Shown here: one piece after another, positions 1 through 40,520 of the stretch
How the letters are laid out: each line of letters begins with the position of its first letter
Numbering within the stretch: the stretch's first letter is position 1
Source: Litorilinea aerophila
Lineage (GTDB): Bacteria; Chloroflexota; Anaerolineae; Caldilineales; Caldilineaceae
Length of the DNA stretch: 40,520 nt
Direction of reading: 5' to 3'
NCBI GenBank assembly: GCA_945905745.1
Contig: CAMDQF010000013.1
Location: forward strand, 1 to 40,520
The notes under the pieces: model-generated
Database searches by the model: none
Seen by the model: only the letters and a program-made list of their open reading frames with translations
What the model was told of the DNA's origin: nothing
Program-made: the position numbers and the translations under genes

Positions 1-1
1 C

Positions 2-118
2 GTGGAAGCGTTAAAACTGCTTCCGGATTTGGTTGACCCGATTCTTATCAACCAAGTGATTGAGAATATGCCTTCTCTTGGTTCAATTCATTCTCAACAG
101 TTTCAACCCTTCACTTGA
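2..118 (+). CDS. C-terminal fragment of an unknown protein, truncated by the window start
   Basis: Frame 2 is open from the window edge (VEALKLLPDLVDPILINQVIENMPSLGSIHSQQFQPFT*) and ends in TGA at 116-118. It is more AT-rich than its surroundings. Family not recognised. Confidence 0.45.
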   Translation: MEALKLLPDLVDPILINQVIENMPSLGSIHSQQFQPFT

Positions 119-192
119 TCTCTGGCGAAGGTATTGGCATGGGTAGATAATACCAGATTTACGGTTTCATAGCAACGCGTGTCATGATCTCA

Positions 193-609
193 TCACCGAT
201 GACTCGCCTCCGCGGCCATCGGCTTGACGCGAGGCCAGGCGTTAACGGCAAAGGCCCCCGCCGCCGCCACCTCACACAGCCTCCCGGCCAGGATCACCCA
301 ATCCGGCGCGGCCAGTGTCGCTCCCATCCCCGCCAGCCAGACACCCGCGTTGAGCAGCACAAAGGCCAGCCAGACAGGCTGTACATCGCCCCGCTCGGTG
401 TAAAAACGGGGCAGAATCCAATAGGCTACCCCCATCGCCAATTGTACAGTCCACCCCACCAGCAGGAATTCCATATGCGCGGGGAGCAGTCGCCATATCA
501 GCGGGTGGATGGGCACGCCTTTGTTCCAGAGCAGCAGCCCGCCAAAGGTGAAGCCCAGCCCCAGATGAATCAGCGCGGAACGGATGAACCAGACGCTTGG
601 ACGGGGCAT
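193..609 (-). CDS. Small 4-TM membrane protein resembling a fragment of heme-copper oxidase subunit I (CcoN/COX1-like)
   Basis: Internal start MPRPSVWFIRS... inside the 193..777 ORF. Motif HMEFLLVGWTVQLAMGVAYWILPR resembles H-x-x-x-x-GW-x-x-x-x-x-G-x-x-Y-x-x-P of cbb3 subunit I. It begins 2 nt after the previous gene's stop. Confidence 0.75.
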   Translation of the reverse strand: MPRPSVWFIRSALIHLGLGFTFGGLLLWNKGVPIHPLIWRLLPAHMEFLLVGWTVQLAMGVAYWILPRFYTERGDVQPVWLAFVLLNAGVWLAGMGATLAAPDWVILAGRLCEVAAAGAFAVNAWPRVKPMAAEASHR

Positions 610-610
610 C

Positions 611-1048
611 TCAGTGTCCTTTGACGCGCGGCCACAGATTGGCGACAAAGGCCATCCCCGCCAGCCATTGGAGCAGAGCGGAGAGGGCCAGCAGCCAGCC
701 CCAGACCGGCCCATCACTGACTGTGCGCGCCGGCTCGGCGATGACCCGCAACAGCAGCCCACTGTTGAGCAGCCCATAAATTGTCCAGGTCAGCCAGTCG
801 TAGCCCCGGGGTTCTTCCCGGCTGTATTTGGGGAACATCCAGTGGGCCACGCCCAAAATCAGTTGCGTCACCCAGCCCACCATCAACAGATGAAAGTAGA
901 CCGGACTCAGACCCGCCACAAGCAGCGGCAACCCCAGGACAGGCCGCGCCGCCACCAATACGCCTGCGATGAGCGCGGCGATAAAATAGGCGAGTGCAGT
1001 TTTGACGAAAAGACGGGTGAGAAAGGGCATAAGAGTTGCGAGTGGCAA
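611..1048 (-). CDS. Small 4-TM membrane protein, tandem paralogue of the 193..609 protein
   Basis: Motif HLLMVGWVTQLILGVAHWMFPKYSRE and C-terminal NLWPRVKGH parallel the neighbour's NAWPRVKPM. Confidence 0.75.
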   Translation of the reverse strand: MPLATLMPFLTRLFVKTALAYFIAALIAGVLVAARPVLGLPLLVAGLSPVYFHLLMVGWVTQLILGVAHWMFPKYSREEPRGYDWLTWTIYGLLNSGLLLRVIAEPARTVSDGPVWGWLLALSALLQWLAGMAFVANLWPRVKGH

Positions 1049-1093
1049 GTCTCTCCGAACCGGGAGCGTCAGCGACCGGCAGGCGGCGAATGA

Positions 1094-2182
1094 CTACACT
1101 TTTGCCTCCTCCTTTTGCCTTTTGCCTTTCAGCGATGCCAGCGTATTCCCCAGAAAAAGCAATAACACCACCCCATTTAACAACCCGCCCCACTGACGGC
1201 CCGGCATCCAGAACAGCAGATCGCCGCCGACGCGCAGTAGTAGAGTGAGATGGAGCAGAATCAGATGGCTGTAGAGCCAGGGCGAATAGCGGATGGGTAA
1301 CCCCAGCACCGCCGGGAAGATGATGGGCGCGTGGCCGAAAATCATCGCAAAGACGAAGCCCAGAAAGAGCGCATGCAAAATGGCGTCATAAAAAGGTCCC
1401 GCTGTCATGCCCCCGTAGACCAGCGCCAGCAGGCCGCTGATCGCCAGCCAGACGTAGCCACTGAGCAGGCAGATCGCCACGAAACGGGCCTGCCCGCCCG
1501 CTTTGAGCCGCCGCCAGGCGATGTCATAGCGGGCCAGCCAGGCGGCCAGGGCCAACATTCCCAGCCCGGCCAGCCGCACGCCGGGCGCGTACTCAGCCAG
1601 GGAGACAAGCAGCCCGGCCACAAAAAGAGCAGTGGCGGCTGTAAAAAGACGGGACGCGGTAGGGCTGAGTCGCAGCATCCGGCTCAGTTCCAGCCGCTCC
1701 CCGGCGATTGTCATCACCAGAAAACCCGCCCACCAGAGAACCACTTGGGGAATCGCCCAGCCCGCCAGCCACAGCCCGTTGCCCAGCGTCCAGAGCAGCG
1801 CGCCCAGCCCGATGGCGACGGTATAGAGCGCGGGCACTGTGCGGATGATCCCGGCGAAGACGGCCACCAGCACGGCGCTGCCCAGCAGCATCAACAGTGC
1901 GCCCCAACCCGTCGGCGCGCCCGCGATGAGCAGCAGCCCGCCCACACCCGTCAGCAGCGGCCCCGCATAGGCCCAGCGCTTCTGCACACCCACCGCCCGT
2001 TCCAGTCCGATGAGCGTGCCCAAAAAGCCGCCCACCATCAGCGGGCCGTGGCTCATCGGCAGAGCCGGGAAGAGCGCGGGCCAGTCCCAGCCAATCCGCA
2101 CGATGCCCGCCCAGGCCGCCAGCAGTAACGTAGCCACGGCCAGTATCAGCAGCGGTGCCCGCTCCCAACGCAGCGTTGTCAT
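1094..2182 (-). CDS. Polytopic membrane protein, NnrS-like / heme-copper-type
   Basis: 362 aa with many hydrophobic helices and conserved His (MSHGPLMVGGFLGTLIGLERAV, HALFLGFVFAMIFGHAPIIFPAVLG). ATGA overlap with the upstream cupin gene. Confidence 0.7.
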   Translation of the reverse strand: MTTLRWERAPLLILAVATLLLAAWAGIVRIGWDWPALFPALPMSHGPLMVGGFLGTLIGLERAVGVQKRWAYAGPLLTGVGGLLLIAGAPTGWGALLMLLGSAVLVAVFAGIIRTVPALYTVAIGLGALLWTLGNGLWLAGWAIPQVVLWWAGFLVMTIAGERLELSRMLRLSPTASRLFTAATALFVAGLLVSLAEYAPGVRLAGLGMLALAAWLARYDIAWRRLKAGGQARFVAICLLSGYVWLAISGLLALVYGGMTAGPFYDAILHALFLGFVFAMIFGHAPIIFPAVLGLPIRYSPWLYSHLILLHLTLLLRVGGDLLFWMPGRQWGGLLNGVVLLLFLGNTLASLKGKRQKEEAKV

Positions 2183-2511
2183 TCCCGTGCGCTCTTTATC
2201 ATCGTCAGCAACATTACCACCTGACCGTGGGCATAGACGCCGTGGGGCAGGCTGGGCGGCATATAGACAAGTGTGCCCGGTGTGGCCTCCATTTCGTCAG
2301 TGCCCAGGGTGAGGGTGGCTGTCCCCTCCAAAATGTGGATCGTAGCCGCCATCGGGGTGCTGTGTTCGCTCAACTCCTGGCCGGGGGCAAAGCCGAAAAG
2401 GATGGCCCGGCTGTTGGCTTCGTTGTAAAGGCTGCGGCTGACAATACTTTCCTCGGCAATCTCGCCCAACAGGGCGCGCACGTCCAGGATGGCGATGTAA
2501 GGGTTGCTCAT
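2179..2511 (-). CDS. Cupin-domain protein
   Basis: 110 aa: SRAILFGFAPGQELSEHSTPMAATIHILEGTATLTLG...PPSLPHGVYA, typical small cupin motifs. Confidence 0.8.
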   Translation of the reverse strand: MSNPYIAILDVRALLGEIAEESIVSRSLYNEANSRAILFGFAPGQELSEHSTPMAATIHILEGTATLTLGTDEMEATPGTLVYMPPSLPHGVYAHGQVVMLLTMIKSARE

Positions 2512-2514
2512 CGG

Positions 2515-2766
2515 TCATTCGCTTTCTATTGGAATGAGTTGGGTTTTGGGCGTTGCCGGGCCAAAGACAATGACAAATGGCAGGGCAATCGCATTTTCCG
2601 GGCAAATGTCCTGGCAGGCGACGCAGTAGGTACATTTATCCGGATAGGCAAGGGCCGCTTTTTCGTCGATCTGGGCCAGGGCCTGGGTGGGACAGATATC
2701 CACGCAGCGGCGGCAACCGGTACACAGGTTGTGGTCGATTGTGGGCAGGGGATTCGTGGCAGGCAT
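2515..2766 (-). CDS. 4Fe-4S dicluster ferredoxin
   Basis: MPATNPLPTIDHNLCTGCRRCVDICPTQAL...CTYCVACQDICPENAI has two CxxCxxCxxxCP motifs. The start is placed downstream of the repeat that the longer ORF reads through. Confidence 0.85.
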   Translation of the reverse strand: MPATNPLPTIDHNLCTGCRRCVDICPTQALAQIDEKAALAYPDKCTYCVACQDICPENAIALPFVIVFGPATPKTQLIPIESE

Positions 2767-2862
2767 CGGGTGGTCCGGTGGGCAGGAACAGCCAAACCTA
2801 CGCTGTTCCTGTTCACTATACACCAATCGGGCCTGGCGCGCTGGGACAAATGTCTCGTAATG

Positions 2863-2950
2863 CTGGGGATCGGGGATTGGGGATTGGGGATCAGAGATTG
2901 GGTGACGCAGGGCGATCCCCAGTCCCCAGTCCCCAGTCCCCAATCCCTAC
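2863..2950. repeat. Intergenic inverted repeat built of ggggattggggA/Cct units
   Basis: Left arm ctggggatcggggattggggattggggatc; right arm gatccccagtccccagtccccagtccccaatccctac. The terminal CTAC overlaps the Crp/Fnr stop codon (TAG on minus, 2947-2949). Confidence 0.8.
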
Positions 2951-3645
2951 ACCTCCGCCTCTTTGCGCAGACGTTCTACATCCAAAATGACAATGCGGTG
3001 GCGGTCGAATTCGATAATGCCATCGGATGCCAGCCCACGCAGGGCGCGCCCCACCATCTCCCGCACAGTTCCCAGGTGGCTCGCCATCTCCTCCTGGGTG
3101 AGCATTCGGGGAGTGGCGTCGGCTTCATTGGCCTCGGCCTGGTCCAGCAGCAGATTTGCCAGCCGCCCTTTGACGCTGCGCATGGAGAGGCTTTGTACCA
3201 TTCCCACTAGGTGGCGGGCACGGCGGGAGATGCTGCCGATCATCGCCCAGGCCAGGTCGGGATTCTCGTAGACGGTTTTGCGCAGCTCATCGCGCAGAAT
3301 GCAGTGTACGACTGCATTGGTATGGGCGGTAGCCGTGGCTGGGTTGGGGTCACCGTCCAGCGCGGCCACTTCGTTGAAGGAATCCCCCTCGCCCAGGAGA
3401 AGCAGAATGTACTCCCGCCCGTCCTGAGAGTGGCGGCTGATCTTCACATGGCCCGACTCGATGAGGTAGAAGCCGATGACCGGGTCGCCCTCCATAAAAA
3501 GAATCGTCCCTGTGCTGACGCTACGCCGCACAGCGCTGCCCACCAACTTCTGCAGGGCAGCGTCGGAGATACTCTGCAAAAAATTCACCTTGCGCAGGAG
3601 CTCGGCCAGCGTCAGAGGATGGGCAGTGTCGGGTTGGTTGCTCAC
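2947..3645 (-). CDS. Crp/Fnr family transcriptional regulator
   Basis: Cyclic-nucleotide-binding-type N-terminus (ILFMEGDPVIGFYLIESGHVKISRHSQDGREYILLLLGEGDSFNEVAALDG) and winged HTH (LTQEEMASHLGTVREMVGRALRGLASDGIIEFDRHRIVILD). GTG start overlaps the upstream TGA (GTGA). Confidence 0.9.
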   Translation of the reverse strand: MSNQPDTAHPLTLAELLRKVNFLQSISDAALQKLVGSAVRRSVSTGTILFMEGDPVIGFYLIESGHVKISRHSQDGREYILLLLGEGDSFNEVAALDGDPNPATATAHTNAVVHCILRDELRKTVYENPDLAWAMIGSISRRARHLVGMVQSLSMRSVKGRLANLLLDQAEANEADATPRMLTQEEMASHLGTVREMVGRALRGLASDGIIEFDRHRIVILDVERLRKEAEV

Positions 3646-4823
3646 TTTTTCTCCGCGGAAGGCCGATTGGCCGCGGTGCGATCCAGCACACCGGCCAGGT
3701 CCAGGCCAAAGGTCCACTGGGCTGCGCCGCTCATCGCACGCAGCACTTCTTCGTCTACTTCGATGCCCAGACCGGGGCCTTCGGGTACGATCAGATGGCT
3801 ATTTATATACTGTACAGGCGCCTTGACCACATCCGTTGTGTAGAGATGGGGGCCGGTGCTGTCGCTGGGGAAGTCGAGAACCCGGGCTGCCGCCACCAGA
3901 TGTCCCACTGCAGCCGTGCCCAGATTTAGCTCCTGCGTCGTGCCGATGAGGACGCTGGCGTGGGCGGCCTCGGCCAGGGCGATCAGACGCAGGCTGGCCT
4001 GCAGACCGCCGAGGAGGTAGGGGGAGACGTTGAGGATGTCTACACAGCCCTGGCTGAGAAGCTGCCAGCCGTGGTGGATGTGCAGGACGTGCTCGGAGAC
4101 GGGCCAGCGGCTAAAGTTGCGGAAGTTGGCCAGACCGTCGAAGTCGTTGCGGGGGACGGGGCTTTCGATGAGCATAAAGTCGCACAAGTCGGCGTAGCGT
4201 TCGATCAGCCGCGACGACTCGCGCCACTTGACCAGATTGGAAAAGTCCAGGGATTTGATCTGCACCCGCCCGGCGAAGCGCTCGGTAAATGCCGTCAGGA
4301 ACTGGGCGTCAGCCTCGGCGTTGACCCCCACATAGACCCGGATCAGATCGAAGCCTTCGGCCAGTTTGTCTTCCACCCGCTGCAAATTCGGCTCCACCTC
4401 TTCCACCGAACGCATACGGAAGATGGGGTAGCAGACCCGTGTACGGTCGCGCAGTTTGCCGCCCAGCAGCGTGTAGACCGGCAGCCCGTCCACCCGGCCC
4501 AGTAGATCGTGGAGGGCCAGATCGACGCCCTGGCGCACCAGCCCGGAACGGCTGTACATATGGCCCTCGTCCGGGAAGAAACGGATGAGATCGTCCATCA
4601 GCTTGGCGATGTTGCGGGGGTCTTTGCCCATCAGCATCTGCTGGAGCATCTTTTCCAGTTCGGGGATGTCGAACTGGTACATGGGTACGTGGGAAAGGTC
4701 GCTCATCTCGCCCCAGCCCACTGCGCCGTCGGTCGTCTCCAGCCGGACAATCACGTGCTGGTTGGCGATTCCCGTCTGGCGGGGGGTGGTGACGGGAAAG
4801 AGTTCAATGCGGTCGATTTTCAT
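3642..4823 (-). CDS. Enolase-superfamily (mandelate racemase/muconate lactonizing-like) protein
   Basis: MKIDRIELFPVTTPRQTGIANQHVIVRLETTDGAVGWGEMSD...LIESPVPRNDFDGLANFRNFSRWPVSEHV...DILNVSPYLLGGLQ. Confidence 0.85.
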   Translation of the reverse strand: MKIDRIELFPVTTPRQTGIANQHVIVRLETTDGAVGWGEMSDLSHVPMYQFDIPELEKMLQQMLMGKDPRNIAKLMDDLIRFFPDEGHMYSRSGLVRQGVDLALHDLLGRVDGLPVYTLLGGKLRDRTRVCYPIFRMRSVEEVEPNLQRVEDKLAEGFDLIRVYVGVNAEADAQFLTAFTERFAGRVQIKSLDFSNLVKWRESSRLIERYADLCDFMLIESPVPRNDFDGLANFRNFSRWPVSEHVLHIHHGWQLLSQGCVDILNVSPYLLGGLQASLRLIALAEAAHASVLIGTTQELNLGTAAVGHLVAAARVLDFPSDSTGPHLYTTDVVKAPVQYINSHLIVPEGPGLGIEVDEEVLRAMSGAAQWTFGLDLAGVLDRTAANRPSAEKK

Positions 4824-4839
4824 CAGGGTCTCCAAGTGT

Positions 4840-4892
4840 GTAGGGCGGAATGGTATTCCGCCCAAAGCAGGCGGAATATCATTCCGCCCTAC
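4840..4892. repeat. Head-to-head pair of GTAG-headed palindromes (REP/BIME-like)
   Basis: GTAGggcggaatggtattccgcc...ggcggaatatcattccgccCTAC: each half is a palindrome and the halves are inverted to each other. Confidence 0.85.
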
Positions 4893-5041
4893 GGGTGTTT
4901 GTTGTTTGCTCTTTATAGCACGCGTCGGTATGATAGGCAAGGCGCGAGGAGCAGGTGGAAAGGTTGCAGGTTGCAGGTGGCAAATGGCAGGTGGCAGATA
5001 CGTCACACGTACATTATGTATCTATTGGGAGGGGAAATCTT

Positions 5042-5755
5042 ATGTCGGATGCGTTTGGTGAGTTGCTTCTGGCCCATCACGCCGGTGCAGATGTGTACGA
5101 AGTCTATGAGCGGGAGGACGGGTTTCTGGATGTTATCGGCGATGCGTCTGCCTATTTCGGCGAATACGCTGACTGGAGCGCTATTCAGCAGCAGGCGATG
5201 GGGTGGGTGACCGGGCGGGTATTGGATGTAGGCGTGGGGGCTGGGCGCTTTGCCCTCCATTTACAGACGAAGGGCCATTCGGTCGTCGGTATCGACGTTT
5301 CGCCTGGCGCGCTGGAAGTCTGCCGCCAGCGGGGTGTGACGGACGTCCGCTCCTTGCCCTTCCATCATATCGACGGTTCACTCGGCGTTTTTGACACAAT
5401 TCTGATGATGGGCAACAATTTTGGTCTCTTTGCCACACCCCAACGGGCGCGTTGGCTGCTGCGCCGACTGCGCGGATTGACCAGTCCCGATGCCCGCATT
5501 GTGGCCGAGTCGCTGGACGTTTACACAACCGACAGACCGGAACATCTGGCCTATCACCGACGCAACCAGGCCCAGGGCAGGCTGGCTGGGGAACTGCGCA
5601 TTCGCATCCGCTATCGCCAACACATCGGCGATTGGATGCCCTATCTGATGGTCTCCCAGGCTGAACTGGCCCAGATTGTGGATGGGACGGGTTGGCACAT
5701 TTCCGAAATTCTTGCATCAGCCAACAGCCAATACATCGCCGTACTTGAAAAATAG
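5042..5755 (+). CDS. Class I SAM-dependent methyltransferase
   Basis: Motif I VLDVGVGAGRFALHLQTKGHSVVGIDVSPGALEVCRQRGV. Start at MSDAFGELLLAHHAGADVYE behind gggaggggaaa. Confidence 0.85.
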   Translation: MSDAFGELLLAHHAGADVYEVYEREDGFLDVIGDASAYFGEYADWSAIQQQAMGWVTGRVLDVGVGAGRFALHLQTKGHSVVGIDVSPGALEVCRQRGVTDVRSLPFHHIDGSLGVFDTILMMGNNFGLFATPQRARWLLRRLRGLTSPDARIVAESLDVYTTDRPEHLAYHRRNQAQGRLAGELRIRIRYRQHIGDWMPYLMVSQAELAQIVDGTGWHISEILASANSQYIAVLEK

Positions 5756-5797
5756 AACACGGATACCGGAATTCGCTGATTGTCCCCAGCTTACGTC
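5752..5797. repeat. Diverged intergenic repeat copy A (46 bp)
   Basis: atagaacacggataccggaattcgctgattgtccccagcttacgtc aligns without gaps to 10501-10546 at 36/46 positions (counted by eye). Confidence 0.6.
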
Positions 5798-5868
5798 TCG
5801 CAATACTCGCCTGATCGTCACTTCCCAATACCCAATATCCAATATCCACCACCCGGAAACCAGACCCA

Positions 5869-6603
5869 ATGAAACGCAAACTTCTTATCACCGGCGCGGC
5901 CGGCCGCATCGGCAGCTTCTTTCTGAAGACCTACAAAGACGATTACGATTTTGTCCTCACGGACAAGCTGGAGGCCGCAGATACCCACGGCTATCCCTTC
6001 CACCTGGCCGACCTGAGCGATTTCGCCGCGGTGCAGACCCTGTGCCAAGGGGTGGATACGGTCATCCATCTGGGCGCAGACCCCAGTATGGAAGCCACCT
6101 GGGAGAGTCTGTTGCCCAATAATGTCATCGCCACCTACAACGTTTTCGAAGCAGCGCGGCTGGCTGGCTGCCGACGGGTGATCTTCGCCAGCAGCGTCAA
6201 TGCGGTCTTCGGCTACCCGGCAGACGTGCAGGTACACACGGAGATGCCCATTTTCCCAATCAACCTCTACGGCGCGACCAAATGCTGGGGCGAGGCCCTG
6301 GGCCGCTACTATTCCCACACCCATCAATTGTCATCCATCTGCCTGCGCTTTGGCGCGGTCCAGCCCCGGGATTCCAGCCACATACAGTTGGACCATCCCT
6401 TCATTGACATCATTCTGACTTGGGACGACTGCGCGCGGTTGATCGCATCCGCAGTCAATGCTGCAGATTCCATCAGCTTTGGCATCTATCACGGCATCTC
6501 GGAGAATCGCTTCAAACGGCTGGACATCAGCACCGCGCGCAGGGAGTTGGGCTACGCGCCCCAGGACGACGCTTACGCGATGGCGAAGGAGAGGAAGGGA
6601 TAG
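5869..6603 (+). CDS. NAD-dependent epimerase/dehydratase (extended SDR, uronate-dehydrogenase-like)
   Basis: MKRKLLITGAAGRIGSFFLKTYKDDYDFVLTDKLE...; active-site YGATK. Confidence 0.85.
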   Translation: MKRKLLITGAAGRIGSFFLKTYKDDYDFVLTDKLEAADTHGYPFHLADLSDFAAVQTLCQGVDTVIHLGADPSMEATWESLLPNNVIATYNVFEAARLAGCRRVIFASSVNAVFGYPADVQVHTEMPIFPINLYGATKCWGEALGRYYSHTHQLSSICLRFGAVQPRDSSHIQLDHPFIDIILTWDDCARLIASAVNAADSISFGIYHGISENRFKRLDISTARRELGYAPQDDAYAMAKERKG

Positions 6604-6624
6604 GCGTCAAATTGTAAAATCTCC

Positions 6625-6680
6625 GATCTCTTAATTTCCCAATCTCAGGCGCAGAGCAGAGATTGGGAGATTAAGAGATT
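6625..6680. terminator. Long hairpin between convergent genes, possible bidirectional terminator
   Basis: gatctcttaatttcccaatctc / gagattgggagattaagagatt: 22-bp arms with 2 mismatches around a 12-nt loop, between the + SDR gene and a minus gene. Confidence 0.5.
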
Positions 6681-6722
6681 ATAAGAGACGCGAGATTTTG
6701 GGATTGCGAGATTGTGGTTCTC

Positions 6723-6944
6723 CTACGCCAACGCCTGCAAATCAGCGTCAATGGCTTCCAACTTTGCCTTCGTCAGCCCAGCAGACGCGGCCTCCGGATA
6801 ATACATCACCTCCCGCAGACTCATATAGAGCGCCTGGGGCAGGTCTGGGTGACGGGACGCGCCGGGCAGATGCTTTTCCAGAATGGCTTTGGCTTCCGGG
6901 TTGGCGATCAGGTCACGGATGGGGGATTTGGAACTGAGAGACAT
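6723..6944 (-). CDS. Small conserved-looking hypothetical protein (73 aa)
   Basis: MSLSSKSPIRDLIANPEAKAILEKHLPGASRHPDLPQALYMSLREVMYYPEAASAGLTKAKLEAIDADLQALA, compact helical protein. Confidence 0.7.
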   Translation of the reverse strand: MSLSSKSPIRDLIANPEAKAILEKHLPGASRHPDLPQALYMSLREVMYYPEAASAGLTKAKLEAIDADLQALA

Positions 6945-6997
6945 AGGAAACTCCTCTGGTTTATGGTTGAAACTCTCTGCCTGGAGAGCACGCTCTA

Positions 6998-7657
6998 TTA
7001 TGCGTCCAAGCCCGCAAGAACAGCGGCAACGACGACGCCGAAGCAGACGGCGGCAGCCAATATGACTACAAGCGGAATCAGAATCACGGCGATGGCCCGT
7101 CCAGAGGAGAGGCTGTAGCTCACTTTGATGGCGAAGTAGTTGAGCACCAGACTGTAGATGAGAAGCAGGAATCCCACGCAGCCCCCGACGACAGGAATGA
7201 AGCCAAGAAAGGCATTTATGATGCTGATGGGCGCGCCGATGGCCGCGGACAGATAGGCGTAGCGCCCAAAATCACCCTTGCCCTTCAGTACCTTGGCAAT
7301 CAGATGAACGATACCTACCACAATCACGAAGACGATGGGTGTGATGACAATCCCCATCAGCGCACCCACCCCGCTCGCTCCAGCAAAAAGACCACCGGCC
7401 ATCATCTGTTCGAGCATCACCGCGCTCTCCGGCGGCAGATCCATCTGGGAGATCATTCCCAGCATCCCCTGGGCCGACGAGGCAAAAATCAGGCTCTGGA
7501 TAAAGGCCAGAACGGCAGCTATCGCCGCGGCAATGACTGTCCAAATCAACGCTGTGGTGAGGGTCGCATTCGGGCTCTCCTGCTCCCGTTCAAATGTCCC
7601 CTCATTTGGTCCACTCAACACACGAATCCAAGTCTGAATCATCCCGGCGAAGTCCAT
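6998..7657 (-). CDS. Yip1-family membrane protein
   Basis: MDFAGMIQTWIRVLSGPNEGTFEREQESPNATLTTALIWTVIAAAIAAVLAF...FGRYAYLSAAIGAPISIINAFLGFIPVVGGCVGFLLLIYSLVLNYFAIKVSYSLSSGRA. Confidence 0.8.
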   Translation of the reverse strand: MDFAGMIQTWIRVLSGPNEGTFEREQESPNATLTTALIWTVIAAAIAAVLAFIQSLIFASSAQGMLGMISQMDLPPESAVMLEQMMAGGLFAGASGVGALMGIVITPIVFVIVVGIVHLIAKVLKGKGDFGRYAYLSAAIGAPISIINAFLGFIPVVGGCVGFLLLIYSLVLNYFAIKVSYSLSSGRAIAVILIPLVVILAAAVCFGVVVAAVLAGLDA

Positions 7658-7757
7658 TGGTCGGTTCCTTTCCATGCTACAAGGCGAAAACGCTACAGTA
7701 CAACAATTGAACCACAAAGACACAAAGAAGGAAAGCTGTAATCCGTGAAAATCCATA

Positions 7758-9251
7758 CTATCCGTGCGAATCCGTGTCCGTCTTTTCTGCTTTACGCACA
7801 TTTTCATAGACCCCGCGCAGACGCTCCAATTCCTCGCCGCTGACCGTCTGCTCCCCGTAGTAGACCCGCATATAGGCTTCGGTGATGATGCTCAACCCCT
7901 CTTCTTGATTGGGAAAAGCCAGGGCCAGCCGGGGCAGATAATCGTCTGGCGGCTCGGACGGCTGGCGGGGCTGGCCGCGCTGCCGGGCCAGACGGCAGAG
8001 ATTGGCGTAGAGATTCTCCACGGAAATGGCGTCCAGCAGTTCCCGCCCCAGCCCGTAGCGCCGCACCAGACCGGCCAGATTGCGCAGCCGTCGCCAGCCC
8101 CGGCGCAGGGCATCCCCGCCAAAGCTGACTTTCTCAACGGCGGCGATCTCTTCCTCCTCGGTTTGGGAGCGACCCCGGCGGCGCACGACCAGCACATAGA
8201 CGATCCCAAGCAGTAGAGCCAGCAGACCAATCACAAAGCCTGCCCGCAGCAGCGTCAACAGCGCCTCGCTGGGCGGGCCGCCTTCCGGTAGCTGGTCTTG
8301 CGGCGTTTCCAGGGGCAGAGCCAGTCTCGAAAAGGCTTCGCCCAGGGTTCGGGCCAGATCGGCATCGGCAAGAAGGGGGGCGAGCCAGGCATAGAGCCAG
8401 CCGATTATCTTTTCCAGTGCAACGCCCAGGGCGAGCAGAAGCAGCATGAAAAGATTGCCCAGGAGGTTCCAGAGCGGATCGAAAAAAGCCAGGATGGCGC
8501 GGATGCGATCGGGAGCAAAGAAATCGGCCAGGGCCAAGGAGAGGGCGACGGTCAGGCCTACAGCCAGCGCGAGTTGAGCCAGTCTGTCCCAGGGCAGAGA
8601 TGCGCCTGTGCTGCCTGCCGCGCCTTCGGCTTTTTCATCACTGCGGGCCAGGGAGACGGCCAACAACCCCAAAGCCACAAAGATTGTGGCGAGCCAAGTG
8701 GTCGTGGCAATCTGCCCCGGAAAGCGCATGGCCAGAACGCCTCCGCCCAGCAGAAGCAGCAGCACCCCCAGGCGAAAGCTGAGACCGACGCTGAAAAAAG
8801 TGGTCAGCCGCCCGGATGCGGAGGAAGCCCGCAGCCAGAGGAAGCCTGTGAAGAAGATCAGGAATGCGCCGGGACGCAAGCCTTCGTGAAAATTGACAAT
8901 CCCATCCACTGTTTCGGCCAGCCAGCGCAGGCTGAGTGGGTCTGTGCCCCGGTAGAGGAGCAGGCGTACACCAAGCAGCCCGGTCAGCAGCACCAGCGCC
9001 ACGATTGCCAGCCGGTAGTGCTGGTCAGAAAAGCGGCTGCGACCTAACAGATCGATGGCGACAATCATCGCCAGCAGCCCCAGCCAGACCAGGGCGACCA
9101 ACGAGAGAGGCGGGACGCCCACCAGTGCAGCCCCGTCTCGCCAGAGCCATTCGACGCGAAAGAGAAGGAGAAGGAAGGGGGCCAAGACCACCGCTTCCAT
9201 CCCAGCCAACGCTATGAAAATCAGGCGAATGCGCCGGTTGGTGAAGATCAT
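7758..9251 (-). CDS. Polytopic membrane protein with C-terminal DUF4129-like domain
   Basis: About 10 TM segments then ENLYANLCRLARQRGQPRQPSEPPDDYLPRLALAFPNQEEGLSIITEAYMRVYYGEQTVSGEELERLRGVYENVRK. Confidence 0.75.
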   Translation of the reverse strand: MIFTNRRIRLIFIALAGMEAVVLAPFLLLLFRVEWLWRDGAALVGVPPLSLVALVWLGLLAMIVAIDLLGRSRFSDQHYRLAIVALVLLTGLLGVRLLLYRGTDPLSLRWLAETVDGIVNFHEGLRPGAFLIFFTGFLWLRASSASGRLTTFFSVGLSFRLGVLLLLLGGGVLAMRFPGQIATTTWLATIFVALGLLAVSLARSDEKAEGAAGSTGASLPWDRLAQLALAVGLTVALSLALADFFAPDRIRAILAFFDPLWNLLGNLFMLLLLALGVALEKIIGWLYAWLAPLLADADLARTLGEAFSRLALPLETPQDQLPEGGPPSEALLTLLRAGFVIGLLALLLGIVYVLVVRRRGRSQTEEEEIAAVEKVSFGGDALRRGWRRLRNLAGLVRRYGLGRELLDAISVENLYANLCRLARQRGQPRQPSEPPDDYLPRLALAFPNQEEGLSIITEAYMRVYYGEQTVSGEELERLRGVYENVRKAEKTDTDSHG

Positions 9252-9257
9252 CGCCGT

Positions 9258-10499
9258 CTATTTACGAAAAGTCCGCTGTACCATTCCTGTAGCGCCGATC
9301 ACCAGCAGGCAGTAGACGGCGACCAGGGCAAAGCCCAGTTGAATGCCCAAACTGTTGCTGACGACGCCAATCGCCCAGGGACCCAGCGCACCGCCCGCAC
9401 CTCCTGCAGCAAAGAGCATGCCGAGGATTGTGTTGGTCTTTGCCGGGTTCACTTCGGAGACGACCGCGGTGATGGTGGGGAAGATAATCGAGAAGAAGAG
9501 GCCGCAGATCGGCACGAAAATAACCAGGGAGGGCGGGCCAAAGATGCCGATCAGCACGCAGATCAGCCCTGCCCCGGCCGCGCCCAGCACAGAATGCAGA
9601 TAGCCCAGCCGCTCGACCACCAGGCTGCCCACTATCCGGCCCACCATTATCATCCCGAAAAAGAGGGAGAGAAAACCCGTGGCCCCAGTCAGGCTGAAAC
9701 CTTTGCTCCGTTGCAGAAATTCCACAATCCAGGCCCCAATGCCCAGCTCTGCGCCGACGTAGAAAGCAATTGCCGTGTAGAACCAGATCATCTGCCGGGT
9801 GAAGCCGAGTTTGCCTATGGCTTGCCAGTCGAAGCCGCTCGCTTCCGCTGGCGTCGCTGCGATCTTTGCCGGCACGGGTGTCAACACAAAAACCGCCGTA
9901 AGCAGAACAGCCAGGGGCAGGCTGAATTGGAAGACCTGCCGCCAGGAGACGCCCCCGTTCAGCAGCCAGCCAGCATAGAGCGGCACGAGCAGCGCGCCGA
10001 TGCCGTGGAAGGTTGTCAGCAGATTGAGATAGCGGCCCCGGTTGAGCGGATGTAGTTGGATGATCAGCCCGTTGCCGCTGACTTCGATGCAGCCCATACC
10101 CAAGCCCACAACGACCATCGCCCCAAAGAGCAGCCAGAAAGTGCTGGCTCCCGCAAAGGCGAGGACGCCCACGCTGATCAGACCGCCCGCCAGAATCAGG
10201 ATTTTGCGACTACCTACGGAATCGGCCAGAACACCGGCGGCCAGGGTGGCGATGAAGAAACCCAAATAGGCTCCGAAGAGAATCGAACCGCCCTGGGCGT
10301 AGCTAAAGTCCAGATCAACCAGAAGAGTGGAGAGGGTCGCCCCTTTGAGGTTGTCCACAAAACCGAAGATAAAAAAAGAGAAAAAGCCTGCAGCGGTCAG
10401 AAGCCAGACAATCTTTGGCGCTAAAACAGCAGGGGCGGGTGCGGTGGATTGCATGTAAAGATCCGGTTGGGGTGGCTGGGCCAAATACGCTTCATCCAT
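9258..10499 (-). CDS. MFS transporter
   Basis: 413 aa, 12-TM pattern; FGAYLGFFIATLAAGVLADSVGSRKILILAGGLISVGVLAFAGAS...; 6 nt from the next gene. Confidence 0.85.
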   Translation of the reverse strand: MDEAYLAQPPQPDLYMQSTAPAPAVLAPKIVWLLTAAGFFSFFIFGFVDNLKGATLSTLLVDLDFSYAQGGSILFGAYLGFFIATLAAGVLADSVGSRKILILAGGLISVGVLAFAGASTFWLLFGAMVVVGLGMGCIEVSGNGLIIQLHPLNRGRYLNLLTTFHGIGALLVPLYAGWLLNGGVSWRQVFQFSLPLAVLLTAVFVLTPVPAKIAATPAEASGFDWQAIGKLGFTRQMIWFYTAIAFYVGAELGIGAWIVEFLQRSKGFSLTGATGFLSLFFGMIMVGRIVGSLVVERLGYLHSVLGAAGAGLICVLIGIFGPPSLVIFVPICGLFFSIIFPTITAVVSEVNPAKTNTILGMLFAAGGAGGALGPWAIGVVSNSLGIQLGFALVAVYCLLVIGATGMVQRTFRK

Positions 10500-10500
10500 T

Positions 10501-10546
10501 ATAGAACACTGATTACAGAATTGACGGATTGTCGCCAGCTTTCATC
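10501..10546. repeat. Diverged intergenic repeat copy B (46 bp)
   Basis: atagaacactgattacagaattgacggattgtcgccagctttcatc, see copy A at 5752-5797. Confidence 0.6.
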
Positions 10547-10584
10547 AAAAAAAACTTCCCGGAAGCTCAGAAGCCTCCGGGAAG
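10547..10584 (-). terminator. Rho-independent terminator of the multicopper oxidase gene
   Basis: 13-bp hairpin cttcccggaagct-caga-agcctccgggaag (one mismatch), followed on the minus strand by 8 U (aaaaaaaa on plus, 10547-10554), 40 bp past the stop. Confidence 0.85.
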
Positions 10585-10623
10585 GTCGTAAACCTAATCA
10601 GTTATTCACCCAACTTCCAATCA

Positions 10624-11724
10624 CTACTCCTGCACCACCACCGCGGTCACCATCCCAAACATCCCGTGGGCCGACTCGGCGTGGGAAAGGATGTGGCAGT
10701 GGAAGGCCCACGCACCCGCAGTATGACAATCCACAATCACATCGTAGCGTTCGCCGGGGGCTATGTTCAACGTGTCGCAATAGTAGGGTTGGGGCACGGG
10801 CCAGCCGTCTTTGAAGATGACCAGCTGTTCCAGCCCGTGCAGGTGCATGGGATGGATCATGATCCCTTCGTTCATATAGCGAATGCGGATTTTATCGCCC
10901 AATTTGGCGATAATCGGCTGGGTGTAGGGAAAGGACTTGCCGTTGAGGGTCAGGCCAATACCTACGTCGTTGAGAATCAGCGTATAATCCCCGCTGACTT
11001 CCGGTTCCTTGCTCTTGTCCGCAGGTTCGATGATAAAGGCCCCGATCAGCCCTTTGGAGACCTGCTCCAACGCGTTGTGGTGGGAGTGGTACATGTGGGA
11101 GCCGGAGTTGCGGGTGGTGAACTCGTAGGTGAAGCTCTCGCCGGGGCGGATGGGTGGCTGGGTAATGTAGGGCACACCGTCTTGGCTGTTGGGGACGCTC
11201 ACCCCATGAAAGTGTACAGATGTGCTCTGGTTCATCTCGTTGTGAACAATCACACGCACAGTGTCGCCTTCGGTCATACGCATCTCCGGGCCGGGAACAA
11301 TGCCGTTGTAGGCCATTGCGGCCACAGCCTTGCCCGGCTCCACCTCCCACTGCACGTCTTGGCAGGTCAGTTCAAAGATTTTGACGCCATTTTCTTCTTT
11401 GTGTTTCAGGGGGGTGCCCCAAAAACCGTTGGTCGGGTCAATGCCGTCCAGAAAAATTTTCACGCCCTCTTCGTGCATCCGGTCCATCTCTTCCCAGGCA
11501 TTGCCCTGGGCAGCGGGTGCTGCGGCGGCCGCGGGGGCAGCATGGCTGTCGGCCATGGCTACAGGTGCAGCAGTCGGTTCAGGGGTAGGGGTGGGCGGCG
11601 TAGCGGCTCGGGTGGCCTCGGCAGGCACAGCGCTGGGGTTGCGGCAAGCACCAATGGTCAGGCCAGCGCCAGCCACACTGGCAACTTTCAGAAAGTTTCG
11701 ACGGGAAACTGGGGAACGATTCAT
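10624..11724 (-). CDS. Tat-exported multicopper oxidase, probable lipoprotein
   Basis: MNRSPVSRRNFLKVASVAGAGLTIGAC (twin Arg and lipobox-like IGAC). Copper motifs VHFHG, HMYHSHH, HPMHLHG, AFHCHILSHAESAHGMFGM. RBS gaggag upstream. Confidence 0.9.
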   Translation of the reverse strand: MNRSPVSRRNFLKVASVAGAGLTIGACRNPSAVPAEATRAATPPTPTPEPTAAPVAMADSHAAPAAAAAPAAQGNAWEEMDRMHEEGVKIFLDGIDPTNGFWGTPLKHKEENGVKIFELTCQDVQWEVEPGKAVAAMAYNGIVPGPEMRMTEGDTVRVIVHNEMNQSTSVHFHGVSVPNSQDGVPYITQPPIRPGESFTYEFTTRNSGSHMYHSHHNALEQVSKGLIGAFIIEPADKSKEPEVSGDYTLILNDVGIGLTLNGKSFPYTQPIIAKLGDKIRIRYMNEGIMIHPMHLHGLEQLVIFKDGWPVPQPYYCDTLNIAPGERYDVIVDCHTAGAWAFHCHILSHAESAHGMFGMVTAVVVQE

Positions 11725-11818
11725 TGTGAATTCTCTCCTCGCAAAATATTGGTTTTGTACCACCATCGCAGACGCATTGACTCCTCAAATCAACGCGCCG
11801 TCCCCCCCAAACGGGCGG

Positions 11819-11833
11819 TCCCCTATAGGGTAT
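11819..11833 (-). promoter_or_regulatory. Candidate CsoR-type copper operator upstream of the multicopper oxidase
   Basis: Minus strand ATACCCTATAGGGGA, a pseudo-palindrome close to the TACCC-n-GGGTA pattern of CsoR-family operators, about 95-110 bp upstream of the oxidase start. Confidence 0.35.
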
Positions 11834-11914
11834 CCTGCTCGCCAAGGAACGACACCGGGCGAAGGGGTAGTTGTCTACCTGTCTGGTTGACGGGGAAGAA
11901 TGGGCAGAAATGGG

Positions 11915-13156
11915 CTAGCGCCGGGCACTCCAGGCCCGCATCCGGCGCAGGGTTCCAATCTGACTGAGCACCCACAGCGCCACCGCCGTATAGATCACCC
12001 CGGCCAGATTGAGCAGGACTACTGGCCCCCACTGATCGATGTAAGCGGCAAACAACCCGGTAAAGAGAAGTAACCCCAAGGGGCGATCCATCTGGAGAAT
12101 GGCGAAAATACGCCCGCGCAGATCGGGCGGTGCCCATTGCTGCACGATGCTGTCGATGACAATCTGGCGCAAAAACCAGGGGACAGCGTGGAGACCCGCG
12201 GCCAGAATCGCCAGCCAGAGCAGCCCCGCATTGGCATAAACAAAGAAGCCCAGACCACTGCCAACGATCCCAATAATGTAGAGGCTGGGCAGAGAAAAAC
12301 GGCGATCCATCCGAGGCGCGGCCAGAGAAGCGACGATTGCGCCCAAGCCAACCAGCGAAAGCATATAGCCGTAGCCCGAATCGCCGCCGCCCAGGGTTTC
12401 TGAAATGAGAATGACCTCCATTGTACCCAGCATCGCACCGGCGATGGCTGTGCAAAAGGTGGCAATCAGGACAATGCGCAATCCTGGATGGCGCAGGCCA
12501 AAGCTGAATCCGTCCTGCAATTCGCGCAGAAATTGGCCCACAGAACGGCTATTGGCCGTCGTGCGCGGTAGTTCCCCCCGAATGCCCAGGAGCAGCCCAT
12601 TGGCAGCCAGATAGGTGAACGCGTTGACGGCGAAGGCTGCGCTGGCCCCCGCGAAGCCCACCAGCAGCCCTGCCAAGGAAGCACTCACCAGCAAGAGCGT
12701 CTGCTGCCCCGCGCTAATCGTGGCATTGGCCTGCACCACCTGCCTGGCTTCCACCAGATCAGGGACCAGCGCGCGCTGGGCGGGCAGCAGAAAAGTGGCT
12801 GCACAGCGGGCCAGCAGGGCCAGGGCGTAGAGTTGCCAGAGTTCCTGGGCGAAGGGGAGCAGCCCATAGATGAGCGCAGAGGCAAAATTGCCCAAGAGCA
12901 ATACCCGTCGCCGACTGAGCCTGTCGATCCAGACTCCGGCCAGGGGCGCAATGAAGAGGGAGGGGAGAGACTGCACCGCAAGCATCCCCGCCAGCGCGCT
13001 GCCCGAACCGGTCACCTTCAGCACGTAGAGACTCATGGCGATGGAGCCGAAGCGGTCGCCGGTGGAGGAGACGAGCAGCGCCAGCCAAAAGCGTCGAAAT
13101 GCCGGATTTTCGGACAGGAGGGAAGGAAGATAAGCGTGTACAGGGCGGAAGCGCAT
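11915..13156 (-). CDS. MFS transporter (EntS/MFS_3-like exporter)
   Basis: LLSENPAFRRFWLALLVSSTGDRFGSIAMSLYVLKVTGSGSALAGMLAVQSLPSLFIAPLAGVWIDRLSRRRVLLLGNF. Confidence 0.85.
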   Translation of the reverse strand: MRFRPVHAYLPSLLSENPAFRRFWLALLVSSTGDRFGSIAMSLYVLKVTGSGSALAGMLAVQSLPSLFIAPLAGVWIDRLSRRRVLLLGNFASALIYGLLPFAQELWQLYALALLARCAATFLLPAQRALVPDLVEARQVVQANATISAGQQTLLLVSASLAGLLVGFAGASAAFAVNAFTYLAANGLLLGIRGELPRTTANSRSVGQFLRELQDGFSFGLRHPGLRIVLIATFCTAIAGAMLGTMEVILISETLGGGDSGYGYMLSLVGLGAIVASLAAPRMDRRFSLPSLYIIGIVGSGLGFFVYANAGLLWLAILAAGLHAVPWFLRQIVIDSIVQQWAPPDLRGRIFAILQMDRPLGLLLFTGLFAAYIDQWGPVVLLNLAGVIYTAVALWVLSQIGTLRRMRAWSARR

Positions 13157-13171
13157 GGGGGTTGGCTCTGG

Positions 13172-13540
13172 TTACTGGCGCAATAGCCAGTGGATGCGGT
13201 CATAGGAGAGGGCGTAGTGGACGCAGACAGCGACACCCAAAATCCATCCCAGTGTAGCGGCCTGGGTTGCAAAGAGCGCGCCGGTTGCCAGAGCAAAGAA
13301 GATCAGTTCGAGCAGAAGGCGGACAACGCCGGGAACCGGAATCGGCGCTTTCCCGGACCGGCTGGGGTCACCCCGCACGGCAAAGGTGCCCCACAACAGA
13401 GCGGCCAATAGAGGGATACCCAGGACGAACGGGTAGCGCAGCCATCCGTCGCCCTGCATCCAGCCCCAGCGACCCAAGGCAAAAAGAGCGAACAATTCCA
13501 GGAAAAGGCGCACAGTCAGATTGATTGGATTAGAACCCAT
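13172..13540 (-). CDS. DUF2568 (YrdB-like) small membrane protein
   Basis: LFLELFALFALGRWGW...FVLGIPLLAALLWGTFAVRGDPSRSGKAPIPVPGVVRLLLELIFFALATGALF. Confidence 0.75.
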   Translation of the reverse strand: MGSNPINLTVRLFLELFALFALGRWGWMQGDGWLRYPFVLGIPLLAALLWGTFAVRGDPSRSGKAPIPVPGVVRLLLELIFFALATGALFATQAATLGWILGVAVCVHYALSYDRIHWLLRQ

Positions 13541-13564
13541 TGCGCGCCTCGCTTTCGTTTGTGG

Positions 13565-14752
13565 TTACTTTCCTCCATGAAATCGCGAAGCCTCTTCCCC
13601 ATTTGTCCCCGCGGTCAGGGCGCGCCAGGCAAATTTGGCCGCCCAGGGATTCGCTTTGCCCTCTACCACATCCGCGGCCAGCCCGCCCAACACCGGCGCA
13701 AATTTGAAGCCGTGACCGCTGCCACCGGTGGAGACGCTCAGCCCCACCCGCTCCGGGTGACGGTCGATCCAGAAATGCTCGTCCAGGGTGTCGCAATAGA
13801 GACAGCGCCGGGTGTAGATCAGTTCAGCCTCGGCCAGGGCGGGGAATGTCTCGGCCAGAAAGCTGCGCAGATGGGCGATGTCGCTCTCATGGACCACCCG
13901 CTCGTCGTGTTCCGGGTGCAGGCGCACACCAACCCCGTGGCTCGCCACCTTCACCACCCCTTCCCGCTGGTTGAAGGGGAAGCCGTACCAGCCCGTGCGC
14001 GAGATATCGGCGGTGAAAACCACAAAGTTCGGGGGGGTGAAAAGCGCCGGGTTTTGGGGCTTCAGATGAAAGACCGGGTGGCCCGTCGCCTTCATCACCG
14101 GCTGGAGTTCGGGGAGCAGATATTGGGTCCACGCGCCGGCAGCCAGCAGCACCTGATCCGCGCCGAAAGTCGCACCCTCCCGGGTGCGGACACCCGTCAC
14201 ACAACCACGTGGTCCCAGCAACTCGTGCGCGGTTTGCCCCTCGTGTAGCGATACACCTTCCCGGCGGGCCAGGGTATGCAGCGCGGAGACTACCCGCCCA
14301 CTCTCCGCGTAGCCGCCCCGGGGGCTGTAGAAACCGTCCACATAGCGCTCGGCGTTCCAGGATGGGAAGCGTTGGGCAATCGCCGCGCTGTCCAGCCGTT
14401 CCGGTCGGTGGCCTTCGGCTTGCAACAACTGGAAGCTCTCCCAATTGTAGGGAACCTGCTCCATCGGCTGGCGGGTCAGCATCAGCACGCCGGTGTTGTG
14501 ATAGAGGGTCTCGCCCAATTCCGCGTTCCAGGCCACAAAACCGTCGATGGCCTTATCCACCATCTGCATATATTGGCGGTCCTGGCCGTACTCCATCCGC
14601 ACCACTTTGCTGATGTCGGTGGAGGCAGCCAGGGGGTGGGGCAGGGGGCCTGGATCGATGAGGGTGACAGAATGACCCCGGCGACGCAACTCTACCGCTG
14701 CAGTTGTGCCGTAGATGCCCGCGCCGACGACGAGAATATCGGATCTGTTCAT
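13565..14752 (-). CDS. FAD-dependent oxidoreductase (sarcosine oxidase / N-methyltryptophan oxidase-like, DAO family)
   Basis: MNRSDILVVGAGIYGTTAAVELRRRGHSVTLIDPGPLPHPLAASTDISKVVRMEYG; C-terminal CLYCDTLDEHFWIDRHPERVGLSVSTGGSGHGFKFAPVLGGLAADVV. Confidence 0.88.
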   Translation of the reverse strand: MNRSDILVVGAGIYGTTAAVELRRRGHSVTLIDPGPLPHPLAASTDISKVVRMEYGQDRQYMQMVDKAIDGFVAWNAELGETLYHNTGVLMLTRQPMEQVPYNWESFQLLQAEGHRPERLDSAAIAQRFPSWNAERYVDGFYSPRGGYAESGRVVSALHTLARREGVSLHEGQTAHELLGPRGCVTGVRTREGATFGADQVLLAAGAWTQYLLPELQPVMKATGHPVFHLKPQNPALFTPPNFVVFTADISRTGWYGFPFNQREGVVKVASHGVGVRLHPEHDERVVHESDIAHLRSFLAETFPALAEAELIYTRRCLYCDTLDEHFWIDRHPERVGLSVSTGGSGHGFKFAPVLGGLAADVVEGKANPWAAKFAWRALTAGTNGEEASRFHGGK

Positions 14753-15199
14753 TGGGTCTTCTCCAAGACGAATGGGGATGGATTTCGTCTAATTGAACCC
14801 CAAAGCAGGCCGAAGCGCAAGAAGGGATGTGGTGTAAATTCGTCGTTTGGGTTTCCGCTTTGCCCCTGATGCCCATCATTTCCTTTACGCTGACCCTGCT
14901 TTCGGTCTTCCCTATCTCTTTCGTCCACCTCCATTTGAGCACTGATAAACCCTTTCGAGACGCAAGAAGAGGTTGAATTGCCAACTGGCTGTGGTAAAAT
15001 GGGATTCTCTAAACCAATTCGACACGGCTGAGTGATGTCTGTGGGTGCGCTGGTGACTGGCAGCGACGCAGACATCTTTAATTCCCATTTACACTGATTC
15101 TCAGCGGTATAGCAGGGGTGACTGGGGTGGTGGTCTACATCTTCTCCCCTACCATCTGGGACTATCACCTGAGCGCGGCCATCAGAGAAGGCGCATAGA

Positions 15200-15745
15200 A
15201 TGGGCCATCCAGAAAAGAATTTTTACGCCATTTTGGGGGTTTCGCCAGACGCAACCCCCAAAGAGATCACCAAAGCCTACCGCAAACTGGCGATGCAGTT
15301 TCACCCGGACGTAAATCCATCTGAGGAAGCCAAAGAGCTGATGCCCCTGCTCAATGAGGCTTACTCGGTGGTGGGGGACGCTGAGCAGCGCCGAAAGTAC
15401 GACGCGAGAAAATCTGAGACACGACTCGCGCCAATCCCAACCAAATCGCGGCTGGTCGTACAGCGGGTCGGCGCGTCGGTGGGAGTGACACGCAAGATGG
15501 ATGTACTTCTGGATGGAGAGGTGATCGGTAGCCTGCCGATGGGTGGGAGCATCCGTTTTTTGATCGAACCAGGCCAATACACCCTACAGTTCAAATTGGA
15601 TATGACCACCAGCAAAGTCCAGCGTTTCACCTGCCAGGCAGGGATGACGGTGGGCTTTGCCAGCGGCGCGGCCTCGCCAATGGAATATCTCTTCCGATCT
15701 GTGGCCGATCCGAATAATGCGCTTTTTGTTCACAAGATTATGTGA
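15200..15745 (+). CDS. J-domain (DnaJ-like) protein with a C-terminal beta-rich domain
   Basis: KNFYAILGVSPDATPKEITKAYRKLAMQFHPDVNPSEEAKELMPLLNEAYSVVGDAEQRRKYDAR (HPD present), then a PEGA-like beta segment. Confidence 0.88.
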   Translation: MGHPEKNFYAILGVSPDATPKEITKAYRKLAMQFHPDVNPSEEAKELMPLLNEAYSVVGDAEQRRKYDARKSETRLAPIPTKSRLVVQRVGASVGVTRKMDVLLDGEVIGSLPMGGSIRFLIEPGQYTLQFKLDMTTSKVQRFTCQAGMTVGFASGAASPMEYLFRSVADPNNALFVHKIM

Positions 15746-15903
15746 CACCGCTTGTCCGGGAATCTGCACATTAGTGTTCATGCCCTAGGGGGCACAATCA
15801 GCAATGAAAAGCGGGACGCAGATTCACGCAGAAACAACTGATCTGCGCAGATTTTATCAGCGTCAATCATCTTTTTCAGCGCCATCAGCGTCCTATTTTC
15901 AGG

Positions 15904-18900
15904 TTAGCGGACCACAGCAGGCAAGAAGAGCTGATAGCCGCCATCCAGTGCCGCCGGTAACACCGAGCGCACTGGTCCGTAGAAGAGCCGATCGCCGTCG
16001 ATCTCCACCTCCTCCAGCCAGTACCAGTAGATCCGATCCCGCGCCACCCCCCTGTCGACAAAACGATAGGTGGCCCCTCCATTCGACCCCGTCGCCGGGA
16101 GCAGCCCGTCTGCCGCACGACGACTATGCGCAAAAACACCATCCTCGCTCCGCCACAGGTGAAAACCCCAGGAGCCAATCTCCTCTCCCGTTACCCATTC
16201 CACCAGCACGCCTTCTCCAACCGTCGTCGCAATGAAACGTAACAACTCTACAGCGGTGGGCAATGCGGTGTGAACCACCACCGCTGGCCGGGCAACCGGT
16301 GTCTGATCGCTTGCCACTTCCGAGCGGCTAACCACAAGACCGCCCCCTTGTTCGGATCTTACTTGTACAGCAAATTGGGCGACGAACTGCCCATTCTGCG
16401 CCAATGCGGGCAACCGCCAGATCAGTTGGCTGGCTGTTCCCCGCGCGTCTTCCGCTGGAGGTTGTACGCTCCCCAAGATCAACTCCGTGTTGGTGGGCAC
16501 TTGGGTACGCAGCCAGACGCCGGAAAGATCAACGCCTCCCGCGTTGCTGATGGCAAGTGTATAGGTAATCCGGTCGCCCCCTGCCACTTCCCCGCCCTGG
16601 GGAGGAGTGGATGTAACACGCAGGTCCACGACGGCAATACCCAGCGCCAAACTCACTTCACCGGAGACATTCACCCCCTCATCACCAAATTCGTCCACCA
16701 CAGCCGCCGTCTGCACCTGGTTGATCGTCTGGATGCCTGCCCCTTCTACCACAAATTGAACGGTGAAGGTGACACTCTGCCCAGGCGCGATGTCGCCCAA
16801 ATCGCTGGTCACATCCTCCCAAAAAAGCAGACTTTCGCTGCCCCGGTCCTGAATCTGGGGCGCACGAATAGACGCGACGACAAAACGCAGATGCTCCGGC
16901 TCGAAGATGTCCCGCACGCCCACGCCTGCCAGTGTCGTGTCACCGGCATTTGTTAGGTGGATGGTATAGGTGACAGCCGATCCCAGGCCGATAGTGACCG
17001 CGCCACCCTGGACGCCTTTGCCGATCGCTACCCGCGGGTTGGTCAGCCGCAGGGGCAGGTGACTTTCATCCGAAGCCGCCACCTGTCCGTAGATGTCCTG
17101 TCCCCCCGTCACTTTAGCTACACTATCGACCATTCCTGCTGGCAAATCCGAGGATGACACCAGCACCCGCAAAGCCATCTGTACACCGACGCTATCGCCG
17201 GGCAGCAATAGACCCTGACCCAACAGCTCAGTCCATCCAACCTGCCCTCCCGTCAAAGTGGCAGGAGCAGGCGCGGCGGCCAACAGATGCAGCCGTTGCG
17301 GGTCATAGCCATAGGAGAGGGGAATGGATGTCAGTGGCGTCTCGCCGCTATTCTGCACAAGCAGCGTCAGCGTCAGCGTCTGGCCCACAGTTAGAATTCC
17401 ATCCGTGCCCGGCCCGCTCTCTGGCAGCCGAATCGAGACCGTCACACCGGGCAGTCCTGGATTGGTGGGGAGCGTCGCAGTAGCGGTTGGTGTCACGCCC
17501 GGCAAGGGCGTAGCCGTAGGCGTGGCTGTCTCCGGGCTGGGCAAAGTGGCGGTCGGTGTGGCCGTCGGCGTGTGGGTAGCCGCGCCCGGTGTGACCGGTG
17601 TATTGGTCGCGGTTGGCGTGGCTGTGGGCGTTGCAGTGGGCGTCACCGTCGGTGTGGAACTCGGTGTCAGCGTGGCTGTGGGCGGCGTCCCTGTCACTGT
17701 CGGTGTGGCGCTAGGCGTAGGTGTCACGCTCGGCGGTGTCCCCGTCACCGTCGGGCTAGCCGTCGGCGTGACCGTTGGCGCAGATGTCGGAGAAGTCGTC
17801 GGCGTGACAGTTGGCGTGGGTGTTGCGCTCGGCGGCGTCCCCGTCACCGTCGGGGACGCCGTTGGCGTGACCGTTGGCGTAGATTTCGGAGAAGTCGTCG
17901 GCGTGACCGTTGGCGTGGGTGTTGCGCTCGGCGGTGTCCCCGTCACCGTCGGGGTAGCCGTCGGCGTCTGGGTAACTGTCGGTGTTACCGATGGCGTAGA
18001 TGTAGCTGTCGCGGTTGGAACCTCTGCCACCGACACCGCCCGCGTACCCGCGCCGTCGTGTTGACCGTCCTCATCCACCAATGCCACACCGACAGTGTAG
18101 TCACCGGGCGCAGAATAGTTGTGGGTTATATCCCCGGCACTGGTCAGCGTCTCGGTAACACCGTCCCCCCAATCCACAATCCAACCGGTGACACTATCCT
18201 GACCCGGATCGGTGATAGCTCCCAGCGTGAGGGTGTAAGGTTGACCGACCAGCGCGCTGCTGCTGCCGGAAAGGGCGATGGTGGGAGATAGATTCTGCAC
18301 GGTGATCGTTAGTGGACCAGCGCTGACTGGGCTGGTTTCCGTGGAGGAGAGGACAACGCTGACATTGGCCGTGCCCGGCCCGTCCCCTGCGGCCAGGAGG
18401 ATCGTGCGGGTGACAGTCTCCCCGGCGGCCACAACGGGCAGCGTCTCGTCCAGGCCGAAGCCAGGGGCGTGCAGACGCACACCCGTCGCCTCGCTCTGTC
18501 CGCTACTTGTAAAGACAATCGTCACCAGCACAGTCGTCCCCTCGTTGGGACTGGTTGTGCTGGCGGCTACTGTGGCGGTCAGGCTCGGCGCAGTGCGAAT
18601 CTGCACGCCGGTAGATGCAGAGCCGACGCCGCTGGTGTGGGTGAAGTGGGCCTGGTTGTGTAGACTTTCGCCATAACCGCCCGTGTGTTGCAGAGTATAT
18701 CCAATCGTCACCGCTTCGTTGGCTGCCAGGTCTCCACGCCAAGAAACCAGACTCCCCGTCTGGGCTGCGCCCGCGGGCTGCTCCGTCCAGCCTGCAAAAG
18801 TTGTAGCGTTAGGCAGAGCATCGGTCAATTCCATCCCCCTGGCTGTTCCCCCGCCGCTGTTGCTCAGGACGATTTGATAGCTGAAAGCGCTGCCCTTTGC

Positions 18901-21900
18901 CACAGGCTGGGCCGCTGTTGTCGTCTTTGAAATGACCAGTGCGGGTGGCAAACCTGTGCGGATGACACTTTCCAGCCCTCGCCCCTGCAACTGTCGCCAG
19001 GGGCTGTGGGGGGGATGGGATGAGGAGATGATACCTGTGGCGGTGACAGTCAGCCCCGCATAGAGAATACGGGATCGCCAGCGGTAGAGGGTGTCATCTG
19101 CCAGGCCAGTGACAGTCAAAGGCAGAGAGACGCCGCTGGCGCTCCACGGGCTGCTGCTCTGGACGACACAGACTCCACCGCCAAAGGCTACACCCGGCGG
19201 GCACGCCTCTGTCTGCAATCTCACCGCCTGACGGCCCTGACTGCTCCTCCCCTGCAGTTGGGCGACGAAATGATCCGCCGCGCCGCTCAGCGCCCAGGGC
19301 TGGGTCAGATCGCCCGTTGCCCCAAATTGCTGTGCCAGAATGGGACGCCCGTCGCCGCCATTGCCCAGGTAGAGATAGGCCCGGCCCGCGTTGGCCCCGC
19401 CCGTGTCGTGGCGGGCCGCACCGATGAGCAGATCGGCGAAGCCGTCGCCGTTCACATCCCCGGCGGAGGAGAGGGATACGCCGAACTGATCCTCCGCGGC
19501 CTGGCCGGTGGCGGTGAAAACAGGTGATGCGCTCGGCCCCGCCGCGCTCCCCGCGTAGAGATAGACCCGGCCCGCGCTGTCGCCCCCGGCATCGTTCAGA
19601 TGTGCGGCGATGAGCAGGTCCGGGTAGCCGTCGCCGTCCACATCCCCCGCACCGGAAACGGCGTAACCGAAGGCATCGCCCGCGGCTGCGCCGCTCCCCA
19701 GCGCAACACCCGCTGGCTGTAGCCCCACAGCGCTACCGAAATAGAGATAGGCTCGGCCCGCGCCCTCTCCCGCGCTGTCGTTGCCAAACGCACCCACCAG
19801 CAGATCGTTGAAACCGTCGCCGTTCACATCCCCCGGCCCGGCCAGGCCAAAACCGAAGAGATCACCCGCGGCTGCGCCGGTCAGCGTCAACGCTGGCGTG
19901 GCCGTCAGCCCGGAAAGAGTGCCGTGAAAAATATAGACCCGCCCCGCGTCCGCGCCGCCGGCGTCGTTTGTGTAAGAGCCAATCGCTGCGTCGGCCAGCC
20001 CGTCGCCGTTCACATCCCCGAGCCCGGCCAAGGCGTAGCCGAAGAAATCTTCCGCTGTCTCGCCCGTAGCCGTAAAGACCGGCGTAGGCAGCAGACCGAT
20101 TGTCCCGCCCAGATAAAGATAAGCCCGGCCCGCGTCTGCGCCCGCTGCGTCGTTCTTAAAGGCGCTGATGAGCGCATCGGAAAAACCATCCCCGTTCATA
20201 TCCCCCAGCCCGGCCAGAGCGTATCCGAAGTGGTCGTCGTCGGTTTCCCCGGTCAGCGTCAAAGTGGGGGTCGCCGACAGACCGGTTGCGCTGCCCAAGA
20301 AGAGGTGAGTGTAGCCGGGGTCGGTCAGGCTGGCCCGGCGGAAGTCGCCAATCGTCGTGTCCGGGTCGTTCTGGGGCGCGCCCACCAGCAGATCGGCATA
20401 ACCGTCGCCGTTCACATCGCCCACGCCCGCCACAGCCCGCCCGTAAAAATCGCTCGGCTTGCCAATGCCGATAGAGTTGGCCGCGCCGACGACACCTGTC
20501 CCGGCTCCCGGCCAGAGCCAGACCCGCCCGCTGTTCGTCCCGCCCGCACTGCTGGCGAAAGCCCCCACCAGCAGATCGCTGTAGCTGTCGCCGTTTACGT
20601 CCCCGGCCAGGGCTACGGCCCGGCCCAGGCGTGCGCCGTCCCCTGCGCCATCAACAACCGCCGTGTAGCTGCTGTTTGGACCCCGCCCGCTGCCTGTATA
20701 GAAACGGACCAGCCCGGCGGCTGTGTTGGCCGCTGGCCCGCCCGCAGCAAAATCGGCGAAACCGTCGCCGTTGGCGTCGCCGCCGCCGGCCAGAGCCGCA
20801 CCGAAATTGTGACCCGCGGCGAGACCAGGAAAAAGAGCGTCGGCTATATTAGAAAGTCCGCCCGTACCGCCGTAGTAGAGAGCTACACGACCGCTGGCGC
20901 TGTTCAGCCCCGGCGCGCCCACCAGCAGATCGGCATAGCCGTCCCCGTCCACATCCCCCGCGCCGGAGAGAGCCGCGGCGAAGCGTGCGCTGGCGGCGCT
21001 GCCCGTGCGGATGGCGTCGGCGGTTGTATCCGGACCGCCCGCGCCCCCGTGAAAAAGATAGAGCCGCCCGGTGGAGGCGCTGTAGGCGGGCGCAGCCACG
21101 GCCAGATCGGTGAAGCCGTCGCCGTTGACATCCCCCGACCCGGCCAGAGTACCGCCGAAGTTGTGGCCGAAGTTTTCGCCGTTATACGTCTGGTCGGCGG
21201 TGGCGTCGGGCGTTGTACCGCCCAGATAGAGGGATACCTGCCCGCTGTCGCCGTTGACGCCCGGTGCGCCCACGGCAAAATCGGCGTAGCCGTCGCCGTT
21301 GACATCCCCCAACCCGGCCAACGCCGCGCCGAATTCGTCACCCGCCGCGCTGCCGGTCAATGTCAAAACGGCGGTTGAATTTATCGAAATCCCGCCCAGA
21401 AAGAGGAGCGTTTGGCCCGCGCCTGCGTTCGCGTCGGGAAGGCCGATGAGAAAGTCGGCGTAGCCGCCGCCGTTCACATCGCCCGCCTGGGCCACTACTT
21501 TGCCCAACCCGTCGCCCGCGATGCCAGTGAGGATTAGGTCGGCACTGCCGTCGAGGATAGCCCCGCCGAGAAAGAGATAGACCTGCCCGGCGCCCTGACT
21601 GGCAAAAGGCGCGCCGATCAGAAAGTCGGCGTAGCCATCGCCATTCACATCCCCGCCACCCGCTAACGCCGTGCCAAAGGCGTCACCGCCCAGAGTGCCG
21701 GTCAGCGTCAGAACGGGAGTAGCCGCCAGACCGTTCGCATCACCTAAAAAGAGATAGACCTGGCCGGCTGCGCTGGCCGCGCCGGGCGCAGCGACGAGCA
21801 GATCGGCGTAGCCATCGCCGTTGACGTCCCCGGCCCAGACCGTTGCGCTGCCCAGGCCGTCGCCCGTCTGCCCGGCGGCGCTCCACGGAGAAGTGATGGA

Positions 21901-22020
21901 GAAGGCCGCGGCGGGACGGGTCACAGAACAGAGGAGGGCGATGAGCAGGCAGAGGGCGAACGCGCCGGCGAAGGCTGGGCGCAGGATGCGGGGATGGGTA
22001 GGGGAAGGGAACTGGATCAT
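15904..22020 (-). CDS. Giant secreted protein: signal peptide, 14 FG-GAP repeats, DUF11-like and PKD domains, Thr/Pro linker, cohesin-like and further DUF11-like domains, C-terminal FLP motif
   Basis: Start [41 protein letters not shown]. 14 x GD-[VMA]-[ND]-G-[DG]-[GS]-[YFL]-x-D units. [11 protein letters not shown] linker. Ends [10 protein letters not shown]. Confidence 0.9.
17480..18030. repeat. Thr/Pro linker minisatellite with a 99-bp higher-order unit
   Basis: ggcggNgtccccgtcaccgtcggg recurs at 17732, 17831 and 17930 (exact 99-bp spacing), encoding TGTPPS(A/V)[12 protein letters not shown](K/T)S(T/A)[11 protein letters not shown]. Confidence 0.85.
19400..21880. repeat. 14 tandem FG-GAP coding repeats with a conserved ccgtcgccgttcacatccccc core
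   Basis: The core recurs near 19441, 19631, 19811, 19999, 20187, 20402, 20587, 20760, 20940, 21117, 21291, 21466, 21634 and 21811. Confidence 0.88.
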
Positions 22021-22045
22021 TTGCTTTGGCTCGAAACAAAAAAAC

Positions 22046-22192
22046 GTAGGTTGGGTTGTTTCGGCTGGGGAAATCATCACCCACACGCAAAGATTGTGCC
22101 GAAACAACCCAACACCCAACGCGCATTGTTGGGTTCTCCCGGCGGCCGTTGGTTCGCAGACCACGATTCCTTGCCGGGAGAACCCAACCTAC
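22046..22192. repeat. Composite GTAG...CTAC element with two hairpins (BIME/MITE-like), between the two giant genes
   Basis: Hairpin 1 gttgggttgtttcggc (22050-22065) / gccgaaacaacccaac (22098-22113). Hairpin 2 gttgggttctcccggc (22128-22143) / gccgggagaacccaac (22173-22188). Outer ends gtaggttgggtt (22046) / aacccaacctac (to 22192). Confidence 0.9.
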
Positions 22193-25100
22193 CTTTCCAT
22201 TACCGGCAAGAAAATCCTCTCCACCGGCGGCGCGGTCTCTTCGCTCTGGCTGACGGCTCGGCCCCCGCCGCCGATGAGAGGCAAGAAGAGGGCTGGCTGT
22301 TCGCCACCGATGCCGCCGACGTCGTTGATGACGTCCGCGGCCACAGGGCCGCTGGCAACGGTCAACTGCACATTGGCCGCGTTGTAACCGACGCTGAAGG
22401 ATCGGCTGTCGTCGATGGCCCGGCCCGTCACCACCGGGAAAGTATTCTGCCGGCTGGAGGTAGTCAGAAAAGTAAAGCTGTTGCCGATCGTCGGCGTATA
22501 GGTAGCGCTGCGTTCGATGGCGAGGGTGCCGTCCAGGTCCGCGCTGCCGCTCACGGCGAGACGGCTGTAACTCGTGCCGGGGGTCGTCGTGCCTGCAATT
22601 TCAACCGCCAGCGTGCCGGTGATCGTCTGGGTGTAGCGTCCGGTGATGTCCAGATTGCCGTTGCGGGCGGGCCGCACGATGCCCGCGTTGATCAGGTCGC
22701 CAACAACGTTCAACTCAGCGCCGGCCTGGGCGATTGTGCCGTAGTTGGTGGTAAGACGGGCCTGCACCTGAGTGGGATAGGCCGAGGTGGACCCCAGGCT
22801 ACCGTAATTGATCAGGTGGACATCTGTCGTGTTGTTGATGCCAGCGGCCGTGCTGTAGCCGACAAAACCAGCCGCGCCGACGACGCTGATCCCGCCACCA
22901 ATCGTCAGGCTTGTGGCTGCCTGCGCCACACGCAAGCCATTGTTCTGGCTGCTGGTACAGGCGCTGCTGCGGTTGGGCAGCACTATCGTCGCCGTCCCGC
23001 CCAATGTCTGACTCCCCACAAAGTCCAGCCGTCCATTCTCACAATCCCCTGTCCCGCTGATCCCCAAGCGCACTGTCCCACTCAGCGCCAGCCCGTTTTG
23101 CACTGTCACTACCGCATTGCCCTGACTGTTGCGCCCCACGTTCAGATTGACGCCCTCGAAACTCACCCCGTCCAGACGGCTGTTGCCGTTGATGTATGTA
23201 ATTGTGCTGCCGTTCAGACTGCGCACCACCCCGCCCACCAGACTGCTGTTGTTGAAACGCAGCAGTCCGCTGCCTGTCAACGTCAGCACATTCGTGTTCG
23301 TAATCGTCACGCCGATTACGTCCAGATAGCCGCCTGTCGCTTCCAGTGTGGCGTTGTCATTCTCCCAATGCTGCCCCTGCAAGGCGATCCCACCCGTCCC
23401 GTTGGCGCTTACTTTGCCGCGCAGCACAACGCCGATATCCGTTGTCCCACCCACACCGCTGCTGTAGCCCACAAAGCCATAGTAGCCGTTGACGGTTATG
23501 CCGCGTTCGATGGTTAGGCTTGTGCCCGCCTCCACCACCCGCAAGCCGTTGTCCTGTGAGTCATAACAGGCGCTGCTGCGGTTGGGCAGCACTATCGTCG
23601 CCGTCCCGCCCAATGTCTGACTCCCCACAAAGTCCAGCCGTCCATTCTCACAATCCCCTGTCCCGCTGATCCCCAAGCGCACTGTCCCGTTGACAATCAA
23701 TCCATTGCGCACAGTAACAACGGCATTCTCATTCGTTGTCGTTCCTACATTGAGGGTCGCATCCACCCGCGCGCCGTCCAGCGTGCCGCCGCCGCTGCGC
23801 ACGGAAAGCCCCTGGCCGCCTGTGCCGGCGAGAATTTGCCCGCCCCGAATCGTCCCGCCGTTCAACTCGAAGGTCGTATTGACCTGCACCGGGCCGCCCG
23901 CGTCCAGCAAGCCGCCGCTGTTGACGCGCACGATACTGCCGCTGGTCAGACTGTAGAGTTGTAGTGTGCCCGTGAGAATCAGCGTGCCTTTGCCGCTGGG
24001 GATGACCACATCATCCAGCGGGCCGGGAAGCAGACCGCCGCTCCAGTTGGCCGGGGCAAGGAGATTGCCGTTGGCCGCGCCGATGAAGTTGACCTGCTCG
24101 CGCACGACAATATCGCCCACCGCCGTTGTGCCGGCGCGCACGGCGGGGACCGGCGTGGAACTGCCCTTCAGGTAAACGGTGCCGGAGGGGACGCGGGTAT
24201 CCACACGCAGGCTGCCGATAATTGTGCTGACACCCGCAATGCTAAATGTGCCGTCCCCACCGCTGACACCCGTATAGCCGCCGGTCACAGTAACCGTTGC
24301 ACCGGCTTTCACCCCACCGCTGCCGTCCACCACCCGGCCTGTGACCGTCGTGCCGGGGTCCGCGCCCAGGCTGGCACTGATGTCGAGCGCGACGCCGCTG
24401 TTGCCTTCGGTGTCGGTGACAAGCGCACCGACGGTCAGGCTGCTGCCGCTGGCCGGGACGCTATAGATGAGCGCGTAGGGCGCAGTCGTGTCTGTGCCTA
24501 CTGATGCGCCGTCCACCAGAAAAGTGACCGCGGCCACCCCCGTATCGTCCCCGGCGTTGGCGGTCAGCGTCGTCGTCTCGCCGTGTACCAGCGGATAGCC
24601 AGCCGTGGGGAAGGTGATATTCACCAGCGGGTCGCTGGAGAGGATCACATCCAGACGCAACGAAAGGACAAAAGCCCCGAAGCTGCCAGTCACTCGCCCG
24701 CGGAAACCGCTGGCCGGGTCCACAGCATCCACAGTCACGCCGCCGGGCAGGACGAAGGGCACAGTGTAGACACCCGTCGCATTGCTGGTGGCAGTAAACG
24801 TTCCATTGCTGGCGAGAATATCCAGCGCCGCGTTGGCAATCAGGCCGCCGCCGCTGAAACGCACCACACCAGTCAATGGGCCGCCCGGTTCTACGACGGT
24901 GGCGGTGAAGGGAGCGCTGAGTCCCACATTCCCGCTGGTGTCGGTCACGCGCGCCGTGACGGTCAGGAGGCTGCCCGCGGCCAGGTTGGCTGGGACGGTC
25001 AGGGCAAAGCTCCTACTGGTGGTAGGAGCCGGTGGGGTGATTAAGACGGTCGCTGACGCTCCCGTTTCTGCGTTTTCAAAGCCCACCGATGCCACTTTCA

Positions 25101-28100
25101 CCTCATCCAGGCCGCCGACGGTCAGATTGAGGGTGACGCCCTGCACCACCCGGTTGTCGGGCGGGTTGACGGTCAGCGTCGCGGTTGGGCTGAAAACATC
25201 GCGCACGGGCAATGTAACCGAAGCTACCGGCGAAGTCTGGCCCGCAATGTCTACCGACCGAACCAGGAGCGTCAGCGACTGGTTGCCCGTGGCGTTGACC
25301 GGAATAGTGACGGTGAAAGTCGTCTGGGTGCTGGTCGTCGCCGGACTGACGCCGGTTGAGCCTGTCGAAACCACAACGCCGGAAGTAGTGAGCAGCAGCG
25401 CCGTCACCCCTTCGTTGTCGCTGCCGTCCACGACAATCGCCACCTCTGCGCCGGGATCGACGAGCGTACCATTGGCCGGGCTGGCGATGCTCACCGCCGG
25501 GGCCACCACATCACTGATCAGCAGCGTGCGGGTGATCTGCCCGCTGCTCTGCCCCCGGCTGTCCAAGACCGTCGCGGTCAGGTGCAGCGTACTGTTCAGT
25601 GGCGCGCTGTCGGGCACGCTGACAGTAAAGAGTGGGCTGGTCGTGCGCCCGCCGACGGCAACGCTCTGGCTGGGCGTCACAGCGGGCGAAGCCTCCAACG
25701 TCACACTGGAAAGGCTCAGATCGTCGGTGATGGCGAGGCGCACCTGCACGTCCGCACCCCGACCCACCCGACTGCCGGCGGCGGGGCTGGTGAAGTTGCC
25801 TGTGGGCGGGTTGTCGCTGATGACAGTGAATGTCACCGACGCAGAAGTGCCCAGATTGCCGCTGGTGTCCGTGGCCGTCCCGGTGACAGTGACGATTGTC
25901 CCTGCGTCCACGCTGGCCGGGACGGTAAAGGTGAAGTTGCGGCTGGCGGTCGTAGCCGTCGGACTGATGACTCGGTTGCCATTCGTTTCCACACCTGTGG
26001 ATGCGTAGCCAACCGACGCGATGCCCACTTCGTCAGTGACAGTCAGTGTAACGCTAATGGCGTCGCCCTGCACCACCCGTGTCAGGGGCAGGTTGACCGT
26101 TACTGTCGGGCCAAGAATGTCGCGCACGCGCAGGGTCAGGCTGGCAGACGCGCTGCTGTTGCCTTCCCGGTCTACGGCCACAGATTGGACAGTAATGCTC
26201 TGGTTGCCCGTTGCTGTGACGGGAATCGTCAGGCTGAGCGTCACCGGCGCGCTGGCGTTGGCCGGATCAACCGCATAACTGGTCACACCCGAAATTACAC
26301 CGGTGGCGGTGAAGGTGACTCTCGCCACCGCGTCATTATCCGTCGCCAGAACACTCACATCCAGCGCCGCGCCGGGGTCGTGCAGGCTGTTGTTGGCCGG
26401 ATCGGTGAAGCTGAGGGTCGGCGCGGTCACGTCGCCCACCAGCAAAACGCGCACGGCGCTGGACGCGTAGCCCCGGCTGTCGGTGACTGTTGCCGTCATC
26501 GGCACGCTGCCAAGCAAATCTTCTGGAATATCGAAGACAAAATTGTGGATGGCGCTGGTGCCGGTGAGAACCACGGCGGGCGGATTGCCAATCCGCCCTA
26601 CGTCAAAGGAGACGGCGCTCAGGCTCAAATCGTCAGTCAAGGCAACAGTTACCGTCACCCGCTGGCCGGGGCCGAACTTTGCCCCCTCAGCCGGGCTGGT
26701 GAAGACGACACCCGGCGGCATATCGGCCAGAACCGCGAGCGTCAGCGAGCTGCTATTCCCCACATTGCCGCTGGTATCCGTGGCGACGCCGGTCACAAGC
26801 AGTTGACCCGGTGTGGCGTCCAGCGCCGCGCTGATCGTAAAGGTGCGGCTGGCGCTGGCGGATACCGGTGTGACGCCGGTCACTGCACCCTCCCCAAAGA
26901 CGCCGCTAACGCCGAAGCCGATGTGGGCCAAGCCGATGTCGTCGGTTGCCACGACAGTCACGGTCAGACTGGTGCCCTGAATAATGGACGGACTGACAGT
27001 CCGTCCTACAACGCTGACGGCGGGCGGTACCACATCCCGCACCCGCAGCGTGCGGGTGACGGGGATGGAGAGGTTGCCTCTTGTGTCCTGGCCGCGCAGG
27101 GAAAGGGTGACAATCCCGTTGGACGGCGCGTTGGCAGGAATCGGCACAGCAAAACTTGCCGCTGCGTTTGTCTGGGCAGGGGAGACCGTCCGCTGGTCAG
27201 CGAAGGTAGCCGCGCCGGAGGCAGAGAGGGTAATGAGGGAAAGACCGTCCACATCCACCGCCTGCACTGGGACGTTCACCGTCTCGCCCGGCGTGACAAG
27301 CGTATCCTGCGCCGGGCTGACGAAGAGCAGTTGCGTGCCGGTGACGACTACCGTCCATTGGGCGAAGTTGCTCACCTGATTTTTGCTGTCGGCGGCGCTG
27401 GCCTGGAGTGCGATGAGGCTGCCCAACGACGCGTTGGCGGGCACAACGACGACAAATGTGCGGGAGACGGTCTGGCTGGATGGGTCAATTGTGGCGGCAA
27501 AGGTTGTGTTGACACCACCCGTACTCTGGGCAAAGAGACGGCTGACCGCCAAATCGTCGGTGGCCTGCACGGTGACACTGAAGGGGTAGCCAACTTCGAC
27601 GGTCGTTGTCAAGGGCGAAAGGAGCGTAGCCACTGGCGGCGTGTCGTCCAGAACAGAGAGCGCCAGCCCCGTGTCCGGGCTGACGTTGCCGGCGTTGTCG
27701 GTAGCCCGCGCCGCAATCGTCAGCCCCGGCCCCATCCCCGCCTCCACCTGCAAGAGCAGTTCGTAGGGGGATTGGGTGTCGCTGCGCCGCAACGCGCCGT
27801 TGACGTAGAAATCCACCTGGCGGATGTCGTCGTGGCCGACCGCAATCTGGGCCGTAGCGATGAGACTCTCGCCCACAATCACCGATGGGCTGCGGCTGCT
27901 GCTCAGGCTGGCGATGGCGGGCGGGATGATGTCCAGGCTGGTGAAACTGAGATTCTGTCCGGCAGGCTGGGTATTCCCGGCCCGATCCGTGGCGGGTAAA
28001 ATCGTGGCGCTGTAGACGGCGTTGGGGGTCAGGGGCGCGTTGGGCGTAAAGACGATCACGCCGTTGTTCTGGATAAAGTCCAGGCGACCAGCGACCGGCG

Positions 28101-31100
28101 ACCCATTTCGGAAAAGTTGGATGGCGGACGCGGGGAAGGCAGCCGGGTTGAGTGCCTCCGAGTATTGCGCCCGGATCACCGACTCCAGCGCCACATTCAG
28201 CGCGTTGTGCGCCGGGCTGAGGCTGGTGAGGCTGGGCGGCGTTGTGTCCTGGGTGGTGAAGCTGCTCACAAATTCGGCGATCAGCGCCTTACCGGAAAGG
28301 TCTTTCACACCGGTCTTGACTTTGACGTTCACCGTCGCAAAATCGGGATAGACAGTGGAAGGTGTAAATGTAAGCTGGCTGCCTGTCCCATTCAACACCC
28401 GATTTCCAGAGAGGAGTGCGCCACCCGCACTGACTTCAACAGTGGAAGCGCTGATTGTCGCCGGGTTGACCGCCTCGGAGAAGACAATCGCAATCGTGCG
28501 GGTGACAGGCTCGCCGCTGCTCCCGTTGGCCGGTGTCACACTGACAACCGTTGGGAAGCTCTCGTCCAACACCAGATCGCCCACATCCACAATTTGACCC
28601 TGGCTGGCGACGGTTGCGCTGCCGCTGGCTGTGCCGCTGCCCAGCGGGTCTTCCACGCCAATCGCGTATATGCCCAGCGGCAGATCGGCGAAGCTGAACA
28701 GACCGTCGCTGTCGCTGACGCCGTAACGTTTGACGCTGCCTTTGCTCAGTGTAATCGTCACGTCCGGCGCAGGGGTCGTGCCATCCTCGCGCAGAACGCG
28801 ACCCTTGATCGAACCGGCGGCTTGCAGCGTGATAGTTACTTGTGACGTACTTCCAGCGGCAAGCAGACTTCCATAAGCCGAACCGCCCAGCCCGCTGGTC
28901 TGGTTGCGCGCGCTGACGCTAAAATCGCCGATGAGTAGATTGTCAAACCGGAATGTGCCATTGGGCGCAGCCAGAATTTCGTCGTTGTAGCCTACGGGCA
29001 GATTGCTCTTGCGCTGTAGCTTCACCTGTGCGGAGCTGACGGGGTTGCCGCCGCCGTCCAAGACGAGACCGGTCACGCTCCCCGTACCCAACATCTGCAC
29101 GGGCACAGTCACGACTTCCGTGTGGAAGGTGACCGTGCCCGTGCTGCGCCCGGCGTCGCCGCCCACCTGGGCCAGGGCGGTCACAGCGAAGCCGCCCAGA
29201 GGCACATTCTGCACCTGATAGAAACCGCTGGCGTCCACTGTCGTGGAGCGGGTGGTGCGGGCGTAGTGTACCTCCACCTGTGCGCTGGTGGAGAGGCTGC
29301 CGTCGGCCAGTGTCACAAAACCCTCGACTGTCCCTCGCTCAGGCACGGCCAGCGTCACAGTTTTGGTGACGATCTGTCCTTCGCTGGCAAGAGTACCGTT
29401 GACGCTGCCGCTCCAGCCGGTGGGCCTGTGCGAGGCGGAGAGGTTGAAATTGCCGGCATTGACGCCGGGGAAGGCAAAGCTGCCGTCCAGACCGCTGGAT
29501 GTGTAGAGATCGTCACTGTCGTTGGAATGCAGACGCACAGTCGCTCCCGCCATCGCCGCCCCGGTCAGACTCTCGACGACGTAGCCGCGCACTTCGCCCT
29601 GCGGTCGCTCGCGGATGTCAACGGTGACGGTCTGCCCATTGACAGTAATCGCGCCGCTGGCGTATCCCTCGCGCCCGCTGATAAAGTCGAAGGCGTCCAG
29701 CGTAAAGCCAGCTTTGGGCACACCGGTAAAGCTGTAGACACCGCTGGCGTCCGTCGCGCCGTAGACATCCCGCCCGTCAAAACTGCTGGTCAGATGAATC
29801 TGGGCGTCGGCGATGGGGGTCGTGCCGTCGGCGCGCAGGAAGCGCCCCTGGACTGTGCCGAATTCGTCAGGCACGGTAATCGTGACTGTGACTGTTTCGC
29901 CCGGCGCGGGGAGCGTGCCGCCGCGGAAGCCTTTACCGCCGTTGGCCGGGTTGGTGGCGTGGACGCTAAAACCGCCTTCCCGCACCACCGGGAAAGTGAA
30001 ATTGCCGAGAGCGTCGGTCTGGCCCGTGCGGCTCTCTTTTGTAAAGTTGCCCTCGCGCAGAAGCAACGGCGCATTGGCGATAGCCGCGCCTGTCGTGCCC
30101 ACAACTCTGACAGCCACACTGCCCGTGCCCAGCAGTCGAATGTCCACCACCGCGTGGCTGCCCGCTTTGACGCCACCATCGCTGCGCCCGGTCAGCCCGC
30201 TCGCATCCAGGGCGGTGACATTAAAATTGCCTGCGCTGATGAGGGTGACGGCATAAACACCGTTGGCATCGGTCGTCACGGCCACATCGTGCATTGTGCC
30301 GGAATTGAAACGCACGACGACACCCTCGCCCACGGGCGTCACCCCATCGGGCAGATAGACGCTGCCACTGAGCGAGCTAGTGGCCTTGAGGGAGAGGGTA
30401 ATGTATGTGGTGTCGCCCAGACGAACTTCGGTGCTGCCAGCCACGTGGCCGTTGAAGGCGTTGGCCGCTTCCACCGCCACCGGCCCCACAAAGATATTCT
30501 CGAAGAGATAAGAGCCGCTGGCGGGGTCGTTGTCCACAATGCGGCTGAGCTGTTTGGTCATAAAGCCGACGCCAATCGTCTTGCAGGGAGTGAAGTGGAC
30601 CACATAATCACCGATCTTCACGTCCTGGTAGCACTGGGGGTTGCCGTCGTCTAGAATCTTGTTTTTGAGTACGACCAATTCGCTCAGACCCACTTGCGCG
30701 GCCAGCGGGGTGATGCCGTCGTCGTCCAAAATTGTCACACGCAGGCTGCCCACGCCCTGCCAGCGAATGTCGCCGTTGACCGTCTGGTTGTGGGCCGAGA
30801 CGCGCACGGAGCGGGCGTTGCCATCTTTGAAATCGGGCTTGAAGGCGCTGAGCAGATACTCCCCCTCCACCGCATAGGGGATCAGGTAGCGACCGTTGGC
30901 GTCGGTGCGGCTGCCCAGCAGCTTCGGGCCGACGGCGATGATCTCCAGATTGGGCACCGGCGTCACGCCGTCGGCTTGGGTGACGCGGCCGGCGATGCGC
31001 CCGACCGCGGGCAGACGCAGGGTGACAAAGACTGTCTCACCCGCCCGTACCAGATTGACGAGTGTCTGAACGAGCAGTTCGCCTTCGCTCACAAACGCCT

Positions 31101-34100
31101 GGATGCGCCGCTGGCCCAAAGGCATATCGGAAATGACAAAGCGGCCATCGGCGTCACTGTTCGTCAATTGCAGACCGCCGGCAATCGTCGCCCCTTCCAC
31201 CGACTGGCCTGCGCCGTCCAACACCTGCCCCTCAATCGTGCCCGTGCCGCCGAAGAGAATGAGATTGGCGGTCACGTCTTGCCCTGCCAAAATCGTCGTG
31301 GCCACGACGGCCGTCTCGAATTGGCTCTGATCGAAGGAATTGACCTCCACTGGGCCGGGGGGCAGAGCGGTGAGCTGGTAGTAACCGCTGCTGTCGGTGA
31401 GGGTGTAGCCGCCTTTGTTGGCATAGACAGCTACGCCCTCAGCGGGGGTCACGCCGTCAGCGCGGTAGACCCGCCCGCTGACGCTGCCCATCTCGCGCTG
31501 CACCCGATCCCTATTGATGAGGATCAGATCGATCAGCGTCGTCCCGCCGTCCGCGGCCACATTGGCCACGGCCTGGGCCTGGGAGCGGGTGGGCAGGTGG
31601 ATGGCTTCCAGATTGGCGTTGCCCACGGGCACACTGCCAAAGACAAAGCCGCCGCTGGCGTCGCTGGTGGTGATCTGGGCCACGCCGCTGGACAGACTGG
31701 TGAGGCCCACATCCGCGCCGGGCAGGGGCGTCACCCCGTCGGCGGCGAAGACGTGGCCGGCAACGGTTCCCTTGCCCTGAAAAATGAGCTTCAGGTCCAG
31801 GCGCTGGCCGTTGTAGCGAATTTGGGTTGAAAGTTCGGCCCGCGCGCTGCTCTCCGGATCGCTGGATTTGAAGATCGTCGGGTAGCTTGCCACGTAGTCG
31901 AAATGAAAATAGCCTTCGGCATCGGCGGATTTTGACGTAATTATCACCCATTGGATTTTGTCGCCGGCCAATATTTTCTGGACCAGTTGGATGGGTGCAT
32001 TGGGCACGGCTTCCCCGTCGGCCTGGACAACCTGCCCGTCCACCACACCGCCCATACCGGTGACGGTGATGGTGATGGGCAGGGTGACGGTGACGGGCGT
32101 CATCGGGTTGGCGTGGCGGTCATCGATATTGGCAACGGTCAACGTGCGGGGAATGAAGGGGCCGATGCCGTCGCGCAGACGGATGAAGGCCACCCGATTG
32201 CTGGGCTGAAGGACAGTCCCCAGCACCTGATTCTCGTCCACGCCGAAATTGACGATCTCTTCCGGCGTCTTGCCCTGCTGGGAGGCAGCGGCGCTGATCT
32301 CCTCGTCGAAAAGGACAGCGAGCAAGCGGCCAAAGCCATCCCGATTCGCGACTTGCACGGCACTGATCACATCCGGGCCGCTTTCGGGCAGGAGCGCGTC
32401 GCTGCTGGGCGCAATCTGCCCCTCGAAGAAGCCGTCGCCGTTGGCGTCCACATTCAGCACAATTTCGTGGGAGGAGCGGTTGCGCCCCGTATCGTAGACG
32501 GGCGCGGACAATTGGGCGCGCCCGCCGTTCTGGATGGCGACATCCGCAAAAGTGACCAGCCGCTGGCTGCCGGTGATGGGCATCAACACGCCCAAATCAA
32601 AGCTGCCATCGGCCACGCCAGTCAGGTCTACTGTGTGGCGGCCCGGCTGGGGCGCGGCGATGAGTGCGAAGTGGCTATAATTGCCCACTTCACCGCCCAA
32701 ATCAAAGAACTGGCCGTAGGGGATGGAACGCTGGATGGGCGCGCTGGCGCTGGCAATGCCCATCTGCTTGCCTGCCGGGTCTGTTACCTGCAGGACGACC
32801 GGCCCGCCGCCCGCGTCCTGCCCCACAATCACCGAAAAATGGGGCGGGCGAGAGACAGTGGCCGCCGCCATACGCTCTTGAAAATTCAGCACGCTGCTGC
32901 CCGCCACTGCCTGCCCAAAGACCGCGGCGAACTCCCGCGCCAACGCCTCGCCCCGGCGGGACTTGCGCATCAGTTGGTCAAAGGCGGCGAAATCGTCGGC
33001 GCTGACGCCACTCGCAGGCGTCAAGCGCGAAAGATTGTTGCTGGAAAAATCCAGGGCCAAATCCCAGGCAGCCGAGAGTTCCGGCTCGAAGAGGCTGATG
33101 CGCTGGCCCACCGCGGCCAGATCAAAGGCCCGTTCGTAGATCATCGCCTGCTTCACAGGCAGCAGGCCGATGGGGACAATCGGCGAAGTGGCCAGGGCGA
33201 AAGCCTGACTGAGCAGGCTGATAGCCTCGGCACGGATGCCCGCCGGCACGAAGTTGACCTCGCCAGGCATTTGCAGCACATTCGGGGAAAGGGGGATGCC
33301 CAACTCGCCCACGTCCATACGGAACTCGAATTTGCCCGGCGTATTTTCCGAAGCTAGGCTGCTGGCGACGACAGAGCCGGTCAGCAGCGCGCGCAGACGG
33401 AAGGTGGCTGTGGCCGAGTCGCCGGGGAGAATCGTATCGATCTGCACCCTTTCGTCGGAGAGCAGTTGCGCACCGGTCAGGCTGCGCGGCAGCAGGGAGA
33501 GGGTGGCGAAGTTGGCGGGCACATCCGAGATGTTCGTCACAGTGACGTGGAAATCGTAGTCTTCGCCCTGGTTGATCGTCAGCGGGTGGTTGAAGGTGAG
33601 GGTGAACTGGGGATCGCGCACTTCCAGCGTACCGACAGCCTTGCCTACGATGGCGACGGGGCCGGTGGGCAGGCCGTACAACTGGCCACTGATCTCAATC
33701 TCGACGGTGTGGATGCCTTCACGCAACCCTTCCACCAGAAATTCTGCGTTGCCGTCGTTGCCGGGGGCCAGGAAGGGGATGTCGTCGGCTGTGCCCAGCT
33801 CGCCGTCCGGGCCCGGCTGGACGACAGACAAGATTTTGGGCTGGAAGGCGGGCGGGTTGCCCAGGCGGGCCATACGCAGGGGATCGTCCTGTGAGCCGAC
33901 GACGCCATCTTTGCCGCCGGGCAGGAGAATCTCGCCCTGAATGTCGCGCACCACCAGATTCGATGTGCCGGGCGCGATATTGGAAACGAGCAGCAGCGCG
34001 CTGAAATACTGGTTGAGATAGGCGATGCGGCCAGGGAAAAGGATGACACCGGGCACCTTCGCCACCAGTTTACGCGTTTCGGGGTCGCACTCGCTGGCGC

Positions 34101-34848
34101 AATCCATCTGAAAGCCGGAGATGCCCAGGCTGGTGTACTCCAATGCGGGCGATTGGAAGACAACAGTCTCCAGTTTTTGCTGCGGCAAGCCACCGATGCC
34201 AGGTTTGAAAGTGATCTGGCGCGGCGGCAGGTCCGCCTGTCTGGGCAGCAGCACCGGAAAGGTGATGGGGACTTTCTTGCCCTCCACGCCGATGGCGACG
34301 GTGAAATCAACGGCTTTGTAGTTCTCCTCGTCGAAGAAGATGCCCTTTTCTTCGATTTCGTCTGCACTGAGGGCACGGGTCGTCACCTGCGAAACAATCA
34401 CTTTGTCGATGACTTCGATGCTGACACTGCCCGGTTCGCCCTGCAAAATCGTCGCGCCGCCGCTCTCCACGCGGATATTCTCGACGACGTACAGCCCTTT
34501 GAGCGGGATGGGCGGGATCATCAGCAGTTGACCGGGCAAGCCGGTCAGTTCGATGGCGGTCTGGAAGGCAGGCCCGCGCATAGAGGCGCGCACCACCGCG
34601 TCATCCGGCAGGCTGGGCAGCCCGCCCACCGACGGGTCCGAAGCGACGACGTTCATCCGAATGCCGGTGGCCGTGTGTTTGGGCACAGTCTGGTGGATGG
34701 GATCGGGCAACAACTGCGCGCCCAGCACGTAAATCGTCTCTTGCGTCAGAGGCGCAGGGGGCGACGCTACTTGCGCCAGGGCGGGCGTGACAGTCGCGGC
34801 GAGGAGGAGAAGGGCGAGAAGGAATTGGGCGAGCCTTTGTTTACGCAT
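22189..34848 (-). CDS. 4219-aa giant secreted protein: signal peptide, about 13 consecutive carboxypeptidase-regulatory-like domains, Big_5-like domains, Ig-like domains in higher-order repeats, beta-solenoid-like C-terminal region, C-terminal FLP motif
   Basis: MRKQRLAQFLLALLLLAATVTPALAQ; many units of G-x-V-x-G-x-V-x-x-x-D-G-x-T-P; PPTVVSVTPANGSSGEPVTRTIAIVFSEAVNPATI; ends VERIFLPVMER*. Start overlaps the upstream stop (TAATG). Confidence 0.9.
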   Translation of the reverse strand: MRKQRLAQFLLALLLLAATVTPALAQVASPPAPLTQETIYVLGAQLLPDPIHQTVPKHTATGIRMNVVASDPSVGGLPSLPDDAVVRASMRGPAFQTAIELTGLPGQLLMIPPIPLKGLYVVENIRVESGGATILQGEPGSVSIEVIDKVIVSQVTTRALSADEIEEKGIFFDEENYKAVDFTVAIGVEGKKVPITFPVLLPRQADLPPRQITFKPGIGGLPQQKLETVVFQSPALEYTSLGISGFQMDCASECDPETRKLVAKVPGVILFPGRIAYLNQYFSALLLVSNIAPGTSNLVVRDIQGEILLPGGKDGVVGSQDDPLRMARLGNPPAFQPKILSVVQPGPDGELGTADDIPFLAPGNDGNAEFLVEGLREGIHTVEIEISGQLYGLPTGPVAIVGKAVGTLEVRDPQFTLTFNHPLTINQGEDYDFHVTVTNISDVPANFATLSLLPRSLTGAQLLSDERVQIDTILPGDSATATFRLRALLTGSVVASSLASENTPGKFEFRMDVGELGIPLSPNVLQMPGEVNFVPAGIRAEAISLLSQAFALATSPIVPIGLLPVKQAMIYERAFDLAAVGQRISLFEPELSAAWDLALDFSSNNLSRLTPASGVSADDFAAFDQLMRKSRRGEALAREFAAVFGQAVAGSSVLNFQERMAAATVSRPPHFSVIVGQDAGGGPVVLQVTDPAGKQMGIASASAPIQRSIPYGQFFDLGGEVGNYSHFALIAAPQPGRHTVDLTGVADGSFDLGVLMPITGSQRLVTFADVAIQNGGRAQLSAPVYDTGRNRSSHEIVLNVDANGDGFFEGQIAPSSDALLPESGPDVISAVQVANRDGFGRLLAVLFDEEISAAASQQGKTPEEIVNFGVDENQVLGTVLQPSNRVAFIRLRDGIGPFIPRTLTVANIDDRHANPMTPVTVTLPITITVTGMGGVVDGQVVQADGEAVPNAPIQLVQKILAGDKIQWVIITSKSADAEGYFHFDYVASYPTIFKSSDPESSARAELSTQIRYNGQRLDLKLIFQGKGTVAGHVFAADGVTPLPGADVGLTSLSSGVAQITTSDASGGFVFGSVPVGNANLEAIHLPTRSQAQAVANVAADGGTTLIDLILINRDRVQREMGSVSGRVYRADGVTPAEGVAVYANKGGYTLTDSSGYYQLTALPPGPVEVNSFDQSQFETAVVATTILAGQDVTANLILFGGTGTIEGQVLDGAGQSVEGATIAGGLQLTNSDADGRFVISDMPLGQRRIQAFVSEGELLVQTLVNLVRAGETVFVTLRLPAVGRIAGRVTQADGVTPVPNLEIIAVGPKLLGSRTDANGRYLIPYAVEGEYLLSAFKPDFKDGNARSVRVSAHNQTVNGDIRWQGVGSLRVTILDDDGITPLAAQVGLSELVVLKNKILDDGNPQCYQDVKIGDYVVHFTPCKTIGVGFMTKQLSRIVDNDPASGSYLFENIFVGPVAVEAANAFNGHVAGSTEVRLGDTTYITLSLKATSSLSGSVYLPDGVTPVGEGVVVRFNSGTMHDVAVTTDANGVYAVTLISAGNFNVTALDASGLTGRSDGGVKAGSHAVVDIRLLGTGSVAVRVVGTTGAAIANAPLLLREGNFTKESRTGQTDALGNFTFPVVREGGFSVHATNPANGGKGFRGGTLPAPGETVTVTITVPDEFGTVQGRFLRADGTTPIADAQIHLTSSFDGRDVYGATDASGVYSFTGVPKAGFTLDAFDFISGREGYASGAITVNGQTVTVDIRERPQGEVRGYVVESLTGAAMAGATVRLHSNDSDDLYTSSGLDGSFAFPGVNAGNFNLSASHRPTGWSGSVNGTLASEGQIVTKTVTLAVPERGTVEGFVTLADGSLSTSAQVEVHYARTTRSTTVDASGFYQVQNVPLGGFAVTALAQVGGDAGRSTGTVTFHTEVVTVPVQMLGTGSVTGLVLDGGGNPVSSAQVKLQRKSNLPVGYNDEILAAPNGTFRFDNLLIGDFSVSARNQTSGLGGSAYGSLLAAGSTSQVTITLQAAGSIKGRVLREDGTTPAPDVTITLSKGSVKRYGVSDSDGLFSFADLPLGIYAIGVEDPLGSGTASGSATVASQGQIVDVGDLVLDESFPTVVSVTPANGSSGEPVTRTIAIVFSEAVNPATISASTVEVSAGGALLSGNRVLNGTGSQLTFTPSTVYPDFATVNVKVKTGVKDLSGKALIAEFVSSFTTQDTTPPSLTSLSPAHNALNVALESVIRAQYSEALNPAAFPASAIQLFRNGSPVAGRLDFIQNNGVIVFTPNAPLTPNAVYSATILPATDRAGNTQPAGQNLSFTSLDIIPPAIASLSSSRSPSVIVGESLIATAQIAVGHDDIRQVDFYVNGALRRSDTQSPYELLLQVEAGMGPGLTIAARATDNAGNVSPDTGLALSVLDDTPPVATLLSPLTTTVEVGYPFSVTVQATDDLAVSRLFAQSTGGVNTTFAATIDPSSQTVSRTFVVVVPANASLGSLIALQASAADSKNQVSNFAQWTVVVTGTQLLFVSPAQDTLVTPGETVNVPVQAVDVDGLSLITLSASGAATFADQRTVSPAQTNAAASFAVPIPANAPSNGIVTLSLRGQDTRGNLSIPVTRTLRVRDVVPPAVSVVGRTVSPSIIQGTSLTVTVVATDDIGLAHIGFGVSGVFGEGAVTGVTPVSASASRTFTISAALDATPGQLLVTGVATDTSGNVGNSSSLTLAVLADMPPGVVFTSPAEGAKFGPGQRVTVTVALTDDLSLSAVSFDVGRIGNPPAVVLTGTSAIHNFVFDIPEDLLGSVPMTATVTDSRGYASSAVRVLLVGDVTAPTLSFTDPANNSLHDPGAALDVSVLATDNDAVARVTFTATGVISGVTSYAVDPANASAPVTLSLTIPVTATGNQSITVQSVAVDREGNSSASASLTLRVRDILGPTVTVNLPLTRVVQGDAISVTLTVTDEVGIASVGYASTGVETNGNRVISPTATTASRNFTFTVPASVDAGTIVTVTGTATDTSGNLGTSASVTFTVISDNPPTGNFTSPAAGSRVGRGADVQVRLAITDDLSLSSVTLEASPAVTPSQSVAVGGRTTSPLFTVSVPDSAPLNSTLHLTATVLDSRGQSSGQITRTLLISDVVAPAVSIASPANGTLVDPGAEVAIVVDGSDNEGVTALLLTTSGVVVSTGSTGVSPATTSTQTTFTVTIPVNATGNQSLTLLVRSVDIAGQTSPVASVTLPVRDVFSPTATLTVNPPDNRVVQGVTLNLTVGGLDEVKVASVGFENAETGASATVLITPPAPTTSRSFALTVPANLAAGSLLTVTARVTDTSGNVGLSAPFTATVVEPGGPLTGVVRFSGGGLIANAALDILASNGTFTATSNATGVYTVPFVLPGGVTVDAVDPASGFRGRVTGSFGAFVLSLRLDVILSSDPLVNITFPTAGYPLVHGETTTLTANAGDDTGVAAVTFLVDGASVGTDTTAPYALIYSVPASGSSLTVGALVTDTEGNSGVALDISASLGADPGTTVTGRVVDGSGGVKAGATVTVTGGYTGVSGGDGTFSIAGVSTIIGSLRVDTRVPSGTVYLKGSSTPVPAVRAGTTAVGDIVVREQVNFIGAANGNLLAPANWSGGLLPGPLDDVVIPSGKGTLILTGTLQLYSLTSGSIVRVNSGGLLDAGGPVQVNTTFELNGGTIRGGQILAGTGGQGLSVRSGGGTLDGARVDATLNVGTTTNENAVVTVRNGLIVNGTVRLGISGTGDCENGRLDFVGSQTLGGTATIVLPNRSSACYDSQDNGLRVVEAGTSLTIERGITVNGYYGFVGYSSGVGGTTDIGVVLRGKVSANGTGGIALQGQHWENDNATLEATGGYLDVIGVTITNTNVLTLTGSGLLRFNNSSLVGGVVRSLNGSTITYINGNSRLDGVSFEGVNLNVGRNSQGNAVVTVQNGLALSGTVRLGISGTGDCENGRLDFVGSQTLGGTATIVLPNRSSACTSSQNNGLRVAQAATSLTIGGGISVVGAAGFVGYSTAAGINNTTDVHLINYGSLGSTSAYPTQVQARLTTNYGTIAQAGAELNVVGDLINAGIVRPARNGNLDITGRYTQTITGTLAVEIAGTTTPGTSYSRLAVSGSADLDGTLAIERSATYTPTIGNSFTFLTTSSRQNTFPVVTGRAIDDSRSFSVGYNAANVQLTVASGPVAADVINDVGGIGGEQPALFLPLIGGGGRAVSQSEETAPPVERIFLPVMER
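22959..23079. repeat. 121-bp direct repeat, copy 1
   Basis: caggcgctgctgcggttgggcagcactatcgtcgcc...ccccaagcgcactgtccc reads identical to 23568-23688. Confidence 0.9.
23568..23688. repeat. 121-bp direct repeat, copy 2
   Basis: Identical by eye to 22959-23079; offset 609 bp (203 codons, in frame). Confidence 0.9.
26578..26601 (-). repeat. GTAG-headed palindrome inside the coding sequence (translated VGRIGNPP)
   Basis: Minus strand GTAGGGCGGATTGGCAATCCGCCC: 10-bp arms around 1 nt. Confidence 0.8.
26986..27009 (-). repeat. GTAG-headed palindrome inside the coding sequence (translated VGRTVSPS)
   Basis: Minus strand GTAGGACGGACTGTCAGTCCGTCC: 10-bp arms around 1 nt, with paired substitutions relative to 26578-26601. 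Confidence 0.8.
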
Positions 34849-35936
34849 TACGGGTTCACCGTCACTTTCACTTCCACAGGCAGCGTCTCTGCGCCTTTGT
34901 CGTCCCGAACCACCAACTCGAAGGTGAGAATGTCCGGCTCGGCCACGAGGGGCGAGACGAAGTAGGGAGCAGCGGTGTTGGCATCAATCAGATAGACGAT
35001 GCGTCCGCCGGTCTGCTGCCAGCGGTAGGTGAGCGGGTCGTCGTCCGGATCGCTGCTGGCCGCAGCCGAGAGATGGGTCACTGTCTCGGTGGGCACAATC
35101 TGGGACAAACCCGCATCGGCCACAGGAATACCGTTCGGATCTTCGGAATCCAGTTGGACGACAATCTCCTGGGTTTCCACATAGCGCGCACCGGTCACGG
35201 GATGGACATTCGTCACGCGCAGAGTGGCCCGGCCATCGCTGCGCGCCTGGATGCGCCCAGAATCATCCACAGCCAGCACATCGGGTTTTGTGCTTTGATA
35301 GCTCGTGCCTCGCGTCGCCGTCGTCAGGTCGCGCTCGATGCCGTCGGCAAAGCGCCCGGTGACGAAGACTTGATCCACCTGGCCGGGGCGCAGGAGCAGG
35401 GAGGGGGCGTCAATTGTAAGAGATTCCAGCGCGCCGGGATTGACGAGCAGATCGACGCTGGCAACGTAGGGCTGGCCGTCTGTCCCAAGCCCTGTCAGCA
35501 TCAACCGCTCTGGGCCGACGGCGTCGGTGGGAACCGTTACGAGAATAGTGACGGTCAGCGCCGCAGCCGGGGAGAAGGCCAGCGCGCTGTCAGAACCGCG
35601 CAACGTCCCCGCAAAGAGATCGGTCAGGGCTACACCCACCGGCGCGACGATCTGCGCTTCGATCCCTTGGCCGGGAGAGACGATTGCGTTGGAGACCGGC
35701 GCGATTGTGACCAGTTCCGTCGTTGTCGGAGCCACGCGTGCGCCGTTGCGCGCGGTGGCGGGGGACGGTTTCACGTAGACGGGCGCGGGCGCTTCCCCTT
35801 CGCGGACAGCGGCGCGGCTGGTCGGGGTCTGGGGTTGAAGGAAAAAGCCGGCGCTGGGGTCAGCTTCCAGCAACGCGGCTACCTGGCAGGCGGTGTCCGT
35901 GCGGTCCGTAAAGCCGTGGCGCACATTGCCGTTCAA
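34848..35936 (-). CDS. BIG2-like plus PKD/REJ-like domain ORF; probably the C-terminal continuation of the upstream hydrolase after an in-frame TAG
   Basis: FADGIERDLTTATRGTSYQSTKPDVLAVDDSGRIQARSDGRATLRVTN...; PVADAGLSQIVPTETVTHLSAAASSDPDDDPLTYRWQQTGG. The annotated M is a TTG, and the only internal Met is about 150 codons downstream. Confidence 0.7.
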   Translation of the reverse strand: MNGNVRHGFTDRTDTACQVAALLEADPSAGFFLQPQTPTSRAAVREGEAPAPVYVKPSPATARNGARVAPTTTELVTIAPVSNAIVSPGQGIEAQIVAPVGVALTDLFAGTLRGSDSALAFSPAAALTVTILVTVPTDAVGPERLMLTGLGTDGQPYVASVDLLVNPGALESLTIDAPSLLLRPGQVDQVFVTGRFADGIERDLTTATRGTSYQSTKPDVLAVDDSGRIQARSDGRATLRVTNVHPVTGARYVETQEIVVQLDSEDPNGIPVADAGLSQIVPTETVTHLSAAASSDPDDDPLTYRWQQTGGRIVYLIDANTAAPYFVSPLVAEPDILTFELVVRDDKGAETLPVEVKVTVNP

Positions 35937-35951
35937 ATTCTGCCAGACCTG

Positions 35952-38900
35952 CTACAGATAGAGCTGACAGCGGGCGAGAATCGCATCCCGGGTGCCGGGC
36001 GGATAGGACTTAATGTCCAGATGGTCAAGTGGGCCTGCCACCAGTGTAATGGCGTTGTGATTGATTGCCAGTCCATCCCGCTGGCTGGCAGCGGGAACGA
36101 TGCGGTCGTTGCCCACAGGCAGAATCGGCTCCGGCAGGTTGGCATAGAGGCCGAGAAGGGCCCGATAGGTGTGGTAGAGCGCTTTCGGGTTGCCGGTGGC
36201 AATCAGCTTTGCCAGATTCCAGACAACGCCCGGCGAGGAACGAATCTGGTTGGTGCGGTCAATAGTGGTGGTGTCGGGTGTGAAGTTACAGGCGATAGCC
36301 AGCCCAGCCCAGAGCGCGCCGATTTGGGTGAAGTCCGTCAACCCTTCACCGCCGCCCAGGTTGGATGTGGTGTTTTCGCCCACAATGTAATGGCTGCTTA
36401 TCAGAACGCCCGCATTCTGCAGGGCAATCACCCGCACGCTGCCCTCGGCCAGATCGTCCACCGCGCCGCTATAGATATTGAGTTCGGGGAAGCTGACGGG
36501 AATACCCAAAATGGTAAACCCCTGGGAACCGACAGCGGTCAGATTCTGCAGAACCATTGCGCAGATGAGTTCCTCCGCCATATCATCGAATATCCCCGGC
36601 GCGACCTGTGGCACAAGCACATCTACCCAGGTGGAGTTGGCATCCAGCCGGGTAGAGTTCCTGATTTCGACGATTTTGCTGGCGACCGGAGAACCCAAAT
36701 GGGGTGTGCCTATCGTAATCAGTTTGCGGAAGATTGGCTTCACACTGTGCCACTCGACAAGCTGCCGCGATATCTCCCGGGTGAGCAGGCCGCCCATACT
36801 GTTGCCAACCACATCCACCCGGGCCACCGCATAGTTCTTCAAGGGAGGGCCTGTCAGCGCCTGCTTGAAAATTTCGTAATTCTTCTGGGCCTCGATGGCG
36901 ATTGGCTCCACAGAGCCGTTGCTACCCGCCGCGTAGAGCATAAAGCGCCCGTCGTAGCCCGCCACCGGCCAGGCCCTGTCCAGACTGACGCCGCTGTCCG
37001 GCACAATCGGACGGAATTCGTTCCAAGTGGTGGGGAAGCCACCCAGCCCGTGAAAGACAAAGGCAGGCGGGCGGATGAGAGTGATGGTTTTGACGCCGGA
37101 GCCGACATCCGACTGGAGGACTTCCAGACGCACTTTGCGCTCTTTGCGCGGCTTGTTGGGGGCTTCAAACGAGTCCTGTTGCCAGAACTCCTTGCGCACA
37201 AAGACCGGCGGCGGGATGTAATAGACGTTTGTTGTCTGGCCCAGCGTCGTCGGGTCGTTGACGGTAATCTGCGTGCCGGTCACAATCACCTGGCCCGCGC
37301 TGTCCGCGTGCAACAGATAGCCGAAACCTTCGGTGGCTTCAAAGACGGTGGCGTCTTTGAGAGTCAGGGAGATCGGCTCGGCGGGCAGTGTCGTCTGGTT
37401 GGGGCCAAAGGTCGTGGCCAGACCCACAGCAATCTCGATGCGCAGCCGGGATTCGGGGTCAGTGGTGGCCCCAGCTACGGGGATATCCTCGCCGTTGTCC
37501 CGCATATGCAGGACTTCGTAGCGGGAGATGGGATGGGTTTTGTCGTTGAGCGGCGAAGCGTCGATCAGCCGTATCTGGAAGGCTTTCAGTTTGGGCGAGA
37601 CGAGGAGATCGGCGCGGTCGTGGACGGGGCCGACAGAATTGTTGTCCGCATCCCGGGCTGTGGCGTATGCGTACTCGGCGTAGCGCCCCAGACTGTTTGC
37701 GCCAAAAGCAATGACTGTATCGAAGACTTCGCCTGGTTGCAGCAGTGCCTTCTCGATGCGCCGCTCCCGATCCGAGAAGACACGCACATTCTTCAGGGGA
37801 GTCTCCCCGTTGTTGCGCACGGTCAGCACCAACTCCACTTCGGTGTCCACCACCACTTCCAGAATTTTGACCCCGGCCTCGGCGCTGCCCTTCTGCCGCA
37901 GGGTCAGGTCAAAGTCCAGGGCGGGCGCGTCCAGGCAGATGGCGTCGGAGGCAAAGCTGCTAAGGACAAAGGCCGGGCGGGTTGTGACAGCGGGCACAGG
38001 CGGGTTGGTCTGGGTTTTGTCCAGGACGTAATAGTAGAAGCCGCTCTGGTTGTTCTCCCGATCGGCCTCCACAAACTCGTGATCCGGGTCGGCCACAAAG
38101 GCGACCGCGTGGAATTTGTCCGTACCCACGCCGATCTCCTCGCGGGCTTTGGGGATGGCGAAAAGCAGGGGGAAGATGGTGGATTGGGTCCACGCCTTCA
38201 CTTGGCCTTCGTAGTCCGGCAGTTCACCGGACGAAATGGAGGCGCAGGCAGGGGTCAGGGGCGGGCTGACCACAGGATTTTTGGAAACTTTCTTCTGGTT
38301 GATGACACTGCGTCCACCCGCAGGCAGGAAAGGAATTTCGTGGTAGACCAGCGCATCGGTGTATGCGCCGATCTCCTGGCCGGGGCCTTCGTAGAGAGCC
38401 AACGGCACGTCGTAAAGATCGTTGGGGCTTTCGTTGTTGAGCCGGGTTTGTAACACCCAAAAGACGCTGTTCTTGACGCCCAAATACTTCTTGGCCTTGC
38501 CGATCAGCCCGGAGTTTGGCCCCAGCACGTAGGAATCCCCAAAGAATTCCAAGCCGTGTTCCACATCTTTGCCGTTGACTTTGATGTCGGCCTGCTTCAA
38601 TACGCAGTTGCGCAGATCGCCCCGGGTGGCGTCCAGGGTCAGAGCGATGCCCATCTCCTGGCAGAGGTTACAAATCTCGCGGATGAAGGGGTAGTCCTGT
38701 AGTCCCTGCTCCGCGACAATCTGGCCCAGCGTCACTGTGTCCGCCGCGCTGCGAGCCGTATAGATGGCCAGGGTGGCGGTCTGGGTGCGTTCGATGAAGT
38801 CCAGGGCGGCGCGGATAAAAGTGTTGGCGGCCGCGTCGCTCTGGATGTAATTGATGGAGACGCCGCCCACCTGGCAGCCCTTCCAGACTTTGACACACCA

Positions 38901-40520
38901 GAAACTCCAGAGCAGGGGCAGGTCCGCCGGTGTGAAAACGTTGTAACCCCGGCGCACGCTCTCAATCGCCATTGACGCGATGTACTCTTCAAAACCCTCG
39001 CAGCGTTTCGGGTAATAGCCAAAGGAGTTGGTCGGCACAGCGGGCGCGGCGTCCGGGTTGACGCGGGTGGTCGTATCCTCCGGCGATTGGAGTTCGGTCA
39101 GACAGAACTCGCCCTTTTGCACATTGCTGCGCGTCAAAGGCAGGAGCAGATGCTCGTTGGTTTCCGGGTCCAGAAGCGGTGTGCCGTCGGGATGGTAACG
39201 GTAGACGCCGTGCAATAGCATTGCGTTGGTATTCGCATCACCCACCATCCGGGCGAAGACTGTGCGGATGGCGGATTTAGCAATCGTCTTCAACTGGGAT
39301 TTGCAGTCGTCGCGAAAGGCTTCGTTGTCCTCAAAGAAGCGGTCCGGGTCGTTGGGGGCCAGGATGGCCTCGCTGTCCCGCTCCTCAAACTGAAGTAGAG
39401 TCTGCGCATTCTGGCTGGTGAAATCGCAGCCGCTCTTGACCCGCAGCAGAGCGCTCATTTTGTAGACGTTGTACTCTTGCAGCCGCGCCCATTCGTAGCC
39501 CTCCACCCGGGGGATGCCCGACGGCTCACCGGCAAACATCGGGCGAGCCGGGTTGTTGCACACCCACTCCTGGGCACCGTTCACCTCTTCCTGATAAATG
39601 ATCCGATTGAGGGCCAGACATTCCACGATGCGGTCCAGGCTGGGGCCGAGACCGTAGGTGGAGACGGGCAGGCGACCGGCCAGGGGCGTGCCTTCGCCGT
39701 TAAAGCGGATGTAATCGCCGGTGGTCAGCAGCCAGAGCAGGAGCAGGGATTGGCGGCCCAGCCCCAGATCGCCGGCGGTGTCGCCCTCTTTGTTCATAGG
39801 CGGCGAACTGAGCAGCACGCCAGAGTTGAACGGCTCCGACGGCATGACAAAGAGCGAAAAATCGTCCAGACTTTTCATCAGCCGCGCATAGTCAGCCGTG
39901 GGCGGGTTAGCGACAAAATCGTCCAAGACCCCCTGGCCGCGGCGCACGAAATGGGCAGGCAGGAAAATCTCGAAGTCGTGATCACTCACGCCCGGCGTGA
40001 AAGCGGAACAGACTTGCAACTCGTGGCGCACAAAATCATCGCGCCAGAGACAGGCACCGCTGCCCTGCTCAATCATATAAACACTCTGGGGCTGCAATCC
40101 CGCAATGGATTGGGTGAGGGAATAGACCGAACCCGCCAGCAGAATCATCAGCGTCTCCCGCTCGGCGTAGAGTTCGCGCACCTTCTCGGCGTCTTTGTTG
40201 GAGTTGTTCCCGCCATCCGCGCCCGCCGGGTCGCCCGCTTGCTCTTCCTCCGCTGGATTGTATTGGATGTCAATTTTGCTCTCTGGCGGGGCTTTGGGGT
40301 CGGCGTCCTCGTCCACAAAGTTCTCGTACTTGCCCCGTTTGAAGTCCAGAGAGACGTCCTGACAGCTATTGCAGATGCGGACGATCTGCACGCCGTTGTT
40401 GAATTCGTTGAGATAGGCCAGGGGGCGGTTGTCGCCGGGATCGACGACAATCTCCTGGCGGTTGCTGATGCCCACCAGCCGGTAGAGTCCCAGGATGCGG
40501 TCGTCCAGATTGTTCTGATC
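35952..40520 (-). CDS. Large multidomain protein with a CARDB-like segment and C-terminal alpha/beta-hydrolase (lipase-like) domain; 5' end beyond the window
   Basis: Frame stays open to the window edge (DQNNLDDRILGLYRLVGISNRQE...; listed start is GTG). FVFHGLGGFPTTWNEFRPIV...VVGNSMGGLLTREISRQL...ITIGTPHLGSPVA...VGNDRIVPAAS...LDHLDI. Confidence 0.85.
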   Translation of the reverse strand, partial: DQNNLDDRILGLYRLVGISNRQEIVVDPGDNRPLAYLNEFNNGVQIVRICNSCQDVSLDFKRGKYENFVDEDADPKAPPESKIDIQYNPAEEEQAGDPAGADGGNNSNKDAEKVRELYAERETLMILLAGSVYSLTQSIAGLQPQSVYMIEQGSGACLWRDDFVRHELQVCSAFTPGVSDHDFEIFLPAHFVRRGQGVLDDFVANPPTADYARLMKSLDDFSLFVMPSEPFNSGVLLSSPPMNKEGDTAGDLGLGRQSLLLLWLLTTGDYIRFNGEGTPLAGRLPVSTYGLGPSLDRIVECLALNRIIYQEEVNGAQEWVCNNPARPMFAGEPSGIPRVEGYEWARLQEYNVYKMSALLRVKSGCDFTSQNAQTLLQFEERDSEAILAPNDPDRFFEDNEAFRDDCKSQLKTIAKSAIRTVFARMVGDANTNAMLLHGVYRYHPDGTPLLDPETNEHLLLPLTRSNVQKGEFCLTELQSPEDTTTRVNPDAAPAVPTNSFGYYPKRCEGFEEYIASMAIESVRRGYNVFTPADLPLLWSFWCVKVWKGCQVGGVSINYIQSDAAANTFIRAALDFIERTQTATLAIYTARSAADTVTLGQIVAEQGLQDYPFIREICNLCQEMGIALTLDATRGDLRNCVLKQADIKVNGKDVEHGLEFFGDSYVLGPNSGLIGKAKKYLGVKNSVFWVLQTRLNNESPNDLYDVPLALYEGPGQEIGAYTDALVYHEIPFLPAGGRSVINQKKVSKNPVVSPPLTPACASISSGELPDYEGQVKAWTQSTIFPLLFAIPKAREEIGVGTDKFHAVAFVADPDHEFVEADRENNQSGFYYYVLDKTQTNPPVPAVTTRPAFVLSSFASDAICLDAPALDFDLTLRQKGSAEAGVKILEVVVDTEVELVLTVRNNGETPLKNVRVFSDRERRIEKALLQPGEVFDTVIAFGANSLGRYAEYAYATARDADNNSVGPVHDRADLLVSPKLKAFQIRLIDASPLNDKTHPISRYEVLHMRDNGEDIPVAGATTDPESRLRIEIAVGLATTFGPNQTTLPAEPISLTLKDATVFEATEGFGYLLHADSAGQVIVTGTQITVNDPTTLGQTTNVYYIPPPVFVRKEFWQQDSFEAPNKPRKERKVRLEVLQSDVGSGVKTITLIRPPAFVFHGLGGFPTTWNEFRPIVPDSGVSLDRAWPVAGYDGRFMLYAAGSNGSVEPIAIEAQKNYEIFKQALTGPPLKNYAVARVDVVGNSMGGLLTREISRQLVEWHSVKPIFRKLITIGTPHLGSPVASKIVEIRNSTRLDANSTWVDVLVPQVAPGIFDDMAEELICAMVLQNLTAVGSQGFTILGIPVSFPELNIYSGAVDDLAEGSVRVIALQNAGVLISSHYIVGENTTSNLGGGEGLTDFTQIGALWAGLAIACNFTPDTTTIDRTNQIRSSPGVVWNLAKLIATGNPKALYHTYRALLGLYANLPEPILPVGNDRIVPAASQRDGLAINHNAITLVAGPLDHLDIKSYPPGTRDAILARCQLYL

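Follow-up and report, generated by a model that had tools for sequence, protein, structure and literature searches.

In-frame GTAG-headed REP elements in a giant Ig-like repeat protein and other genes of a Caldilineaceae genus

The two short palindromes that are read as protein in a giant surface-type bacterial protein of this genome belong to a dispersed family of GTAG-headed REP elements, and this family is almost restricted to one genus of Caldilineaceae (Chloroflexota). We put at nearly nine in ten the probability that copies of these REPs have spread within the genus, are tolerated in genes and later decay there. The evidence comes from the window, i.e., the whole stretch of 40,520 nt that was analysed, from its own genome (G000) and from related Caldilineaceae/Anaerolineae genomes of Chloroflexota.

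REP elements in the window

The gene concerned and its two elements are as follows.

22189 to 34848, minus strand: open reading frame of 4219 aa with Ig-like repeats, holding both in-frame REPs (from the ORF listing and orthologues)
26986 to 27009, minus strand: REP copy 1 (site 1), GTAGGACGGACTGTCAGTCCGTCC, read VGRTVSPS, in an Ig-like domain (exact template match, phase 0)
26578 to 26601, minus strand: REP copy 2 (site 2), GTAGGGCGGATTGGCAATCCGCCC, read VGRIGNPP, in the next Ig-like domain (exact template match, phase 0)

The initial annotation had described two GTAG-headed palindromes at 26578-27009, read in the same phase and with compensatory changes in the stem. Both 24-nt palindromes were found on the coding strand with 0 mismatches to its template, for which shuffled sequence gave a mean of 0.01 matches with up to three mismatches allowed, and both start on the first base of a codon in the 4219-aa frame. 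Taken alone as a single strand, each folds into a hairpin whose 9-bp stem closes a 3-nt loop, at -10.4 and -9.9 kcal/mol and with z near -5. Pfam Big_7 lies in the region of site 2. A structure model of the two Ig-like domains (mean pLDDT 83, three-row alignment) places the peptides in predicted loops: that of site 1 lies mostly in the turn following the first strand, and that of site 2 where an edge strand ends.

A third REP locus of the window, absent from the initial annotation, is an inverted pair between genes.

4840 to 4863, plus strand: intergenic REP, left half of the inverted pair (REPIN/BIME-like), an inverted-repeat arm with 1 mismatch to the annotated template and exact for the wider pattern
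4869 to 4892, minus strand: intergenic REP, right half of the pair, an inverted-repeat arm with 2 mismatches to the annotated template

Unrelated to the REP is a further inverted repeat of 21 nt, ATCTCTTAATTTCCCAATCTC, whose halves are 12 nt apart, at 6626-6679 of the window.

Copies, covariation and distribution of the family

A search of the 6.4-Mb own genome with a wider template, GTAGGNCGGANTNNNANTCCGNCC, returned 75 exact matches (36 + 39), and the reversed pattern returned none. The paired stem changes noted at the two sites hold genome-wide, since 57 of 61 copies were Watson-Crick at each of the two variable pairs, with three pair types at each position and an expectation of only about 22 and 21 of 61 if the two sides of the stem were independent. 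Among 61 genomes, six of the seven species in the genus have the REP family, as do 2 of the 54 other relatives, one from the same family and one from the same class. Matches in G002, G003 and G005 number about 480. The matches, the covariation and the distribution carry the marks of GTAG REPs, namely a GTAG head with a short palindrome, many dispersed and mostly intergenic copies, a palindrome maintained through paired stem changes, and inverted pairs (REPIN/BIME) both at 4840-4892 of the window and at many places elsewhere; the window palindromes are therefore members of this class.

An artefact of assembly or binning, or palindromes arisen by chance, could be considered because the own genome is a MAG-like assembly of 436 contigs with about 7% contamination (the compared genomes are likewise MAGs, with contamination of 2-9%). 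However, the shuffles and the reversed control gave essentially no matches, which rules out chance palindromes, and independent genomes share in-frame REPs at identical helicase and GT4 sites. Such an origin is refuted for the REP family, and we give it a negligible probability.

Orthologous sites with and without the element

Orthologues of the 4219-aa protein were found in G002, G006, G010, G011 and G020, with a fragment in G004; those of G002 and G006 are 79% and 77% identical to it over about 4200 aligned residues. Both window REPs are absent at the orthologous sites of G002 and G006, a comparison which the initial annotation had proposed and which came out in its favour. Both flanks of site 1 are conserved, and the REP codons of G000 (GTA GGA CGG ACT GTC AGT CCG TCC) are matched by eight unrelated codons in the sisters (TAAGNATT / TAAGNATS; ACC GCC GCA GGC AAC GCG ACA ACT in G002 and a close version in G006), so that 24 nt stand for 24 nt and the net change is 0 nt. 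At site 2 the REP-free sisters are one codon longer, the eight REP codons standing against nine native ones (net -3 nt). The annotation had called the palindromes inserted; this wording is not upheld, because at both sites they stand in place of native codons of about equal number and the REP-free orthologues reveal no net insertion. G002 has a REP of its own at codon 3139 of its orthologue, again in the VGR phase and with a net gain of 12 nt, at a place where G000 and G006 carry none; the native GTGGGTCGG of G000 at this place matches the REP head in 8 of 9 bases. The G006 gene contains no REP. With two copies in G000, one elsewhere in G002 and none in G006, this protein gains and loses REPs across the genus, and every copy lies in the same phase.

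This variability bears on the idea that the palindromes are functional in the gene, as an mRNA hairpin or as a DNA site bound by a protein or gyrase, rather than tolerated passengers. The stability of the hairpins would suit such a role, as would the predominance of intergenic copies, where REPs are thought to affect mRNA or supercoiling (PMC3733652), but the position in the gene is not conserved among G000, G002 and G006, and the copies in another gene, a methyltransferase, decay in some species. We regard a function of this kind as improbable.

Cross-species series in other genes

Some dozen further genes in related Caldilineaceae species have REPs in frame, among them those of a helicase, a GT4 glycosyltransferase, a phosphorylase, methyltransferases, a PKS and a prolyl oligopeptidase. 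A DEAD-box helicase carries a REPIN read as VGRTxSPTG(E-S)RTxSPTY in G000, G001, G002 and G005; it is absent from G006, which has EESLARPSGANY, and from the readable outgroup orthologues (the G017 row was left out), where the loops are unrelated and vary in length. The net gains are +12/+21, and a low-confidence model predicts the peptide as coil between two helices (pLDDT <50). In the GT4 gene the REP core is present in G000, G002, G003 and G005 and lacking in two species and in six outgroup genomes. The stretch in whose place it stands is of constant length in seven of the eight REP-free orthologues; among the REP-bearing genes, those of G002 and G003 keep this length, and those of G000 and G005 are shorter by one codon. 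A clean tree of presence and absence was sought for this site; the combined tree leaves the four REP-bearing species ungrouped and is compatible with a single gain followed by losses, with transfer and with repeated gain.

The loop of the glucan phosphorylase reads VGRIGNPP in G005, is occupied by a different G+C-rich stretch in G000, and is short in G001, G004 and G006; the net gain in this gene is about +48. In the methyltransferase loop G003 has a single fresh REP and G005 a cluster of them; G001 and G002 hold decayed copies (18/24 and 19/24 matches, against a mean elsewhere of about 12), and G004 and G006 are without any. The corresponding loop of G000 was tried as a further decayed copy and scored 15/24, within background. 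In locus L205 (G005:C74, 1440-1600) a REP is flanked on either side by a copy of about 45 nt of host coding sequence, which the G003 orthologue (L252) has only once; the net gain is +72, with duplication of the flank. This arrangement resembles a long flank duplication. For the DNA-methylase gene, close homologues were limited to G002 and G003, so that the search for a close empty site found none. Nowhere among the compared sites was there a clean gain of 24 or 27 nt between two intact flanks.

This repeated absence of clean insertions points to REP DNA taking the place of host DNA of much the same length, for instance when short single strands anneal at the fork. How the elements arrive is a question within the preferred reading of spread and tolerance, and two routes were weighed. 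The first is a clean 24-nt insertion followed by deletion of about as many flanking codons, with selection on loop length. Known intragenic REPs (PMC3733652) and the Rickettsia elements (PMC2229807) are described as insertions, and net gains do occur at the G002 Ig site, the helicase, the phosphorylase and L205; against it stand the absence of any clean +24/+27 event and the equal length of GT4 in REP-bearing G002 and G003 and in nearly all REP-free orthologues. Since the sister species are already 20-25% diverged at protein level in the Ig gene, a compensating deletion may have a place in this history, and we hold the route to be plausible, at somewhat less than an even chance. In the second route REPs overwrite: a single-stranded copy would be annealed or template-switched into a replication gap, exchanging a stretch of similar length, much as oligonucleotide recombineering exchanges rather than inserts. 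We regard this second route as tentative and rather unlikely; if true, it would explain the many in-frame survivors inside genes.

Census of in-frame copies and reading frames

The census drew 214 distinct REP sites from six genomes; 199 of them were scorable, that is, not near a contig end. A site was called in-frame coding when the one open frame running through it had good codon usage on either side; resting on this score and on open frames, the coding calls are certain only for genes aligned to orthologues. By this measure 20 of the 199 sites (about 10%) are in frame inside ORFs, six more weakly so, and 148 are intergenic. L184 and other cases at ORF starts were scored as doubtful.

With each gene site counted once and one doubtful ORF start left out, the frames used were VGRT/I in 11 cases, RSD in 2 and the third frame in 1. 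The excess of VGR over RSD (11/13 events in the two open frames, two-sided p about 0.02) would fit the view that VGRTVSPS and VGRIGNPP are selected protein loops in which the DNA palindrome is incidental. Against this view stand the covariation of the stem genome-wide and mostly outside genes, the unrelated sequences in orthologous loops, and the use of other frames in other genes (RRSDWQSDP in GT4, GGLPIRPT in an O-antigen-ligase-like gene). The genome-wide copies make it unlikely in any case, and we consider it very improbable.

In L012, L061, L087 and L177 the TAG of the GTAG head ends the frame of the upstream gene, so that the REP supplies the stop codon. In L095 (G002:C90:19000-23700, 1832-2624) tandem units of paired REPs, VRRTVSPTANPTGLSDERSDYQSDLRDWATQPAESATPA, with a run of N between them, lie in a 1566-aa open frame, which we take to be a DUF4157-like protein; here the REPIN is turned into a protein repeat. 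Another repeat, with tandem CCCCAATC/CCCCAGTC units, was seen in many places (23 in the examined loci, including L123 near codon 138), and in the glucan phosphorylase it is in frame and read as NPQSPIPNPQSP. Other in-frame G+C-rich, repeat-like peptides are HLPSPGTGEGPGVGV in the G000 phosphorylase (L297) and PFPPSPAGEGSGVRV in the G003 PKS (L224); these genes carry REPs in the same or a sister species.

RAYT genes

The initial annotation had proposed to look for a Y1_Tnp (RAYT-type) gene in the genome, and six are present (L031-L036), none having this REP within its 1.5-kb flanks. A cognate RAYT adjoining the REPs was sought at these six loci; all of them adjoin other repeats instead, so that several REP-like families may coexist in the own genome. 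A REP-flanked RAYT was located only in sister G002 (L170, C393), directly beside a cluster of GTAC/GTAG REP copies, and its protein is 48% identical to that of L036. RAYT action on REPs is known biology (PMC8266576), and we infer the mobiliser here, as no REP-flanked RAYT was found in the own genome. The RAYT gene of L170 neighbours a DNA methylase gene with two in-frame REP sites, and G003 has an expanded version of this arrangement (L234).

Discussion

Our results are best accounted for by REPs that spread within the genomes of the genus, most probably aided by RAYT (Y1_Tnp) proteins. The surviving copies are mostly intergenic, and the genic survivors preserve the frame and sit in flexible loops. 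Their length of 24 or 27 nt is a multiple of three; one frame of three meets the TAG of the GTAG head, and the two others give soluble peptides, VGRTxSPT(Y) or RSDxQSDL. Rare landings in genes would be retained where frame and loop permit and be neutral for the protein. At the window sites the REP stands in place of old loop codons at the edges of Ig-like beta-sandwich domains, which may have come about by a step that exchanged DNA rather than added it. Over time substitutions would erode the palindrome of the genic copies and leave ordinary coding sequence.

Intragenic GTAG REPs are an already known kind of element, reported inside ORFs of several species in BMC Genomics in 2013 (PMC3733652). 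In that paper, intragenic dimers code for 20-30 residues and clusters for 43-82, and the REP TAG serves as a stop codon. Shared with the present family are the GTAG head, the short palindrome, the singlets, dimers and clusters in ORFs of unrelated proteins, the use of TAG as a stop, the mostly intergenic copies and the RAYTs in many carriers. The paper deals with other species (Verrucomicrobia, Proteobacteria and others), its main text treats the sites as insertions, and in the parts consulted we found no multi-species series of codon-for-codon exchange. The REPIN/RAYT systems of Pseudomonas and Escherichia (PMC3116915, PMC8266576) likewise have GTAG-type REPs, inverted pairs and the Y1_Tnp family in the genome; in P. 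fluorescens SBW25, however, only 14 of 1067 occurrences of the core 16-mer overlap genes (PMC3116915), against the roughly one-tenth of the sites sampled in the present genus that are in frame inside ORFs.

The initial annotation had further likened the elements to Rickettsia palindromic elements, which are in-frame palindromes reviewed in PMC2229807 and PMC3733652. Tolerance as protein loops stood up, given the copies, the absence in orthologues and the Y1_Tnp genes, and both systems have a palindromic repeat that is tolerated in conserved genes, where it is translated in frame as extra peptide; the term 'inserted' did not stand. The class in PMC2229807 measures 105-146 bp and lives in an intracellular parasite, whereas the Caldilineaceae elements are GTAG REPs of 24-57 bp; the Rickettsia elements are described as insertions, whereas the sites compared here show no clean net insertion. 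The Rickettsia sequence families of about 100-150 bp do not include a 24-nt GTAG REP, so the analogy holds for function and mode and not for membership.

What appears to be new is the lineage, the REP-free orthologous sites, the succession of gain, shift and decay, and evidence that speaks against a simple insertion. Together they give a multi-species record of REPs entering, shifting within and decaying inside working genes, in which mobile DNA read as protein can be tracked stepwise. Whether REPs spread by insertion or by replacement becomes a testable question, and REPs are seen to supply bacterial proteins with new loop sequence.

Follow-up and report, generated by a model that had tools for sequence, protein, structure and literature searches.

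The window, the whole 40,520-nt stretch of Litorilinea aerophila DNA analysed here, carries part of a giant gene whose reading frame is interrupted by a single TAG. This in-frame stop occupies 35952-35954 of the minus strand and has a hydrolase frame on one side and a tail on the other, as the initial annotation had described. Its minus-strand context reads CGC TGT CAG CTC TAT CTG TAG CAG GTC TGG CAG AAT TTG AAC, with CTG as the 5' and CAG as the 3' flanking codon. Upstream of it, 1522 codons of open hydrolase frame reach back to the window's right edge. Beyond the TAG the same frame stays open for 367 codons and ends at a TAA (34848-34850). The 362-aa downstream ORF first reported is indeed in the same frame, but represents only the TTG-to-stop portion of this longer continuation. 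The features at the interruption are as follows.

35955..40520, minus strand: 3' part, before the stop, of a giant secreted alpha/beta-hydrolase-like gene; its 5' end lies on contig C43
35952..35954, minus strand: in-frame TAG interrupting the gene
34848..35951, minus strand: same frame beyond the stop, 367 codons closed by a TAA, comprising a linker, an Ig-like (Big_2-type) region and a C-terminal PKD domain
35934..35936, minus strand: TTG, the nearest possible restart codon 3' of the stop, lacking a convincing Shine-Dalgarno sequence and a signal peptide
22189..34848, minus strand: next gene (4219 aa), intact and with no internal stop relative to its counterpart in a related genome (G026, below); its ATG overlaps the TAA of the interrupted gene (TAATG)

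The open tail is a genuine coding frame. Shuffled tail sequence is expected to contain about nine in-frame stops, and 0 of 2000 shuffles came out stop-free. In the uninterrupted orthologues, moreover, the C-terminus is homologous to this tail in the same frame. Its Ig-like and PKD composition agrees with the BIG2/PKD tail named at the outset, as does the poor ribosome-binding site and missing signal peptide at the TTG.

The complete gene and its predicted hydrolase

The interrupted gene spans two contigs. The window's right edge (40520) cuts it, and its N-terminal half lies on contig C43, which belongs to the same assembly and shares an exact 149-nt overlap with the window end. In the joined sequence 3370 codons precede the TAG and 367 follow it, with no other stop inside the frame. 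The gene starts at an ATG at about C43:5624 on the minus strand, followed by MSRTTPLLRLLLVIAILLGMLPAPRLAAQ, an N-terminus that by inspection is signal-peptide-like in the typical way. The hydrolase is thus far larger than the window alone shows. This settles how the two window ORFs are to be annotated, namely as one interrupted gene completed by the second contig. The assembly break falls inside the giant gene, between the left end of C43 and the right end of the window. The region is present as one copy in the assembly, and the break with its 149-nt overlap is perhaps a graph fork caused by strain variation.

Domain content differs along the protein. The C43 part contains Big_5 and CarboxypepD_reg domains, the window part gives a weak serine-hydrolase profile match, and the tail holds the PKD domain. 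Within an 817-aa segment, motifs point to three predicted catalytic residues, all encoded upstream of the TAG.

36798..36800, minus strand: predicted nucleophile Ser (S168 of the segment) in SMGG, invariant in three orthologues
36105..36107, minus strand: predicted catalytic Asp (D399) in GNDRIVPA, invariant
36021..36023, minus strand: predicted catalytic His (H427) in DHL, invariant, 23 codons before the stop

These triad-like motifs are invariant in the three sequences, and the hydrolase matches in Pfam all score below the gathering threshold. A PDB sequence search with the hydrolase returned no match. An AlphaFold (AF2) model of the 817-aa segment, built with three sequences, reached a mean pLDDT of 37; it was confident only for a beta-sandwich at about residues 530-720 and was unusable for the hydrolase part. 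In the model the hydrolase ends in a helix (435-456) that would contain the stop (residue 450), but confidence in this region is low and the placement carries no weight as evidence.

The gene belongs to a cluster of three giant secreted-type genes of about 3739, 4219 and 2086 codons, covering 15904-40520 of the window together with C43:1-5693. The cluster is rich in CarboxypepD_reg, Big_5, Big_7, FG-GAP and DUF11 domains. G026 has the three genes in the same order, but synteny does not extend to the genes on either side. The TAATG overlap at the junction with the next gene (34848-34851, minus strand) is replaced in both orthologous contigs by a TAG followed by a spacer. That spacer contains repeated CGTATTGCGTA-like units; further copies lie elsewhere on those contigs, but none in the 69 kb of this genome that we read.

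Orthologues and selection

Orthologues encode the gene without interruption. We searched the family (46 genomes) and the class (396 genomes), and two orthologues bear on the codon, both from Caldilineaceae metagenome-assembled genomes: G026 (JAHBVF010000029.1, isolate ACE_CHL8) and G027 (JAHDWH010000007.1, isolate CHL15). Each is a single uninterrupted ORF spanning the whole query, of 3731 aa in G026 and 3848 aa in G027. G026 is 82% identical to the gene; G027 is 57% identical upstream and 43% in the tail. The same genus supplies a third sequence (G028, 79%), a fragment that stops short of the site, and matches outside the genus are mostly to the C-terminal PKD region or are short, weak hydrolase matches.

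At the site itself, the codon aligned to the TAG is CAA (Gln) in G026 and GCC (Ala) in G027. The G026 stretch is near-identical around it, reading RCQLYL-Q-QVWQNLNGNVRHGF. Since both orthologues are uninterrupted and carry sense codons, the stop is, among the genomes compared, specific to this one, and the ancestral state was most likely one gene. The alignment thus bears out what the initial annotation had proposed as the simplest reading, a single gene broken by a nonsense change or a sequencing error. The glutamine it predicted at the site occurs in the closer relative, and the codon is sense in both relatives rather than a conserved TAG. Orthologues encoded as two separate genes, which would have spoken against that reading, were looked for and are absent, G026 and G027 both being fused.

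The tail evolves like the rest of the gene. Against G026, dN/dS is 0.136 upstream of the stop and 0.133 downstream. With G027 as outgroup, amino-acid changes on this lineage and on the G026 lineage number 147:144 upstream and 17:17 downstream (Fisher p = 1), and by this comparison the tail shows no decay or lineage-specific acceleration. Either the stop is so young that decay does not yet show, or it is not truly present, or the tail is still made. An undecayed tail is what a recent stop, a segregating stop or an assembly error would leave, and a maintained readthrough predicts the same. We also sought internal stops in the two neighbouring giant genes common to G026 and found none, so this stretch is neither generally error-rich nor a decaying cluster.

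Weighing the explanations for the stop

Taken together, we consider it highly probable that a gene of about 3,700 codons for one secreted protein acquired the TAG through a recent nonsense substitution confined to this lineage, be it a mutation that is real or segregating in the cells or a consensus error of the metagenome assembly. We infer its recency from the comparisons above.

Programmed readthrough would instead make the tail a regulated extension. An amino acid would be inserted at the UAG at a regulated rate, yielding short and long (tailed) forms of the hydrolase. The tail keeps its frame at a dN/dS like that of the rest of the gene, and UAG-CAG resembles leaky contexts of other systems, a point made when the site was first described. 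Such contexts are known mostly from viral systems. Recency, however, explains the conservation of the tail equally well, and the TAG is absent from both relatives and so is not conserved. Nor is there an unusually stable RNA structure 3' of the stop: z-scores downstream of the TAG were 0.30 and 0.38, a local scan gave z of about 0, and nothing exceeded expectation. This more exciting option of the initial annotation consequently found no positive support, and we regard it as very unlikely. A species-specific amber codon that is partly read through, producing soluble tail-less and tailed forms with the tail under selection, seems to us similarly improbable.

A functional gene split, with the tail translated separately by reinitiation at the TTG at 35936 or a nearby start, deserves little credence. 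The TTG lies 6 codons and a GTG 10 codons past the stop, near enough for reinitiation in principle, but the tail has no convincing Shine-Dalgarno sequence, no promoter match and no signal peptide despite its surface-type domain, and the orthologues are fused. A search near the stop for a tail-specific promoter or terminator found neither.

Amber recoding, the other alternative first raised, in which the organism would decode TAG as Gln or pyrrolysine, is strongly disfavoured and carries almost no weight with us. All that speaks for it is the occurrence of this TAG in an otherwise open frame. Against it, RF1 is intact (519 bits, over the cut-off), and PylS was looked for and not found. No CTA anticodon occurs among 44 tRNA-model matches, and the normal Gln tRNAs are both there. 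Long ORFs in the window and C43 end in TAG more often than in either other stop codon, and G026 and G027 terminate this same gene with TAG. TAG accounts for about half of the stops in that count, whose ORF list includes some spurious entries; two MFS transporter genes end at TAG with normal family length.

Elsewhere in the genome, about 124 nt of contig C56 form a tRNA-like element (L103, G000:C56:21250-21550; match at C56:21340-21463, minus strand). Its acceptor and T arms are good, but some 55 additional bases separate the D arm from the anticodon arm. ARAGORN assigns it as Tyr(GTA) at 65 nt, and a normal tRNA-Tyr lies on C146. The element is possibly a pseudo-tRNA or an inserted sequence.

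Possible consequences of a nonsense substitution and known parallels

If the nonsense substitution is real, translation would end at the TAG. The cell would secrete an alpha/beta hydrolase that retains the predicted Ser-Asp-His triad but lacks its Ig-like/PKD tail, which probably anchors the hydrolase or binds substrate. Because the predicted Ser, Asp and His all precede the stop, this terminated product could keep catalytic function yet lose the tail. More speculatively, since the gene overlaps the 4219-aa gene at TAATG, early termination could lower translation of that next gene through lost coupling. Overall, the locus is most likely not a case of recoding; it adds one example to the in-frame stops, short-lived or artefactual, that draft genomes contain.

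Both versions of the nonsense reading have precedents. Bacterial in-frame stops can last only at the population timescale, with dN/dS below 1, and TAG/CAG alternation provides a worked example (PMC7918605). Like the cases of Belinky et al. 2021 (PMC7918605), this gene has a single stop, a conserved frame and dN/dS well below 1; their set, however, admits only stops shared by at least two species, whereas here it is found in one genome only. Assembly errors are a documented, common source of spurious internal stops (PMC11017572). As in the cases of Cooley and Wright 2024 (PMC11017572), we observe an isolated stop in an otherwise intact gene of a draft assembly; the neighbouring giant genes here have no excess of internal stops. 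The predicted enzyme itself resembles PGAP1/DUF676/DUF7379-type serine alpha/beta hydrolases, in that the SMGG nucleophile motif, GND and DHL follow one another as expected. It differs from them in its weak matches, below the Pfam gathering score, and in its setting within a protein of ~3,700 aa that also carries Big_5, CarboxypepD_reg and PKD domains.
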